DNA of 64,000 bases. Source: Paraflavitalea pollutisoli. GTDB lineage: Bacteria > Bacteroidota > Bacteroidia > Chitinophagales > Chitinophagaceae. The notes under the pieces are model-generated. The model was not told where the DNA came from and made no database searches. It was given only the letters and a program-made list of their open reading frames with translations. Positions 1 to 64,000 of the stretch are shown one piece after another. The DNA lies in assembly GCF_029360705.1 (NCBI RefSeq), contig NZ_JARKMX010000002.1, positions 248,001 through 312,000 of the forward strand, written 5' to 3'. A program made the position numbers and the translations under genes. Every line of letters begins with the position of its first letter. The stretch's first letter is position 1.

Positions 1-1644
1 TTCAAAAGCGGCCACTGCTGTTTCTGTAATTACGGGTGCGATGTGGAAGGCCGTATCGGATTTGCCAGCGGCCAGGGCCACCGCGGCACCGGGCGAACTA
101 TCGGGGTGTACACCAAAACGCCAGTTATTGGTGGCCGTGTCGGTGGTTTCAATGACACAGCTATAGCCATCGACGTAATTCCCTTTGATGTAAAACTTAC
201 CGCCTCGGGTGGTATCGCCACCGGTTACGGTATAGGTTGTGTACAAGAGGATCCGATGCCGGCGATTGGACGTAGCGCAACTGCTACTGCCGGTGGTAGC
301 TGGCCCGGGTTTGTAATAATTATTGACCATATTGTGCTGACCACCTGTGCCACCGTAGGCGGAGCCTACCCAATTGTAGACGACGTTGTTGCGGAAGTCG
401 ACGTATTCTTTTTCCGGCTGCCCGGTAGCTGCGCTGCCAGAGAAACGCGGATTGCGGTTGCCATTGTGGGCAATGAGGTTGTGGTGGAAGGAGGCATTTT
501 GTCCACCCCAGATACCTCCGTAGCCGTGCGGTGTGGCTTTGTCGTGAATGGATTGGTACAAGGCTTCGCTGAGCATGCTCCATTGCAGGGTAAAATCGGC
601 AATGGCATAGAACGACCCCAACTCATCGGTCGACCAACTCAGCGAACAATGATCGATGATGATGTTGCGGTAGGGGTTACTGGCCGGACTGCCGAAGCTG
701 TTGTACATCGCGTCGACCACTTTGGTCGTATCGCCGGGATTGATGATGATATCACCCGGACGACTGCGCAGATAACGGATGATGATATTATTGGCCATGA
801 TGCGTACGCCATAGTTGGCGAGGCAGATGCCATCTCCCGGGGCTGTTTGCCCGGCAATGGTGATATTGTCGCGCTGCATTGTAAGGGGCGATAGCAGGTT
901 GATGGTACCAGACACTTTGAAGAGAATGGTACGATTGGGCTGGCTCACGGCATCGCGTAAGCTGCCGGCGCCACTGTTGTTGAGGTTGGTCACATAGTAA
1001 ATGCTGCCTCCTCTGCCGCCACTGCTATGACGGCCGCCCCCTTCTGCACCCGGGAAGGCGACCTGCAGCGAATCAGCCGTCATGCCGGCAATCTGTACAT
1101 CTTTCGAAACGAGGTATCGGCCTGTCAACGCGGTGGTCGTCCAGGGATATACCCGCAGGCGAAAGGTATTGCCGGCTGGCACTGCGATATTCAGTCCGCT
1201 GTAGGTAAGTGCCGAGGGAACGCTACCAGACACCAGGGTTTGTGCGGCGGCCAGGTCATTGAATGTGGTACCATTTACCGACCAGCAGATACGGGCCCGG
1301 CCTGCAGAAGAAGAATTGAAGCTTAGTGACAGGCCGATCGTATTGATGTAGTAATTGGCTACGCCGTTGGGGGCTACGGTATATTCCACGTAGCGACTGT
1401 TGTTGAAGCCCGTTTCGGCAGGCCACGCGCCGGTGCCATCGGGCAGTATGCGTTGCCCTCCATTGGCGGAGAGGTAATTGTTAACGACAAGTCCGGTGAG
1501 TGTTTGTGCACCGGCTGAGAGTTGGCCGGAGACCGTTGACTGCTGGGTCGCCGTCAACGGCCAGGACGCGGTAGCCTGTGCGGAAGCATGGTGGTATCCG
1601 ATCGCTGTTGCCAGCGATAATAGCAATGCCTTAACCTGAACCAT
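1..1644 (-). CDS. Secreted pectate lyase-like protein, C-terminus cut by the window edge
   Basis: An open frame of 548 codons starts at the ATG at 1644 and runs off the left edge without a stop. Residues 1-22 look like a Sec signal peptide ending ASAQA. About 180 residues of beta-rich accessory sequence follow. A catalytic-type region then opens with AFPGAEGGGRHSSGGRGG and YVTNLNNSGAGSLRDAV, the usual opening of Bacteroidota pectate lyases (PL1-like right-handed beta-helix). Further on, IIIDHCSLSWSTDE and FHHNLIAHNGNRNPRF match the same family. The likely role is cleavage of polygalacturonate outside the cytoplasm. It is divergent from a rhamnogalacturonan acetylesterase, which supports pectin breakdown. 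A T9SS or lipid anchor cannot be judged because the end is missing. Family assignment is good; exact substrate is inferred. Confidence 0.85.
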   Translation of the reverse strand, partial: MVQVKALLLSLATAIGYHHASAQATASWPLTATQQSTVSGQLSAGAQTLTGLVVNNYLSANGGQRILPDGTGAWPAETGFNNSRYVEYTVAPNGVANYYINTIGLSLSFNSSSAGRARICWSVNGTTFNDLAAAQTLVSGSVPSALTYSGLNIAVPAGNTFRLRVYPWTTTALTGRYLVSKDVQIAGMTADSLQVAFPGAEGGGRHSSGGRGGSIYYVTNLNNSGAGSLRDAVSQPNRTILFKVSGTINLLSPLTMQRDNITIAGQTAPGDGICLANYGVRIMANNIIIRYLRSRPGDIIINPGDTTKVVDAMYNSFGSPASNPYRNIIIDHCSLSWSTDELGSFYAIADFTLQWSMLSEALYQSIHDKATPHGYGGIWGGQNASFHHNLIAHNGNRNPRFSGSAATGQPEKEYVDFRNNVVYNWVGSAYGGTGGQHNMVNNYYKPGPATTGSSSCATSNRRHRILLYTTYTVTGGDTTRGGKFYIKGNYVDGYSCVIETTDTATNNWRFGVHPDSSPGAAVALAAGKSDTAFHIAPVITETAVAAFE

Positions 1645-1718
1645 AACCAGTCTTTTTTTGGTTCCTTCAAGTCTACGCCCTTATTTCTGTTTTCCGATAC
1701 ACCGGACAGGGGTTTATC

Positions 1719-1759
1719 TCCGGTAGCGTTCTCGAAATGGTGCCGAGAACGTTGCCGGA
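1719..1759. promoter_or_regulatory. 41-bp interrupted inverted repeat between divergent pectin genes
   Basis: The arms TCCGG-tag-CGTTCTCG and CGAGAACG-ttg-CCGGA pair perfectly except for a symmetric 3-base interruption, around a 9-base centre. The dyad sits centrally in the 169-bp gap between the pectate lyase start (1644) and the acetylesterase start (1814). There is no T-run on either side, so it does not look like a terminator. It may be a shared operator or a 5' leader hairpin; the operator role is inference. Confidence 0.45.
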
Positions 1760-1813
1760 CTTTTATGGATCATTTTAACACGGGTACCCCTATCTTGCTG
1801 AAAACTGTTTCGT

Positions 1814-2572
1814 ATGCGTATTGCTACCTGCCTGCTTTTTGCTGTTGTTTTTGTAGCACTGGCTGCATTCATCGCGCCCGGTAAGAAAACCAGGATCATT
1901 TCCATTGGCGACTCTACCATGGCGGAGGCTTCACCGGCAGACAATTATCCGGGCAGAGGGTGGATGCAGTTGGCTCGCCCGTACTATTCGAACGATGTGG
2001 AGATTTATAATTTTGCCCGCAGCGGCAGGAGCTCGAAAAGTTTTCGTTCGGAGGGGCATTGGGATAAAGCCCTTCAGAAAATAGAAGCCGGAGATTTTGT
2101 ATTTATCCAATTTGGGCATAACGACCAGAAGCCCGACACCGCCAGGCATACGGATGCCAACAGTTCGTTCAAAGCCAATCTTATTCGCTATACTAAAGAG
2201 ACGAAAGCCCGCGGTGCTTTTCCTATTCTTTTTACCTCGATTGTTCGTCGCAGTTTTGGTTCCGATGGCAAACTGAAGGATACCCATGGTGATTATGTAA
2301 CGGTGGTACGGGCCCTGGCCGACAGCCTGCATATTCCGTTGGTGGATATGACGCAGCTTACCGGCCAGCTGGTGGAAAAAATGGGTGTGGAAGACTCTAA
2401 AAAGTTGTACCTCTACGTACAACCCGGTGTCACTCCCAAATTGCCGGAGGGAAAACAGGACGATACGCATTTGTGCGTATACGGCGCCGAACAATATGCC
2501 CGCCTGGCCGCCAAAAGCATCAAAAGCCTGCGACTGCCCCTTTCTTCCTACGTAATCAATACCGACCAATAG
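1814..2572 (+). CDS. Rhamnogalacturonan acetylesterase-like SGNH hydrolase (CE12 family)
   Basis: 252 residues with an N-terminal hydrophobic segment (residues 3-20), so probably exported. The SGNH blocks are clear: GDST with nucleophile Ser34, SGRSSKSF near residue 70, GHND at 101-104 and the terminal DDTHL with catalytic Asp216/His219. The G-R-S-S-K-S-F block and the length fit CE12 esterases, which remove acetyl groups from rhamnogalacturonan. Such deacetylation exposes pectin backbones to lyases, so the divergent pectate lyase is a sensible partner. The ATG at 1814 gives a proper signal sequence. The acetylesterase family is well supported; the natural substrate is inferred. Confidence 0.87.
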   Translation: MRIATCLLFAVVFVALAAFIAPGKKTRIISIGDSTMAEASPADNYPGRGWMQLARPYYSNDVEIYNFARSGRSSKSFRSEGHWDKALQKIEAGDFVFIQFGHNDQKPDTARHTDANSSFKANLIRYTKETKARGAFPILFTSIVRRSFGSDGKLKDTHGDYVTVVRALADSLHIPLVDMTQLTGQLVEKMGVEDSKKLYLYVQPGVTPKLPEGKQDDTHLCVYGAEQYARLAAKSIKSLRLPLSSYVINTDQ

Positions 2573-2734
2573 TCCCGGCCTATTTATTTTCCGATCTACC
2601 CAACCCTTCCTGGTTGTATGACCGTTCATTGATGTAGGGCTTTTTGCCTGAACCTCATTGCCCGGTCTTTTTTATGGGTACCAGGTGATGATGGACCTTC
2701 CACCCTGTGTGAGCGTACGATCATTAACGACACC

Positions 2735-3289
2735 TTGTCAAAAAATCATTTCGTGTTGGAGGATCAGTATGAGATCATAGAACGATGTATGCGCGACGAC
2801 CGCCTGGCGCAGGAGAAATTTTACCGGCACTTCTATCCTTCCATGTTCTGCCTGTGCAAAAAATTCTTCCAGGATGACCATGCCGTGCTGGAAGCGGTGA
2901 ATGACGGCATGCTCAAAGTTTTCAACCGGTTAAAAGACTATCATCCCGACAAAGGTGCTTTGTTCAACTGGGTATATACGGTGGTGCGCAATACCGCGCT
3001 GGATAAACTAAAAACTTCGGTGAAAGTACCGGTCGCTGCCGTGAGTGAAGAAGAGGTGGAGATACCCACCGGCAATATCCTGGAAGACCTGGAGTGGCGT
3101 GATGTATATCATTACCTCGACCTGCTGCCCCCTGCCACCAGGGCCGTATTCAGCCTTTTTTACCTGGAGCATTTCAATATCTCTGCCATTACCAAACAGT
3201 TGCAGATCGCTCCAGGCACGGTCAAATGGCAACTGAGCGAAGGCAGAAGGCTGCTGCATCCCGTACTTAAAAAGCATTTCACCATTTAA
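2735..3289 (+). CDS. ECF-type RNA polymerase sigma factor
   Basis: About 184 residues. Region 2 is visible around residues 30-90 (EKFYRHFYPSMFCLCKKF, then FNWVYTVVRNTALDKLK). Region 4 is near the C-terminus (LLPPATRAVFSLFYLEHFNISAIT followed by APGTVKWQLSEGRRLL). It belongs to the extracytoplasmic-function group common in Bacteroidota. The start is uncertain: TTG at 2735 is the longest choice, and GTG at 2753 would give a shorter protein. The next gene begins 11 bases after the stop and encodes a single-pass membrane protein, the usual position of an anti-sigma factor. The target regulon cannot be read from the window; the next gene downstream is an M28 peptidase. Confidence 0.85.
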   Translation: MSKNHFVLEDQYEIIERCMRDDRLAQEKFYRHFYPSMFCLCKKFFQDDHAVLEAVNDGMLKVFNRLKDYHPDKGALFNWVYTVVRNTALDKLKTSVKVPVAAVSEEEVEIPTGNILEDLEWRDVYHYLDLLPPATRAVFSLFYLEHFNISAITKQLQIAPGTVKWQLSEGRRLLHPVLKKHFTI

Positions 3290-3299
3290 AGGTTATACT

Positions 3300-4520
3300 G
3301 TGAAACAAGAACGACCATCCTCTCCTTTCTTCACCAACGACGATAGCCCGGTGCCGCCAGTGCCACCTGCTGACGCCTGGCGTTCGATGCGTGCCCGCCT
3401 CGATGCACAGGCTGCTGCGGGCAGGAAACGGCGGGGAACGTTCTGGTTGTCGCCGGTAGGTTGCGCAGCGCTGCTGTTCCTGCTGGTGGGTAGTGGTGCC
3501 GGCATTTGGTGGATGACCCAATCTGCTCCGCCCGCTGTTACTGAAAAACAGCCCGTCGTTTCGCCTGATTCACTCACCGCTGCTACTGAACCAATAAAAA
3601 ATATCAACGAACCTGTAAATCCAGGCGTGGCTGTATCCGGGCAGGCTGCCCAGTCATCGACAAGACCAGTTACCCGTCAACACAGTTTGGGACATCGGGC
3701 CCTTCCCAAAGCATCCCGGATCAACTATCCGATTGCCCGCAGAGAGGAGCTACCCGCCACTACTGCCGAGCAGACTGGCAGGGCCGCAACCGTATCAAAA
3801 CCTATCCAGTTAGCGTCGGTTTCCCGTTCAAATTATGGTTCTCCCATCCGGGTGCTTAGCCCTCGCCCGATGGCCTATGGCTGGCTACAGATCCCACAGC
3901 CGCTGAATGCCCTTTGCGAGGTATTCCCTTCCCGCCGCTATCAATGGGCGGTGGGATTGCAAACGGAATTATCGCTGCCCGTAGCCTCGCCCTATGTCTA
4001 CTTTACCGATCTCCAGTTGCGGGAGCGCTTTTATATCCCCTTTATTCCAGGTGCCTGGGCGAGTGTTACCAAAGGACGGCACCGGTTGCTATTGGAACTT
4101 AAACCTTTTTCCCACGCACTGTTGCCGGGTCATGATCAACTGGACTCAACGAATCTCGAGGGCCGTTCACTCGTAAAGGTATTCGGCATGCAGGCAGGTC
4201 TTGGCTATTCGTACCGGATCGATGCGCATTGGTGGTTGGGCGCCAGTATCGTGGGCTCCGTATGGCGAAAAGGTATTGCTTCTTTGGAAAACTATCCTGC
4301 TCCGCCAAAGGTCAATCTTTCCCCCATAGCGCTTCAGGGCGAGCCTTTCCGCCCCGCGGCTATTGGCGCTACTATTCAGGTGGCTTATGCCACCGGCCGT
4401 TGGCAAGGTATGCTGCAGGTAGAATCGCCGTTTGGGACTGGCAATACGGGCAAGCTGATGGTTTGGAGCCGCGTTGGTGTACGCTACCAGTTGTGGCAAT
4501 CCGCCTCCGACTTCCAATAA
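3300..4520 (+). CDS. Single-pass membrane protein, putative anti-sigma partner with beta-rich C-terminal domain
   Basis: 406 residues starting at GTG 3300, in an apparent operon with the ECF sigma gene. The N-terminus is cytoplasmic-looking (about 45 residues with PVPPVPPADAWRSMRARLD). It is followed by one transmembrane segment around residues 48-70 (LLFLLVGSGAGIWWM), then a Ser/Thr/Pro-rich linker. The last roughly 200 residues alternate hydrophobic and polar residues like an outer-membrane beta-barrel. This layout recurs in Bacteroidota proteins encoded beside ECF sigma factors and is often guessed to be an anti-sigma or envelope sensor. No zinc-binding anti-sigma motif was seen. The function is therefore inferred from gene order and topology only. 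Confidence 0.55.
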   Translation: MKQERPSSPFFTNDDSPVPPVPPADAWRSMRARLDAQAAAGRKRRGTFWLSPVGCAALLFLLVGSGAGIWWMTQSAPPAVTEKQPVVSPDSLTAATEPIKNINEPVNPGVAVSGQAAQSSTRPVTRQHSLGHRALPKASRINYPIARREELPATTAEQTGRAATVSKPIQLASVSRSNYGSPIRVLSPRPMAYGWLQIPQPLNALCEVFPSRRYQWAVGLQTELSLPVASPYVYFTDLQLRERFYIPFIPGAWASVTKGRHRLLLELKPFSHALLPGHDQLDSTNLEGRSLVKVFGMQAGLGYSYRIDAHWWLGASIVGSVWRKGIASLENYPAPPKVNLSPIALQGEPFRPAAIGATIQVAYATGRWQGMLQVESPFGTGNTGKLMVWSRVGVRYQLWQSASDFQ

Positions 4521-4638
4521 ATCCCTTCGCCGATACGATCGCCACCTACCGACTTACCGAATTTTAATTATGAACGGAATGGGTTTTCTTGCAATCCTTA
4601 ATATTTTCGGGGGTTCAAGCTCAACCTAATCGTTCATT

Positions 4639-6195
4639 ATGAGAAGAAACCCGACCTTATTGGCCCTTGCCCTTCTGTTGGCAGGGAACGGAGTCTTTGC
4701 TCAATCCAAAGACTCCCTGATGGTAAAAAGCATTATTGAAGAAGCTACTCAACGCTCACAACTCCAGACCCTGGGTCGTGAATTGATGGATGGCATCGGC
4801 CCCCGGCTGGTGGGCAGTCCTCAGATGAAGCAGGCCAATGACTGGGCCGTCGCGAAATACCAGGGATGGGGCATTGCTGCTAAAAATGAACAGTGGGGCG
4901 AATGGCGCGGCTGGGAAAGAGGTGTAACCCATATCGACATGGTGTACCCTCGTGTAAAATCGCTGGAAGGTATGCAACTGGCCTGGAGCCCTTCTACCGG
5001 CGGCAAGACGGTTACCGGCGAAGTGATCATCCTGGCCGATCTGGCCGATTCGGTAGCCTTTCAACAATGGCTGCCGTCGGTGAAAGGCAAGTTCGTCATG
5101 ATCTCGATGAACCAGCCAACCGGCCGTCCCGATTATAACTGGGAAGAGTATGCCACCAAGGAATCGTTTGAAAAAATGAAGAAAGAGCGTGCTGCCCAGA
5201 CGGATGCCTGGCGCAACCGCATCACTAAAACCGGATTGACGGCCCGTACCTTACCTGTAGCCCTGGAAAAAGCCGGTGCTGCTGGTGTGGTCATGTCTTA
5301 CTGGTCTAATGGATTTGGTGTCAACAAGATCTTCGGCGCCAATACCACCAAGGTGCCTACGATCGATATTGCCCTGGAAGATTATGGCCTGCTGTATCGC
5401 CTTACTGAAGGTGGTCAGAAACCAAAGATCAGTGTACGCGCCGATTCGAAAGAACTGGGTATGGTGCCAACTTTCAATACGATTGCCGAGATCAAAGGCT
5501 CTGAAAAGCCCAATGAGTACGTGATCCTTTCTGCTCACTTCGACTCCTGGGATGGCGGGACCGGCGCTACCGATAATGGTACTGGCACGCTGACCATGAT
5601 GGAAGCTATGCGCATCCTCAAAAAAGTATATCCCAATCCCAAACGCACCATCCTGGTGGGTCACTGGGGTAGTGAAGAACAGGGCCTCAACGGCTCCCGG
5701 GCTTTTGTAGAAGATCATCCGGAGATCGTGAAGAATATCCAGGTATTGTTTAACCAGGATAATGGCACCGGCCGCGTAGTGAATCTTTCGGGCCAGGGCT
5801 TTCTGCGTGCTTATGAATACCTCGGCCGCTGGCTGGGTGCGGTACCCAACGATATCCGCAGCCAGATTGAAACGCGGTGGCCCGGTGCTCCTGGTGCCGG
5901 CGGGTCGGACTTCGCTTCTTTTGTAGCAGCTGGTGCGCCTGCATTTTCGCTCAGCTCTACCAGCTGGTCGTATGGCAACTATACCTGGCATACCAACCGC
6001 GACACGTATGACAAGATCGTATTCGACGATGTACGCAGCAATGCTATCCTGACGGCTATCCTGGCTTATATGGCTTCGGAAGATCCCGTCAAGACTTCCA
6101 ACGAAAAAAGTGTACTGCCCAACAATCCACGTACCGGCGCTCCCGGCATCTGGCCTGCTCCTGTGAAACCAACCAGGAAGGGTGGCGTGAATTAA
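4639..6195 (+). CDS. Secreted M28-family zinc aminopeptidase/carboxypeptidase Q-like
   Basis: 518 residues with a signal peptide (residues 1-21, cleavage after GVFA). A protease-associated-like insert lies around residues 120-270. The M28 catalytic core follows: HFDSWD (His300, Asp302), the bridging Asp in GATDNGTG (Asp312), GSEEQGL (Glu346/347), FNQDNGTGR near residue 373 and the last ligand in YTWHTNRDTYD near residue 453. All five metal ligands and the general base are present, so it should be active. It probably trims peptides in the periplasm or outside the cell. An intrinsic terminator 22 bases after the stop ends its transcript. Substrate specificity cannot be told. Confidence 0.88.
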   Translation: MRRNPTLLALALLLAGNGVFAQSKDSLMVKSIIEEATQRSQLQTLGRELMDGIGPRLVGSPQMKQANDWAVAKYQGWGIAAKNEQWGEWRGWERGVTHIDMVYPRVKSLEGMQLAWSPSTGGKTVTGEVIILADLADSVAFQQWLPSVKGKFVMISMNQPTGRPDYNWEEYATKESFEKMKKERAAQTDAWRNRITKTGLTARTLPVALEKAGAAGVVMSYWSNGFGVNKIFGANTTKVPTIDIALEDYGLLYRLTEGGQKPKISVRADSKELGMVPTFNTIAEIKGSEKPNEYVILSAHFDSWDGGTGATDNGTGTLTMMEAMRILKKVYPNPKRTILVGHWGSEEQGLNGSRAFVEDHPEIVKNIQVLFNQDNGTGRVVNLSGQGFLRAYEYLGRWLGAVPNDIRSQIETRWPGAPGAGGSDFASFVAAGAPAFSLSSTSWSYGNYTWHTNRDTYDKIVFDDVRSNAILTAILAYMASEDPVKTSNEKSVLPNNPRTGAPGIWPAPVKPTRKGGVN

Positions 6196-6217
6196 TATCG
6201 GGTAACCTGATCGTAAG

Positions 6218-6251
6218 AGGGCTGTTCACAATGAAGTGAACAGCCCTTTTT
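6218..6251 (+). terminator. Intrinsic terminator of the M28 peptidase gene
   Basis: A perfect 12-bp stem (AGGGCTGTTCAC with GTGAACAGCCCT, 6-base loop) is followed by TTTTATTG on the plus strand. It begins 22 bases after the peptidase stop codon. The minus side lacks a T-run. Confidence 0.88.
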
Positions 6252-6281
6252 ATTGTTGTGCAGGTGGTGATCAGGTGGAAA

Positions 6282-7481
6282 CTACAACTGCAATTTGATC
6301 TTCGCTTTGTTGAGCAGGATGGCAATGCCCATGATGATCACGGCATAACAGAGTGACCAGGCAACGCCCAGCCAGCCATGGTGGAAGGCATGCGGCATAA
6401 AGTACCAGCCCAGTACCGATTGAATATGGTACAGGATGGCGGGCAATATATAGATCAGCAAGGGGTTGGCAGCGGCGGGTTTGAGGAAGGCGGTCCAGCC
6501 GCTGATCTTTTTGACATCGGTAAACCAATACAGCAGGCTGAACAAGATACAGCAAATGGCGACACAGAAGAGGCACCAGGGAGGCGTAGCATAGATCTTC
6601 GATATACCGTGCATGGGGCGTAGTAACCAGGCAGCGGTGGCAGCAATGACCGTGAGCACGATGGCCTGCATGAAGCGCTGGGTATTGGTACGAATACCTT
6701 TGCGCTCAAAAAATATCAGGGACAATACGATGCCACTGAGCACAATGCTGACATGCGACATATGGCCGGCCTGTGCGCCCATCCACTGGAAAATGCCGTA
6801 GGCCTGCAAGGCAGGCAGGCGACCCAATATATACCAGAGCACGCACATTGTGATGGCCACCATCAATCCAAACCGGCTTCCGCCGACCAATTGATAAATG
6901 ACGCAGGCAATCAGGTAGGCCCATCCGATCAGGCCCAGTATTCCCCACCACTGGGTGGTAAGGCCATGCTCACCGGCTTCGCCGCCCCGATACAGGAACC
7001 CCAATATGATCAATCCGACCATCCCGGCTCCTTTCAATGCCCAGGTCAATGATTTTTGGCGGAAGGGATAATTGTTCCAGACGAGGATCGCGCTCCCGTA
7101 GAACAGCAGCGACCATACATGTATGGACATACCCATCGCTTCTTCATTGTACCCGCCTTCTCCATTGACCATAAAAACACCGAGTACCAGCAATCCGACG
7201 GTACGCCACACAATGTGCTGCTGCAGCTGCCAGAAGAAATCTCCTTTGGCAAGCCGGTTATTGATCGCAAAGGGAAGGGACATACCGACGATGAACAGAA
7301 AAGCGGGAAAGACGACATCTACAAAGGTCATGGCATCTGCATCGGCCGGCATATGTTTCATCCACTGGGGGATACCGCCGACGCCTGCGACGTCATTGAC
7401 AAAAATCATGACAAGGATAGTAATGCCGCGGAATACATCGATGGAAAGAATACGTTCCGTTGTCAACGTATTGTACTTCAT
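6282..7481 (-). CDS. DUF5009/HGSNAT-like multipass membrane acyltransferase
   Basis: 399 residues with about ten hydrophobic transmembrane stretches. The N-terminus RILSIDVFRGITILVMIFVN is the signature of the DUF5009 family related to heparan-alpha-glucosaminide N-acetyltransferase. These proteins are thought to move acetyl groups across the inner membrane onto sugars. A histidine-containing loop (GHMSHVSIVLSG) lies near residue 248. It is a lone minus-strand gene with its own start at 7481, convergent with the M28 peptidase gene. Family membership is clear; the acceptor substrate is unknown. Confidence 0.8.
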   Translation of the reverse strand: MKYNTLTTERILSIDVFRGITILVMIFVNDVAGVGGIPQWMKHMPADADAMTFVDVVFPAFLFIVGMSLPFAINNRLAKGDFFWQLQQHIVWRTVGLLVLGVFMVNGEGGYNEEAMGMSIHVWSLLFYGSAILVWNNYPFRQKSLTWALKGAGMVGLIILGFLYRGGEAGEHGLTTQWWGILGLIGWAYLIACVIYQLVGGSRFGLMVAITMCVLWYILGRLPALQAYGIFQWMGAQAGHMSHVSIVLSGIVLSLIFFERKGIRTNTQRFMQAIVLTVIAATAAWLLRPMHGISKIYATPPWCLFCVAICCILFSLLYWFTDVKKISGWTAFLKPAAANPLLIYILPAILYHIQSVLGWYFMPHAFHHGWLGVAWSLCYAVIIMGIAILLNKAKIKLQL

Positions 7482-7569
7482 GCAGGAGATTGTTGGGTTG
7501 TGCTAAATATACAATGAAGCAACTGATTTTCCGCGCAGGAACATCAACCCCCTCCGTTAATGGTATACT

Positions 7570-8115
7570 TTATAGCTGCCAGCCCAGTCTGATCGCGAGA
7601 AAGCTATAGCCTCCCCGGTTCAGCAACGATGCCTCAGGAAAAGTTGATCCTAATTTGGTGCCGCTGTAGCGCAGGGCGACCTCGAGCTGTTTTTTACCGA
7701 CAGGCAACATGGCTCCCAGGGAGGGTACCAGTGCCAGTCTGGTGGAGGTATTGGCATCAAGCCCAATGTTGAGTCCTGTTTCAAAGCCCAGGAAATATTT
7801 CTTCCAGCCGTAATATTTTACCCCAGCCAGTACAGGCAGAATGGAAAAATGCTGCACTTCTTTGTCATCGAACGACCTCACTTTACCACTGAAATAATTA
7901 TAGCCGGCGCTGAGCGATGCTGCAAAGTGTGTGCTTGCCCTCCATTCCTTTTTGATATGCATACCCGTTAGCACGCCGGTCATATCGCCAACCGCTGTAT
8001 AGGCCGGGATACCCAGGTCGACCCCGATGGTCAATGGACTACGGAAGGTCTTATACTGTGCGCTGGCGAGCATTTCGCTGAACACCAGACACCCGAGCAG
8101 CATTATTTTTTTCAT
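7570..8115 (-). CDS. Small outer-membrane beta-barrel-like protein of unknown function
   Basis: 181 residues from the ATG at 8115. An upstream in-frame ATG at 8166 was rejected because 8115 places a clean signal peptide (MKKIMLLGCLVFSEMLASAQ) at the N-terminus. The mature part has alternating aromatic and glycine strands (LAGVKYYGWKKYFLGFETG, a final FLAIRLGWQL) typical of small 8-strand barrels. It ends in an aromatic-rich strand, as outer-membrane proteins often do. I do not recognise a specific family. It stands alone between the DUF5009 gene and the divergent receptor locus. Confidence 0.6.
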   Translation of the reverse strand: MKKIMLLGCLVFSEMLASAQYKTFRSPLTIGVDLGIPAYTAVGDMTGVLTGMHIKKEWRASTHFAASLSAGYNYFSGKVRSFDDKEVQHFSILPVLAGVKYYGWKKYFLGFETGLNIGLDANTSTRLALVPSLGAMLPVGKKQLEVALRYSGTKLGSTFPEASLLNRGGYSFLAIRLGWQL

Positions 8116-8343
8116 ACCATCTATTTCAGGAAAGATAAATACCGTAGGGATGAATCCCGCCGGCATTGTTGCACAACCGGCTATTTACGGGGTTGAACTG
8201 TCGTATGACAGCCCTGGTCTGCCAAACGTTGCGGGAGATTAAAAAATCATTAATACCTGCATATATACGATCATCAAAAAACGGTGATGACTCCCCGGAA
8301 ATCACGTAAATTGGCAAACCAGTTAACCTTCATATTAAAACTA

Positions 8344-9069
8344 ATGCCCAAACAACTGCTTCTACTTTTTCTTGCCTTAACGGGCTATGCTGCAGTAGCC
8401 CAGAACACACCTGCCGACACCAGTTTCAACCAAGTCGCGATGCACAATGCGGTAACGAACTATCACCATTACACGGACAGACAATCCCGGTTGTTCAATG
8501 GCGTTGAGTTCTTCGGTTATTCGCCCAAGATCGAGGGCATCCCCTATTACCTCGAGAATACCTGGCAGCGAGGCCGAATCGTGTATGACGGCATCACCTT
8601 CGACACCGTCCAAATGATGTATGATATCGTCAAAGACCGCGTCGTCATTCTTCACTTCAACAATTTCTTCCGCGTGTCTCTGTTTAGCGACAAGGTGCAA
8701 TCCTTTTCCGTAATGGGACATCAGTTTATCCGGATAGAACGTGACAGCCTGCGCAGGTCTCCGTTGACAACCGGCTTCTATGACCAGTTGTATACCGGCC
8801 CTACCAGTGTATTATCCAAACGTAGTAAGATCATCGAAGAGACAGTTAAAGAAACGCTTGAACGGAAATTCCTGGAACAGTACTCCTATTACGTTTTCAA
8901 GGATGGCAGCTACCATACCGTCAGAACACAAAAGGGACTGCTTTCCTTACTAAAGGACCATGCCCGTGAGGTCAAACAACATCTGCGGAAAAACAAGATC
9001 AAGTTCAGAAAAGATAAAGAGAACGCGATCGTTCAAGCCGCCATTCATTACGATTCTTTAAAACACTGA
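8344..9069 (+). CDS. Exported protein of unknown family, first gene of a TonB-receptor operon
   Basis: 241 residues from ATG 8344, chosen because it starts a clear signal peptide (MPKQLLLLFLALTGYAAVAQ); an ATG 60 bases upstream only adds a polar tail. The middle is rich in Phe/Tyr/Asp with no recognised motif, and the last 60 residues are strongly basic (VKQHLRKNKIKFRKDKEN). The stop codon is one base before the ATG of the STN-type TonB receptor, so the two are almost certainly co-transcribed and translationally close. It may be a periplasmic or surface accessory of the receptor; that is inference from position alone. Confidence 0.6.
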   Translation: MPKQLLLLFLALTGYAAVAQNTPADTSFNQVAMHNAVTNYHHYTDRQSRLFNGVEFFGYSPKIEGIPYYLENTWQRGRIVYDGITFDTVQMMYDIVKDRVVILHFNNFFRVSLFSDKVQSFSVMGHQFIRIERDSLRRSPLTTGFYDQLYTGPTSVLSKRSKIIEETVKETLERKFLEQYSYYVFKDGSYHTVRTQKGLLSLLKDHAREVKQHLRKNKIKFRKDKENAIVQAAIHYDSLKH

Positions 9070-9070
9070 T

Positions 9071-11851
9071 ATGAGACGACTGCCTTTATTGCTGGCAACG
9101 GGCCTTTTCCTGTTGTTGTGTTGCGGCCGACTCGCTGCCCAACAGCCTGCTCCCAAACCGGTGAACCTGATCTTAAACGATACCACCATCGACGTGATCC
9201 TCCAGGAGTTTGAAAAACAATCCGGATATCATTTCTACTACGATCGGGCGCAGTTCGACAGCCTGCGATTCAGCATTGTGATCAGCAACCAACCGCTGCA
9301 GAAAGCGCTGGAACAAACCTTTGAGAATACGCAGTTCCACTTCACGATCATGGCCGATCGGCAATCTGTTTTTATCACCAAAGGGGTCAGTATCAAGACC
9401 TCGCTACCGGAGAATTTCTTTGCCAAAGCTGCCCGGGATACTACCATCCGTGAGGTGGCAGGTGTACCAGACTTCGGCGATAAGAAAAAAGTACGGGTCG
9501 ATGCCTCTGTCGAAAACCGGCTTTTTGAGATCGGCAATAAGAACAACCCGGCTCCCGGCAACGTGACGCTGGCGGGGGTGGTACGCAATGTAAAAACCGG
9601 CGAACCTGTGGTAGGCGCAACCATTGCCATTCCCAATACATCCATTGCCACCGCTACCGACCAATACGGCTATTACTCGCTGACCATTCCAAAAGGGCGC
9701 TATGTATTCAGCGTGCAGGGTCTTGGCATGAAAGACACCAAACGCCAGGTAGTATTGTATACCGCTGGCAACCTCAACATCGAGATGGACGAGCGGGTCA
9801 CCTCCCTGAAGGAAGTGATCGTATCGGCCGCCAAGGTAGCTAACGTACGTAATGTGCAAATGGGTACCGAGCGCCTGACGATCCGTGCCATCAAGCAAAT
9901 ACCCACCGCTTTCGGTGAGGCCGACATCATCAAGGCTGTGTTGACCTTGCCCGGTGTAAAATCGGTGGGCGAGGCGAGCACGGGCTTCAACGTGCGCGGC
10001 GGCTCTGCCGACCAGAACCTCATCCTGTTCAACGATGCTACGATCTACAATCCTTCGCACTTCTTCGGATTCTTCTCGGCCTTCAACCCCGATATCGTGA
10101 AAGATGTGGAATTGTACAAGAGCAGTATACCTGCCAAATATGGTGGTCGCCTGGCATCCGTGCTGGATATATCGAGTCGTGAAGGGAACAAAAAAGAGTT
10201 CACCGGCAGTGCAGGTATCGGTCTGATCACCAGCCGCTTCAATATTGAAGGTCCGATCCAAAAAGACAAAACATCTTTTATCCTTGGGGCGCGCACTACT
10301 TATGCCGGATGGCTGCTGAACCTGCTGCCCGATGAATACGAGAACAGCAAGGCGTCTTTCTACGACGTGAATCTCAATATCAGCCACCAGTTTGACAATA
10401 AGAAAGATTACCTGTATGCCACGGGGTATATCAGCGGTGACCGCTTCAATCTGAACAACGACACCACCTATGGGTACAACAACGGCAACGTGGTGCTGAA
10501 GTGGAAGCATATCTTCAACAACAAGCTGACCGGTTTCCTGACGGCAGGTTATGACCGGTATGCCTACCATATCCAAAGCGAAAAAAATAAGCTCAACGCC
10601 TATAAACTGGGCTTCGACATCAATCAGCTGAATGCCAAGGCCGACTTTACCTGGTACCTGAGCCCCGAACATACGATCGATTTTGGCGCCAGTACGATCC
10701 GTTACAAGCTCAATCCCGGCAACTACGAGCCACTGGACAAAACATCCATGATCATGCCGGATAAGGTGCCCACCGAGCAGGCGCAGGAAAGCGCCATTTA
10801 TTTGTCGGAACGCTGGAATGTGACACCTGAATTGTCGATCCAGGCAGGTGCCCGTTATTCGTTCTATCAATACCTGGGCCCTGGCAATATCAACCAATAT
10901 GCTCCCGGGATTCCCAAAACCGAAGACAACATCACCGGCGTGGGAACTTATGGCAAAGGCGATGTGATCAAGACCTACCATGGTCCGGAGTGGCGCGTAT
11001 CGGCCCGCTACAGTATTACGCCGACGTTTTCGGTCAAGGCCGGATACAATACGCAGCGTCAATACATCCACATGCTTTCGAATACGACAGCCATATCTCC
11101 TACGGATATCTGGAAGCTGAGTGATCCCAACATCAAACCCCAGTTTGGCGACCAGGTCTCTTTCGGCCTCTATAAGAACCTGCGCTCCAACTCTATTGAA
11201 ACTTCGGTGGAGGTCTATTATAAAAATATCAAGGACTACCTGGATTACAAGAGCGGCGCTAACCTGATCATGAATGATCATATCGAAACGGATGTGATCG
11301 GCACGCGAGGTCGTGCATACGGACTGGAGCTGATGATCAAAAAGCAGAATGGTAAGTTGAACGGGTGGATCAGCTATACCTATTCACGTATTTTATTGAA
11401 GATGGATGATCCCACATCGGGCGAGCAGATCAACCGGGGTGAGGAATATCCGGCCAACTACGACAAGCCGCACGATGTGACCATGGTAAGCAATTACCGG
11501 TTTACGCACCGCTTCAGCATTTCACTGAATGCGACGTACAGTACCGGCCGTCCCGTGACGCTGCCGATTGGACGTTATTACTATGGTGGTTCCTGGAGGG
11601 CATTGTATGCCGACCGTAATGCTTACCGGATCCCTGATTATTTCCGGACCGACTTTGCCATGATCATCGATGGTAACCACAAGGTGCACCAGAAGTTTCA
11701 CAACTCCTGGACCATCGGCCTGTACAATATCACCGGCCGGAAGAACCCGTATTCGGTGTATTTCACGTCGGAGAATGGCCGCGTGAACGGCTACAGGCTG
11801 TCGATCTTCGGCAATATCATTCCCTTTATCAATTACAACATTCGTTTCTAA
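9071..11851 (+). CDS. TonB-dependent receptor with N-terminal STN domain
   Basis: 926 residues with a signal peptide (cleavage near residue 23, LAAQQ). Order of domains: an STN (secretin/TonB short N-terminal) domain around 31-105, a carboxypeptidase-regulatory-like beta-sandwich around 165-240 (TGEPVVGATIAIPNT), a plug around 265-370 (GFNVRGGSADQNLILFNDA) and a 22-strand barrel to the C-terminal Phe. STN domains usually contact an inner-membrane anti-sigma factor, so the receptor may signal as well as import. It is followed after 10 bases by a DUF4249 lipoprotein gene, a frequent Bacteroidota partner. The ligand is unknown, and no sigma/anti-sigma pair is adjacent. Confidence 0.9.
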   Translation: MRRLPLLLATGLFLLLCCGRLAAQQPAPKPVNLILNDTTIDVILQEFEKQSGYHFYYDRAQFDSLRFSIVISNQPLQKALEQTFENTQFHFTIMADRQSVFITKGVSIKTSLPENFFAKAARDTTIREVAGVPDFGDKKKVRVDASVENRLFEIGNKNNPAPGNVTLAGVVRNVKTGEPVVGATIAIPNTSIATATDQYGYYSLTIPKGRYVFSVQGLGMKDTKRQVVLYTAGNLNIEMDERVTSLKEVIVSAAKVANVRNVQMGTERLTIRAIKQIPTAFGEADIIKAVLTLPGVKSVGEASTGFNVRGGSADQNLILFNDATIYNPSHFFGFFSAFNPDIVKDVELYKSSIPAKYGGRLASVLDISSREGNKKEFTGSAGIGLITSRFNIEGPIQKDKTSFILGARTTYAGWLLNLLPDEYENSKASFYDVNLNISHQFDNKKDYLYATGYISGDRFNLNNDTTYGYNNGNVVLKWKHIFNNKLTGFLTAGYDRYAYHIQSEKNKLNAYKLGFDINQLNAKADFTWYLSPEHTIDFGASTIRYKLNPGNYEPLDKTSMIMPDKVPTEQAQESAIYLSERWNVTPELSIQAGARYSFYQYLGPGNINQYAPGIPKTEDNITGVGTYGKGDVIKTYHGPEWRVSARYSITPTFSVKAGYNTQRQYIHMLSNTTAISPTDIWKLSDPNIKPQFGDQVSFGLYKNLRSNSIETSVEVYYKNIKDYLDYKSGANLIMNDHIETDVIGTRGRAYGLELMIKKQNGKLNGWISYTYSRILLKMDDPTSGEQINRGEEYPANYDKPHDVTMVSNYRFTHRFSISLNATYSTGRPVTLPIGRYYYGGSWRALYADRNAYRIPDYFRTDFAMIIDGNHKVHQKFHNSWTIGLYNITGRKNPYSVYFTSENGRVNGYRLSIFGNIIPFINYNIRF

Positions 11852-11861
11852 ATACCGCGTT

Positions 11862-13007
11862 ATGAAAAAGCTTTTGTATGTGTACTTTGTTTTGCTGGCC
11901 TGGTCCTGCAAGCAGCGGTTTGAACCTCCGGTGGCAGCCCCTAAGAACGGCTACCTGGTGATTGACGGTGTCATCAATAGCGGCGTGGGCCCTACCAGTT
12001 TCCGGATATCCCGGGCCATCGGTCTTTCCGATACCAGCCTGGTAAAATATGAACGTAATGCGGTGGTGCGGGTAGAAGGCGAGAACAACAGCAATTACCC
12101 CCTTAGCGAAACCGGGGCAGGTGTGTATTCATCGCCGCAGCTGAACCTCAACAGCAATGTAAAATACCGGTTGTACATCAGGACTACCGAGGGGAAAGAA
12201 TATACTTCCGATTTTGCGACCCCGATCAAAACACCGGCGATCGACAATATTCGCTGGGAGCAGCCCAACGACCTGCAGTTGTTCATCAATACGCATGATC
12301 CACAAAACAATACCCGTTATTACCGATGGGACTGGGAAGAGACCTGGGAATTTCACTCGGCGTATACCACGACGCTTAAGTACGTAAAAAACTCCCGCGG
12401 GGAAGCGACCGGCATCGATTACCTGTATCCTGACCGGAATCATGATACCACCAATTATATCTGCTGGCGGACGGAAGCCTCTACCAACCTGCTGTTCGGA
12501 TCTTCGATTAAATTATCGCAGGACAGCATAGATCTTCCCATTCATAAAGTATTGCAGCGATCGGAGAAGATCACGGTATTGTATAGCTTGCTCGTGAAGC
12601 AGTATGCCGTCAGCAAAAAAGGGTATGAATTCCTGCAACGGATGAAAAAGAATACGGAGCAGACCGGTACCCTGTTCGACGCTCAACCGTCGGAGCTGGT
12701 CGGCAACGTTCACTCCAAGAGCGATCCCAACGAGATCATCATCGGATTTGTGGAAGCGGCGGACAAACAGGAAAAGAGAATATTTATCAGACCGTCTGAG
12801 CTGAAGCAATGGGGCTTCCGCAGCCCTTGCCAGGAGACGACGGTTCAGAACCATCCCGACAGCATTCTGGCGAACAGTTACCTGCAGCCCACGAATGTTG
12901 CCGAGTATACTGGTATGGGGGCTATAAAGTCCTTCTATGCTGCAGACCCGATCTGTGTACTCTGCACCATGCGGGGCGTTCACCTGAAACCTCCTTTCTG
13001 GCCTTAA
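11862..13007 (+). CDS. DUF4249 outer-membrane lipoprotein, receptor partner
   Basis: 381 residues with a lipoprotein signal (MKKLLYVYFVLLAWSC; Cys16 is the likely lipidated residue). The N-terminal part (YLVIDGVINSGVGPTSFRI) and the cysteine-containing C-terminal stretch (PICVLCTMRG) match the DUF4249 family as I know it. It lies directly behind an STN/TonB receptor, a common pairing in Bacteroidota. By analogy with SusD it may be a surface lid or ligand-binding lipoprotein, but no ligand has been shown for the family to my knowledge. Confidence 0.82.
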   Translation: MKKLLYVYFVLLAWSCKQRFEPPVAAPKNGYLVIDGVINSGVGPTSFRISRAIGLSDTSLVKYERNAVVRVEGENNSNYPLSETGAGVYSSPQLNLNSNVKYRLYIRTTEGKEYTSDFATPIKTPAIDNIRWEQPNDLQLFINTHDPQNNTRYYRWDWEETWEFHSAYTTTLKYVKNSRGEATGIDYLYPDRNHDTTNYICWRTEASTNLLFGSSIKLSQDSIDLPIHKVLQRSEKITVLYSLLVKQYAVSKKGYEFLQRMKKNTEQTGTLFDAQPSELVGNVHSKSDPNEIIIGFVEAADKQEKRIFIRPSELKQWGFRSPCQETTVQNHPDSILANSYLQPTNVAEYTGMGAIKSFYAADPICVLCTMRGVHLKPPFWP

Positions 13008-13040
13008 CAACACTAACCTGTACAACTTAAATTCATACTG

Positions 13041-15452
13041 ATGTACCGTGCATCCAACTATATCAACAGACTGGCTTTGCTGGCAATGGCCTGCTGTTGC
13101 TTGCTGAACCCGCTTGCGTTGCGGTCGCAAGACCCTGGCAGTGCCATCCAGGCCAAATTCGACAATTACCGTTCCAAGGCCCTGTCTGAAAAGCTTTTCA
13201 TGCATACGGACAAGACCTTTTACCTCGCCGGTGAAATATTGTGGTTCAAGCTGTATTACGTCAATGGCAACAACAACAAACCCACCAACCTGAGTAAGAT
13301 TGCCTATGTCGAGTTACTGGACAAAGATCATCGCCCGGTGATGCAAGGCAAGGTGGCTTTGACCGAAGGTTATGGCAGCGGCTCTTTTTACCTGCCTTCT
13401 TCCGTCAGCGCCGGTAATTACACGCTGCGCACCTATACCAACTGGATGAAGAACTTCGGCGCCGACGGCTTCTATGAACAACCGGTGACCGTTGTCAATT
13501 CGCTCAAGCCTTTACCGGCACAGGCCGTCGATACGACTACCCGGTACACCGCCCGTTTTTTCCCGGAGGGCGGCAACCTGGTCAAAGGTCTTACCAGCAA
13601 GGTTGCTTTCCAGGTAACCGACCAGTATGGCAAAGGACATGCCTTTACCGGCACGCTCACCAACCAGCGGAATGAAACCATCCTGAGCTTTGCGCCTAGC
13701 CGGTTTGGCATTGGACATTTCAGTTTTGTGCCAGCTGCCGGTGACAGCTACACGGCCAATATTACTACCGATGACGGTAAAACGGTTACCCGCGAATTGC
13801 CTGGCGTTTTTGACCAGGGCTATGTGTTGCGGGTAGAAGATGCGGGCAATGATCAGCTGCAGGTAATTGTACAATCCAATATGCCGGGCGCGGCTTCGGG
13901 CGAGGAAATCTTCCTGTTTGTGCAAGGACATGAAGAGGTCAAGGCGGCCGTTAAGAAAGCCCTGCAGAACGGTGAGGGCCGGTTTACGATCGATAAAAAC
14001 AAACTGAGCGAAGGTGTGTCTCAGCTTACCGTCTTCAACGATCGCCGGCAACCTGTTTGTGAGCGGCTGTACTTTAAACCTGTAAAAGAAAAACTCACGA
14101 TCAATACGGCAGGCAACAAAGGCGAATACAATAGGCGCTCTGCAGTCGACCTGTCGCTGCAGACATACAACTTCGCCTCGGGAAAAACCATCCCTTCCAA
14201 CCTGTCCGTTTCCGTATACCGGATCGATTCCTTACCCGGTCATGAGCAGGATGATATCCTCAGCTATCTCTGGCTCAGCTCGGACCTGAAGGGACAGATC
14301 GAATCGCCCGGATATTATTTCTCGGCGCAAACACCAGAAGTACTGGCAGCCCTCGACAACCTGATGCTGGTACACGGCTGGAGAAGGTTTGACTGGAAAC
14401 AGGTGCTTGGCAACGACGCTCCCGCTTTTCAATTTGCCCCTGAATACGCAGGACACCAGATCGTTGGTAAATTATCGCATGCCAATACCGGTCAGCCTGT
14501 AGCCAATTCGAAAGCCTTTCTTTCGATCGCTGGCACGAAACTGCATTTTTACCCGGTGATGAGTGGAGCCCAGGGGGAAGTACAATTCGACGTACGTAAT
14601 TATTATGGTCCTGGCGAGATCATTGTGCAGGCCGAAGACCAGACCGACAGCAACTTTCATGTAGATATCAAGAATCCGTATTTCGATAAATATTCCGACT
14701 ACCAGCCGGCGCCTTTTTACCTGTCGCCATCCCTACAGGGTGCCCTGACAGAAGGCAGCATCAACATGCAGGTACAAAATGCTTATTACAGCGACCGCCT
14801 GACACAGTTTGGGCTACCCCGCATCGACACGATGCCTTTTTATGGCAACGGTTATCCCAAATACCTGATGGACGACTATGTACGGTTTACCACGACAGAA
14901 GAGATCCTGCGTGAGTATGTGCCGGATGTGGCGGTACGCAAAAGCGGCGGTGAATTCCAGCTTTACATTTTCAATTGGGAGATCGAAAGACATTACCGCG
15001 GCAGCCCACTGGTACTGCTGGATGGTGTACCTGTGAGCATTCAAAAGATCATGACCTATGACCCTATGAAGCTTCGCCAACTTCAGGTAGTCACCGATCG
15101 TTATGTTACCGGTGAGTTTACGTTCGACGGCATCATCAGCTTTTCTACCTACCATGGTGATCTTACCGAATTGAAGCTCGACAATAAAGCGGTTATCATC
15201 GACTATGATGGCTTGCAGTTGCAAAGGGAGTTCTATTCACCCAGCTATGAAACCCCGGAGAAGTCGGCTAGCCGGCTGCCCGATTTCAGGAACCTGCTGT
15301 ACTGGTCGCCAGATGTGGTAACAGATGCCAGCGGCAAAGCAAAATTGCACTTTTTCTCTTCCGACCTGAAAGGTCGTTACGCAGTGGTGCTGCAGGGTAT
15401 GGACAATACCGGCCACGCCGGCAGTACTAGTTTTTCGTTTGAGGTAAAATAA
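13041..15452 (+). CDS. Large exported MG2-like protein with plug-like C-terminal segment
   Basis: 803 residues with a signal peptide (residues 1-30). Residues 45-150 (SEKLFMHTDKTFYLAGEILWFK, then AGNYTLRTYTNWM) resemble the macroglobulin MG2-type beta-sandwich seen in large Bacteroidota envelope proteins. Several more beta-sandwich-like repeats follow. Around residues 650-705 lies PLVLLDGVPVSIQKI...LRQLQVVTDRYVTG...FDGIISFST, which looks like a reduced TonB-receptor plug motif, but no barrel follows. It is the last gene of the receptor operon and ends at a strong terminator. A role as envelope scaffold or partner of the receptor is plausible but unproven. Confidence 0.65.
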   Translation: MYRASNYINRLALLAMACCCLLNPLALRSQDPGSAIQAKFDNYRSKALSEKLFMHTDKTFYLAGEILWFKLYYVNGNNNKPTNLSKIAYVELLDKDHRPVMQGKVALTEGYGSGSFYLPSSVSAGNYTLRTYTNWMKNFGADGFYEQPVTVVNSLKPLPAQAVDTTTRYTARFFPEGGNLVKGLTSKVAFQVTDQYGKGHAFTGTLTNQRNETILSFAPSRFGIGHFSFVPAAGDSYTANITTDDGKTVTRELPGVFDQGYVLRVEDAGNDQLQVIVQSNMPGAASGEEIFLFVQGHEEVKAAVKKALQNGEGRFTIDKNKLSEGVSQLTVFNDRRQPVCERLYFKPVKEKLTINTAGNKGEYNRRSAVDLSLQTYNFASGKTIPSNLSVSVYRIDSLPGHEQDDILSYLWLSSDLKGQIESPGYYFSAQTPEVLAALDNLMLVHGWRRFDWKQVLGNDAPAFQFAPEYAGHQIVGKLSHANTGQPVANSKAFLSIAGTKLHFYPVMSGAQGEVQFDVRNYYGPGEIIVQAEDQTDSNFHVDIKNPYFDKYSDYQPAPFYLSPSLQGALTEGSINMQVQNAYYSDRLTQFGLPRIDTMPFYGNGYPKYLMDDYVRFTTTEEILREYVPDVAVRKSGGEFQLYIFNWEIERHYRGSPLVLLDGVPVSIQKIMTYDPMKLRQLQVVTDRYVTGEFTFDGIISFSTYHGDLTELKLDNKAVIIDYDGLQLQREFYSPSYETPEKSASRLPDFRNLLYWSPDVVTDASGKAKLHFFSSDLKGRYAVVLQGMDNTGHAGSTSFSFEVK

Positions 15453-15476
15453 GCACCGGTTTGCTACCATACAACA

Positions 15477-15508
15477 AAGGGCTCCCATGCAGTGGAGCCC
15501 TTTTTTTA
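15477..15508 (+). terminator. Intrinsic terminator closing the receptor operon
   Basis: The stem AAGGGCTCC / GGAGCCCTT with an 8-base loop is followed by a run of seven T on the plus strand. It lies 24 bases after the stop of the MG2-like gene. No other terminator was seen within the four-gene block. Confidence 0.9.
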
Positions 15509-15714
15509 GCTTACTATACGCCGACTTTACACAAAACGTTGTTGGAAGAACAGCCGCCTTCATTGGATAGCTTCATAGAAAACAGGGAATCCCAGGTGAG
15601 TTTCTTGCCTACATGATCATGTCAAAAAGGAGTCAGGAGAGCAGGATGATTGATTGGTTGGGCTCAGGTCACCTAAAGATAGTACCATTCAAAAGGCATC
15701 CCTACCCATGTTGG

Positions 15715-15747
15715 GGATATAATATACACAACAAGGATATTATATCC
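15715..15747 (-). terminator. AT-rich hairpin directly behind the DUF6265 gene
   Basis: GGATATAATAT and ATATTATATCC form an 11-bp stem with an 11-base loop, immediately after the minus-strand stop codon at 15748. There is no T-run, so termination is only likely. It could also protect the mRNA 3' end. The 15509-15714 stretch beside it holds no gene I can support. Confidence 0.5.
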
Positions 15748-16236
15748 TTATGGTGTCTTCCGCATGAAATGGAAGTCCATCGAACGACCATTTCCCGAAA
15801 TAGTTGCCAGTAATTTTTCGCCGTCTTTCCGGTAGGTGATCATTTTCGGGAAGTCATGTGCCCGGTTTTCAACCGTAAATCCATCCGGTGTGACTGCTGT
15901 GCATTTAAACCAAACCGGCTCTTTGTTTTCAGTCACATCGGCTACATACCACAGACTATCATCTTTAATCACCCATTGCAGTTTTTCGACGAAGACCGTA
16001 TCTTTTTCCTGTAAGGTGACACCCCATCCACGCATCGACTTTTCACCTGTTCGCTCCCAGCGCTCGTGTGCGGTACGTCCAGGCTTCATATCAAGGCGGG
16101 TCCAATAACCCTCCAGCCAGGTGAGCTGCTGCAATTGTTTTTCTGCCGTGAGCTTTTGCGAAGGGGTATCCTGGGCCATTGCCATGCCGATGGCCATTAT
16201 AAAGAGGGCTGCTAAACAATGTTGTTTACTGTTCAT
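15748..16236 (-). CDS. DUF6265 family exported protein
   Basis: 162 residues from ATG 16236, which gives a signal peptide ending MAMAQ; a start 30 bases upstream adds only a short unlikely extension. The mature part contains LTWLEGYWTR, AHERWERTGEKSMRGWG and ENRAHDFPKMITYRKDGEKL, the pattern of DUF6265 proteins (a lipocalin-like beta-barrel of unknown ligand). It is a single gene with its own short leader. The function of the family is not established. Confidence 0.75.
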   Translation of the reverse strand: MNSKQHCLAALFIMAIGMAMAQDTPSQKLTAEKQLQQLTWLEGYWTRLDMKPGRTAHERWERTGEKSMRGWGVTLQEKDTVFVEKLQWVIKDDSLWYVADVTENKEPVWFKCTAVTPDGFTVENRAHDFPKMITYRKDGEKLLATISGNGRSMDFHFMRKTP

Positions 16237-16346
16237 ACAACTGGTTTTGCACAAAAATAGTAGCAATCGTTGGCCTGGTATTGTACGAAACCGACAGCAC
16301 CGGTTAAAGCAGCCTGCTTATAGACGGGAGCGACCGGCGATGGCCA

Positions 16347-17156
16347 TCAGCTCTTTTTCTTCAAGAAAAAGTTAGCCATTGTTTTTTCATCAAACCCATA
16401 GCGGGAAGGATCTTCTCCGGTGAATGCCTGGAAATTGCGGATAAAATGTGCCTGGTCGTAATAGCCTGATTCGTAAGCCAGGCCTGCCCAGCTGGAATCC
16501 CCTTTTTCGATCAGGCGAAATATGGTACTGAATCGTATGATACGTGCAAAGTATTTCGGCGTCAGCCCTACCTGTTTCTTAAACAACCGTTCCAGCTGCC
16601 TTTCGCCCATGCCCAGATTTTCCCTGATATCACTGACGGCTACCATGCCATTGCGTGCGAGGATCATGTCAACGGCGTCATCGACGGGCGATCCTTGTAT
16701 GTGCAGCTGCTGCAGCAGCTGTAGCAATTTATCATTACACTGGTCGATCCAGCGGTCATGGTCGACGGCTTCATCTGTCAACGGGCAAAGTGTTTGTAAG
16801 CCCTGGCCTATTGCCTGCTCCAGGTCTACCACCCGATCGGTGTATTGTTGCATATCCAGCTGGAAGAAGTGATGCAGCATCGTTGGCCTTGTTTTAATTC
16901 CCAACACCCCCGACCGTCCGGTATTCTCCAACAGAAAATGCGTGCTGATCTGACCGGCCAGTAATTGCCGGCTTTGTTGCTCCCAGGTATTTTGCAGACA
17001 AATGCGATAATGGTCGCCGTAATGAAAAATGATCTCCGGGAACCCATCGGGCAAGATCTTTTGCCGGACGGGTTGTGGATCATCGTTTTCGATGACCCAA
17101 TAACACTCGATCCATTTTTCCAGGCCTTTGGCCGGAGCAATCCGTTTGAAGATCAT
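16347..17156 (-). CDS. AraC-family transcriptional regulator with DUF6597-like N-terminus
   Basis: 269 residues. The N-terminal half (KWIECYWVIEND, LPDGFPEIIFHYGD) matches the DUF6597-type ligand domain. The C-terminal half has two helix-turn-helix units (VSDIRENLGMGERQLERLFKK and SWAGLAYESGYYDQAHFIRNF) in the AraC arrangement, with GEDPSRYGF closing the domain. It begins 53 bases after the stop of the histidine kinase on the same strand, so it could be read through from the sensor operon, but it is not a typical response regulator. Ligand and targets are unknown. Confidence 0.82.
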   Translation of the reverse strand: MIFKRIAPAKGLEKWIECYWVIENDDPQPVRQKILPDGFPEIIFHYGDHYRICLQNTWEQQSRQLLAGQISTHFLLENTGRSGVLGIKTRPTMLHHFFQLDMQQYTDRVVDLEQAIGQGLQTLCPLTDEAVDHDRWIDQCNDKLLQLLQQLHIQGSPVDDAVDMILARNGMVAVSDIRENLGMGERQLERLFKKQVGLTPKYFARIIRFSTIFRLIEKGDSSWAGLAYESGYYDQAHFIRNFQAFTGEDPSRYGFDEKTMANFFLKKKS

Positions 17157-17209
17157 GCCCTGAAGTTACCGAAAAGTGCAGACGCTTCGGGAATCTTCGC
17201 CTTACCAGC

Positions 17210-18910
17210 TCATTTAGCTACGAGCAGATCGAAACCAAAGAGGCTGCCTTCACCGATGCGGCTTTTGACCCAAATATTGCCCCCCTGTGCTTCAATAAAT
17301 TCTTTGGAGATGGCCAGGCCAAGGCCGGTACCGCTGCGTTCGTGGGTACCCGGCACTTTGAAGTAACGATCGAACAAGCGGGGCAGGTATTTCTCATCGA
17401 TGCCCCTGCCATGATCGGTTACGGTAAATGCCAATCGGTTGCCCTGTGGCACCACCGCTATATCGATACTGGTGGCGTCTGGAGAATAGCGTATAGCGTT
17501 GGTCAGAAAATTGATCAGTACCCAGGAGGTCTTTTCCGTATCGGCCAATACAGCCGGCAGGTTGGCAGGCAGGTTGGACTGTAAGACGATATTCTTCTGC
17601 ACGGCCTGAAACTGAACGGCCTGTACAGCCTGATCTACGATCGACTGCGGCGCAGCGGGCTGCAGCTTGAGTTGAATGTTCCCTGTCTCTACCTGCGACA
17701 TATTGAGCAATCCGCTGGTGATGTTCAACAGCCGGTCGGCGTCTTCGGAAATTCCTTTCGTCAGCTCCAGCTGTTCTGCATTGAAGGGGCCTATACGGTT
17801 ATCGGTCAGTAGTCGTGCACTCATCTTGATCGACGAGATGGGTGTCTTTAATTCGTGCGATACGGTAGCGATAAAATTGGTCTTGGCTTCATTGAGCTCA
17901 TGAAAAGGGGTAATGTTCCGCAGCACGATCACCTGCCCCGCCATGGCGCCATTGTTTAGCACATCCAGCACATCCTTACTGAAATAGCTTTCCTTTTCGT
18001 CGGCAAAGATCTTCAATTCCTTTTTGCTATTGTCTTCCTGCAGAAGGGTACGCATAAGGTCATTCTTCAAGGCTAGGTCGGGTGCATATTTACCGATCAT
18101 CTCTTTTTCCCGCAGGCCCAGCAGTTTCTCTGCTACGGCATTCAGGAACAGGATATGCCGGTTTTCATCGAGACCGATAATACCATCCCGCATTTGATTG
18201 ATGATGGTCTCTATGCGCTTCTTTTCGAAAGTCAGCTTGGCCAGGTTACTGTTCTCGTATTCATCGAGTTTACTGGCCATGCTGTTGAAAGCATTCGCCA
18301 GCTCGCCAAACTCATCTTCCTGCTTGAGATAAATACGCTTACTGTAATTCTTGTTGGCGATTTCCCGGATACCTTCTGCCAGTTTGGCCACGGGCTCCGC
18401 AATGATGCCGGGGAAGTTATAGATGAAGGTGATGACGATCAGGATCAGGCTGGTAAAGATGACGGTGAGCCACAATTGTGCTTTATCAGCCGTAAGGCCG
18501 GCAATGGCATTTTTCCGGAGGATGGCCTGCTGGTTGATCTCGTTGACCATTCTGATGGTGGTGCGCAGCTGTGCATAATTGGATGAATCGGTAGGCATGG
18601 AACGTAACTCTTTGAAGTCTTTGCGCAGTGTCTCCGTCATTTCCCGCTCTCCCATCTCGGTCACGTTGACTTCCTGGTTGCGCAGGTTGGCTTCGAAGCG
18701 GGTAAAGGCACTGGTGTCACTGGGCAGGTCTTCCAGGGCCTTCAACATGTTGTTGGAATACACCAACGACTCGTAGTTGTTTTTCAATATCTGCTCGGCA
18801 TCGCCGCTGAGGCGGTGCACATAGTATAGACTCAATATCCCAAAGGTGAGAATGACCAGGAAGAGAAATCCGAGACCCAGGGATAGTTTTGTTTTTAAAC
18901 GGACAGCCAT
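17210..18910 (-). CDS. Membrane histidine kinase of the Kdp region (KdpD C-terminal counterpart)
   Basis: 566 residues. Transmembrane segments lie at about 8-31 and 145-166, enclosing a roughly 110-residue periplasmic domain. They are followed by HAMP (167-222), PAS (230-335), HisKA with phospho-His352 in ATVSHELKTP, and a HATPase domain (NFLTNAIRYSP, DHGRGI, GTGLGLAISKEF). It follows the separate KdpD sensor half with only 7 bases between them. In Bacteroidota the KdpD function is often split in this way. Unlike E. coli KdpD it has an extracytoplasmic domain and a PAS domain. The likely partner is the sigma-54-type response regulator at 28757-30106; that pairing is inferred. Confidence 0.85.
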   Translation of the reverse strand: MAVRLKTKLSLGLGFLFLVILTFGILSLYYVHRLSGDAEQILKNNYESLVYSNNMLKALEDLPSDTSAFTRFEANLRNQEVNVTEMGEREMTETLRKDFKELRSMPTDSSNYAQLRTTIRMVNEINQQAILRKNAIAGLTADKAQLWLTVIFTSLILIVITFIYNFPGIIAEPVAKLAEGIREIANKNYSKRIYLKQEDEFGELANAFNSMASKLDEYENSNLAKLTFEKKRIETIINQMRDGIIGLDENRHILFLNAVAEKLLGLREKEMIGKYAPDLALKNDLMRTLLQEDNSKKELKIFADEKESYFSKDVLDVLNNGAMAGQVIVLRNITPFHELNEAKTNFIATVSHELKTPISSIKMSARLLTDNRIGPFNAEQLELTKGISEDADRLLNITSGLLNMSQVETGNIQLKLQPAAPQSIVDQAVQAVQFQAVQKNIVLQSNLPANLPAVLADTEKTSWVLINFLTNAIRYSPDATSIDIAVVPQGNRLAFTVTDHGRGIDEKYLPRLFDRYFKVPGTHERSGTGLGLAISKEFIEAQGGNIWVKSRIGEGSLFGFDLLVAK

Positions 18911-18917
18911 AATTGTA

Positions 18918-20042
18918 TTATGAAAGGATGACGATGTCGATATCGGCGGCCGACAGCTTGTTCAGGAGCTGGTTGAATACGGCCGTGCTCAATATCACAC
19001 TGAACAGGTTGAGGTGGGGTTTGCCTACACAGATGGTTGTTACCTTGCGTTGCTCCGCCACCTCGATGATCCCTTTGGCAATATTACTGTGTTTGATCTT
19101 AATGACCTCTCCCCCCAACTCGGTAGCCAGTTTGAAGTTGTTGATGAGGTGACGCTGGGCTGCCAGTCCGATCTTGTCACCGTCTTCCCGGGGCGTTTGC
19201 ACGTACAGCAGGTACCATTTGGAATTGTAATAGCTGGAAAGGCGGGCGGTTTTCCGGATCACCTTCTTCGCTATTTCGTGGTTGCTGCTGATGCAGGCCA
19301 TGAATCGCTCCTGCCGGGCATTGGCATTGCGGGGCAACACATGCTCGATCTTTCGCTCTACCTGGCTGGCCACCTCTTTGAGGGCCAGTTCGCGCAACTG
19401 GAGGATCTTCTCCGACTGAAAGAAGTTACGCAGCGCGGTTTCCACTTTATCGGGCGCATAGATCTTTCCTTCCCGCAGGCGGGTGACCAGTTCATCGGCG
19501 GTCAGGTCGATGTTGACCACTTCGTCGGCCTGTTTGAGAATGCTGTCCGGAATCCGCTCGGCCACTTCAATGCCGGTGATCCCTTTGACTTCCTCGTTAA
19601 GGCTTTCGATGTGTTGTATATTGACGGCACTGACCACATTGATACCGGCATCGAGTATGTCCATCACATCCTGCCAGCGCTTTTCATTTTTACTACCTTC
19701 TATATTGGTATGGGCCAGCTCATCGACGATCACCACCTCCGGGTGCAGGTTGAGGATGGCCTGCACATCCAGCTCTTCCAGTTCCTTGCCTTTGTAGAAA
19801 AGCTTGCGGCGGGGAATGATGGGCAGCCCATCGAGTAAGGCATGGGTTTCCCGCCGCATATGGGTTTCGATGTATCCGATCTTGACATCGACCCCATTGC
19901 GCAGGAGGGTATGTGCCTCCTGCAGCATGCGGTAGGTTTTGCCGACACCGGCACTCATGCCAATGTATATTTTGAACTTGCCCCGCCGCGACTGGCGGAT
20001 GAGCTCGATAAAATGTTCCACATTCTTATCTCGATCGGGCAT
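18918..20042 (-). CDS. kdpD: KdpD N-terminal sensor half (KdpD plus Usp domains)
   Basis: 374 residues, cytoplasmic. The KdpD domain has the Walker-A-like GMSAGVGKTY at 28-37 and Walker B DELAHTN at 107-113. A universal-stress-protein-like domain follows from about 245 (FMACISSNHEIAKKVIRK, ending DIDIVILS). No membrane segments or kinase core are present, so it is only the first half of a canonical KdpD (about 890 residues); the kinase is the next gene. KdpD senses potassium limitation and controls kdp expression. The GNAT gene upstream overlaps its start by 17 bases, which indicates coupled translation. Confidence 0.9.
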   Translation of the reverse strand: MPDRDKNVEHFIELIRQSRRGKFKIYIGMSAGVGKTYRMLQEAHTLLRNGVDVKIGYIETHMRRETHALLDGLPIIPRRKLFYKGKELEELDVQAILNLHPEVVIVDELAHTNIEGSKNEKRWQDVMDILDAGINVVSAVNIQHIESLNEEVKGITGIEVAERIPDSILKQADEVVNIDLTADELVTRLREGKIYAPDKVETALRNFFQSEKILQLRELALKEVASQVERKIEHVLPRNANARQERFMACISSNHEIAKKVIRKTARLSSYYNSKWYLLYVQTPREDGDKIGLAAQRHLINNFKLATELGGEVIKIKHSNIAKGIIEVAEQRKVTTICVGKPHLNLFSVILSTAVFNQLLNKLSAADIDIVILS

Positions 20043-20631
20043 ACGACAGATTGGATTCTAAGTTAACTTTTTTCTGTACGGGACTAAACAGCATGGCCGT
20101 ACAAAGACATACTTTGTGCTGCTTTTGGCGCAGGATATCATAGTTCACACAGCTTTGGCAACCTTTCCAGAAGGCCTCGTCGTGCACGATCTGGTCGAAG
20201 GTGACCGGTTCGAAGCCCAGGCGGGTATTCATTTTCATGATGGCCGCGCTGGTGGTGATACTGAACAACTTGGCGTTGGGGTATTTTTCCCGCGACAGTT
20301 CGAATATCTTTTCTTTGATGGTCCGGGCTACGCCCATCTCCCGGTAAGCGGGGTTGACGATGAGGCCAGAATTGGATACGAACTCGCCATTGGCCCACAC
20401 TTCGACATAGGAGAAGCCCACCCATTGTCCACCGCTGGTGAGGGCAATCACGGCTTTACCGTCTTTCATTTTGTCTACGATCGAAGCAGGCGATCGTTTG
20501 GAGATACCGGTACCTCTTTTCCTGGCAGAGCTTTCCATTTCATCAACGATCTCCTGGGCATATTGCCCGTCATAAATGTCCGCTACGCGGACGATAATAC
20601 TATCTGGTTCGGTTTTACTATCTGTGTCCAT
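20026..20631 (-). CDS. GNAT-family N-acetyltransferase with cysteine-rich tail
   Basis: 201 residues. The acetyl-CoA-binding core is seen in VSNSGLIVNPAYREMGVARTI and the ITTSAAIMKMNTRLGFEPV stretch. The C-terminal tail has WKGCQSCVNYD and KVCLCTAM, four cysteines that could bind a metal. From memory this resembles the GNAT protein often encoded next to argG in Bacteroidota, with the same KRSP and WKGC-x2-CVNYD pattern. Here it sits between the DUF7674 gene and the KdpD half, overlapping the latter by 17 bases. Its substrate in this setting is unknown; a regulatory acetylation role would be speculation. Confidence 0.78.
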   Translation of the reverse strand: MDTDSKTEPDSIIVRVADIYDGQYAQEIVDEMESSARKRGTGISKRSPASIVDKMKDGKAVIALTSGGQWVGFSYVEVWANGEFVSNSGLIVNPAYREMGVARTIKEKIFELSREKYPNAKLFSITTSAAIMKMNTRLGFEPVTFDQIVHDEAFWKGCQSCVNYDILRQKQHKVCLCTAMLFSPVQKKVNLESNLSYARSR

Positions 20632-20649
20632 GGTGTTTCTTTTATAGGG

Positions 20650-21009
20650 TTAGCAACCTGTACCCATTACCTGTTTAAGATAAGCCGCATACAGGGGTGC
20701 GGGTATCAGCGAACAAAGGATCAGCTTTTCTACCCGGTCTTTGGGCATGAAGGCAGTGAAGGAAAATATGAAGGTGTTTTCGATCGTATTGCGGACGATG
20801 TTATCGCCCTGGCGATACAGTTTCTCTGCTACTGCAAAGCATTTCCGGGCCAAGGTGAGATTGTGACCAAGTACTGCTGCTTTGGTGAACTCCGAGAAGC
20901 ACTGTACCGATTTGTAGATATCCATCGTAAAGCGGGCGGGATACTCATCGCCGGTGATCTTGGGCAACTCGGCTTTCAGCAGGGAAGGCACTTCGTATTG
21001 TGTGATCAT
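20650..21009 (-). CDS. DUF7674 family protein of the Kdp sensor operon
   Basis: 119 residues from ATG 21009, preceded by AAGGAG six bases upstream, which decides this start over an ATG 45 bases earlier. The sequence begins MITQYEVPSLLKAELP and is predicted mostly helical (ARKCFAVAEKLYRQGDNIVRN), without a signal peptide. It matches the DUF7674 family that I associate with Bacteroidota kdp loci. It is the first gene of the operon that continues with the GNAT, KdpD half and kinase genes. It is a plausible small regulator or adaptor; no function is known to me. Confidence 0.7.
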   Translation of the reverse strand: MITQYEVPSLLKAELPKITGDEYPARFTMDIYKSVQCFSEFTKAAVLGHNLTLARKCFAVAEKLYRQGDNIVRNTIENTFIFSFTAFMPKDRVEKLILCSLIPAPLYAAYLKQVMGTGC

Positions 21010-21040
21010 ATAGCTCCTTGTTTTGATGAACACCGTCTGT

Positions 21041-21059
21041 ATGCCAAACGGCATTCCAA
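21041..21059 (-). promoter_or_regulatory. Putative -24/-12 (sigma-54-like) promoter of the Kdp sensor operon
   Basis: On the minus strand the 19 bases read TTGGAATGCCGTTTGGCAT. They match 14 of 19 positions with the element at 27194-27212 in front of the kdp structural operon. GG and G are spaced as in a sigma-54 promoter (GG-N10-G), but the usual C of the -12 GC is not conserved. It lies 31 bases upstream of the DUF7674 start codon. Promoter activity is inferred. Confidence 0.5.
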
Positions 21060-21153
21060 TCCTGGCCGTTTTGGCGATCTACCGCTGCAATGCAACAGGG
21101 GCGGGCCTTTGGCGAGCTGTCTCTTTTTAGGAATGAAAACCGTCCCGGTCGAA

Positions 21154-21190
21154 CCTTTTCATTTTGGTAGGGTGGCTTTCGTTTTGACAG
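21154..21190 (-). promoter_or_regulatory. Paired-dyad upstream activator site of the Kdp sensor operon (putative)
   Basis: Two imperfect dyads lie side by side. The first occupies 21154-21172; the second is CTTTC-gtttt-GACAG at 21176-21190. The junction AGGGTGGCTTTC (21169-21180) is identical to the junction of the stronger paired dyads at 27309-27348. The core starts 110 bases upstream of the putative -24/-12 element, against 112 bases at the other site. This spacing suits an enhancer-type activator site. Confidence 0.55.
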
Positions 21191-21202
21191 GGGGGCTGCC
21201 AG

Positions 21203-21236
21203 AAAAAGCAAAACTCCTTCCCGCGGGGGAAAGGAG
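21203..21236 (-). terminator. Terminator-like hairpin between porin and DUF7674 genes
   Basis: On the minus strand CTCCTT-t-CCC pairs with GGGAAGGAG and is followed by TTTTGCTTTTTC. It starts 29 bases after the porin stop codon. It probably ends the kdp structural transcript and separates it from the sensor operon, which has its own promoter elements just downstream. Confidence 0.65.
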
Positions 21237-21264
21237 CGCTTGCTTAGAAAGGAATAAGCACAGT

Positions 21265-22338
21265 TTAGAAGCTTACCGCGACGGACGCAGTAACAAAAGC
21301 ATTGTTCTTTTGTGTGGTTTGCGCTTTGGTGAAAATAGCGTCTTTGCTGCTCAGGTTCCTGCCTTCCAGTCGTATTAGGATATTGGATACGGGGGCATAG
21401 TCGATGTTGAGGGAATAGCCAGTTGTTTTGAAACCGTTGGTAGTGCCGGTGGCAATGATCACTCCTTGTTTATCTTCATAGTACTCTCCGCGGGCGGCGA
21501 TGGCCCATTTGTCGTTGATGGCGTACTTCAGGATCACGACGGGTGAGTACCAGGTATTCATGTCGCTGCTGCCTTTGGTCTTTTGCTCGGTGCCGATATC
21601 AAAGCCTGCTGTGACACCCAGTTTGGGGCTCAGGTTGAAGATGGCATAGAGGTTATGAAAATAGCGCATCAGGCGGGCACTATCTGGTTTGTCGGTGCCG
21701 ATGAAGGTGCTGTAATTAAAAGTGGTGGTACTGTTGGGTTTGAATTGCACCTGGGTACCCCAGCTCATGAGGGAGTTACCATCCACTCTTTTGATGCGCT
21801 GCCAGCCATTGAGGGCCATTGCACTCAGTATCCACTTGTTGTTGTTGCTGGTATAGGTCAGTTTGGCACCCGCCTCATAGTAGGGTGAGTTATCGGCCAG
21901 TATACTCCTGGTGAGTGTCCAGCAATCCTTGGAGATGGCGCTTTCGAATCCAATATGTGATCCGAAGATGCCGGCATCCAACCACAGGTTTGCTTTCTTC
22001 GACAGCTTTACCCCTGCATTGGCTTCATAGATGTTCTTCAATACACCAGGCTCTGCTGCATAATTTGCATTCATGTAGGTACCGGCAGCGATCGCCAGGT
22101 TGGCCCGTACATACTCAGTACTGTAAGCCGCTTTGAGGAAACCGAGGTTGAGGTTGAACTCATTGTTCCTGTTGTGGCTGTAAATGAACCCGGGTCGGTT
22201 GTTGTCGAGCGGCTTGTTGAAATCATAGGTATAGTACACTTCTGCATATCCACTGATCGTGAGTGGTGAAGGTTTGGTATCCTGCGCCATAGCGCCGATA
22301 CCGGTAAGCATGAGGGCTCCTGCCAAAAGCTTTTTCAT
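21265..22338 (-). CDS. Outer-membrane beta-barrel porin of the Kdp operon (OmpL-like/bbp2)
   Basis: 357 residues with signal peptide MKKLLAGALMLTGIGAMAQ. The mature protein begins LTISGYAEVYYTYDFNKP and alternates in amphipathic strands (GFLKAAYSTEYVRANLAIAAGTY, IGFESAISKDCWTL). It ends with FVTASVAVSF, an aromatic C-terminal strand. This corresponds to the putative beta-barrel porin-2 family found next to Bacteroidota kdp genes. It lies behind kdpC, separated by a GC-rich hairpin, and probably lets ions or small solutes reach the pump. The coupling to potassium is inferred from gene order. Confidence 0.8.
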   Translation of the reverse strand: MKKLLAGALMLTGIGAMAQDTKPSPLTISGYAEVYYTYDFNKPLDNNRPGFIYSHNRNNEFNLNLGFLKAAYSTEYVRANLAIAAGTYMNANYAAEPGVLKNIYEANAGVKLSKKANLWLDAGIFGSHIGFESAISKDCWTLTRSILADNSPYYEAGAKLTYTSNNNKWILSAMALNGWQRIKRVDGNSLMSWGTQVQFKPNSTTTFNYSTFIGTDKPDSARLMRYFHNLYAIFNLSPKLGVTAGFDIGTEQKTKGSSDMNTWYSPVVILKYAINDKWAIAARGEYYEDKQGVIIATGTTNGFKTTGYSLNIDYAPVSNILIRLEGRNLSSKDAIFTKAQTTQKNNAFVTASVAVSF

Positions 22339-22386
22339 CTTTCGTTCTTTGTTTATAGGTGCTTGTTGTTAAGAATGCGATGGAAA

Positions 22387-22409
22387 GCGTGCCCGGCAAC
22401 CGGGCACGC
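22387..22409 (-). other. Intercistronic GC hairpin between kdpC and porin genes
   Basis: GCGTGCCCGG and CCGGGCACGC form a perfect 10-bp stem with a 3-base loop, 9 bases after the kdpC stop. The minus-strand follow-on TTTCCATC is a weak T-run. It more likely adjusts mRNA stability or partial termination than acts as a full terminator. Confidence 0.6.
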
Positions 22410-22418
22410 CGGGAGGGA

Positions 22419-22982
22419 TTACTTTAATTTATCAAGGGCGATGTTGAGTTGAAGTACGTTGACCTTTGCCGGACCAAACATGCCCAGGAAGGGGCCTGCC
22501 GTTTGCTGATCCACCAGGGCGGTGAGCTTCGCGGCATCCAAACTCCGGATGGCGGCGATACGCTTTACCTGTACTTTGGCGGCGGCAGGCGATAAATCGG
22601 GATCAAGGCCACTACCGGAAGCCGTTACCAGTTCCGCCGGGATCTCTTCTTTTTTTACACCCGGATTGTGTACCAGGAAACTATCGATCCTGTCCTGCAC
22701 TACCTGCAGGTAGTCGGGATTGGAAGGCCCTTTGTTGGAACCGGCGGAACCAGCAGCATTGTAGTCTACTGCAGAGGGCCGTCCCTGGAAGTATTTGTCG
22801 TCGGTGAACTTTTGTCCTACCAGCGCATAGCCTACCACTTTACCATCCACCACCAGTTTTTGACCGGCACCTTCACCAGGTGCCATTTTGCCCACCGCTG
22901 CGATCAGGATCGGGTAGATCACCGCCAGCAATACGACCATCACGATCGTCAATTTGAGGGAGGGCAATATATACTTTTTCAT
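22419..22982 (-). CDS. kdpC: Potassium-transporting ATPase subunit C
   Basis: 187 residues from ATG 22982 (MKKYILPSLKLT); a longer reading upstream is not family-like. One N-terminal membrane helix (residues 8-30, LTIVMVVLLAVIYPILI) precedes the periplasmic domain. That domain holds FQGRPSAVDYNAAGSAGSNKG, LVTASGSGLDPDLSPAAA and the C-terminal LGMFGPAKVNVLQLN. KdpC is the small chaperone-like subunit of the KdpFABC pump. The start lies 19 bases after kdpB, in the standard A-B-C order. Length is typical. Confidence 0.96.
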   Translation of the reverse strand: MKKYILPSLKLTIVMVVLLAVIYPILIAAVGKMAPGEGAGQKLVVDGKVVGYALVGQKFTDDKYFQGRPSAVDYNAAGSAGSNKGPSNPDYLQVVQDRIDSFLVHNPGVKKEEIPAELVTASGSGLDPDLSPAAAKVQVKRIAAIRSLDAAKLTALVDQQTAGPFLGMFGPAKVNVLQLNIALDKLK

Positions 22983-23001
22983 CTTGTTACTTTTTATTGA
23001 A

Positions 23002-25050
23002 TTATAAGAATAATGCGAGGAGCATATCGATGAGCTTGATACCGATGAATGGTACGATGATACCACCCAGGCCATAGATGAACAGGTTTCTGCGCAACAG
23101 GGCACTGGCACCGATGGGCTTGTACGTTACGCCACGCAGCGCGAGCGGGATCAATACCGGGATAATGATGGCATTGAAGATCACGGCCGACAGGATCGCA
23201 CTTTCCGGACTTTGCAGGTGCATGATGTTAAGCGCCTGTAAGGCGGGTATCGAAGTAATGAAGAGTGCCGGCACGATGGCAAAGTATTTGGCCACATCGT
23301 TGGCGATGGAGAACGTGGTGAGCGTACCACGTGTCATCAGCAATTGTTTACCAATCTCGACAATCTCGATGAGCTTGGTGGGGTCGTTGTCGAGGTCCAC
23401 CATGTTACCCGCTTCTTTGGCTGCCTGCGTACCACTGTTCATGGCTACACCGACATCGGCTTGTGCCAGGGCAGGCGCATCATTGGTACCATCACCCATC
23501 ATCGCTACCAGCTTACCACCCTGTTGCTCGCGTTTGATGTAGTTCATCTTATCCTCGGGCTTGGCCTCGGCGATGAAATCATCTACACCGGCTTTCTGGG
23601 CGATGTATTTTGCCGTGAGCGGGTTATCACCCGTTACCATCACCGTTTTCACACCCATCTTACGCAGGCGTTCGAAACGTTCCTGGATACCGGGTTTGAT
23701 GATGTCCTGCAGCTCTATGACACCCAGCACGGCTTCATTGCGGCTTACCACCAGCGGCGTACCACCGTTCTGCGCGATCTCTTTCACCCTGTCTTCCGTT
23801 TCTACGGGAAAGCCATTGCCATTCTTTTTGACCATGGTTTTGATGGCATCGGAAGCGCCCTTGCGGATGCGGGTACCATCGTGCAGATCGACGCCGCTGC
23901 TTCTCGTTTCAGCCGTGAACGGGATGAACTTGATACCGTTGGCCGAGGGCGTATGTTTTATGTTCTTGTTGGCCGCCAGCTCGATGATGGACTTACCTTC
24001 CGGAGTTTCATCTGCCAGGGAAGCCATCACACAGGCTTCGATAAAATCCTGCTCGCGTACATTACCCGATGGCCAGAAATGGGTGGCCTTGCGGTTACCG
24101 ATGGTGATGGTACCTGTTTTATCGAGCAACAGGGTATCGAGGTCGCCGGCTGTTTCAACGGCCTTACCACTTTTGGTGATGACGTTGGCGCGCAAGGCCC
24201 TGTCCATACCGGCTATACCGATGGCGGAAAGCAGTCCGCCAATGGTGGTAGGAATGAGACATACGAACAAAGAAATGAAGGCCGCGATGGTGATAGAGGT
24301 ATTGGCGTAATCGGCAAAAGGTTTCAGGGTTACACATACGATGATAAAGATGAGCGTGAAACTGGCGAGCAGGATCGTCAGGGCGATCTCATTAGGTGTT
24401 TTCTGGCGGGAGGCGCCTTCTACCAGTGCGATCATTTTGTCGAGGAAACTTTCGCCGGGATCCGTCGTCACTTTCACCACAATTCTGTCGGAGAGTACTT
24501 TAGTACCACCGGTGACGGATGATTTATCACCACCCGACTCCCGGATCACGGGGGCCGACTCGCCGGTGATGGCCGATTCATCGATCGTGGCGAGCCCTTC
24601 GATGATCTCCCCATCCATGGGGATCATATCACCGGCTTCACACACAAACATATCACCTTTGCGTAATTGAGAGGAAGGCACCACCTTGACTTCGTTGGTA
24701 TAGATCTCCCCTACCGGAAAGATCTTTTTGGCCGGTGTTTCTTCCCGTGTCTTGCGCAGGCTATCGGCCTGTGCTTTACCACGTGCTTCAGCGATGGCCT
24801 CGGCAAAATTGCCAAAGAGTACGGTAACGAAAAGAATGGCCGTGATGAATGCATTGTAGGCGAGGCTACCCTGTGATGTTTCGCCGGCGGCGATCCAGAT
24901 ACATACGCCCAGCATGACGATAGTACCCAGCTCTACGGTAAACATGACCGGGTTGCGGAACATGGTGCGGGGATTGAGCTTTACGAATGACTGCTTCAGG
25001 GCAGCCACCACCATATCCCGGGGAAATAAAGCTGTTTTATTATTTTTCAT
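23002..25050 (-). CDS. kdpB: Potassium-transporting P-type ATPase subunit B
   Basis: 682 residues. All P-type motifs are intact: ITGESAPV in the actuator domain, the phosphorylation site [15 protein letters not shown] and [31 protein letters not shown]-type hinge sequence, read in pieces. Seven membrane segments are apparent, including [21 protein letters not shown]. The subunit hydrolyses ATP to drive high-affinity K+ uptake through KdpA. The TGES serine that is inhibited by phosphorylation in E. coli is conserved. It is separated from kdpA by 82 bases containing a strong hairpin. Confidence 0.97.
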
Positions 25051-25092
25051 TGTGTATAGTCATTTAGTTGCTACGAAATGCCTGCGAGGGGT

Positions 25093-25120
25093 AAGTGGCA
25101 GGTATAGGGCCCTGCCACTT
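25093..25120 (-). other. Intercistronic hairpin between kdpA and kdpB
   Basis: AAGTGGCAGG and CCTGCCACTT form a perfect 10-bp stem with an 8-base loop. It lies 12 bases downstream of the kdpA stop, and no T-run follows on the minus strand. An RNA-processing or stability role between the two largest subunits is likely; full termination would leave kdpB unexpressed. Confidence 0.6.
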
Positions 25121-25132
25121 CCGGTCGCATCA

Positions 25133-26845
25133 CTACAGGCTGAAGTATTCGGCCAGTGGTCCCAGCGTCAACGCCGGGAAGAAGGATAAGGCATTAATGA
25201 TGATGATTACAGCGAATGTCATCATACCAAAGGTCATCGAGTCGGTGCGCAGGGTACCGGGTGATGCTGGTATGTATTTCTTGTTGGCCAGTAAGCCGAT
25301 GATGGCCACCGGACCAATGATGGGAATAAACCGCGACAGGATCAACACGATACCGGTCGATACGTTCCAGAAGATATTGTTGTCACCCAGCCCTTCGAAA
25401 CCACTACCATTGTTGGCATTGGCAGACGTGAATTCGTACAGCATTTCCGAGAATCCGTGATAGCCAGGATTATTTAGCCAGCTGCCGGGTTTTACTGCCC
25501 AATCCATTTCCGGATGATGAGCTACATAATAGGCCGCCAGGGCAACACCCGCCTTCAACAGGAAGGCCGAGAAGAGCGTCACGATGGCGGCGATCTTCAC
25601 CTCCCGTGCTTCTACTTTATGGCCCATGAACTCAGGCGTACGACCCACCATCAGTCCGGCAATGAATACTGCGATGATGATGTATATAAGATAGTTGAGT
25701 ATACCTACCCCACAACCGCCATAGAAGGCATTGATCATCATGCCGAGCATTTGCATCATGCCCGACAATGGCATAGAACTGTCGTGCATCGAATTGACTG
25801 ACCCTGTAGAGATGATGGTGGTCATAATACTCCAAAAACCAGAAGCTGCTGGCCCAAACCGCACTTCCTTACCCTCCATCGCCCCCATTGGCTGCGCTAC
25901 GCCCAATTTCGCAATGGCCGGGCTACCCCCTATTTCCCAGTTCAGGGTCGGTATCAGCAACAACAGCATCCCTACTGTCATGACACCGAAGATCACCCAG
26001 GCCATTTTCTTTCGATTGATGTAAAAACCAAGTGCGAAGATCATGGCGATGGGTATGATCAATTGCGCAATCATCTCTACCATATTGGTAAAGTAGTTGG
26101 GGTTCTCGAGTGGGTGGGCCGAGTTGGCGCCAAACCAACCACCACCGTTGGTGCCGAGGTGTTTGATGGCGATCATACCAGCTGCGGGTCCACGTGATAC
26201 CTGTACCGTATCTCCCTGCAAAGTGGTGATCGTATCTTTTCCGTCGAAGCTGGCGGGGGTACCATTGAACACCAGGATCAGTGCCGTAACGATAGAGAGC
26301 GGCAACAGTATATGGGTAATGGTTTTGGTGAAGATGCTCCAGAAATTGCCCAGGCTATTGGTGGTCTTTTCTTTCAACCCATTGAGCACACCCACCAGCG
26401 CTGCAATACCGGTGGCGGCACTGACGAACATCAGGAAGTTCATCACCAGCAATTGGGTCAGGTAGGTGACGCCCGACTCACCGGAATAGTGCTGCAGGTC
26501 GCAGTTGACCAGGAAGCTGATGGCGGTGTTAAAAGCCAGGTCGGGCGTTTGCCCGGGATTGCCATCGGGGTTGAGCGGCAATTTGTCCTGGAAGATGAGG
26601 AGAAACAAAGCGTATACGAACCACAGCATATTGATGGTCAGCATGGCTTTGAGGAATTCCTTCCAGTTCATCTTCCTTGCAGGATCGATACCGCAGATAC
26701 GGTAGATGAACTTTTCGATCGGGTTCATGAAGTCGGTGATCGTTCTATCGCCGCGGAATACTTTGGCGATATACCTTCCCAATGGGAATGCCAGCAACAC
26801 GCTGAGCAGGAAGGTCACGACGACGCCGGTTAATTCTGTATTCAT
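25133..26845 (-). CDS. kdpA: Potassium-transporting ATPase subunit A
   Basis: 570 residues with about ten membrane helices. Diagnostic stretches are YRICGIDPARKMNWKEF, FLVNCDLQHYSGE (the first selectivity-type loop), TNGGGWFGANSAHPLENP and FTSANANNGSGFEGL. KdpA is the channel-like, K+-selective subunit of KdpFABC. Its start lies 18 bases behind the kdpF stop. Length and motif order are normal for the family. It is probably induced under K+ limitation by the KdpD-type sensor encoded downstream. Confidence 0.97.
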   Translation of the reverse strand: MNTELTGVVVTFLLSVLLAFPLGRYIAKVFRGDRTITDFMNPIEKFIYRICGIDPARKMNWKEFLKAMLTINMLWFVYALFLLIFQDKLPLNPDGNPGQTPDLAFNTAISFLVNCDLQHYSGESGVTYLTQLLVMNFLMFVSAATGIAALVGVLNGLKEKTTNSLGNFWSIFTKTITHILLPLSIVTALILVFNGTPASFDGKDTITTLQGDTVQVSRGPAAGMIAIKHLGTNGGGWFGANSAHPLENPNYFTNMVEMIAQLIIPIAMIFALGFYINRKKMAWVIFGVMTVGMLLLLIPTLNWEIGGSPAIAKLGVAQPMGAMEGKEVRFGPAASGFWSIMTTIISTGSVNSMHDSSMPLSGMMQMLGMMINAFYGGCGVGILNYLIYIIIAVFIAGLMVGRTPEFMGHKVEAREVKIAAIVTLFSAFLLKAGVALAAYYVAHHPEMDWAVKPGSWLNNPGYHGFSEMLYEFTSANANNGSGFEGLGDNNIFWNVSTGIVLILSRFIPIIGPVAIIGLLANKKYIPASPGTLRTDSMTFGMMTFAVIIIINALSFFPALTLGPLAEYFSL

Positions 26846-26863
26846 TGTCCAAACAGTTTAGCG

Positions 26864-26944
26864 TTAAAATTTTTCGGGTTTCAGCAGTACGTATACCAGG
26901 TATATGAATACGAGGATGGACACTGCAAATAGTACATTCATCAT
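26864..26944 (-). CDS. kdpF: KdpF small membrane subunit
   Basis: 26 residues starting MMNVLFAVSILVFIYLVYVL and ending KPEKF. It is a single hydrophobic helix followed by Lys-Pro-Glu-Lys-Phe, the usual end of KdpF in this phylum. An adjacent ATG (26941) is an equally good start. KdpF stabilises the KdpABC complex. Position directly before kdpA, with an 18-base gap, confirms the identity. Confidence 0.9.
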   Translation of the reverse strand: MMNVLFAVSILVFIYLVYVLLKPEKF

Positions 26945-26968
26945 AACTTGTGTGTTTTCTGGTTTGGG

Positions 26969-27052
26969 TTACACTTTTTCGAAAAAGTCTACACATTTAA
27001 AAAAGAGCGCGAAGCTGACAATACCAGCCAGGAACAAAATGAGGGTTAACAT
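26969..27052 (-). CDS. 27-residue membrane peptide upstream of kdpF
   Basis: The frame reads MLTLILFLAGIVSFALFF, then KCVDFFEKV and stop. It is one hydrophobic helix with a short acidic/basic tail, in overall design like KdpF but different in sequence. It lies 24 bases before kdpF and 10 bases after the stop of the 36-residue peptide. Its place inside the operon and its compact, gene-like spacing argue that it is translated. I recall similar unannotated short frames before kdpF in related genomes, but could not check. It may be an extra pump subunit. Confidence 0.6.
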   Translation of the reverse strand: MLTLILFLAGIVSFALFFKCVDFFEKV

Positions 27053-27062
27053 ATCTATTGTA

Positions 27063-27173
27063 TTAATTGATGATTGACGATACCAGCAAGGCAATCAATA
27101 CCGCTACATACAGTACAGGTACTACGATGTGCATTTTGAGTTTATCGGCGAATGCTTTTTTGGTTGCTTTCAT
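27063..27173 (-). CDS. 36-residue basic/hydrophobic membrane peptide, first frame of the kdp operon
   Basis: The frame begins MKATKKAFADKLKMHIVVPV and continues as a hydrophobic helix (LYVAVLIALLVSS) to IIN and stop. The lysine-rich N-terminus should stay in the cytoplasm, with one membrane-spanning helix. Its start is 20 bases behind the putative -24/-12 element, so it would be the first gene of the transcript. No Shine-Dalgarno is seen, which is common in Bacteroidota. It could be a structural micro-subunit or a regulatory leader peptide. Confidence 0.58.
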   Translation of the reverse strand: MKATKKAFADKLKMHIVVPVLYVAVLIALLVSSIIN

Positions 27174-27193
27174 AGCTGTTTTTGACATAGCAA

Positions 27194-27212
27194 TTGACAA
27201 AGGGCATACCGA
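27194..27212 (-). promoter_or_regulatory. Putative -24/-12 (sigma-54-like) promoter of the kdp structural operon
   Basis: The minus strand reads TCGGTATGCCCTTTGTCAA, sharing 14 of 19 positions with the element before the sensor operon, including GG and TTTG at sigma-54 spacing (GG-N10-G). The -12 GC is GT here, so the match is imperfect. Distance to the first start codon is 20 bases. Confidence 0.5.
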
Positions 27213-27308
27213 CGACGAGGCTTAATTTTAAATTACCACTTAAGAACTGATTACTAATCCATTAGAAGGAGAAGGGATATGAAACGGCAGCATACCGGTA
27301 ATCATCGA

Positions 27309-27348
27309 CCCTTTCAAAATGAAAGGGTGGCTTTCCATAATGGAAAGC
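27309..27348. promoter_or_regulatory. Tandem perfect dyads in the kdp/dctA intergenic region (putative activator site)
   Basis: Two perfect palindromes are adjacent: CCCTTTCAAAATGAAAGGG (27309-27327) and GCTTTCCATAATGGAAAGC (27330-27348). The first lies 97 bases upstream of the putative -24/-12 element of the kdp operon. The second ends 35 bases before the dctA start codon on the other strand. The junction AGGGTGGCTTTC recurs before the sensor operon. Binding by the sigma-54 response regulator encoded at 28757-30106 is inferred. Confidence 0.6.
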
Positions 27349-27383
27349 GAAGGGGATACAATTAATTTCTTTATCTTTTCGGC

Positions 27384-28643
27384 ATGATCCCCCAAGGCAA
27401 GAAAAAGTTCTATAAAACCCTATATTTCCAGGTCATTGTAGCCATCGTCATCGGCATTCTGCTCGGCCATTTTTATCCCAATTTTGCGGTGCAGTTTAAA
27501 CCCCTGGGGGATGGTTTTATCCGCCTGGTAAAAATGCTGATCGGCCCCGTCATCTTCTGTACGATCGTGACCGGTATGACGGGCATGGACGATATGAAGC
27601 GGGCAGGAACGGTGGGCGTCAAAGCATTGCTCTATTTTGAAGTACTTACGACTATCGCCTTGCTGATCGGACTGGTCGCCATCAATATCCTGCGCCCGGG
27701 TGAGGGCATGAATGTCGACGTCACCAAACTCGACCCTTCGGCCCTGAAAGACATTGCCGTGGTGCAGAAACCTCAAACGACGGTTGAGTTCCTCCTGAAT
27801 ATTATCCCCCACACGATCGTCGAGGCTTTTGCCAAAGGAGATCTGTTGCAGATACTGTTGTTCTCTGTATTGTTTGGCTCCGCTGCCCTGCGCCTTGGCA
27901 GCCGGGTGCAGCCCGTCATGACCTTCATCAAAGGGTTTTCGGACATCCTGTTTGGCATTATTCATATTATCATGCGGGTGGCGCCACTGGGCGCGCTGGG
28001 CGCCATGGCCTTTACCATTGGTAAGTACGGGGCAGGCAGCCTGCAGTCGCTGGCCAAACTGATGGGCACTTTCTATCTCACCTGTATCGTGTTTATCGTA
28101 GTGGTACTCGGTGCTATCATGTATAGCATGCGCCTCAATATCTTCAAACTGCTGGCCTACCTCAAGGAAGAATTGCTGGTGGTGTTGGGCACCTCTTCGA
28201 GCGAATCGGCACTGCCAACGCTCATGGAGAAACTTGAAAATGCCGGCTGCTCCAAATCGGTAGTAGGCCTGGTGGTACCCACCGGTTATTCTTTCAACCT
28301 GGATGGTACCTCCATCTACCTCACGATGGCCGCTATCTTTATTGCGCAAGCTACCAATACCCCGATGGACCTTGGCCAGCAACTTACGCTACTGGTGGTA
28401 TTGATGGTTACCTCCAAAGGGGCGGCGGGCGTTACCGGCAGTGGCTTCATCACCCTGGCCGCCACGTTACCGGCAGCGGGCAATATTCCTGTAGCAGGTC
28501 TTGCCCTCATCCTGGGCATCGACCGCTTTATGAGTGAAGCACGCGCGCTCACCAATATCATCGGCAATGCGGTGGCGACCATCTTCGTATCGAACTGGGA
28601 GAAGGAACTGGACAAAGAGAAAGCCCGGGAATTGTTGCAATAG
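27384..28643 (+). CDS. dctA: Dicarboxylate/cation symporter (DctA-like, DAACS family)
   Basis: 419 residues with eight membrane helices and the two re-entrant loops of the family. Signature motifs are the serine-rich [16 protein letters not shown] loop, [20 protein letters not shown] and the later [16 protein letters not shown]. These give sodium- or proton-coupled uptake of C4-dicarboxylates such as succinate, fumarate and malate; a glutamate/aspartate preference cannot be excluded. It is divergent from the kdp operon and shares the dyad-containing intergenic region. It is convergent with the sigma-54 regulator gene, which recalls DctD-controlled dctA in other bacteria. Confidence 0.87.
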
Positions 28644-28756
28644 GGCTGACCCTTCCGCAGCGCATTCGATGGGTGCCAGCAGACGATGATCTGCGAGAGA
28701 TCTCCTACCATTGATGGTTACCCTTGCCGGTTTCTCCTTCAACTTGCTGTGATCAC

Positions 28757-30106
28757 TTAGTTCAACTTGTATTCTTCTATTTTTCTGTATAAGGTAGTGA
28801 GACCGATGTCCAGCAGCCGGGCGGCTTCTGTTTTATTACCATGGGTGTGATTAAGTACGCGTTGTATATGCAGCTTTTCCATGCTGGCCAGTGAAAAGGC
28901 TGACAGCGTATGGCCATTGGCACCCAAGGCGGGTTGCTGCTGCAGCTCGAGGGGCAGGTCGGTCAACTGTAGCTCCGGCCCGTCGGACATGATCACCGAA
29001 CGCTCGATGATGTTCTTTAATTCCCGGATATTCCCCTTCCAGGCATGACGCTCCAATTGTTCTACAAACGCAGTGCTCATCGCTGTGATGCGCTGGTTCG
29101 ACTTTCTGGCCACCACCTGCATGAAGTAATTGGCCAGCGCCGGTATATCCTTTTTGCGGTCCCGAAGGGCCGGGAGGGAGATGATGAATACATTCAACCG
29201 GTAATAAAGGTCTTCCCGGAATTTTCCCGCGTCCACCTCTTCCTGCAGATGCCGGTTGGTGGCTGCGATGATACGCACATTCACGCGGGTGGTTTTGGTA
29301 TCGCCTACTTTTATGAACTCACTGGTTTCGAGTACCCGCAGCAGCTTGCTCTGCAGGTCGATGTGCATTTCACCGATCTCATCCAGAAAGAGGGTACCGT
29401 TGTTGGCTTCTTCGATCAATCCTTTTTTGTCTTTCACAGCACTCGTGAAAGCACCTGCACGATAGCCAAACAATTCACTTTCGAGCAGTTCTTTGCTGAA
29501 GGCCCCACAGTTGAGGGCGATAAAGGGCTTGCCCGCCCGCTTGCTGCCGGCGTGAATGGCCTGCGCAAAGACTTCTTTTCCGGTGCCGGTTTCTCCCAGC
29601 AATAGCACGGTGGCATCGGTGGCTGCTACCTTACGCGCCAGGGTAATTGCCTCTTTGATGGCGGTCGACTGGCCAAGAATATTGTCGAAGTTGTATTTCT
29701 TTCCTACCTGCTGCTCCAGTTGTTCGATGCGTTTTTGCAGCTGCCCCTTCTCCATGGCCCGCATCAGCAGGGGAATAATTTTGTCGTTGTCATCACCTTT
29801 GGTGATGTAGTCGAAGGCTCCATTTTTCATGGCCTGTACGCCATCGGGAATATTGCCATAGGCCGTCAACAGGATGATTTCCGTGGCAGGATATTTGGCT
29901 TTCACTTCTTTTACAAAGTCTACCCCGCTGCCATCGGGTAATTTCACATCACACAGTATGACATCGACCGGCTCTTTATCCAGCAGTTTCAAGGCTGGCT
30001 TCAGGGCTGCTGCTTCCAGGGTCGTAAACCCTTCGAGGGTGATGATACGCTTCAGCAGTCCGCGCAGCTTTTCTTCGTCGTCGATGAGCAATATGGTACC
30101 GGGCAT
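28757..30106 (-). CDS. Sigma-54-dependent response regulator (NtrC family)
   Basis: 449 residues. The receiver domain spans 1-120 with phospho-acceptor Asp53 (LCDVKLP). The AAA+ domain has Walker A GETGTGKE at 171-178, GAFTSA at 218-223 in place of the usual GAFTGA, and Walker B GTLFLDEIGEM near 238. A Fis-type HTH closes the protein (NKTEAARLLDIGLTTLYRKIEEY). It activates sigma-54 promoters after phosphorylation. No kinase gene is adjacent. The nearest is the Kdp kinase 10 kb away, and the kdp promoters carry sigma-54-like elements, so it is the best KdpE substitute here. Regulation of dctA is an alternative. Confidence 0.88.
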   Translation of the reverse strand: MPGTILLIDDEEKLRGLLKRIITLEGFTTLEAAALKPALKLLDKEPVDVILCDVKLPDGSGVDFVKEVKAKYPATEIILLTAYGNIPDGVQAMKNGAFDYITKGDDNDKIIPLLMRAMEKGQLQKRIEQLEQQVGKKYNFDNILGQSTAIKEAITLARKVAATDATVLLLGETGTGKEVFAQAIHAGSKRAGKPFIALNCGAFSKELLESELFGYRAGAFTSAVKDKKGLIEEANNGTLFLDEIGEMHIDLQSKLLRVLETSEFIKVGDTKTTRVNVRIIAATNRHLQEEVDAGKFREDLYYRLNVFIISLPALRDRKKDIPALANYFMQVVARKSNQRITAMSTAFVEQLERHAWKGNIRELKNIIERSVIMSDGPELQLTDLPLELQQQPALGANGHTLSAFSLASMEKLHIQRVLNHTHGNKTEAARLLDIGLTTLYRKIEEYKLN

Positions 30107-30134
30107 AGGTGTGCTTTATGGGGTCAAAGCTACG

Positions 30135-30180
30135 TAAAAGAAAATGAGCTGGTCCCGGTTATCCCGGGAGGCCAGCTCAT
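30135..30180 (-). terminator. Intrinsic terminator of the T9SS glycosidase-like gene
   Basis: On the minus strand ATGAGCTGG pairs with CCAGCTCAT around an inner CCCGG/CCGGG stem, followed by TTTTCTTTTACG. It lies 17 bases after the stop at 30197 and before the response regulator start. Confidence 0.82.
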
Positions 30181-30196
30181 CCTGGTATCGAGTGGT

Positions 30197-32143
30197 TTAT
30201 TTACTCACGACAAACTTCCGCATCTCCTGGATCTTGTCACTCTCCCACCGGCAGTAATAAGCGCCGCTGGGTAAACTGGTGATGGGCAGCGGCACGATGT
30301 GGGTGCCTGCGGCATAGGCTTTGCCCGATACCACCGTTTTAACCAGCTGACCTTCTGCATTGAAGATCTTCACATTCACCGTGGCCTTGCCCTGTATGGT
30401 GAACGTAAGGGTGGTGGCAGCTGTTGCCGGATTGGGATACACGTTGACCGCAAAGGTATTGTTGGTGGGCGGTGGAGGCCCGGGCTTATCGTCGTCAATC
30501 GGCAATATATCCAGGTCTTCCGACAAATAAATCGGTGAACTGGTCAAGGCGATATTGGTAGGGGCAATACGGCTCACCGTCTGTGTTACACTCCAGTCGA
30601 ACCGACGCAGGTCCAACTCGGGCGTAACATTCATGGCAGCCGGAAAACTGTACGTGGCATTGGCTGTTTCGCTGAAATCGGTGTTGGTCTTTGCCCACAA
30701 TACATAGATATACTTACCGAGCGTGTCCCTGAAGGCCCCTCCTTCAATATTCGAAGGCAGGTTCATGGCCGTCGTCTTTGCCGCATCATACCTTGCTTTG
30801 TACAACAGGTTAGCGATCGTTTTAAAGGCCTTGCCCGAATTCTTCAATACATGACGGTAGCCTGGCCCATTGTTGACGGGACCATTATTGGTCAGGTTCT
30901 CATACATGCCCATGACCTGGAAGGAACTGGTAGCAGGTCCATTCGGGTGATCGTCGCCCAATACGAAGAAATAGGTCTGGAGAATATCATTCTTTTGGCT
31001 CAATACAAAGGCCTTGGGCACAAAGTTGGCTTGCGCGAGATCGGATCCGATCATATTGTCGAAAGAGGCCGATGGGATATTCACTTCTGTGCAGATATAC
31101 TTCTTCTTTGGTTTCTGTACCCCATCGTATCCATACAGGGCGAAGAGGCTGTCATACAGGATCTTTCCCTCGATATACTTCTCGGCCGCCTTATCAGAAT
31201 GCCTTTCGTAAACGAACCCGCCACCGTTGGCGTTGCTCCAATACCCTAAAGCATATTGCGGGTAGCTGTGGTAACTGAGTACATCGAAGTAAGCAGCACC
31301 GCTCAATGGATATTCGGGCGTCACACTACCATCCACCGGATTATCGGTGTAGCGGCACAGTACATCGGCAAAGGACAAATACCCAATTCCCCCAGGACAT
31401 ACATAGGTATCGGGCGCCAGTGTTTTGATGATATCATACGCGATGCGCAGCCAGCGGATGTAGTGAAAAACGGGTGCGCGCAGGTTCGTGAGGCTGCAGG
31501 GATCGGGCAGGTTCTCCCACCAGTTGCCTGCCTGACCGCGTAAACGCCAGGCCAGTTGCGACTGATCGTAGTCGGGCTCGTTCACAATTTCCCAGAACCT
31601 TGTGTAGCCTTTGTACCGGCTCACGATCTCGTAAATGTACTTCGCACAATAGTTGGTATCGTTGTACGGCGTGCCGTTCAAGCCTCCATCCCAGATGGGC
31701 GTGTACATATTCTTGAATAACCAGGAAGACTGACCGCAGGCATTGGTAGAAGCGGGCTTACTGTTCTGGTCGTAAAAAGTAGGATCGCGCTCATTGGCTG
31801 CCGGTGAGTTCAGGATCACAGTAATCTCCCGTACGCCCAATCCATAGGCGTACTGGAAACCAGGTAGACTAATATTGTAATTATTATAATAAGCGACAAA
31901 CTCTGCAGGAATAGGTGGCCGGAAAGTGCGGCTCTCGATACCGACGATCCCTTTGGATCGGTTTCCGGCGGCGATGTCGGCAATGCTGGTATTATCCCAG
32001 GTCCAATAATAACCACCATTGGTGCCATAATAAAAATACTCAGAATAGGGTGGAACAACGTCGTTGGCTGTAAAGTTGACCTGCGCAAATAGGGCTGTGT
32101 GGCTGCATATCCATGCAACGGCACATAGAAAGAGGTTTCTCAT
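30197..32143 (-). CDS. Secreted GH-A clan glycoside hydrolase-like protein with T9SS sorting domain
   Basis: 648 residues with signal peptide MRNLFLCAVAWICSHTALFAQ. A (beta/alpha)8-type domain covers about 80-440. The acid/base candidate is Glu189 in WEIVNEPD, and the nucleophile candidate is Glu353 in YICTEVN, as in clan GH-A (for example GH39/GH5-like) enzymes. A Pro-rich linker (PGPPPP, near 560) leads to a C-terminal type A sorting domain (VYPNPATAATTLTF, then LPSGAYYCRW and KFVVSK), so it is exported by the type IX system. The polysaccharide target cannot be told. It is a single-gene transcript. Confidence 0.78.
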   Translation of the reverse strand: MRNLFLCAVAWICSHTALFAQVNFTANDVVPPYSEYFYYGTNGGYYWTWDNTSIADIAAGNRSKGIVGIESRTFRPPIPAEFVAYYNNYNISLPGFQYAYGLGVREITVILNSPAANERDPTFYDQNSKPASTNACGQSSWLFKNMYTPIWDGGLNGTPYNDTNYCAKYIYEIVSRYKGYTRFWEIVNEPDYDQSQLAWRLRGQAGNWWENLPDPCSLTNLRAPVFHYIRWLRIAYDIIKTLAPDTYVCPGGIGYLSFADVLCRYTDNPVDGSVTPEYPLSGAAYFDVLSYHSYPQYALGYWSNANGGGFVYERHSDKAAEKYIEGKILYDSLFALYGYDGVQKPKKKYICTEVNIPSASFDNMIGSDLAQANFVPKAFVLSQKNDILQTYFFVLGDDHPNGPATSSFQVMGMYENLTNNGPVNNGPGYRHVLKNSGKAFKTIANLLYKARYDAAKTTAMNLPSNIEGGAFRDTLGKYIYVLWAKTNTDFSETANATYSFPAAMNVTPELDLRRFDWSVTQTVSRIAPTNIALTSSPIYLSEDLDILPIDDDKPGPPPPTNNTFAVNVYPNPATAATTLTFTIQGKATVNVKIFNAEGQLVKTVVSGKAYAAGTHIVPLPITSLPSGAYYCRWESDKIQEMRKFVVSK

Positions 32144-32354
32144 AAGAATTCGCTCCTGATTAATGAATACACTTTGTTACTCGAGGAGAAGATTCTACAA
32201 TTATTCTGCCAAAATGTACCTCTCACACGAAAACGTGCAAATTAGCGATCTTATGAAACCCACACAGGGAGCGGATTTGATAAATGTCTGACCTGATACA
32301 AGCATGTCAGTTAGACACTTAATCCCTGTTAATCAGAATGCTCACAGCCACTAC

Positions 32355-33497
32355 CTATAATAGTTGTTGCCATGCTGCACGCAGGAAAACTTTTTTTGGC
32401 AAGCCCCATACGATCTTCATTTCCTGCAGTACTGAAGTTTCATTGTCGAGGAATTGCAGGATGTCGGTTATCTTATTGTTAAGGAAGAGATCTTTGAAGA
32501 TGACATCGCCTGGCAGTGTGTTGTGGGAAAGGATATTCAGCAGTATAGCATCGTACCAACCAAAGCGTTTGTCGGAAAAGGTTTGCCGGTGGGAAAGCGG
32601 TTGTTGTTGCAGCAGTGCCTGCACCAATTGATCGGCCTGCTTTTGAATAAACTGAAAGGTATACCCGCTGGAAGATTTGGTTTGTCCGCCCGCAGTACCC
32701 AACCAGGTGATGGCTCCGTCGTTGCGCGGAAAGCGGTAGTTGGTCATCGGAATAGCACCTGTTTCTTCTTCGCAGATCTTATAATTCCCAATGTTTATGA
32801 TGTTTTGAAGGTAATCTTTAAGACCTGCGTCATATGCGGGCTGGCTGAGCACACTGGGAGAGAAGACCGTATACTCGACGAGGGCCGTGGTTGGTGTAAA
32901 GGGCATGACATAGACGAAGGAAGTCCCCGGGGACTGGTCGACCCTGAAGTCCATCAATGTTGCACAAGCCGGATCGAAGGACGGCGTGGGTGTTTCGATG
33001 AACCACCCTTTGAAATGCTGTAGTAAAAAGTATTGGTTCTTCGCCAGTACCGGTGGTTGTAACTGAATGCTGTTGAATACCTGTGTGGCCTGGTAGGTGG
33101 TTGTATCGGTCGTCACGCAGGCTCCTGACAAATTGTTCCCGATACTCATTACCGGCTCGTAACGTATGTCAACATTCGGGTATCTATGTACGATGGAAAA
33201 ACAATGTTGATAAAAGTCAATTGCCCGTATCATCTTGTAGGTGTACGGAAAAATCTCATATTGGGTTGTATAATTGGGGTGTGCAAACCTCAATTGTTGC
33301 CAGCGCTTGTACACAACTTCGTCGAAGTAACCGGTTTCTTTTTCCCAGAAACACCAGGTACGGTCATTCGAGGTCTTCGGCTGCCGGTCGATCAGCAGGA
33401 TCTTTTTGTCGGAGAAGCGTTCCGTTTGGAGCAAACGAACCAGGAAGCTGAGGCCGGCGCATCCCGCACCAGCGATGATATAGTCGTAGTGGGTCAC
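32355..33497 (-). CDS. crtY: Lycopene beta-cyclase
   Basis: 380 residues. The N-terminal FAD/NAD-binding fold starts YDYIIAGAGCAGLSFLVRLL. The family block RTWCFWEKETGYFD, the PYTYKMIRAIDFY region and the later FVYVMPFTPTTALVEYTVFS and GTAGGQTKSSSGYTF are typical of CrtY/CrtL lycopene cyclases. It converts lycopene to beta-carotene in the membrane. Its start overlaps the crtZ stop by 4 bases, so it is the last gene of the carotenoid operon. Length is normal. Confidence 0.93.
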   Translation of the reverse strand: MTHYDYIIAGAGCAGLSFLVRLLQTERFSDKKILLIDRQPKTSNDRTWCFWEKETGYFDEVVYKRWQQLRFAHPNYTTQYEIFPYTYKMIRAIDFYQHCFSIVHRYPNVDIRYEPVMSIGNNLSGACVTTDTTTYQATQVFNSIQLQPPVLAKNQYFLLQHFKGWFIETPTPSFDPACATLMDFRVDQSPGTSFVYVMPFTPTTALVEYTVFSPSVLSQPAYDAGLKDYLQNIINIGNYKICEEETGAIPMTNYRFPRNDGAITWLGTAGGQTKSSSGYTFQFIQKQADQLVQALLQQQPLSHRQTFSDKRFGWYDAILLNILSHNTLPGDVIFKDLFLNNKITDILQFLDNETSVLQEMKIVWGLPKKVFLRAAWQQLL

Positions 33498-33976
33498 TTG
33501 TTGGCGGCTGCGCGTTTTTTATCGTTTCGCACTTTATCCCAGTATTTCTTGTGCACGTACAGCATCCCAAACGATTCGCCGTGTTCTTTATTGAGGTGGC
33601 GGTGGTGCATTTTATGTGCCCAGCGGATGGTACGCACGTAGGTATTGTTGGACCGGGTAAACCACTTGAACCGTTGGTGGATGATCACATCGTGCACCAG
33701 GAAATACGCGAACCCATAGGCCATGATGCCAAAGCCAATGGCCTGCAGCCAGTACATTTCTTGTAAGGTGCCGAACAGGATGCACAGGAAGCTGGGGATG
33801 GCAAAGATCACGAAGAAGGCGTCGTTCTTTTCGAAGAAGCCTGGTTGTGGCTGGTGATGGTCTTCATGCAGGTACCAAAGAAAGCCATGCATGACATACT
33901 TGTGGGTAAGCCAGGTGATGCCTTCCATAAGGAGAAAGGTAGCGACCAGAACACCTATATATAATAACCATTGCAT
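33494..33976 (-). CDS. crtZ: Beta-carotene 3-hydroxylase
   Basis: 160 residues with four membrane segments. The histidine clusters of the di-iron hydroxylase family are present: HKYVMHGFLWYLHEDHH near residue 26, HDVIIHQRF near residue 99 and HKMHHRHLNKEHGESFG near residue 124. It adds hydroxyl groups to the beta-rings, turning beta-carotene into zeaxanthin. It lies between idi and crtY, overlapping crtY by 4 bases. Confidence 0.93.
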   Translation of the reverse strand: MQWLLYIGVLVATFLLMEGITWLTHKYVMHGFLWYLHEDHHQPQPGFFEKNDAFFVIFAIPSFLCILFGTLQEMYWLQAIGFGIMAYGFAYFLVHDVIIHQRFKWFTRSNNTYVRTIRWAHKMHHRHLNKEHGESFGMLYVHKKYWDKVRNDKKRAAANK

Positions 33977-33988
33977 GTGTTGTAATCT

Positions 33989-34525
33989 TTAAGCGGTCAA
34001 TACGGATTTGCGGGCCCAGGCCTCTACCCGGGGGAAAATGATCCTGAACCAAACAGTATACTGCTGCGGGTTGCTGTCCAGGCGTTGCTTGATCTCGTCC
34101 AGGCTCAGGTAGCAAAAATCATTCACTTCTTCCTTCACAGGATAAACCGGCGCATCCCAGGTACCAGCGAATACATGATCCAGCTCATATTCCGTAAGGC
34201 CATTGTCCAATTCCGACCGATAGATAAAATCGAACAATTCGTCGAGTTGCGTAGTAAAGCCCATCTCTTCTCCCAATCGACGGGCGGCCGCATCGGCCGT
34301 CTGCTCGCCGGGGGAAGGATGGCCACAGCAGGCATTGGTCCAGAGGCCGCCGCTGTGGTATTTTGAAAAAGCCCGTTGCTGCAACAGCATTTCGCCCCGG
34401 CTATTGAATATAAAAACACTGAAGGCCCTGTGTAAAACGGCTTTCTGGTGCGCTTCCAATTTCTCCATAACACCCACTGCTTCATCCTGTTCGTTGACTA
34501 GTATAACCTGTAACCTGCTTTCCAT
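33989..34525 (-). CDS. idi: Isopentenyl-diphosphate delta-isomerase, type I
   Basis: 178 residues of the Nudix fold. Key features are LHRAFSVFIFNSRGEMLLQQRA, the catalytic NACCGHPSPGE (active-site Cys) and the LGEEMGF part of the Nudix helix. It interconverts IPP and DMAPP, the C5 units for carotenoids. The start is 42 bases after the crtB stop and the stop is 12 bases before crtZ, in line with co-transcription. A crtE-type prenyl synthase is not in the window. Confidence 0.93.
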   Translation of the reverse strand: MESRLQVILVNEQDEAVGVMEKLEAHQKAVLHRAFSVFIFNSRGEMLLQQRAFSKYHSGGLWTNACCGHPSPGEQTADAAARRLGEEMGFTTQLDELFDFIYRSELDNGLTEYELDHVFAGTWDAPVYPVKEEVNDFCYLSLDEIKQRLDSNPQQYTVWFRIIFPRVEAWARKSVLTA

Positions 34526-34567
34526 ACAATATCCTTTTTGAAAAAACCGGCCCGAAAAGCCTGGTTG

Positions 34568-35404
34568 CTAGATCAAATTTAGTCGATTTTTTACCCCCGC
34601 CCGCATCACGATCAGGGCCTTCCGGTAATTGGGAATCCTGATACGCCGCGTTAAAATAATGGCAGGCTTGGTTTTTCTTATTTTGGAGAACAGGGAATTA
34701 TAATATTTATAAGCTACATATACGCCAAATCTTGCTTTCACGGGAAGCCGCAATATGCCTACATAGGCGAGTTGAAGGTCATGGGCGATATCGGCCTCTA
34801 TTTCCTGCTTCATCCGGGGAGTAAAGTTATTGAAATCCACCTCGGGAAAATAGCGCCTGTTGAGTTGTGTATAATCTGCGTTCATATCCCGCAGAAAATT
34901 CACTTTCTGAAAGGCAGCGCCCAATGAGCGGGCTGGCGCCTCCAGTTTTTTGTACAACTCGCTATTACCGTTGCAGAACACGTACAGGCACATCAGCCCT
35001 ACCACCTCGGCACTGCCATAGATGTACTGTTCGTAACTGGCGCAATCGTGCTGTTGCGGATCGATATCGGCTTCCATACTCCGGAAAAAGGCGGCTACCA
35101 GGTCAAGATCGATCTGGTATTGACGCACGGTGCGTTGAAAACCATGCAGGATAGGATTCAGGCTGATGCCTTCTTCGATAGCCCGGTAAGTATCGTCTTT
35201 GAACCGGGCCAGTAGCTCGGCCCGCTTATAATCGTGAAAGGTGTCTACGATTTCATCTGCAAAGCGCACAAATCCATAAATATTACAGATGGCTGGGCGC
35301 AGATCGGGATGCAATAACCTGATGGCTGAATAAAAGGAAGTGCTATAAGCAGCAGCAGTGAGCTGATTGCACCGGTCACTAACCTTATGAAATAGTTCCA
35401 TCAT
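34568..35404 (-). CDS. crtB: Phytoene synthase
   Basis: 278 residues. The two aspartate-rich motifs of squalene/phytoene synthases are clear: DEIVDTFHDY near residue 49 and LRDMNADY near residue 171. SFYSAIRLLHPDLR near the start is also family-like. It condenses two geranylgeranyl diphosphates to phytoene. ATG codons at 35404 and 35401 are both possible starts. It follows crtI with a 61-base gap. Confidence 0.93.
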   Translation of the reverse strand: MMELFHKVSDRCNQLTAAAYSTSFYSAIRLLHPDLRPAICNIYGFVRFADEIVDTFHDYKRAELLARFKDDTYRAIEEGISLNPILHGFQRTVRQYQIDLDLVAAFFRSMEADIDPQQHDCASYEQYIYGSAEVVGLMCLYVFCNGNSELYKKLEAPARSLGAAFQKVNFLRDMNADYTQLNRRYFPEVDFNNFTPRMKQEIEADIAHDLQLAYVGILRLPVKARFGVYVAYKYYNSLFSKIRKTKPAIILTRRIRIPNYRKALIVMRAGVKNRLNLI

Positions 35405-35465
35405 GATTACAATTTACAATCTTTGATGACTGAACACGGTCTGTTACGCTTTTGTGTTAATAGCC

Positions 35466-36935
35466 TTAGAAACGCTTCAACACTTCGCCGGCAACCACTT
35501 CTCCACTGATTAATGAAGGTGGTACGCCTGGTCCGGGCACAGTCAATTGTCCTGTATAAAAAAGGTTGCCAACTTTTTTACTCCTGCACGAGGGCTTCAG
35601 AATGGCCGTTTGCCCCAGCGTGTTGGCCAATCCGTAAGCATTGCCTTTGTAGGAGTTGTATTCATGTACGAAATTACTATTGGCAAAAGATTGCCGGAAG
35701 ATGATAGAATTTGCGACAGACTGCCCGATATGTTGTTCAAAACGCCCGACCACTTCGTTGAAGTAGCGGTTGCGCAGGGCTTCATCGTCGCCGGTAAGTC
35801 CGGCCGCAACTGGTATAAGAAAGAAGAGGTTTTCACAGCCCGGTGGCGCCACTGTAGCATCGGTTACTGACGGGGCGCACACATAAAACAGCGGATGGGT
35901 AGGCCACTCTTTGGTCGTATAGATCTGCTGCGCATGTTGCTCAAATGGCGCGTCGAAGAACAACATATGGTGGCGGATATGATCCAGCCGTTTGTTGAGC
36001 CCCACATAATATAATAAAGACGAAGGCGCGAGGAGCCGCTGGTCCCAGTAGTTTTCGCTGTAAGAACGATGACTGGCCGTCAACAGCCGCGATTCGATGA
36101 ACTGGTAATCGGCAGCACCAATCACCACATCGGCATCACGCACCTGCCGATCCGTGACTACCTTTTTAGCGGCATTGGCCTCTACGATGATCTGCTGTAC
36201 ATTTTCCCCGAAACAGAACTGCACACCAAGCTCCGTGGCCAGCTGGTGCATAGCAGCAACGATGCTGTACATACCTCCCTGCGGATACCAGGTGCCGCCC
36301 ACGATATCCGCATAATTCATCAAGCTGTACAGTGCAGGCGTATTTTCGGGTAATGCCCCCAGAAAGAGAATGGGAAACTCCAGTATCTGTCGGATGCGCG
36401 GGTGCTTAAAATGTTTATGGACGTGCTTCCTGATGGAAGAAAGCAGATCGAGCCGAAAAAGCCCCTTCATCACGTCTGCATCTAAGAATTCGATAAGAGA
36501 TTGCCCTGGTTTGAAAACCAGCTTCTGCATACCAGTGCGGTATTTATAAGCTGCTTCTCGCAGAAAATGATCGAGCTTGCCGGCGGCACCGGGCTCCCAC
36601 CCTTCCAGCATTTGTTTGAAAGCATCGAGGTTGGCCGGCAGATCCGTGAAGTCGTTCTGCCAATAAATGCGGTAAGAGGGATCGAGCCGTTGCAGGCTGT
36701 AGTAGTCTTTCACCGACTTGCCAAACTGGTTGAAATATCTTTCAAATACATCGGGCATCCAGTACCAGCTGGGGCCCATATCGAACGTAAAACCGTCGGC
36801 CTGTAGTTGCCGGGCACGACCACCCGGGCCTGCCTGCTTCTCCAGCACAGTCACATCCCAACCAGCTTTGGCCATAAAAGAGGCGGCCGACAAGCCGGCA
36901 AATCCACTACCGATTACAATAACTTTTTTTCCCAC
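35466..36935 (-). CDS. crtI: Phytoene desaturase
   Basis: 489 residues. The N-terminal dinucleotide fold VIGSGFAGLSAASFMAKAG and the C-terminal block PGPGVPPSLISGEVVAGEVL are hallmarks of bacterial CrtI. It carries out stepwise desaturation of phytoene to lycopene. It is the first structural gene of the crt set. A terminator-like hairpin lies just upstream of the ATG at 36935, between it and the sigma-factor gene, which may limit read-through. Confidence 0.94.
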   Translation of the reverse strand: MGKKVIVIGSGFAGLSAASFMAKAGWDVTVLEKQAGPGGRARQLQADGFTFDMGPSWYWMPDVFERYFNQFGKSVKDYYSLQRLDPSYRIYWQNDFTDLPANLDAFKQMLEGWEPGAAGKLDHFLREAAYKYRTGMQKLVFKPGQSLIEFLDADVMKGLFRLDLLSSIRKHVHKHFKHPRIRQILEFPILFLGALPENTPALYSLMNYADIVGGTWYPQGGMYSIVAAMHQLATELGVQFCFGENVQQIIVEANAAKKVVTDRQVRDADVVIGAADYQFIESRLLTASHRSYSENYWDQRLLAPSSLLYYVGLNKRLDHIRHHMLFFDAPFEQHAQQIYTTKEWPTHPLFYVCAPSVTDATVAPPGCENLFFLIPVAAGLTGDDEALRNRYFNEVVGRFEQHIGQSVANSIIFRQSFANSNFVHEYNSYKGNAYGLANTLGQTAILKPSCRSKKVGNLFYTGQLTVPGPGVPPSLISGEVVAGEVLKRF

Positions 36936-36950
36936 GCCCTTAAATTACGC

Positions 36951-36989
36951 AAAAAGGGTGGGTCACCCATTGAAGGATGCCCACCCTTT
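36951..36989 (-). terminator. Terminator-like hairpin between ECF sigma gene and crtI
   Basis: On the minus strand AAAGGGTGGG pairs with CCCACCCTTT, with further internal ATCC/GGGT pairing, and TTTTTGCG follows. It starts 20 bases after the sigma-factor stop and ends only 15 bases before the crtI start. That leaves little room for a separate crtI promoter, so partial termination or attenuation is likely. Confidence 0.78.
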
Positions 36990-37009
36990 GAAACTTTTAG
37001 GTATGCTGC

Positions 37010-37510
37010 TTAGAACCTGTGCATTTGTGTTTTCAACAATTTGCGCGCAAAGTGAATGCGGCTCTTGATGGTACCCAGTGGTTCATCGAGCATTTCAGCG
37101 ATCTCGTGATACTTGAAACCGTCGAAGTACAACAGGAACGGATTCCTGAAGATCTCGGGCAGGTTGTGTATCGCGTGCTGAATGTCTTTCAACCGCAGGT
37201 TACTTTCTGCTTCATTGGCGGTTACCGCCTGGTTGTGATTGAGCAGGAAATCATTGGGCGTACTGTCGAATATCGTATTCTGCTTCGCTTTTCTGCGATA
37301 GTTGTTGATAAAGATATTGCGCATGATGGTATACAACCATGCTTTGATGTTGGTACCAACGTTGTACTTATCTTTATTGGCTAACGCCCTGAATAAAGTT
37401 TCCTGGAACAAGTCTTTCGCAGCTTCCGTATCACGCGTAAGCGTAATAGCAAAAGGTTTCAAAAACTCTGCATTGTTCACCAGCATTTGATTAAATTCTA
37501 TCGTCGACAT
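37010..37510 (-). CDS. ECF-type sigma factor of the carotenoid cluster
   Basis: 166 residues. Region 2 is visible in FAITLTRDTEAAKDLFQETLFRAL and WLYTIMRNIFINNYRR. Region 4 is in LPEIFRNPFLLYFDGFKYHEIAEMLDEPLGTIKSRIHFARK. It belongs to the ECF group without a C-terminal extension. It is placed between the photoreceptor gene and crtI, all on one strand. This recalls other light-controlled carotenoid systems where an ECF factor drives crt genes. Whether it needs an anti-sigma factor is unclear; none is adjacent. Confidence 0.87.
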   Translation of the reverse strand: MSTIEFNQMLVNNAEFLKPFAITLTRDTEAAKDLFQETLFRALANKDKYNVGTNIKAWLYTIMRNIFINNYRRKAKQNTIFDSTPNDFLLNHNQAVTANEAESNLRLKDIQHAIHNLPEIFRNPFLLYFDGFKYHEIAEMLDEPLGTIKSRIHFARKLLKTQMHRF

Positions 37511-37546
37511 GGCTTCTTAATTTACTCGGTTAAATTAAATCCACCC

Positions 37547-37567
37547 CAAATTTAAACAATTGTTTAA
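37547..37567 (-). promoter_or_regulatory. Palindromic operator overlapping the -7 box of the sigma-factor gene
   Basis: TTAAACAATTGTTTAA (37552-37567) is a perfect 16-base palindrome. On the minus strand TAAATTTG (37554-37547) matches the Bacteroidota TAnnTTTG box and shares three bases with the palindrome. It lies 37-57 bases upstream of the sigma-factor start. A half-site, TTAAACAA, recurs in the leader of the photoreceptor gene near 38560. Binding by the B12 photoreceptor is inferred. Confidence 0.5.
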
Positions 37568-37663
37568 TTCCGGGCGATATCATTGTTGATTACGATATGT
37601 TAAAATCACAAACAACGGAACGACAAGCAATTACAGAAGCAGTATTTTCTATATGGTACGCAA

Positions 37664-38545
37664 TCATGACGCCGAAACATACTCCAAAACCTCCGTCAGG
37701 GACTTCTTCAGGTGCACCCCCGGGGGTATTTTTTTGAACCTGGTGGGGGCCAGCTGCCCGGAAATGACCACGGGCATCTGTGGCATTTTATGGTGTATCT
37801 GATGAAAGAACTTTTCCACATTGGTGCTGCCTACTGCAGAAGTCAAATGCGTATACAGGTAGTCTGGTTGTTTGAGGTTAGTGATGAACTCCAGGTCCCG
37901 GATCGGTACATTTGCGCCGAGATAGATAACCTGCACACCCCGGTTCTTCAACAGGTAATACATGTACAGCAAGCCAAGCTCATGGTGTTCGCCTTCGGGT
38001 AGAAACAGGATCACCGTTTTATCGAGCACCATATGTGAAGTAGTGCTTTCAATACCCACGATCAGCTTTTGCCGGATGACATTTGATACCAGGTGTTCCT
38101 GCGCAGGATTGATATGATTGGTCAACCAGAGAATACCGATCTTATCCAGGAAGGGAAAGATCAGGTAACTGATTGCCCGGTCAATACCCCTGGCCTTGAT
38201 ATAATCATTCAGGATGTCTTCAAACCTATCGATGTTAAGATCGACCATGCATTGCAGCATGTCATTGACCAGTCGCTCCTGCTGAGCTTCTACGTGAGAG
38301 AGCGAAACTATCTTCTGCCTTACTTCATCCGCATTCATCTTATCGATGTGCGAGATCTTATACCCGTATTTGTTCAGCAAGGCAATGTTCAAAATAGCCT
38401 TCAGCTCATCGTTGTTGTAATACCTGATATTCGTTTGCGTACGACGCGGCTTGAGAAAAGAATAACGTTGTTCCCATATTCTGATCGTATGAGCCTTGAT
38501 ACCCGACAGGTTTTCCAGGTCTTTGATGGTAAACGCATTTATCAT
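37664..38545 (-). CDS. B12-dependent MerR-type photoreceptor regulator (CarH/LitR-like)
   Basis: 293 residues. The N-terminal MerR helix-turn-helix (TIKDLENLSGIKAHTIRIWEQR) is followed by a helical cobalamin-capping domain and a B12-binding fold. The capping helix has W140-x9-E150-H151, the motif that contacts adenosylcobalamin in CarH photoreceptors. The lower-ligand site is E186-x-H188-x-x-G191. Such proteins repress in the dark and release DNA when light breaks the Co-C bond. It lies upstream of the ECF sigma gene and crt genes on the same strand, so light-induced carotenoid synthesis is the likely output. Confidence 0.88.
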   Translation of the reverse strand: MINAFTIKDLENLSGIKAHTIRIWEQRYSFLKPRRTQTNIRYYNNDELKAILNIALLNKYGYKISHIDKMNADEVRQKIVSLSHVEAQQERLVNDMLQCMVDLNIDRFEDILNDYIKARGIDRAISYLIFPFLDKIGILWLTNHINPAQEHLVSNVIRQKLIVGIESTTSHMVLDKTVILFLPEGEHHELGLLYMYYLLKNRGVQVIYLGANVPIRDLEFITNLKQPDYLYTHLTSAVGSTNVEKFFHQIHHKMPQMPVVISGQLAPTRFKKIPPGVHLKKSLTEVLEYVSAS

Positions 38546-38885
38546 ATATCTACAGGTAATTTGTTTAAGCTTGAATACCCTAATCTTAAACTACTAATCA
38601 AATATAATAAATATTAAGCCAAAAAATGCTATTAACCAAGCCTTTACAAATACAATGATTTAACCTTGTTGTTTGGGAGAGCAAGTAACGATCGGTGCAA
38701 CGAGCAATTGGAAATCAATACAATGAATGTACGGTAATAATGACCATGTCAGATTTTGAGGTTGCTCAAAAATATAAAGCCGTACAACTTTTGGTACAAA
38801 AGTGCTATAAAAGAGGCATTGCTGCCAGCACTCACGTCTGGCAGCAAGCTGTTTATCGGGGGCGGGTAAATGTGGGGGGGATGGA
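38546..38885. other. 340-bp intergenic stretch between the heme and carotenoid clusters
   Basis: It is AT-rich near the photoreceptor gene. On the minus strand TATATTTG at 38606-38599 is a candidate -7 box, and the half-site TTAAACAA lies in the leader near 38560. At 38819-38847 TTGCTGCCAG and CTGGCAGCAA form a 10-bp hairpin behind the DUF6686 gene, followed on the minus strand by TGCCTCTTTTATAG, a probable terminator of the heme operon. A short open frame inside is not gene-like. Confidence 0.5.
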
Positions 38886-39224
38886 TTAGGCCGGACGGTT
38901 GGTAAACAACTGGAGCATTTCCTGCGACTTCCACTCCGAATCGGCCGATTCGAGCATGTTGTGCAGTTCTTTCAGCTCACGCTGACTGAGGTACAACTTC
39001 AAACCATCGCAGGGCGTGGGAATGATGATAGACTTGATCGAAGGGTCAGTAGCGCCATAATCATCGATCGGGCAGTCACGGATCCACTCTACGAAATCAT
39101 AGAAATCGGGCGTGGCCAGGTTGATCAATACATTCCCATATCCAATCTGAAAATTCTCACAATGCAAACAACGGATCACGTATCCTATCTTATCATCATA
39201 AAACAAGGTTTGGTACTGACACAT
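38886..39224 (-). CDS. DUF6686 family protein at the end of the heme operon
   Basis: 112 residues, no signal peptide, so probably cytoplasmic. It carries IRCLHCENFQIGYGN with a C-x2-C pair. This agrees with DUF6686 as I know it. It begins 25 bases after the HmuS stop on the same strand, and a hairpin follows. The cysteines may bind a metal or heme iron; this is a guess from context. Confidence 0.68.
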   Translation of the reverse strand: MCQYQTLFYDDKIGYVIRCLHCENFQIGYGNVLINLATPDFYDFVEWIRDCPIDDYGATDPSIKSIIIPTPCDGLKLYLSQRELKELHNMLESADSEWKSQEMLQLFTNRPA

Positions 39225-39249
39225 AATATTCGGATTTATAGTTCACAAC

Positions 39250-40281
39250 TTATAAGGCATTGACGTAGTCGGTCCAGGCTGCCAGCTCCGGATTGCCGGG
39301 CTTGCGCTTACCGAAGAACTGCACGATGAGTTCACCTGCTGCATCGAACAACTCCATAGAATGCACGACGCCATCATCGGTAGGCTTTTTCACCACCCAG
39401 GTCTCTGCAATCGGCTCCAGCTTCAAGTGGAGGTTGAAATCGGGGTCCATCACGTTGATCCAGCCTGGTATCTCCACGATCTTATGAACGGGCCCGGTAT
39501 GGATCTGGATATTGCCGTGGTTCGAAACGAACACCATGATCTCCAGCCCCGTTTCGGCAGCATGCTGCAGCATTTTCGTGACACTGTCATTGCTCACCTT
39601 GCGGGCAAAGTCACCAGCCACCTGCAGTGCATAATGGCGGGAGATATTGAACTTCCGCAGCAGCGGAAAGAAATCATGCGTATCACGCAGTTCACTCCAC
39701 GACTTTACAAAAGCAGGAATATCGGCCTGCGCATTGGCATAGACCGGTGGTTGTGGCGCGGGCCGGATGGCCAGTTCCGTTGCCTGTACCGACTCCTGGA
39801 AGTCGCGCACAATATGATCGAAGGCCGTTTCGTCGCTGTCGGCCTGCAGGTAGATCTTGATGATGGCTACCCCCTGGTAGTCGAAGATCTGGAGTGATTT
39901 CTTGAAGCCAGCTTCTTCGTTCTCGAACACTGCAAAAGCAAAAGCCCAACTGCTGAAGAACATACGCAGATCGATGTCTTTGCCCACTACAATACCTACG
40001 TGTTTGCTGTTGACATTTACCTCTTCAAAGATGCCTTTCCGCTCGTGCACACAGGCCTCATTGCGTGTCAGCACCATTACTTTGCCCAGTTCGGGCAGGC
40101 GCTTCCAAAGCTCCTGGTATTCGGCATTGAGCCGGATAACACTGCTACCGGCAAAAGCCGCGAGTATCTCCGCTTCGGTAGTTTCCAATTGTTTCGCCGC
40201 ATCACGGATACGAACACGGAGGTTCTCTTTGCGGAAGGCGATCCACTTCTCTTTCACATTATTATTGACAGCGATGCTCAT
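39250..40281 (-). CDS. hmuS: Hemin-degrading/heme-handling factor (HemS/HmuS family)
   Basis: 343 residues made of two tandem HemS-type repeats. The first has RNEACVHERKGIFEEV, with a conserved His used for heme binding. The second has FVSNHGNIQIHTGPVHKI and INVMDPDFNLHLK. Family proteins take up cytoplasmic heme and release or hand on its iron. It lies 6 bases after the HmuV stop within the hmu operon, exactly where expected. Length is typical. Confidence 0.9.
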   Translation of the reverse strand: MSIAVNNNVKEKWIAFRKENLRVRIRDAAKQLETTEAEILAAFAGSSVIRLNAEYQELWKRLPELGKVMVLTRNEACVHERKGIFEEVNVNSKHVGIVVGKDIDLRMFFSSWAFAFAVFENEEAGFKKSLQIFDYQGVAIIKIYLQADSDETAFDHIVRDFQESVQATELAIRPAPQPPVYANAQADIPAFVKSWSELRDTHDFFPLLRKFNISRHYALQVAGDFARKVSNDSVTKMLQHAAETGLEIMVFVSNHGNIQIHTGPVHKIVEIPGWINVMDPDFNLHLKLEPIAETWVVKKPTDDGVVHSMELFDAAGELIVQFFGKRKPGNPELAAWTDYVNAL

Positions 40282-40287
40282 GATTAC

Positions 40288-41106
40288 TTATTTTATTGAT
40301 CTGATTAATACGGGTTTACTGATATGCGCGGCCGGCACGAGAATCGGGAAATCGTATTCATCGTAATCCAGCACGTTTACTTCCATATCATAGGCTTCGG
40401 CAATGGGGCCAGGTCGCAGTACTTCGCGCGGCGTACCGGTAGCGATGATCTTGCCGTGCTTCATCAACAGGATGAAATCGGCAAACTGGGCCGCCAGGTT
40501 GAGGTCGTGGAGAATAACCAACACACAATAACCGGACCCGGCCAGTTCTTTGGCCTTGCGCAAACACAATTGCTGGTGCAGGCAATCCATACTGGCCGTA
40601 GGCTCGTCAAGCAACAACAGCTTGCTTTCCTGCACGCCTTTGTCGCGCAGCTGTGCCAGTACACGGGCCATTTGCACGCGTTGCTGCTCGCCACCCGACA
40701 GGGTTTGATACGATCGGCGGGCAAAAGCCCCCACCTGCATCTCATCCAGGCATTCGTGTACAATGGTATGGTCTATAGCGGCTGGCTTATTGTTGAAATG
40801 CGGGTACCTGCCCATCATCACGATCTCTTCGGCAGCAAAGGGCAATGCTGTCGGATATTGTTGTGACAGTACTGCCCGCCGGTGCGCCAGGGCTGCTGTT
40901 GAGACCTTGTGCAAATCATCCTGCCCCAGCAGGACCAATCCTTCCGAAGGCTTTTGCTCGCCCGACAGGATCTTCAGCAATGTCGACTTGCCGGCACCAT
41001 TCTGGCCGAGCACCACGCTGAGCGTACCTGGCCGAAGCGCAAAAGACAGTTTGTGCAGAATCGTTTTCTGCCCCACCCGGAAGGATATGTTTTGTGCGGT
41101 AATCAT
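40288..41106 (-). CDS. hmuV: Heme ABC transporter ATP-binding protein
   Basis: 272 residues. Walker A is GQNGAGKSTLLK, the signature is LSGGEQQRVQMARVLAQL and Walker B is LLLLDEPTASMD, with the switch His in VILHDLNLAAQF. It supplies energy to the HmuU permease for heme import across the inner membrane. Its start overlaps the hmuU stop by 4 bases (ATGA), so translation is coupled. Confidence 0.93.
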   Translation of the reverse strand: MITAQNISFRVGQKTILHKLSFALRPGTLSVVLGQNGAGKSTLLKILSGEQKPSEGLVLLGQDDLHKVSTAALAHRRAVLSQQYPTALPFAAEEIVMMGRYPHFNNKPAAIDHTIVHECLDEMQVGAFARRSYQTLSGGEQQRVQMARVLAQLRDKGVQESKLLLLDEPTASMDCLHQQLCLRKAKELAGSGYCVLVILHDLNLAAQFADFILLMKHGKIIATGTPREVLRPGPIAEAYDMEVNVLDYDEYDFPILVPAAHISKPVLIRSIK

Positions 41107-42158
41107 GAGGCGAGGTGACGTAGTTGTTTTTTCTGTTTGAGCAGCAAGGCAATGAATACGGGTGTACCTAAAATAGCGGTAACGATACCAATGGGCAGTT
41201 CGGCAGGAGCGATCAGCGTTCTCGATACCACATCGGCCAAGGTCAGCAGGGCGGCACCCAGCAACGCACAGTGTGGCAATAAGATGCGGTGGTCGTTGCC
41301 TGCGATACTGCGCAACATATGGGGCACAATAAGGCCTACAAAACCAATGATGCCGGCCACCGCCACAGAAGCGCCCACCGACAAGGTAGTCAGCACGATC
41401 ACCAGCGTCTTTAATCTTTTTACGTTGATGCCGAGATAGGCGGCTTCATTTTCGCCCAGCGCATATACATTCAGCGACTTGCCCAGTATCGGCAACAGCG
41501 CCAGAGGGATAAAGATAAACGGGAGCAGGGCCAGTACACTGGTCCAGCTGGCGCCACCCAGGCTACCCATGGTCCAGAACGTCGCGGTACGCAATTCTTC
41601 ATCATTGGCCACATACGTTACGAGATCCGTCAGTGCCCGGCAAAGGGTACCGATGGCGATACCTGCCAGCAGCAGGGTAATGATCGATGACCGCCCGCCG
41701 ATCTTCGACAACCTGAACACCAGCATAGAAGTTAAGCAGGCGCCCGCAAACGTCATGGCGTTGAGCAGGTAGTAACGGGGAATGACAGAATCGATCCGCA
41801 GTATGGGTTGTGATGACAACAACACGATCACCACGACGGCCGAGAGGGAAGCACCCCAGGAGATACCGATCAAACTGGGATCGGCCATGGGGTTGCGGAA
41901 CAAGCCCTGCAGCGCGGCGCCGGCCACCGCCAGGCCCGAGCCGATGAGTACGGCCATGACCACCCGCGGCAGGCGGATCTGCAACAACACATTGGCCATA
42001 CCTTCATCGTACGCCACCGGCAGTTGAATACCGGCTTTGCCGAGCAGGATGGCAACGACCTGGGCAGGTGCAATGGACATAGCACCAATACCACAGGCGA
42101 GTATCACGGTTACCACCAGCAGCACGATCAACGATATGGTGAGCCACCGTGGCTTCAT
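41103..42158 (-). CDS. hmuU: Heme ABC transporter permease (FecCD family)
   Basis: 351 residues with about ten membrane helices. Family blocks include IRLPRVVMAVLIGSGLAVAGAALQGLFRNPMADPSLIGIS and GFVGLIVPHMLR (read in parts). It forms the inner-membrane path for heme. It overlaps hmuT at its start and hmuV at its stop by 4 bases each, giving a tightly coupled TUV block. Confidence 0.93.
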   Translation of the reverse strand: MKPRWLTISLIVLLVVTVILACGIGAMSIAPAQVVAILLGKAGIQLPVAYDEGMANVLLQIRLPRVVMAVLIGSGLAVAGAALQGLFRNPMADPSLIGISWGASLSAVVVIVLLSSQPILRIDSVIPRYYLLNAMTFAGACLTSMLVFRLSKIGGRSSIITLLLAGIAIGTLCRALTDLVTYVANDEELRTATFWTMGSLGGASWTSVLALLPFIFIPLALLPILGKSLNVYALGENEAAYLGINVKRLKTLVIVLTTLSVGASVAVAGIIGFVGLIVPHMLRSIAGNDHRILLPHCALLGAALLTLADVVSRTLIAPAELPIGIVTAILGTPVFIALLLKQKKQLRHLAS

Positions 42159-42970
42159 TGTAATTTTTTATAGAGTTCATCGATGGCAGCTGGCAATCGC
42201 AATCCAAAACCACTCAGGAACTGGCCATCCATCGATACGATCTTTTTATTGCGGCCGGCATTGGTAACTGCGATACCTTGTACGCCTGCCAGCCCTTCGG
42301 GGCCACCAACGCTTTGCAGGCCACTGTCAAACATCAGGATGACATCGGGATTCGCCGCCACCAGCGATTCCGCCGACAGGGGTTTGAATTGAGAAAATTC
42401 AGTGATGGCGTTCTTCGCACCGGCCAGCGTGATCATATGATCGAGTGCCGTACCGGTGCCCGATACCGTCATAGAGCCGGTACCACGCGCATAAATGAAC
42501 AATACTTTTTTGTTGAGGGGTTTGATCTTCAAGGCAGTGATCTGCTTGTCGAACGTAGCCCGCAAGGCTGCGGCTTTGGCCGTGGTGCCGGTGGCCGTGC
42601 TTACTTCCTGCAGCAGACGGCGGGTGCCGTCGGCATCATAAGCAGGGGCAAACAATTGTACTTTGACTTTGGCGGCAGTGATCTGCGCTACCACCTCCGG
42701 TTTCATTTCACCCTGGATGCCCAATACGAGTGTAGGACGAAGTGCCAATACGCCTTCCGCAGAGATGGTGCGGTTGTGGCCAACCTTTGGCTTTTGTAGG
42801 AGAGAGACGGGATAATTACTGGTAATATCAACGCCGGCAATCTGCGGCTCCAGCGAAAGTGCACAAAGCATTTCACTGATGGCACCGCTGAGTGACACGA
42901 TGCGTTGTTGTGCGGGGGCTACGGAGGCCAGCAAGAGGAGCAGGCCGAGTAATAAACTATTCTTTACCAT
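42155..42970 (-). CDS. hmuT: Heme ABC transporter substrate-binding protein
   Basis: 271 residues with signal peptide MVKNSLLLGLLLLLASVAPAQ. The fold is that of periplasmic binding proteins with a rigid central helix. Typical stretches are RIVSLSGAISEMLCALSLE, VGHNRTISAEGVLALRPTLVLG and the late VSMDGQFLSGFGLRLPAAI. It binds heme in the periplasm and delivers it to HmuUV. It lies 93 bases behind hmuY with a GC hairpin in that gap. Confidence 0.9.
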   Translation of the reverse strand: MVKNSLLLGLLLLLASVAPAQQRIVSLSGAISEMLCALSLEPQIAGVDITSNYPVSLLQKPKVGHNRTISAEGVLALRPTLVLGIQGEMKPEVVAQITAAKVKVQLFAPAYDADGTRRLLQEVSTATGTTAKAAALRATFDKQITALKIKPLNKKVLFIYARGTGSMTVSGTGTALDHMITLAGAKNAITEFSQFKPLSAESLVAANPDVILMFDSGLQSVGGPEGLAGVQGIAVTNAGRNKKIVSMDGQFLSGFGLRLPAAIDELYKKLQ

Positions 42971-43017
42971 GCGTTCAGTTTCGTAGATCTCTAATCTGTA
43001 TGCGTCCTGATCCTATA

Positions 43018-43048
43018 CCTGGCGGCGCACAACAGGCGCGCCGCCAGG
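43018..43048 (-). other. Intercistronic GC hairpin between hmuY and hmuT
   Basis: CCTGGCGGCGC and GCGCCGCCAGG form a perfect 11-bp stem with a 9-base loop, 15 bases after the hmuY stop. No T-run follows. It may protect the upstream hmuR-hmuY message, so that surface proteins exceed the ABC transporter, or reduce read-through. Confidence 0.6.
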
Positions 43049-43063
43049 CCGGGATCTTTATGG

Positions 43064-44107
43064 TTAGGCTTTCTTAACGAGCTTGTATTCGATCTTCGGG
43101 AATCCGCGTACACCGCCATCAGAAGGATGGAAGCTGATGAAACGCAGCTTGTATACGTTACCGGCACCATCTTTCACCACATAGAAACGGTCGGTTTTCA
43201 CACCGATAGGTGCTTGCGTGCTGCGCCAGTTACCACCGATCGCCACTTTGTTTGACGTAAAAGTAGTAGCGGCAATATTCGCTTCCGCGTAGGCATCATA
43301 GCTCACGGTAGTGGTCAGCACTTCAGCAGCTGTAACACCCGCCAGGTAGTTGATGTATACGTAGTCGGAGTAGGGATAAGGAATAGTAGGGCTGGCCTTG
43401 TAGGTTGCAACAGTCCATTCGATATCCCAGTTGGCCTTGGCAGGCTCTACCGTTACCGCTGCATTCGCTTCCAGCGATACGTATTTGAAGTTCAGCGCAG
43501 CATCTTTGTTGACATCGATGGTGTTGGGTGCAGTCTCCGACAGCTTCGCATATTGCAGTCTGTAGTTGCTGCCGTTGCGGATGATGCGGATCTTGTACCA
43601 GTCGCGCACACCAGATACCATGCCATTGGAAGGCTTCAGGATGTAGATCTTGTTTTCAGATTCAGTAGCGGATATGGCAGCGATCACTGCCTTGGACAGG
43701 TCGCCATCCACATCATCGATGATGCCAAAGGTACCTGCGCCCTGACCGAGGGCCAGTGAACCCGCAAATCCAACCGTGTCAGCAGCCACTACATCGGCCA
43801 GGCTGGTTTTATTGATCTGCTTCGCAGTAGCAGCTGTGGTGTTGTTGATCAACACGCGGAAATCGGTGCCACTGCTAAAGGCCAGGTCCCAGCCATTGCG
43901 TTTGGCAGAGTCTTGCTTATCAGTGCTGAAGTCAACGAATACGGAGTTCTCGGCATTGGCACCACCGGCGCCGCCGTTCAGGGTAATAGTGGTGCCTTCA
44001 GAGGGTGGAGGAACCACAATCTTATTATCGTCTTTATCACAGGATGCCAGGGCCAGGGAGAAGCCTGCGCACAATAAGAGATGATTCACTTTCATTTTAG
44101 TAGACAT
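43064..44107 (-). CDS. hmuY: HmuY-family heme-binding lipoprotein
   Basis: 347 residues from ATG 44107; a second ATG four codons later (44095) is also possible. A lipobox LALASC lies at the end of the signal peptide. The mature part has FVDFSTDKQDSAKRNGWDLAFSSGTDFRVLINN-type sequence (read in parts), a hallmark of HmuY, and ends GVRGFPKIEYKLVKK. HmuY captures heme at the cell surface and passes it to HmuR. It lies 28 bases behind the receptor gene. Confidence 0.87.
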   Translation of the reverse strand: MSTKMKVNHLLLCAGFSLALASCDKDDNKIVVPPPSEGTTITLNGGAGGANAENSVFVDFSTDKQDSAKRNGWDLAFSSGTDFRVLINNTTAATAKQINKTSLADVVAADTVGFAGSLALGQGAGTFGIIDDVDGDLSKAVIAAISATESENKIYILKPSNGMVSGVRDWYKIRIIRNGSNYRLQYAKLSETAPNTIDVNKDAALNFKYVSLEANAAVTVEPAKANWDIEWTVATYKASPTIPYPYSDYVYINYLAGVTAAEVLTTTVSYDAYAEANIAATTFTSNKVAIGGNWRSTQAPIGVKTDRFYVVKDGAGNVYKLRFISFHPSDGGVRGFPKIEYKLVKKA

Positions 44108-44135
44108 TCTTGGGTGATTTAGTAGTATATGAGCT

Positions 44136-46193
44136 TTAGTTTCTGGACAATTGGAAATTGACACCGGCAAAGAAGGATAGACCGTATCCCGCGAGGGCAG
44201 GCCCGCTGGTACTGTGTGCTCCGCCGGTAGCACCATTCGGCACTCTTTTCACGTTAAACAGGTTTTTGGCGCCAGCCTGTACCGACAGGAATTTATATAC
44301 CTGCTGCGTAACGGTCAGGTCGGCCCAGTGGTAAGCATCCCTTTTAGAAAGAGTGATCTCTTTATCGACATTGAGTATATAAGTAGGGAGCGAACCGTTG
44401 AACTTATAGAATAAACCCAGCTGTGTACCCCAGGCCGGAATGCGATAGGTGATATTGCTGTTGATCTCAGGAGACCAGGTATATTCGGAATGATTTCCCT
44501 TAAGGCCGGGATCGGCAGCGTAGATATTGTTATAAGCTAAATAAGAAAGACCCAGGGTGGCGGTAAGATTTTTCCACTGTAACGTATTCTCCCAGGTTCC
44601 GCCTATCGTTTTATACCGGGATTGGTTGAAGTAGGTATTGACGTTGCGTGCGGAATCGAAATAGATATCGATGAAGTCGTGGTAGTCATTGTAAAATCCG
44701 GACAGCGTCGACGTCAGGTGTACACCGCTGGCTTTCACCGGCTGCCAGGTGACGGAACCGATAAAGCTGTTGGAGTACTCTGCCTTCAGGTTGGGATTGC
44801 CTTCGATGCTGTGACTGGCATCATGAAAGTTGAAGTAGAGCTCGCGCAGGATGGGTGCCCGGAAACCACGCGCATACGACAGGCGCAGATCGAGTGATTC
44901 ACTCAGGATGAATTTCGTATTCAGTGAAGGGATAACCGGTGGCGCGTCGTATACCGAGTTGTTGGAGAACCGAACACCCGGCTTGATGAGTATCTTATCC
45001 GTTGGTTTCAACTCGGCAGAGGCAAATATTGAGAAGTCGTTGATGGTAGGTGTACCACTCACCCGTTCACCGCTGGTATGATCACTTTTGAACTCTACGC
45101 CGGGTTGTACACTGACCGCCGGCGATATACGCCATTGTGCCGTGGTGCGGGCGAAGAAGGTATTGAACTTCGACACGTCCCAGTAGCCCTCACCCTGCGC
45201 GGCCGTCTTGGTTCCGGCGCGATAATCGATCGAATAGGTTTCGGTAGCGCGTTGATAATCCTGGTAAGAAACAGCAGCGTTGATGTTCAGCTTTCCGTTG
45301 ACAGCCCAGTCGGCCTGTGCCTGGTGGGTGTAGCGGTCGGTGAGATAATATTTATCGAGGCCTGCGTAGCTCGTGGTAAACATGGGGCCTGCATCATACA
45401 ACTCTTCATTGAGGTAATCGAGGCGGTACCAGGCCTGCAGGTTCTTAAAGCGATAGCCGACGGAACCACCGGTCATCCATTGTTTTTTAGGTTTCCACAC
45501 CTTCGCGGGATAGGCAGCTGTATCATTCCAGCCGCCAAAGTCATTGCGTGTACCATATACCGAAAAATTGAGGCCTTTGTGCTGGTAAGCCAAACTGAGG
45601 TTTTCGTTGTGGATGCCTGCCTTGGCAAAGGGACTGTATTTACTGCCGGTCGTTTCTTCCTGTACCCGGGCATTGATGCTGAAACCATCTTTGCCTTTGT
45701 TCTTTTTGGTGATGATGTTGATCACCCCGGCCAGCGCATCGGTACCATATATTACACTCATAGGCCCTTCTACCAGCTCGATCCTTTCGATGGAGTTGAT
45801 GTCGATCTGGCTCAGGCTTTGCTTGGTCGCGTCGCGGTCCACCAGGGGTACGCCATCCAGGAGGATCTTCACCCGCTGGCCGCCGAGGCCCATGATCTTG
45901 GTATCGCTTTCGCCGAGGGTATAATCCATTTGGAAACGAACGCCCAGTTCTGTGTTGAGCACACCGGCAACATCGGTGGCGCCACGCATCGCGATGCGCT
46001 CGCGGTTGATAGTCCTTACCCGGTAAACGGAATTCTTAACCGATTGAGGGGAATACTGCCCTGTCACCACAACATCCTGCATTGGACGCCAGGAAATGGT
46101 ATCGGGTGTGGTTTGTTGGGCTGACGTGTACAGACATAGCAATGTCAGTGCACACACCATCATAGAGGTGCTGCCGTAATTTCTTACAGTCAT
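44136..46193 (-). CDS. hmuR: TonB-dependent heme receptor (HmuR-like)
   Basis: 685 residues. A signal peptide is followed by a plug (MQDVVVTGQYSPQSVKNSVYRV, then GLGGQRVKILLDGVPLVDRD and VEGPMSVIYGTDALAGVINI). A 22-strand barrel follows and ends FFAGVNFQLSRN. There is no STN or carboxypeptidase-like extension. Position before hmuY, hmuTUV and hmuS identifies heme as the likely ligand. It probably uses TonB-ExbBD energy. Its leader has a small hairpin. Confidence 0.87.
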   Translation of the reverse strand: MTVRNYGSTSMMVCALTLLCLYTSAQQTTPDTISWRPMQDVVVTGQYSPQSVKNSVYRVRTINRERIAMRGATDVAGVLNTELGVRFQMDYTLGESDTKIMGLGGQRVKILLDGVPLVDRDATKQSLSQIDINSIERIELVEGPMSVIYGTDALAGVINIITKKNKGKDGFSINARVQEETTGSKYSPFAKAGIHNENLSLAYQHKGLNFSVYGTRNDFGGWNDTAAYPAKVWKPKKQWMTGGSVGYRFKNLQAWYRLDYLNEELYDAGPMFTTSYAGLDKYYLTDRYTHQAQADWAVNGKLNINAAVSYQDYQRATETYSIDYRAGTKTAAQGEGYWDVSKFNTFFARTTAQWRISPAVSVQPGVEFKSDHTSGERVSGTPTINDFSIFASAELKPTDKILIKPGVRFSNNSVYDAPPVIPSLNTKFILSESLDLRLSYARGFRAPILRELYFNFHDASHSIEGNPNLKAEYSNSFIGSVTWQPVKASGVHLTSTLSGFYNDYHDFIDIYFDSARNVNTYFNQSRYKTIGGTWENTLQWKNLTATLGLSYLAYNNIYAADPGLKGNHSEYTWSPEINSNITYRIPAWGTQLGLFYKFNGSLPTYILNVDKEITLSKRDAYHWADLTVTQQVYKFLSVQAGAKNLFNVKRVPNGATGGAHSTSGPALAGYGLSFFAGVNFQLSRN

Positions 46194-46213
46194 AAAAGTA
46201 ATAGCGTTTAATC

Positions 46214-46267
46214 CACGGCGAAACGCCGTGAAACCTGGTTGTTGCTAAGGAAAGTGCAGCAAATGTA
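46214..46267 (-). promoter_or_regulatory. Promoter and leader hairpin of the heme operon
   Basis: On the minus strand TACATTTG (46267-46260) fits the Bacteroidota TAnnTTTG box; no clear -33 TTTG is seen. The leader then carries CACGGCG-ttt-CGCCGTG (46214-46230), a 7-bp hairpin about 20 bases before the hmuR start. The hairpin could bind RNA or a regulator; no Fur-box consensus was found. Confidence 0.4.
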
Positions 46268-46333
46268 ATAGCCGCCCGGGATGGGGTGTTTACTGAAACG
46301 GGAAATCAGACTTGCGCGATGTGGAAAACTATA

Positions 46334-47311
46334 CTACGCGTGCAGCAACAGTTCACAAGGCTTCAGACCCGTGTGTTTCTTAAAGGCAGTAGAGAAGTGT
46401 GAAATGGAGGAGTAACCCAGCATCATGGAGACTTCTGTTACACTCAGGCCTTTTTCGTACAGCAGGTAACGGGCGTGCTCCATACGCTGGCTTTGGTAGA
46501 AGTCGAACACCGTAGTGCCAAACAGTTCTTTAAAGCCTTTCTTGAGGTAACACTCGTTGATCGCCACTTTGCGACTGAGTTCTTTGATGGTGATGGGCTC
46601 ACCAATGTGTTGCAACAGAATTTCCCGGGCACGTACGATCTTTTCGCGATCGGCGTCGTTGGCCAGGAACTTGCACTGGAAGGTCTCGATCGCTTTCTCG
46701 GGACTTTTCTCATCGCCGAGCATACATTCCAAGCTGTACAACAGGAGCATTTGCACCTGTGCATTGATATAGATATTCTCCAGGCTGCCGGTGTAGGAGT
46801 GATTCAGCAGCGCTTCCAGCACCATACGGGTGCGGCCGCAGAGCGACAGGATCTTGGTGAAGGAAGAAGGATGGGTAAACTGCAGGATGTTATCGGTAGC
46901 GATCAGTTCATCTTCCTGGCGGCGTGAACTTACAAATTGGGAGAGATGTACGGGCGAGAAACGGAAACTGAGCACATCAACGCTCTCCACTCTTTCGCTA
47001 CAGTTGCGGGAGGAACCTACCCGGCACTGATCGCACTCGGTAGCTTTTTCCCGGCAATACACATTACCGGAAATGCAGAACCGCAGCTCGATATAATTCT
47101 TGGCCGGATCATTCTTCTTATAATGATATACCATCATACCTGCATCATCGATACCCCACTGTGCATGTTTACGGTAACGACTGATGACATATTGAACGGA
47201 ACCAGGTATCTGTTGTTCCTTTTCATACATCACATCCAGTTGTCCCTGCATCAGGGGTTGCTTATAGGCAAAAGATAATATATCAGGTGCTTGTAACATG
47301 TTCGTGTGCAA
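46334..47311 (-). CDS. AraC-family regulator with N-terminal cysteine cluster, next to the heme operon
   Basis: 325 residues. The C-terminus has two helix-turn-helix units (ITIKELSRKVAINECYLKKGFKE and TEVSMMLGYSSISHFSTAFKKH). The N-terminal domain contains C86-x6-C93-x2-C96-x7-C104 (CREKATECDQCRV then NC), with Cys79 just before. This could bind iron, an iron-sulfur cluster or heme. It lies directly upstream of hmuR on the same strand with a 140-base gap. Regulation of heme uptake is the likely role. Confidence 0.82.
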   Translation of the reverse strand: MHTNMLQAPDILSFAYKQPLMQGQLDVMYEKEQQIPGSVQYVISRYRKHAQWGIDDAGMMVYHYKKNDPAKNYIELRFCISGNVYCREKATECDQCRVGSSRNCSERVESVDVLSFRFSPVHLSQFVSSRRQEDELIATDNILQFTHPSSFTKILSLCGRTRMVLEALLNHSYTGSLENIYINAQVQMLLLYSLECMLGDEKSPEKAIETFQCKFLANDADREKIVRAREILLQHIGEPITIKELSRKVAINECYLKKGFKELFGTTVFDFYQSQRMEHARYLLYEKGLSVTEVSMMLGYSSISHFSTAFKKHTGLKPCELLLHA

Positions 47312-47423
47312 AATTACAGTTACAACGCCAAAGTTCCCAAAAGGTTTAACATCTCATTAGTCATAATTCCGTCATACTCCGTTGTAAGACAAAGAGTCAG
47401 ACAGGGTGTCAAATGCGCGGATG

Positions 47424-48395
47424 CTAGTCGAAGCTCTGGTTGCTGGACGCGGCCATCTTGAGCAGTCGGTCGTATTGCTCGGGCGTCAGATCATTATAGA
47501 AGAAGTAGACCGGGTCGAGGTGGCGACCATTTTTGTGGACTTCGTAGTGGCAGTGGGGTCCGGTCGACTTACCAGTGCTACCCACCCATCCGATGATCTC
47601 CCCGCGCAATACCTTTTGACCGGCTTTTACCTTGATGCGGAACATGTGCCCATAAAGGGTTTCGTATCCGTATCCATGGTTGATAACCACGTGGTTACCA
47701 TAGCCCGTACCGGTGTTGGCGGCCACCCTGACGGTGCCGTTGGCGGTGGCGTAGATGGGGGTGCCCTGGGGGGCGGCAAAATCGAGACCGTTGTGCAGCT
47801 TGACCGTTTTATACACGGGGTCGATGCGGTAACCAAAACCGGAGGCTACCCGTTTCAGGTCGGAGTTACTGACAGGTTGGATGGCGGGGGTCGACACCAG
47901 CATCTGCTCCTTATTCTTCACGAATTCAGCAATTTCATTATATGACCTTTCCTGGGAACTGATCCGGTTGGTGAGGTTATTAATCGTCTCTACAATCGAA
48001 TTCTCGAGTTGGTAGTTGGCCATCTTCATGACCAGCTGGGTTTCCTTTTGCTGGGCAATTTCTTTGGCGCGAACGCTATCCGGGATGGGGTCCGCTTCGA
48101 AAATGGTGCGGTACACCTCGTTATCGCGCTTTTCCAGCTCGGTCATGCGCTGCGTGATCTTTTTGGTGCGCTCTTCCAGCACTTCAAATTGCTGCTGCAG
48201 CTCGACGTTGTCGGCAACCAACTCTCTTTCTCTAGCTGAGGGGAAGTAGCGGTAAGCTATAGAGACGATGATGATCGCCGTAACGATCGCAGCCGATATA
48301 AAGCCGAGTACCCGCAACAGTTTTACCCGGAGCGGCGTCTCCAGCTTTTCATAGCGGAGGGTATTTGTGTTATAGAAATACTTAATCTTTTTCAT
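47424..48395 (-). CDS. M23-family peptidoglycan endopeptidase (membrane-anchored)
   Basis: 323 residues. One membrane helix around residues 28-50 is followed by a coiled coil (ADNVELQQQFEVLEERTKKITQRMTELEKR, read in parts). The LytM domain has HNGLDFAAPQGTPIYA and GPHCHYEVHKNGR, with all zinc ligands (His, Asp, HxH). It probably cleaves cell-wall cross-links in the periplasm. It is divergent from alaS, an arrangement I know from many Bacteroidota. A pure activator role is unlikely because the ligands are intact. Confidence 0.9.
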   Translation of the reverse strand: MKKIKYFYNTNTLRYEKLETPLRVKLLRVLGFISAAIVTAIIIVSIAYRYFPSARERELVADNVELQQQFEVLEERTKKITQRMTELEKRDNEVYRTIFEADPIPDSVRAKEIAQQKETQLVMKMANYQLENSIVETINNLTNRISSQERSYNEIAEFVKNKEQMLVSTPAIQPVSNSDLKRVASGFGYRIDPVYKTVKLHNGLDFAAPQGTPIYATANGTVRVAANTGTGYGNHVVINHGYGYETLYGHMFRIKVKAGQKVLRGEIIGWVGSTGKSTGPHCHYEVHKNGRHLDPVYFFYNDLTPEQYDRLLKMAASSNQSFD

Positions 48396-48452
48396 GAAGC
48401 ACGGCCCGGACTAAAGGGCTTGTTTCCATCATTAAAACAGTCTTAATTCAAT

Positions 48453-48460
48453 TACCTTTG
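48453..48460 (+). promoter_or_regulatory. Putative -7 box for alaS
   Basis: TACCTTTG followed by CACC matches the Bacteroidota TAnnTTTG box and common start region. It lies about 210 bases before the alaS ATG. No good -33 TTTG is seen at the expected distance, so it is tentative. Confidence 0.35.
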
Positions 48461-48670
48461 CACCACGTTTTCTTAACCAAGGTTACAAACCTACACGAAA
48501 ATGTTGATCTTTTGCCGATTAGGTAATGGAAGCTCTAACGTTCCGGCTTTGGGATTTAGTGTGACCAGGGCAACATCAAGGTGGCGGTAATCTTACGCGG
48601 GGCGGCGTTTTAGCAGCCCGCGCAACCCATACAAGGCAGACGACTTTAACAAAGATTGTTCCGAATAATT

Positions 48671-51316
48671 ATGACAACGATGAACAGTGCCGAGATCAGG
48701 CAGCATTTTCTGGATTTTTTCCAATCGAAAGGCCATACTATCGTTCCTTCCGCGCCGATCGTGGTGAAGAACGACCCTACCCTGCTGTTTACCAACGCGG
48801 GTATGAACCAGTTTAAGGATTATTTTTTAGGTAATAGGAAGGCGCCCCACAACCGGGTAGCAGATACCCAAAAGTGCCTGCGGGTAAGCGGTAAGCACAA
48901 CGACCTGGAAGAAGTGGGGGTAGATACCTACCACCACACTATGTTTGAGATGCTGGGCAACTGGAGCTTTGGCGATCCGGCCAACGCGGCCGCCGGTTAT
49001 TTCAAGGCAGAGGCCATTGCCTGGAGCTGGGAGCTGCTGACCGAGGTGTTTAAGCTCTCCAAAGACCGCCTGTACGTGACCGTGTTTGAAGGGGATGAGA
49101 AGGAAAAGTTGTCGCGCGATGAAGAAGCCATTGTAGAGTGGAAGAAATGGGTGGCGGAAGACCGCATCCTGATGGGCAATAAGAAAGACAATTTCTGGGA
49201 AATGGGCGATACCGGGCCCTGTGGTCCCTGTACGGAGATCCACGTGGACTGCCGTACGGATGAAGAGCGTGCTGCGGTAGCCGGCGCTTCGCTCGTCAAT
49301 GCCGACCACCCGCAGGTGATCGAGATCTGGAACAATGTATTTATACAATACAACCGCCTGAAAGATGGCACCCTGGAAACCCTCCCCGCGAAACACGTCG
49401 ATACGGGCATGGGCTTCGAGCGGCTGGTGCGTGTGATCCAGGGCAAACAAAGTAATTACGATACCGATGTATTCACCGGTACCATCGCGGCTACCGAAAA
49501 GATTGCCGGTAAGAAATACGATTACTCCGATTCAAAAGAAGCGATCGCCTTCCGCGTGATTGCCGATCATATCCGTGCCATCAGCTTTACCATTGCCGAT
49601 GGACAGCTGCCTTCCAATACGGGAGCCGGCTATGTGATCCGCCGCATCCTGCGCCGCGCCGTTCGTTATTATTATAGCTACCTCGACTACAAACAGCCCC
49701 TGTTGTTCCAACTGGTGCCTGTACTGGCGGAGCAGTTTAAGACCGTATTCTCCGAACTGCAGCAGCAGGTCGATTTCGTGACCAAGGTGGTGAAGGAAGA
49801 AGAAGACGCGTTCCTGCGTACGCTGGAAAAGGGGTTGCGCAAAATGGACGAACTGGTGGCTCAGGCAACGAATAAAACCATCAATGGTACGGCGGCATTC
49901 GAGCTGTACGACACGTATGGTTTCCCCGTCGACCTGACCAGGCTGATCGCTGGCGAACAACAGCTGACGGTAGATGAAGCCGGATTTGAAAAGGAAATGA
50001 AGCAGCAGAAAGATAGAAGCCGCGCTGCTACCGCACTCGATACCGAAGACTGGGTAAATATTTACGAGAGCAAGGGCCAGAAGTTCATTGGCTACAAGCA
50101 ACTCAATATCCTGACCAAGGTCGTAAAGTACCGTAAGGTCAAGGCCAAGGGTAAGGAATCGTTCCAGCTGGTACTGGAGACCACGCCTTTCTATTCCGAA
50201 AGCGGTGGCCAGGTAGGTGATACCGGTCAGCTGTACTTCGATGGGGAGATCGTGGCCGTCACCGATACCAAAAGAGAAAACGAACTGATCATTCACTTTA
50301 CCGATAAACTGCCGGTGAACATCACGGCACCGGTGGATGCAAGCGTGAATCCCGAACGTCGCCGCAAGATCATGGTGCACCACTCGGCCACGCACCTGCT
50401 GCACGCAGCGCTGCGCCAGGTGTTGGGTACCCACGTGGCCCAGAAGGGTTCGCTGGTGAATGATGAAAACCTTCGTTTCGACGTTTCGCATTTTGCCAAG
50501 ATCACCGAAGAAGAGCTGAGCAAGGTAGAAGCGATCGTGAATGAAAAGATCCGCGAGAATGTGCCGGTGCTCATTAAAGAAATGCCGAAGGAAGAAGCCA
50601 TGCAACTGGGCGCTATGGCGCTGTTTGGCGAAAAATATGGCGATGTGGTACGTGTGGTGATCATCGATCCCGAGTTCTCCATCGAATTGTGTGGTGGTAC
50701 CCATGTGGGCGCTACCGGTGAGCTGGGCCTGTTCAAGATCAAACTGGAAACTGCGGTAGCCGCTGGTGTGCGTCGTATAGAAGCGGTGTGCGGTAGTGCA
50801 GCCGAGAGCTTTGTAAACGGACAGCTAGAGCAGCTGCGGGTGGTGCGCGAGTCGCTCAAGAATCCGCAAGATGTCGTGAAAGCAGTCGAAACCTTGTCTG
50901 CCGACAACAATGACCTGAAGAAGAAACTGGAGCACCTGGAAAACAGGATACTGGTGGGCGTGCGCAACGAACTGTTGCAGAAAGATGAGATCGTGAATGG
51001 TGTCAACTTCATCGGTGATATCATCGAGGTGGGCAATGCCGACGCGCTCAAGAAGGTATGCCATGACCTGAAGACCAACCTGCGCGATTATGTAGCAGTG
51101 TTGTGTGCCAATATCGGCGGTAAACCTTTCGTGGCCATCGGTATTTCAGAAACGGTGGTAGCAGCGAAAGGCCTCGATGCCGGCAAGCTGATCAAGGAGC
51201 ATGTGGCTCCCCTGATCAAAGGTGGCGGCGGCGGTCAAAAGACACTGGCTACGGCAGGTGGACAGGATGCAGCCGGGCTGAAACCCGTGATTGAAAAGAT
51301 CAAATCGCTGCTGTAA
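48671..51316 (+). CDS. alaS: Alanyl-tRNA synthetase
   Basis: 881 residues from ATG 48671. ATG 48680 also fits the family, while a TTG further up is less likely. The class II catalytic core starts FLDFFQSKGHTIVPSAP with FTNAGMNQFKDYFLG. The editing domain has HHSATHLLHAALRQVLG and CGGTHVGATGELG, with the zinc-type His and Cys residues. The C-Ala domain ends GGGGGQKTLATAGG. It charges tRNA-Ala and clears mischarged Ser/Gly. Full length and a strong terminator follow. Confidence 0.97.
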   Translation: MTTMNSAEIRQHFLDFFQSKGHTIVPSAPIVVKNDPTLLFTNAGMNQFKDYFLGNRKAPHNRVADTQKCLRVSGKHNDLEEVGVDTYHHTMFEMLGNWSFGDPANAAAGYFKAEAIAWSWELLTEVFKLSKDRLYVTVFEGDEKEKLSRDEEAIVEWKKWVAEDRILMGNKKDNFWEMGDTGPCGPCTEIHVDCRTDEERAAVAGASLVNADHPQVIEIWNNVFIQYNRLKDGTLETLPAKHVDTGMGFERLVRVIQGKQSNYDTDVFTGTIAATEKIAGKKYDYSDSKEAIAFRVIADHIRAISFTIADGQLPSNTGAGYVIRRILRRAVRYYYSYLDYKQPLLFQLVPVLAEQFKTVFSELQQQVDFVTKVVKEEEDAFLRTLEKGLRKMDELVAQATNKTINGTAAFELYDTYGFPVDLTRLIAGEQQLTVDEAGFEKEMKQQKDRSRAATALDTEDWVNIYESKGQKFIGYKQLNILTKVVKYRKVKAKGKESFQLVLETTPFYSESGGQVGDTGQLYFDGEIVAVTDTKRENELIIHFTDKLPVNITAPVDASVNPERRRKIMVHHSATHLLHAALRQVLGTHVAQKGSLVNDENLRFDVSHFAKITEEELSKVEAIVNEKIRENVPVLIKEMPKEEAMQLGAMALFGEKYGDVVRVVIIDPEFSIELCGGTHVGATGELGLFKIKLETAVAAGVRRIEAVCGSAAESFVNGQLEQLRVVRESLKNPQDVVKAVETLSADNNDLKKKLEHLENRILVGVRNELLQKDEIVNGVNFIGDIIEVGNADALKKVCHDLKTNLRDYVAVLCANIGGKPFVAIGISETVVAAKGLDAGKLIKEHVAPLIKGGGGGQKTLATAGGQDAAGLKPVIEKIKSLL

Positions 51317-51339
51317 GCAGGCAGTATATAAGATAAGTA

Positions 51340-51368
51340 AAGCGGATGGCGTTGCCATCCGCTTTTTT
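51340..51368 (+). terminator. Intrinsic terminator of alaS
   Basis: AAGCGGATGGC and GCCATCCGCTT form a perfect 11-bp stem with a GTT loop, followed by TTTT. It begins 24 bases after the alaS stop. Confidence 0.93.
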
Positions 51369-51607
51369 GTTGGTGTACGCCAACAAACAATTAAACAACA
51401 CCGACCTATTCTCTCCTACCAAACCGAGCCGCATCGCGCCCCTTGCCTCGTATAGCCCCGATATTCACGGTCTCGATCTATGCGCGCCGCTGCGCTACCC
51501 CGCTACCCATCTTCCCTACATTCATCACCCCCAGCAGCCTATTTTCCCAATTCCCTGTTAAAGCCCGCCCAGCATTTCCGAAATTTTTCGTATTTGCAAT
51601 ATTTCCC
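51369..51607. other. Non-coding stretch between alaS terminator and PDZ gene
   Basis: About 240 bases unusually rich in C and short CC/CCC runs on the plus strand (51410-51540). No gene, tRNA or strong hairpin was found. It may be an unusually long promoter region or a decayed sequence. Confidence 0.4.
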
Positions 51608-51615
51608 TATATTTG
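51608..51615 (+). promoter_or_regulatory. Putative -7 box of the PDZ-protein gene
   Basis: TATATTTG is a full match to the Bacteroidota TAnnTTTG box. TTTTTCG ends 17 bases upstream as a poor -33 element. The start codon is 46 bases downstream. Confidence 0.5.
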
Positions 51616-51660
51616 ATGTACGAAAGTCAACGTAGTTAAACTTATAAATCTTTTTATCGC

Positions 51661-52674
51661 ATGCGCAGATATTCCTTACCACTGGCCGGACTGGCCGCAT
51701 TGACACTGATGCTGAACCAGCCTGTTGCTGCCCAGGACGGTAGCGACAAAAACAAGAGCAAGATCAAACAATACGATGAGATCATCATTCGTAAGAAATC
51801 CGACAAAGACGGCAAAGTCGTTGTCGAGATCAAGGATGGCAATGTGACCATCAACGGCAAGCCCCTGGATGATTTTGAGGACGAAAATCTCTCTGTACGC
51901 AGGGGCCGTCCGGGTGTTGCTGGTGTACAGGTTTCCCCTTTCCGCAGCAATGGTGGGGGCTGGAACTTTAGCGGGGATGCCCCCAACTTCAACGAACTCA
52001 CCAACGCGCCTTTCCTGGGCGTAGCCACGGAAGACAGCAAACAAGGCGCTATTGTTGAAGAAGTAACTAAGGGCAGTGCCGCTGAAAAAGCGGGTCTCAA
52101 AAAAGGCGACGTGATCACCAAAATAGGTGATGATGCAGTATTCACGCACGACGAGGTAACGAAAGCCGTTAAGAAACATAAGCCCGAAGACAAGGTAACT
52201 GTAGTTTTCAAGCGTGATGGCAAAGAACAAAAAGCTACCGTTACCCTCGGCAAACGCAGCAGCGCCATGAGTTTTGGAGGTGACAATAATATGTTTGCCC
52301 CCAACTTGGAAGGTCTGCAAGGCTTGCAGGGTCTCCGCAATTTCGATTTCAACTTTGACGATAATGGTAGCGGCCCGCGCGTATTTTCGATGGGTCGTCC
52401 CCGCCTCGGCATCCGTGCCCAGGATACGGAAGATGGCAAGGGCGTAAAAGTGCTGGAGGTCGATGATGAGTCGATCGCCGAAAAAGCAGGTATCAAGGAA
52501 GATGACATCATCACCGAATTCGATGGCAAAACTGTGAACAGCGCCGACGAACTGTCAACCGCCGCCCGCGAATCGCGTGAAAAACCCTCTGTGACCGTGA
52601 AGCTTACCCGGGATGGTAAAACCCAAAGCCTGGAGCTGAAAACGCCCAAGAAACTGAAGACCGCCAATCTGTAA
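51661..52674 (+). CDS. Exported protein with two PDZ domains
   Basis: 337 residues with signal peptide (residues 1-24, ending PVAAQ). PDZ domain 1 covers about 115-200 (APFLGVATEDSKQGAIVEEV, AAEKAGLKKGDVITKIGD). PDZ domain 2 covers about 245-325 (RLGIRAQDTEDGKGVKVLEV, AEKAGIKEDDIITEFDG). The two are linked by a short Gly/Leu/Gln-rich stretch. There is no trypsin-like domain, so it is not a DegP protease; it may be an adaptor or scaffold in the periplasm. It has its own promoter and terminator. The partner is unknown. Confidence 0.85.
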   Translation: MRRYSLPLAGLAALTLMLNQPVAAQDGSDKNKSKIKQYDEIIIRKKSDKDGKVVVEIKDGNVTINGKPLDDFEDENLSVRRGRPGVAGVQVSPFRSNGGGWNFSGDAPNFNELTNAPFLGVATEDSKQGAIVEEVTKGSAAEKAGLKKGDVITKIGDDAVFTHDEVTKAVKKHKPEDKVTVVFKRDGKEQKATVTLGKRSSAMSFGGDNNMFAPNLEGLQGLQGLRNFDFNFDDNGSGPRVFSMGRPRLGIRAQDTEDGKGVKVLEVDDESIAEKAGIKEDDIITEFDGKTVNSADELSTAARESREKPSVTVKLTRDGKTQSLELKTPKKLKTANL

Positions 52675-52698
52675 ATAATTTCCTGATAGTAGAAAGGC

Positions 52699-52726
52699 AG
52701 CCCTCCCTGGTGGAGGGCTTTTTTAT
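52699..52726 (+). terminator. Intrinsic terminator of the PDZ gene
   Basis: AGCCCTCC and GGAGGGCT form an 8-bp stem with a 5-base loop, followed by TTTTTTATTTTC. It lies 25 bases after the stop. Confidence 0.92.
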
Positions 52727-53311
52727 TTTCAGGCATTGATATTCAACAATTTAAACTACTCTAAGGCCCCTACTCGCCGCATTCACTCCTCAAGCATTGA
52801 GAATGTATGCAGTTATAGAGGATACAGCGTATCTACGCTGCTGCCTTGGTCCCAACGGGCTATTGCCGGCCAATCGGCGAGGCTGTTGGTAGGTATAGGA
52901 TAGCACCTCTCTTCCTCCTACCCTGGTAGGGTCAACATAGGGTCTTGTTTGGGTCATCCCAGGGTTAAAACCCAAGGATGACCCTAGGATAACCCTAGGA
53001 TGACCCTGGGATGACCCCAGGATGGGAGGTTTTAAAGAGGACCTACACAGGCCCCTGAAAGCGCCGCCGCCCGGCGCTAAGACCGGTGTGTAGGGGCGGT
53101 GGCGGCAATACCAGGTCATTCGGGCGCCTGCCAGGATAGCCTGGTCAACCCGCTGATTACTGGAATTGTTGCTCCATGGCGGCCCCGGTTTCAGCCCCCG
53201 CCCCCACAACGCCGAACCAACGAGGCACAACCTGCACAGTAAGAAACCGTTAACGGTCACCGTTCATCCTATGCCGGGCAGAGCAAACTGGGAAATACGC
53301 CTGTAATGAGG
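52727..53311. other. Gene-poor 585-bp region before gatB
   Basis: It contains the 11-bp tandem repeats and many GGGTC/GACCC words, plus a GC-rich stretch (53050-53200). A 156-codon frame on the minus strand spans the repeats and lacks signs of selection (low-complexity, no domain), so I do not call a gene. It may be a decayed or structural DNA element. Confidence 0.5.
52978..53024. repeat. 11-bp tandem repeat, four and a part units
   Basis: Units read ATGACCCTAGG, ATAACCCTAGG, ATGACCCTGGG and ATGACCCCAGG, then a partial ATGGG. Upstream (52927-52965) the complementary words GGGTC and CCCAGGG appear, so the region can fold into alternative hairpins. The unit length is not a multiple of three, so it would shift any coding frame. 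Confidence 0.85.
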
Positions 53312-53319
53312 TATTTTTG
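53312..53319 (+). promoter_or_regulatory. Putative -7 box of the gatB operon
   Basis: TATTTTTG followed by C matches the TAnnTTTG box of Bacteroidota promoters and lies 24 bases upstream of the gatB ATG. The -33 element is weak. Confidence 0.5.
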
Positions 53320-53343
53320 CTGGCTTAGTAGACCTTGAATTTT

Positions 53344-54798
53344 ATGGCTGATCTGAAAGATTCCACATATGAAGTTGTTGTTGGACTGGAAGTCCATGCA
53401 CAGCTATTGACGGAGAGCAAGTTATTTTGCGGTGACAGTGCGGCTTTTGGGGGTGAACCGAATACCCATATCAGCCCCATTACCCTCGCCCATCCGGGCA
53501 CCTTGCCCAAACTCAATAAGAAAGCAGTTGAATATGCTATCCGCCTGGGCATTGCCTGCGATAGCGAGATCAGCCGAAACAACTATTTTGCCCGCAAGAA
53601 TTATTTCTATCCCGACCTTCCCAAAGGCTATCAATTATCGCAACATACGACCCCGGTATGCATCGGCGGACGTGTCAAGATACGCACCGCGGCCGGAGAA
53701 AAAGACGTGTTGCTGAACAGGATCCACATGGAAGAAGATGCCGGCAAAAGCATTCACGATGCCGACCCGCGCAATACCTGTGTCGACTATAACCGTGCGG
53801 GCGTGCCCCTGGTAGAGATCGTCACCGAACCAGACCTTCGCAGTGGTGATGAAGCCTATGCTTATCTCACCGAACTCAGAAAACTGGTGCGCTACCTGTG
53901 CATCTGCGACGGCAACCTGGAAGAGGGCAGCATGCGTTGCGATGCCAATATCTCCGTGCGCAAAAAAGGCGATCCCAAACTGGGTACCAAAGTAGAGGTG
54001 AAGAACCTCAACTCGATCCGCAACGTTAAAAGAGCGATCGAGTTTGAAGCACAACGACTCGTAGACCTGATCGAAAAAGGCGAACCCATCATACAGCAAA
54101 CCCGCAGTTTCGATGCCGGCAATGGTACCACTTTCGCGCTGCGTACCAAGGAAGATGCCAATGACTACCGCTATTTTGCCGATCCCGATCTTACGCCTTT
54201 CCGCGTATCGGACTCGATGCTGGAAGCCATCAAAAAAGATATTCCCGCCTTACCCGAAGCGCGCGTGGCGCGCTATACGACCGAACTCAACCTGCCCGAA
54301 TACGATGCACGCGTGTTGTGCGATGAGCGCGAAACATCCGACTTCTTCGAAGCAGTGATCCAACATACGGCCAACTACAAAGCGGTCGCCAACTGGATGC
54401 TGGGCCCCATCAAATCCTGGCAGAATGAGAACAATGCTTCCATCGAGTTGTTTCCGATAGCACCAGCCACTCTTGCGGCATTGATCGCATTGGTCGATAG
54501 CAATCAGCTGAACTTCTCCATCGCTTCCACCCGGGTTTTACCAGCCTTGCTGAAGGAACCAGGAAAGGCTCCGCTGGAACTGGCCAAAGCGCTCAACCTG
54601 CTGCAGGATTCCAACGAAAGTAATGTGGCAGCCTGGATCGAAGAAGTACTGAACAAAATGCCGGAGAAGGTGGCCGAATACCAGAAAGGCAAAAAAGGAC
54701 TCATGGGCCTTTTCGTAGGTGAGGTTAAAAAGATCTCCAAAGGCAAAGCCGATCCCAAACTGACCAATGATATTCTATTAAAAAAACTACAATCGTAA
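53344..54798 (+). CDS. gatB: Aspartyl/glutamyl-tRNA amidotransferase subunit B
   Basis: 484 residues from ATG 53344 (MADLKDSTYEVVVGLEVHAQLL); an ATG-like start 9 bases earlier is less family-like. Motifs: GLEVHAQL, HPGTLPKLNKKAVEYAIRLG, NYFYPDLPKGYQLSQ, RIHMEEDAGKS and DYNRAGVPLVEIVTEPD, followed by a C-terminal YqeY-like helical domain. With GatA and GatC it makes Gln-tRNA or Asn-tRNA by amidation of the misacylated form. GatA and GatC are not in the window. The next gene starts 6 bases after its stop. Confidence 0.96.
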   Translation: MADLKDSTYEVVVGLEVHAQLLTESKLFCGDSAAFGGEPNTHISPITLAHPGTLPKLNKKAVEYAIRLGIACDSEISRNNYFARKNYFYPDLPKGYQLSQHTTPVCIGGRVKIRTAAGEKDVLLNRIHMEEDAGKSIHDADPRNTCVDYNRAGVPLVEIVTEPDLRSGDEAYAYLTELRKLVRYLCICDGNLEEGSMRCDANISVRKKGDPKLGTKVEVKNLNSIRNVKRAIEFEAQRLVDLIEKGEPIIQQTRSFDAGNGTTFALRTKEDANDYRYFADPDLTPFRVSDSMLEAIKKDIPALPEARVARYTTELNLPEYDARVLCDERETSDFFEAVIQHTANYKAVANWMLGPIKSWQNENNASIELFPIAPATLAALIALVDSNQLNFSIASTRVLPALLKEPGKAPLELAKALNLLQDSNESNVAAWIEEVLNKMPEKVAEYQKGKKGLMGLFVGEVKKISKGKADPKLTNDILLKKLQS

Positions 54799-54804
54799 TA
54801 CTGT

Positions 54805-55995
54805 ATGAATAAACTGTTGAACCTGCTTTCCGGTGTCGTGTTGTTGTTGCTGGTCGCCTGTGGCGATAAGGACAAGCACGTATTGGAAGTGACAGGCACC
54901 CTTGAACACACTGAACTGATCGAATCGGGCTTTCCTGGTGTGATCAACCAGGGAAAGATCAAGATCGGGCTGTATGAAATTCCGTTTGGCGGCGAAGCCG
55001 GCCCTATCTTACTCGATACCATTACTATCCCGGCCACACAAAAGACCTTTCACCTGAAAGGAGCCGCACTGAGTGAAGGCGGGTTGTACAATATCGTGAT
55101 CGGCGAAGGTCCTATCCTGCCACTGATCAACGACAGCAAGTCCATCGACCTCAAGGTTGACTTTAGTAATAAGAGCCAATTCTACGAAGTAAAAGGTTCC
55201 GTCGCCAGCGAGCAGCTGAAAGATTTCATTTTCGATTACAGCGAGCAACGTGCAGCCGTTGAAAAACAGATGCAGGCGCTGGACAGCCTCAAGCAGATCC
55301 AGGCGAGCGATAGCAGCGTAATGGCTGCCACCAATAAAAAGAACCAGGCCATGGACGGTTTGAACAATTACCTTAAGAACTTCCTCACTACCGCCAATCA
55401 GCCTACGCTCATCACTTTCGCCCTTGGCAGAGCGGCGCAAACATTGCCGATCAGCGATTTTGAAGCAACCCTGACACAAGTGACCCAGAAGTTTCCCAAT
55501 GACAGCAACCTGACCGATCTGAAGAAACGTTATGAATCGATCAAAGCGCAGCAGGAAGAACGTTCGGCTTCCGGCAACTGGGTGGGTAAGCAAGCACCAG
55601 AGCTGGTATTGCCCAATGAAAAGGGTAAAGATGTAGCGCTGTCCTCCTTTAAAGGGAAATATGTGCTGGTAGATTTTTGGGCCAGCTGGTGTGGTCCCTG
55701 CCGGGCTGAAAACCCCAATGTGGTATATGCTTACCAGCAATTCAAAGACAAGAACTTCACCATCGTGGGTGTTTCGCTTGATAAAGACCGGGGCAAATGG
55801 CTGGATGCTGTTAAGAATGACCAGTTGACCTGGACACATCTAAGCGATCTGGCTTTCTGGCAAAGCAAGGCCGTCAGCACCTTTGGTTTCAATGGCATTC
55901 CATTCAATGTATTGATCGACCCGCAGGGCAAGGTGATTGCCCAGGGATTAAGAGGTCAGGCGTTGGAAGAAAAGCTACGTGAAGTATTGCAGTAA
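54805..55995 (+). CDS. TlpA-like thioredoxin lipoprotein with DUF4369-type N-terminus
   Basis: 396 residues with a lipobox LLLVACGDKDK (Cys near residue 19). The N-terminal 110 residues form a DUF4369-like beta domain (ITIPATQKTFHLKG). A helical linker (EKQMQALDSLKQIQ) follows. The C-terminal thioredoxin fold carries VDFWASWCGPCRAENPNVV with an active CGPC pair near residue 299, and cis-Pro in FNGIPFNVLIDP. It probably acts as a periplasmic thiol reductase. It is co-transcribed with gatB and ends at a bidirectional terminator. Confidence 0.88.
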   Translation: MNKLLNLLSGVVLLLLVACGDKDKHVLEVTGTLEHTELIESGFPGVINQGKIKIGLYEIPFGGEAGPILLDTITIPATQKTFHLKGAALSEGGLYNIVIGEGPILPLINDSKSIDLKVDFSNKSQFYEVKGSVASEQLKDFIFDYSEQRAAVEKQMQALDSLKQIQASDSSVMAATNKKNQAMDGLNNYLKNFLTTANQPTLITFALGRAAQTLPISDFEATLTQVTQKFPNDSNLTDLKKRYESIKAQQEERSASGNWVGKQAPELVLPNEKGKDVALSSFKGKYVLVDFWASWCGPCRAENPNVVYAYQQFKDKNFTIVGVSLDKDRGKWLDAVKNDQLTWTHLSDLAFWQSKAVSTFGFNGIPFNVLIDPQGKVIAQGLRGQALEEKLREVLQ

Positions 55996-56015
55996 AATCG
56001 CATTAATACTATAAA

Positions 56016-56052
56016 CAAATCAGGCCATCCCGCACGGGATGGCCTGATTTGT
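56016..56052. terminator. Bidirectional intrinsic terminator
   Basis: A nearly perfect stem (ACAAATCAGGCCATCCCG with CGGGATGGCCTGATTTGT) closes around a CA turn, so the effective loop is four bases. Plus strand continues TTTTATATC; minus strand continues TTTATAG. It serves the thioredoxin gene and the convergent lipoprotein gene. Confidence 0.9.
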
Positions 56053-56072
56053 TTTATATCCGGAGATCATTG

Positions 56073-56885
56073 TTATCGATGTATGATCGACACATACTGG
56101 CCGAATGTACCACCCGGAGCAGTTACTTCGAAGCGAATCTCAAATGTATTGCTACAACTGGAGAACGTTCCTTTACCGGCAGGCCTGATCGTGATCTGGC
56201 CATAGGTGCTATGCATAAACCAGGGCTGCACCGGCACCTCCGTAGTAAAGTTAGACGGATCTTTCCAATCAATATTCACATTCACAGGGATCGGCACTTC
56301 CCACAAGCCGTCTACACTTAACGTACCCGAAGTGGCGCCTGTAGTAGCGACCGGCGTGAAGTATATATCATAAGCTCCACCTACAGTAGCGCCATCCTGG
56401 TAATCCTGACCTGTGTACAGACCGGCAAAATTGTCGATGTCTACCTCGCAATACTGCTGCAAAGCCAGCGTATAACTCTTTGCTTCCTCCAGCGGAGAGG
56501 CATTACCACCGGTAATGCCAAACACCAGCGTATCCTGTCTTCCGCCGGAGAACCCGGCATAAAGACCTTTTACGATGATGCTGTCAATTGTTTGACCAGC
56601 CGGAATAGTGATCGTCTTTTTGCTAAGCGTATATTGCTGCCCTTCTACTGCGCCGCTTGGCGAACTCACCGAGATATTGACGGTCCGGTCTATATCGGCG
56701 GGTGTAGTGAGGCCAACGACGATCTTATAGCTTGATTTACCATCCTGCGTAATAAAGTAGCTTCCCGCATTCGCGAAATCGAAATGGATAAAGGAGGGCG
56801 GGACCGCAGTTTTCTCTTTTTTACATCCCATCACCAGCGCTATTACCAGCAGACCAAGGATGCTTTTTCTAATATGTTTGATCAT
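56073..56885 (-). CDS. Exported lipoprotein at the end of the SusC/SusD operon
   Basis: 270 residues with lipobox LVIALVMGCKKEK (Cys near residue 21). The N-terminal half is Calx-beta/DUF4843-like (RTVNISVSSPSGAVEGQQYTL, ITIPAGQTIDSIIVKG). The C-terminal half is also beta-rich (GLYTGQDYQDGATVGGAYDIYF). It starts 34 bases after the SusD stop. Third-gene lipoproteins in such loci often bind glycans or peptides at the surface; the ligand here is unknown. Confidence 0.7.
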   Translation of the reverse strand: MIKHIRKSILGLLVIALVMGCKKEKTAVPPSFIHFDFANAGSYFITQDGKSSYKIVVGLTTPADIDRTVNISVSSPSGAVEGQQYTLSKKTITIPAGQTIDSIIVKGLYAGFSGGRQDTLVFGITGGNASPLEEAKSYTLALQQYCEVDIDNFAGLYTGQDYQDGATVGGAYDIYFTPVATTGATSGTLSVDGLWEVPIPVNVNIDWKDPSNFTTEVPVQPWFMHSTYGQITIRPAGKGTFSSCSNTFEIRFEVTAPGGTFGQYVSIIHR

Positions 56886-56918
56886 AAAACTATTTTGAGT
56901 GTTTATGAAGTATTACCA

Positions 56919-58307
56919 CTATTTGTAGGTGGGGTTCTGTTCCATGTTTTCGTTGGCCAGTATCTCATCTGCCGGAATAGGCCAGTAGTAGGTCTTGTCC
57001 GTTGGATTGAGCAATACAGCTCCAAGCGCGTTCGTCGCATCTTCCGGATTGCGGGTCACCGGCCATAGCTTTCTGCGCAGGTCATTCATTCGTTGCCCTT
57101 CAAATGCCAGCTCTTTGTACCGTTCCATCATGATGGCATCGATAAGGCTGCTTTTGGTACCGAAACTTTCATTCGTATATCCGTCGATACGGCGGGCACG
57201 CAGGTTATTGAGATCGGCGGATCCTGATATCAACTGCTCTTTTTCAGCATAAGCCTCTGCACGGATCAGGTACATCTCTGCAGTGCGGAATACCTTGACG
57301 TCGGCACGGCCTGGCTCATTGGCATCGCCACCCCAGTATTTGCCTACGGCTAAGCGGCCACCGCCCAAGTCTAACACGGTGCTTTCGTACCGTACGTCTT
57401 CGGCAGCGTATAGGGAGGCCAGTTCATTCGCTACACCATACATGATCTTGTTTTGCGCGCGATCATAGAAAACGTCTCCAAGTCGCGATTGCCCTTCTGT
57501 GCGTTTGTGCTTCCATACTACTTCGGTATTTATTTCGTCGGTCCAGATGGAAGGATACTGGGCCCGGGTAGCGAGCGGCAAGGCATTGATCACTGTGGTG
57601 GCTGCGCTGATCGCGAGGTCCCAGTTCTTTTGGTACAGCGATGCGCGGGCCTGCATGGCATAGAGCGCCAGTAAGGTGATGCGGTTGCGATCGCCAAAAC
57701 CGGCGGGTATCAGCGCTATCGCATCGATGATATCCTTTTGTACGTTGGTCAGTACGGTACTTACTGTTTCGCGCTTGGGCTTCTGGATCTTCGCCTCATA
57801 GATGTAAGGAACACCTTTGGAGCCTGGTTGCAGGTTCTCGGCAAAGTTGATCAACACCTGCAATTCGCAAAAAGCGCGCATGCCAATGGCTTCTCCTTTT
57901 ACGCGCAGACGTTGGGTTTCTTCTGCGGCTGTTTTCCCTTTCAGTTTATCCGCTGCTGCGATGATCCGGTTGGCCCGGTCTACACCAAAGGCATAAGAAA
58001 ACCAGGTGGCCGTTACCTCACCAATACCGGGATCCGTTTGCCAGCGGTAGGCGATCACACCGCGACCGGTATTGTTTTCCAGCGGCAGGGTAGCTTCATC
58101 GGAATACAAAGCGTTCGCATAAATATCATTGTCGTAGCTCCCGTTGATCTGGGCATAGGCACCGATCATCGCTTTCTCCAGGTCGGGAACATTGGTCATC
58201 GCATTATCCTCTTCGATACCGTCGGGAGGTGTGATATCAAGTTGCTTTTCGCAGGAGGCAGTCAGTACAACCAACGCCAGCCCCCATATATATTTACTCA
58301 ATTTCAT
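56919..58307 (-). CDS. SusD/RagB-family surface lipoprotein
   Basis: 462 residues with lipobox LALVVLTASCEKQL (Cys near residue 19). SusD features: LEKAMIGAYAQINGSYDND, ANRIIAAADKL, GEAIGMRAFCELQVLINFAENL, FRTAEMYLIRAEAYAEKEQL and C-terminal YYWPIPADEILANENMEQNPTYK (read in parts). It forms the lid on the SusC transporter and captures the ligand. It begins 22 bases after the SusC stop. No sugar enzymes are adjacent, so the substrate cannot be predicted. Confidence 0.93.
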   Translation of the reverse strand: MKLSKYIWGLALVVLTASCEKQLDITPPDGIEEDNAMTNVPDLEKAMIGAYAQINGSYDNDIYANALYSDEATLPLENNTGRGVIAYRWQTDPGIGEVTATWFSYAFGVDRANRIIAAADKLKGKTAAEETQRLRVKGEAIGMRAFCELQVLINFAENLQPGSKGVPYIYEAKIQKPKRETVSTVLTNVQKDIIDAIALIPAGFGDRNRITLLALYAMQARASLYQKNWDLAISAATTVINALPLATRAQYPSIWTDEINTEVVWKHKRTEGQSRLGDVFYDRAQNKIMYGVANELASLYAAEDVRYESTVLDLGGGRLAVGKYWGGDANEPGRADVKVFRTAEMYLIRAEAYAEKEQLISGSADLNNLRARRIDGYTNESFGTKSSLIDAIMMERYKELAFEGQRMNDLRRKLWPVTRNPEDATNALGAVLLNPTDKTYYWPIPADEILANENMEQNPTYK

Positions 58308-58329
58308 GATGCTTTAATTAAAGTGTCCT

Positions 58330-61300
58330 TTAGAATGTAAGATTCAGGCCGGCTACAAATGAGCGTTGCGCTGGGTACTCGAACGTCGAGATATTGTTGT
58401 TATCCTCCGGATCGAATCCACGCCAGTTGGTGAACGTATACAAGTTCTGCCCCATTACATAAATAGTAGCCGCGGAGAATATGCGCATTTCCTGCAACCA
58501 TTTCTTCGGGATGGTGTAGCCTGCATTCAGGTTTCTGAAACGCACAAACGACGCATCCTGGATATCTTTGGACGAGAAGCTGCGGGAGGTACCAAACTTC
58601 TGAATATTGGTTACGTCGCCCGGTTTTCTCCAACGTTCCAGTAACCTGGTCGATTGGTTGCTGGTCGCAAAAGAGGAAGTTTCGTTGAAGAAATCCTCGT
58701 TATTGAACCGTTTGTTACCTCCTACGAAGCTGAAGAAGGCTTCCACATAAAAGTTCTTATAGTCTACACGGGTGTTGAAACCGCCGTTGTACTTGGGTAG
58801 CCAGCTGCCGAATTCAGCCACACTTTGGGTGGTGCTGTTGTACGAACTGGTGATGGAGCCGTCTTTGTTGTAGTAAAGCGGGTTACCGGTAGCGGCATCC
58901 ACACCGGCCCATTTGGGAATATAGTGGGCACCGAAGGGCAGTCCTACGCGAATGATGGAGGTACCCAGTTCAAACTCGTTGACCTGCCCCAGGCTGGTTA
59001 TACGGTTTTGGTTGATGCCGATATTACCACCTACGCTCCAACGAATAAAGTTATTGGCCACCACATCACCGGTAATGGTCAATTCTACACCGCGGTTACG
59101 CATCTTACCGGCATTGATATCCAGACTGGCGTCACCAGACCAGGCCGACAGTTTCTGCGACACGAACAGGTTTTTGGTAGCCTTATTATACAACTCGATG
59201 GTACCACGGATGCGGGAATTGAGGAAACCGAAGTCGATACCGATATTGGTGGTATTGGCATATTCCCAGTCATAATTAGGGTTACCAAGTTGGGCGAGCC
59301 CATTACCAGGTACCCCATTATAGACCGTGGCGCCGTACAGCGACAGGTACCCGAATGAGCTGTTGAATGGGCTGGCCGATGTACCGTAGCTGGCCCGCAG
59401 TTGCAATTCACTCAGGAAGTCAGCATTCTGGAGGAAGCTTTCTTTCAGCATATTCCAGGTAGCGCCCACTGCAAAATAGGAGATAGAGCGGTTGTCTTTG
59501 GGTACCATGGAGGAACGGTCGACCCGGAAACTACCATTGAAGGTGTATTTGCCATCATAAGTATACCGTGCGATGGCGATCAATGATTGCAGTACGTTGG
59601 CATCGCGCCCTCCACCTACCGTTGGAATAAATCCATCAGCACTACCTGGTGTAACACCCGCAGGTGTATTGGGCAGCAGCGGATTGATACCATAACCTAC
59701 ATAGTTGAAACTTCTGGCGGTTGCCTTGGTATTTTCTACCAGCACACTTGCATCTACTGCGTGTAAGCCGGCAATGGTTTTATTGAAATTGAACCCGGCG
59801 TTGCCAAAGAGGCGCATGAACCGGCCGGTTCCTTCCGACATGGAGCCTTGTGCACCTGGTACCAACGTACCGGTATAGGAGCTGGGATCGATGAATCGCT
59901 GCGTCAATGTTTCCCGAAAATCGAGGCCGAGTGTACTTACGAGCGCCAGTTCATCGGTTATCCGGTAGCGGATATTGGCACCCAGCACGGCCTTGATCTC
60001 ATTGGTCCTTCGGGTAGTGGCCAGCATCCTTTCGAGGGCGGTAGAACCTTCACGCTGGTCGTACACCAGGTAAGGTTTATCGGGATCTGCAGCCACCAGG
60101 GGATTACCACCATCGGGACCGGATGCATTACCGGGATGCATCAATACGCCGTCCTTATAAGGCAATTCATAGGGCAGTGCATAGTACACGGAAGCGAACG
60201 GATTACTTACAGCCGTTGTATTTTCTGATTCGATACCGCTGCTGGTAGCATAGTTCAGGGTACTGTTGATGCCTATGGTCAGCCGGTCGCCTTTTATGTC
60301 TACGTTGTTACGCAGGGAGAACCTTTCGAGGGAAGAGCGGATGGAAATACCGTCCTGCTTGAAATAGTTGAGTGATGAATAAAAGGCTACTTTGTCACTT
60401 CCCCCGGAAGCGTTTACCTCATACTCCTGGGTGCGCCCACGGCGGAAGAAGATGTCTTCCCAATCGGCATTGGTATTGCCCAGGCTATCGAGTATCTGAT
60501 CGTAGCGTTGGAGGGTGGAAGGAGGCAACCCGGCATTGGCGGGGTTGTTGCGGTTGAGGTACCAGCCTGGTCCGATGGTGATGTCATTTTCAGCGCCCAC
60601 TTCTGCTTCATACTGCAGGCGTTGTTTGGAGTTCATCATTTCGAATTTAGGCCTCGTGCGATCGGAGAAACCTACCTGTGCCTTGGCGCCGTAGGTAATT
60701 TTATTGCCGATCTTTCCCCGCTTGGTGGTGATCACGATCACCCCGTTGGAACCGCGGCTACCGTAGAGGGCGGTGGCGACGGCATCTTTCAGGACATCGA
60801 CCGATGCAATATCGGAGGGCGTGAGGGCGGAAAAAGTAGCAGCCTGTACAGGAATACCATCCATGATATAAAGAGGCGTGCTGGAACCGCCGATGGTGCC
60901 CACCCCACGAATGACTACGTTGGCAGAAGCACCGGGCTGGCCCGAACCAGCTGTTACATACATACCGGCAGCACGGCCCTGCAGGATCTGATCAATACTA
61001 CCATTGGGCACCTGGTTGATGGCTTTCGCCTCAACTTTGGAAGCGGCACCGGCATACTGCGACCGCTTTTGCTGTCCGTAACCGGTAATGATCACTTCAT
61101 CGAGGCCTTTTCCTTCAACAGCCAATGCGATATCAAAAACCGACCTGCTACCGATGGTGAGGTCCTGGCTGGTGAAGCCCACAGCAGAAATAGTGAGTGT
61201 TTTTGCATTCGCAGGTACGCGAAGGGAGAAAGAGCCATCCGAGCCGGTAGAAGTGCCAAGCGTTGACCCCTTCACAGTTACTGATGCACCAGGCAGTGGC

Positions 61301-61410
61301 ATGCCGGTCGCATCCGAAACTTTACCAGAAATCGTTCTTTCCTGTGCCTGCACGCCCAGCTGGATCAATAGCAGCAGTACGGCAAGCAACGAGCATAGAA
61401 TTTTCCTCAT
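58330..61410 (-). CDS. SusC/RagA-family TonB-linked outer-membrane transporter
   Basis: 1026 residues from ATG 61410, which starts a signal peptide (MRKILCSLLAVLLLLIQLGVQAQ); an earlier in-frame start adds 53 unlikely residues. A carboxypeptidase-like domain (ISGKVSDATGMPLPGASVTVKG) comes first. The EVIITGYGQQKRS motif and plug follow (GVGTIGGSSTPLYIMDGIPV, VDVLKDAVATALYGSRGSNGVIVI). The barrel ends FVAGLNLTF. It imports oligomers with SusD using TonB energy. No anti-sigma/sigma pair is adjacent. Confidence 0.95.
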   Translation of the reverse strand: MRKILCSLLAVLLLLIQLGVQAQERTISGKVSDATGMPLPGASVTVKGSTLGTSTGSDGSFSLRVPANAKTLTISAVGFTSQDLTIGSRSVFDIALAVEGKGLDEVIITGYGQQKRSQYAGAASKVEAKAINQVPNGSIDQILQGRAAGMYVTAGSGQPGASANVVIRGVGTIGGSSTPLYIMDGIPVQAATFSALTPSDIASVDVLKDAVATALYGSRGSNGVIVITTKRGKIGNKITYGAKAQVGFSDRTRPKFEMMNSKQRLQYEAEVGAENDITIGPGWYLNRNNPANAGLPPSTLQRYDQILDSLGNTNADWEDIFFRRGRTQEYEVNASGGSDKVAFYSSLNYFKQDGISIRSSLERFSLRNNVDIKGDRLTIGINSTLNYATSSGIESENTTAVSNPFASVYYALPYELPYKDGVLMHPGNASGPDGGNPLVAADPDKPYLVYDQREGSTALERMLATTRRTNEIKAVLGANIRYRITDELALVSTLGLDFRETLTQRFIDPSSYTGTLVPGAQGSMSEGTGRFMRLFGNAGFNFNKTIAGLHAVDASVLVENTKATARSFNYVGYGINPLLPNTPAGVTPGSADGFIPTVGGGRDANVLQSLIAIARYTYDGKYTFNGSFRVDRSSMVPKDNRSISYFAVGATWNMLKESFLQNADFLSELQLRASYGTSASPFNSSFGYLSLYGATVYNGVPGNGLAQLGNPNYDWEYANTTNIGIDFGFLNSRIRGTIELYNKATKNLFVSQKLSAWSGDASLDINAGKMRNRGVELTITGDVVANNFIRWSVGGNIGINQNRITSLGQVNEFELGTSIIRVGLPFGAHYIPKWAGVDAATGNPLYYNKDGSITSSYNSTTQSVAEFGSWLPKYNGGFNTRVDYKNFYVEAFFSFVGGNKRFNNEDFFNETSSFATSNQSTRLLERWRKPGDVTNIQKFGTSRSFSSKDIQDASFVRFRNLNAGYTIPKKWLQEMRIFSAATIYVMGQNLYTFTNWRGFDPEDNNNISTFEYPAQRSFVAGLNLTF

Positions 61411-61445
61411 GAACGTTGAGTTTTTGATTTGTATAATGAGATGTG

Positions 61446-61474
61446 CAAACAATACTTCCTTAAAAAGGGACAAG
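61446..61474 (-). promoter_or_regulatory. Putative promoter of the SusC/SusD operon
   Basis: On the minus strand CTTG (61474-61471) and TATTGTTTG (61454-61446) are separated by 16 bases. TATTGTTTG is a TAnnTTTG box with one extra base. The start codon is 35 bases downstream. Both elements deviate from consensus. Confidence 0.35.
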
Positions 61475-61884
61475 CAGAACCTATCATCTGCTGCATTGCA
61501 GCCTTTGACGGTGTGATTTTCGCATGTAATCTGAATGGTCAGCTCCCCGGAAAATATCCTTTCAGCCAAGGGGGGGTATAGACGGGTTATCCGGTATTAC
61601 CGATTTCAACAACCCTGCTTGTTGTAAATCTTAAGAAATGAATGTACCTCCATGAGGAATTTGGTGACAGATGGACAGGATGGCATGCTACTTTTCATAC
61701 TATATGGTTTTGATTTGGGTTTGTCTGCCCGCAGGCATTCCTATAATAAAGATATCATTCAGCCTGTATCTACCGCCATTTGCCCATTAAAATTGTGGAC
61801 CATTGCGATATATACCCGAAACCCGGGAGGCCTTTATACCTATTATTCCCACTCAGCGCCTCGCAAACCGGCAAGCAATCGTTA
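61475..61884. other. Non-coding stretch between SusC and RND transporter genes
   Basis: About 410 bases with a run of seven G near 61571-61577 and no supported gene. Short frames on the plus strand lack motifs. I see no clear terminator behind the RND gene (stop at 61885). Confidence 0.4.
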
Positions 61885-64000
61885 CTATTTCCGCCCTTTT
61901 TTCACAAAACTCATCAACAGGGTGGGCAGGAAAATAAGATTGGTAAGGGTTGCCAGTACCAGGGTGAGCGACGTGAGCCAACCCAGGGCCTGTGTACCAC
62001 CGAAACCACTGAAACAAAAGATCACGAAACCTGCGATCAACACGAGTGACGTATAAATGATACTGATACCAGTTTTATGAATGGTGTCGATCACTATTTC
62101 CTGGGCAGGCTTTTCGATTTTATAAAGCTCCTGCTTGTAATTGACCAGGAATCGGATCGTGATATCAACGGCGATACCCAGGGCTACCGAGAAAACCAGT
62201 ACGGTGGAGGGTTTAATGGCCACACCAGTCCATCCCATCACGCCCGCGGTGATCACCAGCGGAATAACGTTGGGCACGAGTGAGCACAACAGGATCTTCA
62301 CCGAACGGAACAGGTAGAGCATGCACAAGGCGATCAACAGAAAAGCCCAGGCAATACTTTCTTTAAGTCCATTGATGATAAAGGCACTGCCTTCGAGGAA
62401 GGTGACCGTGGTGCCTGTGTACTCGACCTTATAACGGGTGGTATCGAACAGCTGATCGCTTTTCGCCTGGATATTGCTGATCAGCTCCGGCAGGCGTTTG
62501 CTACCCACATCGGCCATGTTGACCGTGACCCGGGTACGCTGGCGGGTGCTGTCCATATAAGATCGAACGACTTTATTGAATGTACTCTGTTTGGCGGTGC
62601 TGTCTTCCGGTTTGGCACTGAGGTATTGCGCCAGAAAACCGACGTCGAAGCTGGTGGGCAGTCCGTATTGCACACTATCCCCATCGTAGTATGCCTGGCG
62701 GGCAAACTTCAAGCCTTCTACAATCGAAAGGGGGCGTGCCATTTCGGGCTGTTCTTTGATATAAGTGGAAAGGGTGTCGATCTTGGCGAGTGTCTGCAGC
62801 ATATTGGCCCGCAGTCCATTCTTGCGTTTGGTGTCGACTACGATCTCGAGCGGCATGATGCCTTTAAAGTTCTTTTCGAAAAACTTGAGGTCGGTATAGA
62901 TCTTATCCGTCTTGGGCAGGTCATCGACCATGAAGCCCACCGACTTGAGGCGGAAGATGCCGACAACCGCCACGACCATAATCAGGGCCGTTACGCCATA
63001 GATCGTTTTACGATGCCCCACCGACCAGATCTCGAGACGATCCAGTGCAGACAGCATCCATTTATTGTCGAGGTATTTGGTGTGGCGGGGTTTGGGGGCA
63101 GGCAGAAAACTCAGGGCTACTGGGATCAGGATCACCGAAATGAAGAAAAGCGCCATGATATTGATGCCTGCTACGAAGCCAAACTCTTTCAATACCGCAC
63201 TTTTGGTGAGCGCAAATACACCAAAGCCAATAGCTGCAGCAATGTTACAGAACAGGGTAACGATACCCATACGGCTGATCATTTCTGTCAGCGCCTTTTG
63301 CTTCCTGGCCTTCAGCTCCAGGGAAGGGTCAGTATCGCTCCAGGCTGTATGGAATTTGTTGAGGAAATAAATACAATTGGGAATGCCGATCACGACCACC
63401 AGCGGTGGAATGAGGGCGTTGAGGATGGTGATCTTGTAGCCCATCAGCACCATGGTACCGAGGCTCCACAATACACCAATGATCACCACCGCCAGCGACA
63501 TACTCATGGCGCTAAAGCTGCGGAAAGAGACCAACAGCAGAACAGCCGACAAGATCACAGAGCCCAGCAGGAACCATTGCATTTCCCGGGCAACCTTGGT
63601 AGCTATATTGGTGCGGATCAGCGGCAAGCCACTGTAGTGCATGTCGATGGAATGTTTTTTACCAAAAGCCTCGCCTACGGCGACGATGTCGGCGACCACA
63701 TCATTTCTCTTTTTGGAGTTGAGTACTTCCTTGTTGACCCCAATGGCCATGAGGTACGTGTGGGTGGTGGGATTGTACAACAGGCCCTGGTAAAAAGGCA
63801 GGCTGTGGAATACGGCGGCAGCGCTGTCGAGGGTAGCCTGTGATAATTTACCGGGCGGGAATACCGGAACGGCATCCAGCTTTTCGCCGGCAGAATCGCG
63901 GCGCAGGTTGGTGGCGGCTGGTACACTCAGCACGCTTTCTACGTGCTGCACTTTTTTCAGGTCGGCCGCCAGCTGGACATAATCATTGAAAACGGCTTCC
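61885..64000 (-). CDS. RND/MMPL-family transporter, N-terminus beyond the window
   Basis: The frame stays open to the right edge (reading EAVFNDYVQLAADLKKV before the first possible internal start), so it is truncated; at least 705 residues are present. Two groups of membrane helices enclose a large periplasmic domain. The sterol-sensing/RND core is seen in VVIGIPNCIYFLNKFH and LVFSVALGIAVDITIRFLVNYKQEL. It resembles the hydrophobic-substrate exporters of the MMPL class. Substrate may be a lipid or hopanoid-like molecule; this is inference from family. Confidence 0.88.
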   Translation of the reverse strand, partial: EAVFNDYVQLAADLKKVQHVESVLSVPAATNLRRDSAGEKLDAVPVFPPGKLSQATLDSAAAVFHSLPFYQGLLYNPTTHTYLMAIGVNKEVLNSKKRNDVVADIVAVGEAFGKKHSIDMHYSGLPLIRTNIATKVAREMQWFLLGSVILSAVLLLVSFRSFSAMSMSLAVVIIGVLWSLGTMVLMGYKITILNALIPPLVVVIGIPNCIYFLNKFHTAWSDTDPSLELKARKQKALTEMISRMGIVTLFCNIAAAIGFGVFALTKSAVLKEFGFVAGINIMALFFISVILIPVALSFLPAPKPRHTKYLDNKWMLSALDRLEIWSVGHRKTIYGVTALIMVVAVVGIFRLKSVGFMVDDLPKTDKIYTDLKFFEKNFKGIMPLEIVVDTKRKNGLRANMLQTLAKIDTLSTYIKEQPEMARPLSIVEGLKFARQAYYDGDSVQYGLPTSFDVGFLAQYLSAKPEDSTAKQSTFNKVVRSYMDSTRQRTRVTVNMADVGSKRLPELISNIQAKSDQLFDTTRYKVEYTGTTVTFLEGSAFIINGLKESIAWAFLLIALCMLYLFRSVKILLCSLVPNVIPLVITAGVMGWTGVAIKPSTVLVFSVALGIAVDITIRFLVNYKQELYKIEKPAQEIVIDTIHKTGISIIYTSLVLIAGFVIFCFSGFGGTQALGWLTSLTLVLATLTNLIFLPTLLMSFVKKGRK

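Follow-up and report, generated by a model that had tools for sequence, protein, structure and literature searches.

A probable KdpE-less, sigma-54-dependent and enhancer-activated Kdp regulon in Paraflavitalea pollutisoli

The Kdp regulon of Paraflavitalea pollutisoli is very likely KdpE-less, sigma-54-dependent and enhancer-activated, judging from the sequence of its promoters and regulator. Kdp is the textbook K+-starvation system and is known mainly through KdpDE; in E. coli this system exerts two-component control beside kdpFABC, with KdpD and Usp-like domains. We analysed a 64,000-nucleotide (nt) stretch of the P. pollutisoli genome (the window) together with Bacteroidota kdp loci, and observed directly the anatomy of the locus, its conservation, the genome-wide specificity of paired dyads upstream of two operons and the covariation of the regulator helix with this operator.

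The structural operon and the operon of sensing genes share one promoter plan, in which dyads lie approximately 106–130 bp 5′ of a GG-N10-G element. The identical 12-base core that the initial annotation had placed in the same orientation before both operons, AGGGTGGCTTTC, was found at 21169–21180 and 27324–27335 on the plus strand, and its distances of 112 and 110 bases to two 19-base elements (27194–27212 and 21041–21059, minus strand) were correct, as were the 14 of 19 positions at which these elements agree and the 20 and 31 bases that separate them from the conserved starts at 27173 and 21009. The core occurs four times in the 8.76-Mb genome, the other two copies lying on other contigs in what looks by eye like coding sequence, and 12 bases were shared between the two regions in 3 of 1,000 shuffles. 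Because the window contains 602 distinct 12-mers in two or more copies, the shared 12-mer is weak evidence by itself and was dropped as sole evidence; conservation carries the case. The reported pairing of CTTTC/GAAAG dyads stood in full for kdp, where 27309–27348 holds two near-perfect palindromes, and in part for the second site, where the dyads at 21154–21192 are imperfect.

At the kdp promoter (minus strand), the proximal dyad (27309–27327, CCCTTTCATTTTGAAAGGG) is centred at about −108 and the distal dyad (27330–27348, GCTTTCCATTATGGAAAGC, 15.8 bits) at about −129 from the GG of the sigma-54-like −24/−12 element (27194–27212, GGTATGCCCTTTGTCA; GG at 27209–27210), which scored 18.8 bits with a matrix from 85 loci. 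Eleven places in the 8.76-Mb genome match the dyad pattern, the best two being the kdp and sensor-operon promoters, and the proximal kdp dyad is the sole exact match. The predicted transcript, all on the minus strand, would begin with a 36-aa small open reading frame (ORF; 27063–27173), whose start is kept in the three nearest relatives (L005, L006 and L050), and continue through a second small ORF of 27 aa (26969–27052), a kdpF-like ORF of 26 aa (26864–26944) with a coding motif that scores at least 8 bits in 84 of 85 loci, kdpA (25133–26845), kdpB (23002–25050), kdpC (22419–22997; PF02669) and a BBP2 porin gene (21265–22338; PF07642) that ends the operon and occupies the same position in many loci. 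A terminator-like hairpin (21213–21237, minus strand) lies between the structural and the sensor operon.

The sensor operon, also on the minus strand, is preceded by a proximal dyad (21154–21172, CCCTACCAAAATGAAAAGG) at about −106, which scored 19.2 bits and differs from the genome-wide pattern by one mismatch, by a degenerate distal dyad (21174–21192) at about −126 and by a sigma-54-like element (21041–21059, GGAATGCCGTTTGGCA; GG at 21056–21057; 19.3 bits). Its first gene encodes a DUF7674 protein (20650–21009; PF24722) with AAGGAG before the conserved start at 21009; a longer reading frame starting at 21054, which is not the conserved start, would begin within the promoter element, and a fold search with the protein returned no match at E ≤ 0.001. 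The following genes encode a GNAT-like acetyltransferase (20026–20631; scoring 21.2 bits where Pfam requires 23.6), a short KdpD that has the KdpD domain, a Usp domain just under its cut-off and no kinase (18918–20042), and a separate HAMP-PAS histidine kinase (17210–18910).

Scanning related genomes for the paired sites and the element, the check proposed with the initial annotation, revealed that the arrangement is conserved: the composite of element and dyads stands before kdp in 71 of the 85 loci used for training and in 18 of the 26 that were not (89/111 overall), including those of Pedobacter, Spirosoma, Chryseobacterium and Flavobacterium. None of the 14 Bacteroidota loci whose KdpA belongs to a divergent clade had it, and the regulators there were of the OmpR/KdpE type in 6 of 6 tested. 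The element, GGYAY-N4-TTTGGCA, reached at least 12 bits in 59/85 loci, compared with 11/850 shuffles and 3/85 reverse complements, and tandem dyads comprised 179 sites of at least 9 bits in 64 loci against a shuffle mean of 2.4. Expectation-maximization runs for the element motif were made with the kdpF-like coding part removed, as the uncut run converged on that coding sequence. The canonical sigma-54 promoter has −24 GG and −12 GC; here GG-N10-G is conserved, and the base after the −12 G is G in approximately 62%, C in 19% and T in 16%. In the window the kdp promoter has GT and the sensor-operon promoter GG, the canonical C being absent from both. An initial scan of 86 regions with a sigma-54 matrix gave a noisy result (13/86 at p ≤ 0.01). 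In 22 of the 111 loci the composite fell below threshold; under relaxed thresholds 13 of these reached 18 bits (shuffle mean 0.55), but nothing convincing was seen in L014, L040, L076, L131 and L145. A high composite score is not proof, since a 54.4-bit match in L006 lies inside kdpC in the wrong orientation. Genome-wide, the correctly spaced element occurs 41 times compared with 24 for a reversed control, a small excess that is too weak to define a regulon.

The dyads also favour certain positions. Within a scan range of −145 to −65, with a second dyad sought only 18–24 bp away, the main dyad falls into one of two intervals relative to the element, −104 to −112 or −84 to −88, in 76 of 89 cases. 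Helical phasing of this spacing gave R values of 0.64 (10.5 bp) and 0.66 (11 bp), and there were at least 16 changes of spacing class in bins that are one turn wide by construction, so the helical-turn argument for enhancer spacing is only moderate. NtrC/glnA-type sigma-54 enhancers have paired dyads approximately 100–130 bp 5′ of a −24/−12 promoter and about two helical turns apart. The Bacteroidota sites resemble them in pairing, in distance to the promoter and in the separation of the two dyads, and differ in the dyad core, TTTC-N5-GAAA with lineage variants, and in the mostly GG −12.

The candidate activator is an NtrC-type response regulator (28757–30106, minus strand) with a receiver (PF00072), an AAA+ domain with a GAFTSA loop (PF00158) and a Fis-type helix-turn-helix (PF02954). 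It accounts for the one Sigma54_activat match, out of 25 in the genome, that falls within the window, in agreement with its annotation as the sole sigma-54 activator there; the genome also holds two rpoN genes. Among 74 regulators (duplicate L080 included), the loop is GAFTGA, GAYTGA or GSFTGA in 65 and GAFTGA proper in 57. Four loci (L010, L011, L055 and L057) combine a −12 GC with GAFTGA, so that the GAFTSA loop may or may not be tied to the altered −12 base. The regulator gene lies on the same strand and at most 5 kb upstream of kdpA in 86/111 loci, and each of the 10 genomes tested for an orthologue beyond the stretch fetched had one (57–69%). The gene adjoins the kinase gene in L040 and L142; in L051 and L053 the two are no more than approximately 1.1 kb apart. 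Comparison of its recognition helix, I(G/A)x1x2TLYRK, with dyad offset 5 revealed that LT goes with T in 73/84 half-sites, IA with A in 48/50, and LA or TA with C in 18/18. For the left half-site, seven independent pairs gave 6.4 the same way and 0 opposite (median p = 0.031), and for the right half-site 5.3 and 0 (p = 0.0625); this pairing had the top mutual information among the helix columns and offsets tried, a ranking uncorrected for kinship. The association of the distal dyad with the helix was not significant. Because the recognition helix covaries with the dyad, the NtrC-type regulator very probably binds it, and together with the conserved element and dyads in many Bacteroidota this covariation supports the proposal of enhancer-driven kdp.

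The proposal of a KdpE-less regulon also held. The best score in a search of the genome with the KdpE model was 162.7 bits, not a good KdpE candidate, whereas the regulators beside kdp in two divergent Bacteroidota loci scored 253 and 238 bits with KdpE as their best-matching model; as the curated cut-off of 325 was reached by none of these, the case rests on the comparison of scores. The system is like E. coli KdpDE in having predicted two-component control beside kdpFABC and KdpD and Usp-like domains, and unlike it in having no OmpR-type KdpE candidate above that score and no full-length KdpD with kinase: a 374-aa KdpD/Usp protein and a separate kinase are present instead, and a sigma-54 regulator replaces the OmpR type.

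Instead of an enhancer, the dyads might encode hairpins in RNA, mainly an intrinsic terminator for the regulator gene, which in many species lies just 5′ of kdp. In 34 of 89 loci the proximal dyad is centred 29–38 bp past the regulator stop codon, and in 45 it is no more than 70 bp away; its arms covary both near the regulator (0.874 versus 0.646 expected, 0/2,000 permutations) and elsewhere (0.728 versus 0.587, 0/2,000), and T-runs are richer close to the regulator (5.67 versus 4.57 T in 8, p = 0.0036). The kdp site of the window itself folds into two hairpins (z = −5.9 and −6.7), GGGTTTT is retained in L006 and L050, where the kdp dyads likewise lie between divergent genes, and L006 has a dyad with a T-tailed hairpin, without the element, before DUF7674. 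However, in the same divergent setting the kdp dyads of the window and L005 have no T-run, and no folding is predicted for the sensor-operon site (z = +0.58), this region having its own terminator-like hairpin (see above). The arms of distal dyads covary little (0.442 versus 0.398, 53/2,000), and neither the preferred spacings to the element nor the way the dyad base tracks the regulator helix fits a hairpin reading, which we consider very unlikely as the whole explanation; dual use of the proximal dyad as enhancer and terminator in other species is likely.

Even less probable is that the dyads at 27309–27348 control the divergent gene for a DctA-like SDF symporter (27384–28643, plus strand) and have nothing to do with kdp. 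They do lie 36–75 bp before the symporter start, and a mirror element on the plus strand at 27453 (13.2 bits, total 51.3) has weaker counterparts in L005, L006 and L050; it was rejected because it sits inside the symporter coding sequence. The symporter is outside the core unit and separates regulator and kdp in this species group alone (4 of 86 loci: the window, L005, L006 and L050), whereas the composite is far more widespread before kdp; conceivably, the dyads act in both directions. The TTTG of the element is also part of the Bacteroidota housekeeping promoter consensus, and one sigma-70-like match lies at 27317–27289, so a conventional promoter with the regulator as a class I activator, and with GG..TTTG serving something else, can be imagined. 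This is highly improbable, given that sigma-70-like matches in the region are at chance level (10 found, 8.6 expected), that GG and TTTG, with their fixed spacing, show the strongest conservation among the element columns in the 85 loci and that the regulator carries a sigma-54 interaction domain with the GAFT(G/S)A loop. A somewhat better, though still small, chance goes to enhancer control of the structural operon alone, 21154–21192 being a non-functional or chance copy: the distal dyad there is weak (4.9 bits), and L005, L006 and L050 have no equivalent. Against this, the second promoter, which was outside motif training, totals 43.4 bits, the second highest in 2.41 Mb among 15 matches that do not share the kdp dyads, has the second-best dyad match of the genome and a spacing of −106, and has analogues before DUF7674 in L007, L012 and, more weakly, L017. 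A further analogue is found in L066, whose kdpA and kdpD are divergent with a single dyad pair between them. The proposed co-activation of the sensor operon is therefore supported for this species and is rare among loci, a separate sensor-operon promoter being found in 4 of 105.

We infer sigma-54 dependence of both operons from their sequences, and suggest the following enhancer-based pathway. At low K+, the separate histidine kinase, perhaps modulated by the short KdpD, would phosphorylate the NtrC-type regulator, which would bind the two adjoining dyads approximately 108 and 129 bp 5′ of the −24/−12 element and loop to sigma-54 RNA polymerase, opening the promoter by ATP hydrolysis. One enhancer–promoter unit would drive the small ORFs, kdpFABC and the porin gene, and the other, on the same plan, DUF7674, GNAT, kdpD and the kinase; since the second copy would drive the sensing genes, pump and sensing genes would be induced jointly, in positive feedback. 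It is roughly an even bet that the broader reading holds in full, namely that many Bacteroidota replace KdpE with a sigma-54 enhancer system having a readable helix–dyad code (LT, IA and LA or TA for T, A and C), spacing that varies in approximately full turns of the helix, a −12 element of Bacteroidota type (TTTGGCA) and, in many species, a dyad doubling as terminator of its activator's gene, with sensor-operon feedback added here. A single regulator and two short DNA sites make the pathway testable, and the matched regulator–operator pairs form a natural series for studying sigma-54 activators.

The claim of novelty stands for the Bacteroidota arrangement, no description of sigma-54 control of kdp in this phylum appearing among the matches listed in the open-access literature; it does not extend to the principle, which was mapped in 2011. 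According to the available parts of two reports on Desulfovibrio vulgaris, DVU3334, a sigma-54-dependent response regulator with GAFTGA, maps to kdpFABC, KdpD is divided between a K+ sensor/UspA protein and a kinase with an ORF of its own, and the only DVU3334 orthologues reported are those of D. vulgaris Miyazaki and S. fumaroxidans (PMC3333781, 2011; PMC4641369, 2015). What is new is thus a widespread Bacteroidota variant of a known mode of kdp control. By its published description the DVU3334 system is similar in its sigma-54 response regulator near kdp and its split KdpD; its regulator lies within the kdp operon, whereas in many Bacteroidota species regulator and kdp are separate units, and, unlike in the portions of that account available, dyads and spacing are conserved and the sensor operon of this species has its own promoter copy. 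In Deinococcus radiodurans, kdpD-N is likewise apart from the sensor kinase, and a response regulator with 23.9% identity to E. coli KdpE is required for kdp expression; the parts of the account available mention no sigma-54 activator (PMC5716572). A 2024 study of short KdpD as a serine kinase, as far as its available sections go, places Bacteroidota among the phyla with mainly the KdpD/Usp form and suggests a post-translational role alone for KdpD without kinase domains, mostly in KdpE-less species (PMC11018627, section 8). Unlike in that proposal, a kinase is encoded next to KdpD here and a transcriptional route is probable. The locus supplies a concrete candidate for such a route in bacteria with kinase-less KdpD, mostly without KdpE; the study also proposes control by c-di-AMP, and a DAC domain is absent from this genome. 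Bacillus thuringiensis without kdpDE, in the part of the report available, likewise controls kdpFABC transcriptionally, but through a c-di-AMP riboswitch rather than a sigma-54 enhancer (PMC6488665).

In the window, the kdp structural operon lies on the minus strand and begins with three tiny tandem ORFs (36, 27 and 26 aa; 26864-27173), the third of them kdpF-like, followed by kdpA, kdpB, kdpC and a BBP2 porin gene. A terminator-like hairpin (21213-21237) separates the porin gene from the minus-strand sensor operon, which encodes DUF7674 (20650-21009), a GNAT-like protein, a short KdpD (KdpD domain present, Usp domain scoring slightly under the cut-off) and a HAMP-PAS kinase. Between kdp and the NtrC-type response regulator gene (28757-30106, minus strand) lies a divergent DctA-like symporter gene (27384-28643) that starts 36 bp from the kdp dyads, an arrangement found among 86 loci only here and in L005, L006 and L050. 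The genome is 8.76 Mb, and the closest named loci are those labelled Paraflavitalea, Niastella and Chitinophagaceae. The initial annotation had placed a sigma-54-like element with upstream palindromic dyads before each operon, and its coordinates and spacings proved correct on re-measurement; the kdp dyads are two near-perfect palindromes and the sensor-operon dyads are degenerate. The 12-mer common to both promoters is real but proves little taken alone, and we therefore examined related loci.

We collected 45 named KdpA-encoding loci together with 40 of 79 others from the same family and searched 85 regions, including the window and excluding the duplicate L080. After trimming of a kdpF-like coding motif captured by the initial run, the repeat search recovered GGYAY-N4-TTTGGCA upstream of kdp, present at 12 bits or more in 59 of the 85 regions compared with 11 of 850 shuffles and 3 of 85 reverse complements; the kdp element of the window scored 18.8 bits. 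GG predominates at the -12 pair, with GC and GT as minority forms. Genome-wide, the correctly spaced pattern had 41 matches, the sensor-operon element among them, against 24 for a reversed control. A palindromic motif search of 64 loci with an element of at least 11 bits (230 bases upstream and 40 downstream) revealed tandem dyads of the type CCCTTTCATTTTGAAAGGG, with 179 sites of at least 9 bits against 2.4 in shuffles. Where both dyads were clear, they stood 18–23 bp apart within a searched range of 18–24 (20–22 in 38 of 45 loci). The main dyad is at -104 to -112 in 39 of 89 loci, at -84 to -88 in 37 and at -73 to -75, -96, -98, -102, -116 or -127 to -131 in the other 13. The KdpA tree requires 16 or more switches of its distance class, and the distances are suggestive of helical phasing.

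Requiring both parts and a total of at least 24 bits, we found the composite of element and dyads upstream of kdpA in 71 of the 85 training loci. Among 40 held-out loci from the phylum (of 85 found), some of them close kin of training loci, it was present in 18 of 26 with KdpA at 50–70% identity and in 0 of 14 at 38–47%; the six response regulators tested among these 14 were all OmpR-type, and the two run against NCBIfam matched KdpE best. The paired sites and element are conserved before kdp in many Bacteroidota, and the locus is a conserved predicted sigma-54-type Kdp regulon. Real loci gave 96 composite matches and shuffled loci (1.68 Mb) one. Fifteen matches did not share the kdp dyads (2.41 Mb); of the eight exceeding 30 bits, five lay on the sense strand ahead of DUF7674 or porin genes (window, L007, L012, L006, L063) and three in the opposite orientation (L006, within kdpC, 54.4; L007; L144). 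When the 22 loci lacking a match were re-inspected at relaxed thresholds, 13 reached 18 bits (shuffle mean 0.55), L060 and L143 being doubtful; the upstream sequence was too short in L026 and L140, L137 and L144 had a strong dyad without an element, and L014, L040, L076, L131 and L145 yielded nothing convincing.

In 86 of 111 loci, the regulator gene shares a strand with kdpA and lies upstream of it by no more than 5 kb. An orthologue (57–69% identity) was found in 10 of 10 genomes searched whose fetched locus had none, about 8–10 kb upstream of kdpA in genomes G099 and G389. The regulator's recognition helix has the form I(G/A)x1x2TLYRK in 79 loci, and x1x2 varies with proximal-dyad offset 5: LT accompanies T in 73 of 84 half-sites (others 10 A, 1 G), IA accompanies A in 48 of 50, and LA or TA accompany C in 18 of 18, while three loci with other pairs have mixed bases. 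This pairing had the highest mutual information of all combinations of helix column and dyad offset that were compared, kinship being ignored. Across seven independent tree pairs, the left-half base followed the residue in a mean of 6.4 with 0 opposite (median p 0.031), and the right half was concordant in 5.3 with 0 opposite (p 0.0625); the distal dyad showed no significant association (left 2.2 versus 1.0; right 4.4 versus 0.6). Independently of gene order, the covariation links the predicted regulator with the proximal dyad.

At most 70 bp separate the regulator's stop codon from the proximal dyad in 45 of 89 loci, and in 34 of 89 the dyad centre falls 29–38 bp past this stop. Since the arms of these dyads also covary and T-runs are common, the proximal dyad may double as the regulator gene's terminator in many species. 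The helix code partly accounts for the arm covariation. In those 34 loci, enhancer and activator-gene terminator look like one element. A terminator role is unlikely at either window site because the kdp site has no T-run and the sensor-operon site no RNA fold; L050 and L006, likewise with divergent genes, retain a short T-run. The regulon was initially suggested to be KdpE-less. The genome's best KdpE-model score, 162.7 bits, is well under the 253 and 238 bits reached by two regulators of KdpE type from other loci of the phylum, all three falling short of the curated cut-off of 325. The regulator, as first noted the sole sigma-54 activator in the window, is one of 25 Sigma54_activat matches in the genome, which has two rpoN genes (L090, L091); L091 adjoins another NtrC-type response regulator. 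The regulator loop is GAFTSA in the window and GAFTGA in 57 of 74 regulators (duplicate L080 counted). GAFTSA recurs in L005, L006, L008 and L050, where, as in the window, the kdp -12 pair is GC or GT; other loci with GC retain GAFTGA.

Control of kdp by sigma-54 has a precedent in principle: two reports describe Desulfovibrio vulgaris DVU3334 as a sigma-54 response regulator controlling its own kdpFABC operon, with a kinase split over two ORFs (PMC3333781, PMC4641369). In the passages located, two sigma-54 surveys say nothing about kdp in Bacteroidota (PMC12316311, PMC3162934). The novelty initially suggested for Bacteroidota thus holds, as far as our literature searches show, for breadth and cis-architecture but not for the principle. 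Short KdpD is named in PMC11018627 as the main form in Bacteroidota and is discussed there as a serine kinase, probably c-di-AMP-controlled; c-di-AMP is unlikely as its signal here because a DAC (diadenylate cyclase) domain was absent from 57 of 60 family genomes searched, including this one.

The sensor-operon site, kept out of motif training, scored 43.4 as a composite. The dyad pattern CCYTTYCAWWWTGRAARGG, derived from the kdp dyads and allowing up to two mismatches, matched 11 places in the genome against 3 for a reversed control; only the kdp promoter matched perfectly and only the sensor-operon promoter with one mismatch. The proposed co-activation of the sensor operon is therefore supported in this species, but a composite precedes a separate sensor operon in only 4 of 105 loci (window, L007, L012, L066) and is absent from the nearest relatives L005, L006 and L050, so the trait is not fixed. 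Before DUF7674, L006 carries a dyad with a terminator-like hairpin but lacks the element, and L017 has a weaker composite (27.2). In L066, a single dyad pair sits between divergent kdpA and kdpD sigma-54-like promoters, about -381 and -402 from kdpA and about -110/-131 and -126/-105 from the two promoters.

DUF7674 lies less than 200 bp after a composite promoter, as the first recognised gene, in 20 of the 24 loci that have it (105 examined): the window, L007, L009, L012, L015, L016, L017, L030, L034, L052, L056, L063, L065, L068, L073, L124–L126, L128 and L129. Its predicted structure has six helices (pLDDT 86), and a search against the PDB gave no match at E ≤ 0.001. DUF7674 is a candidate for an unknown component of K+ starvation. 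Composite Kdp-type promoters also stand upstream of separate BBP2 porin genes, at +8553 from kdpA in L006 and +9532 in L063.
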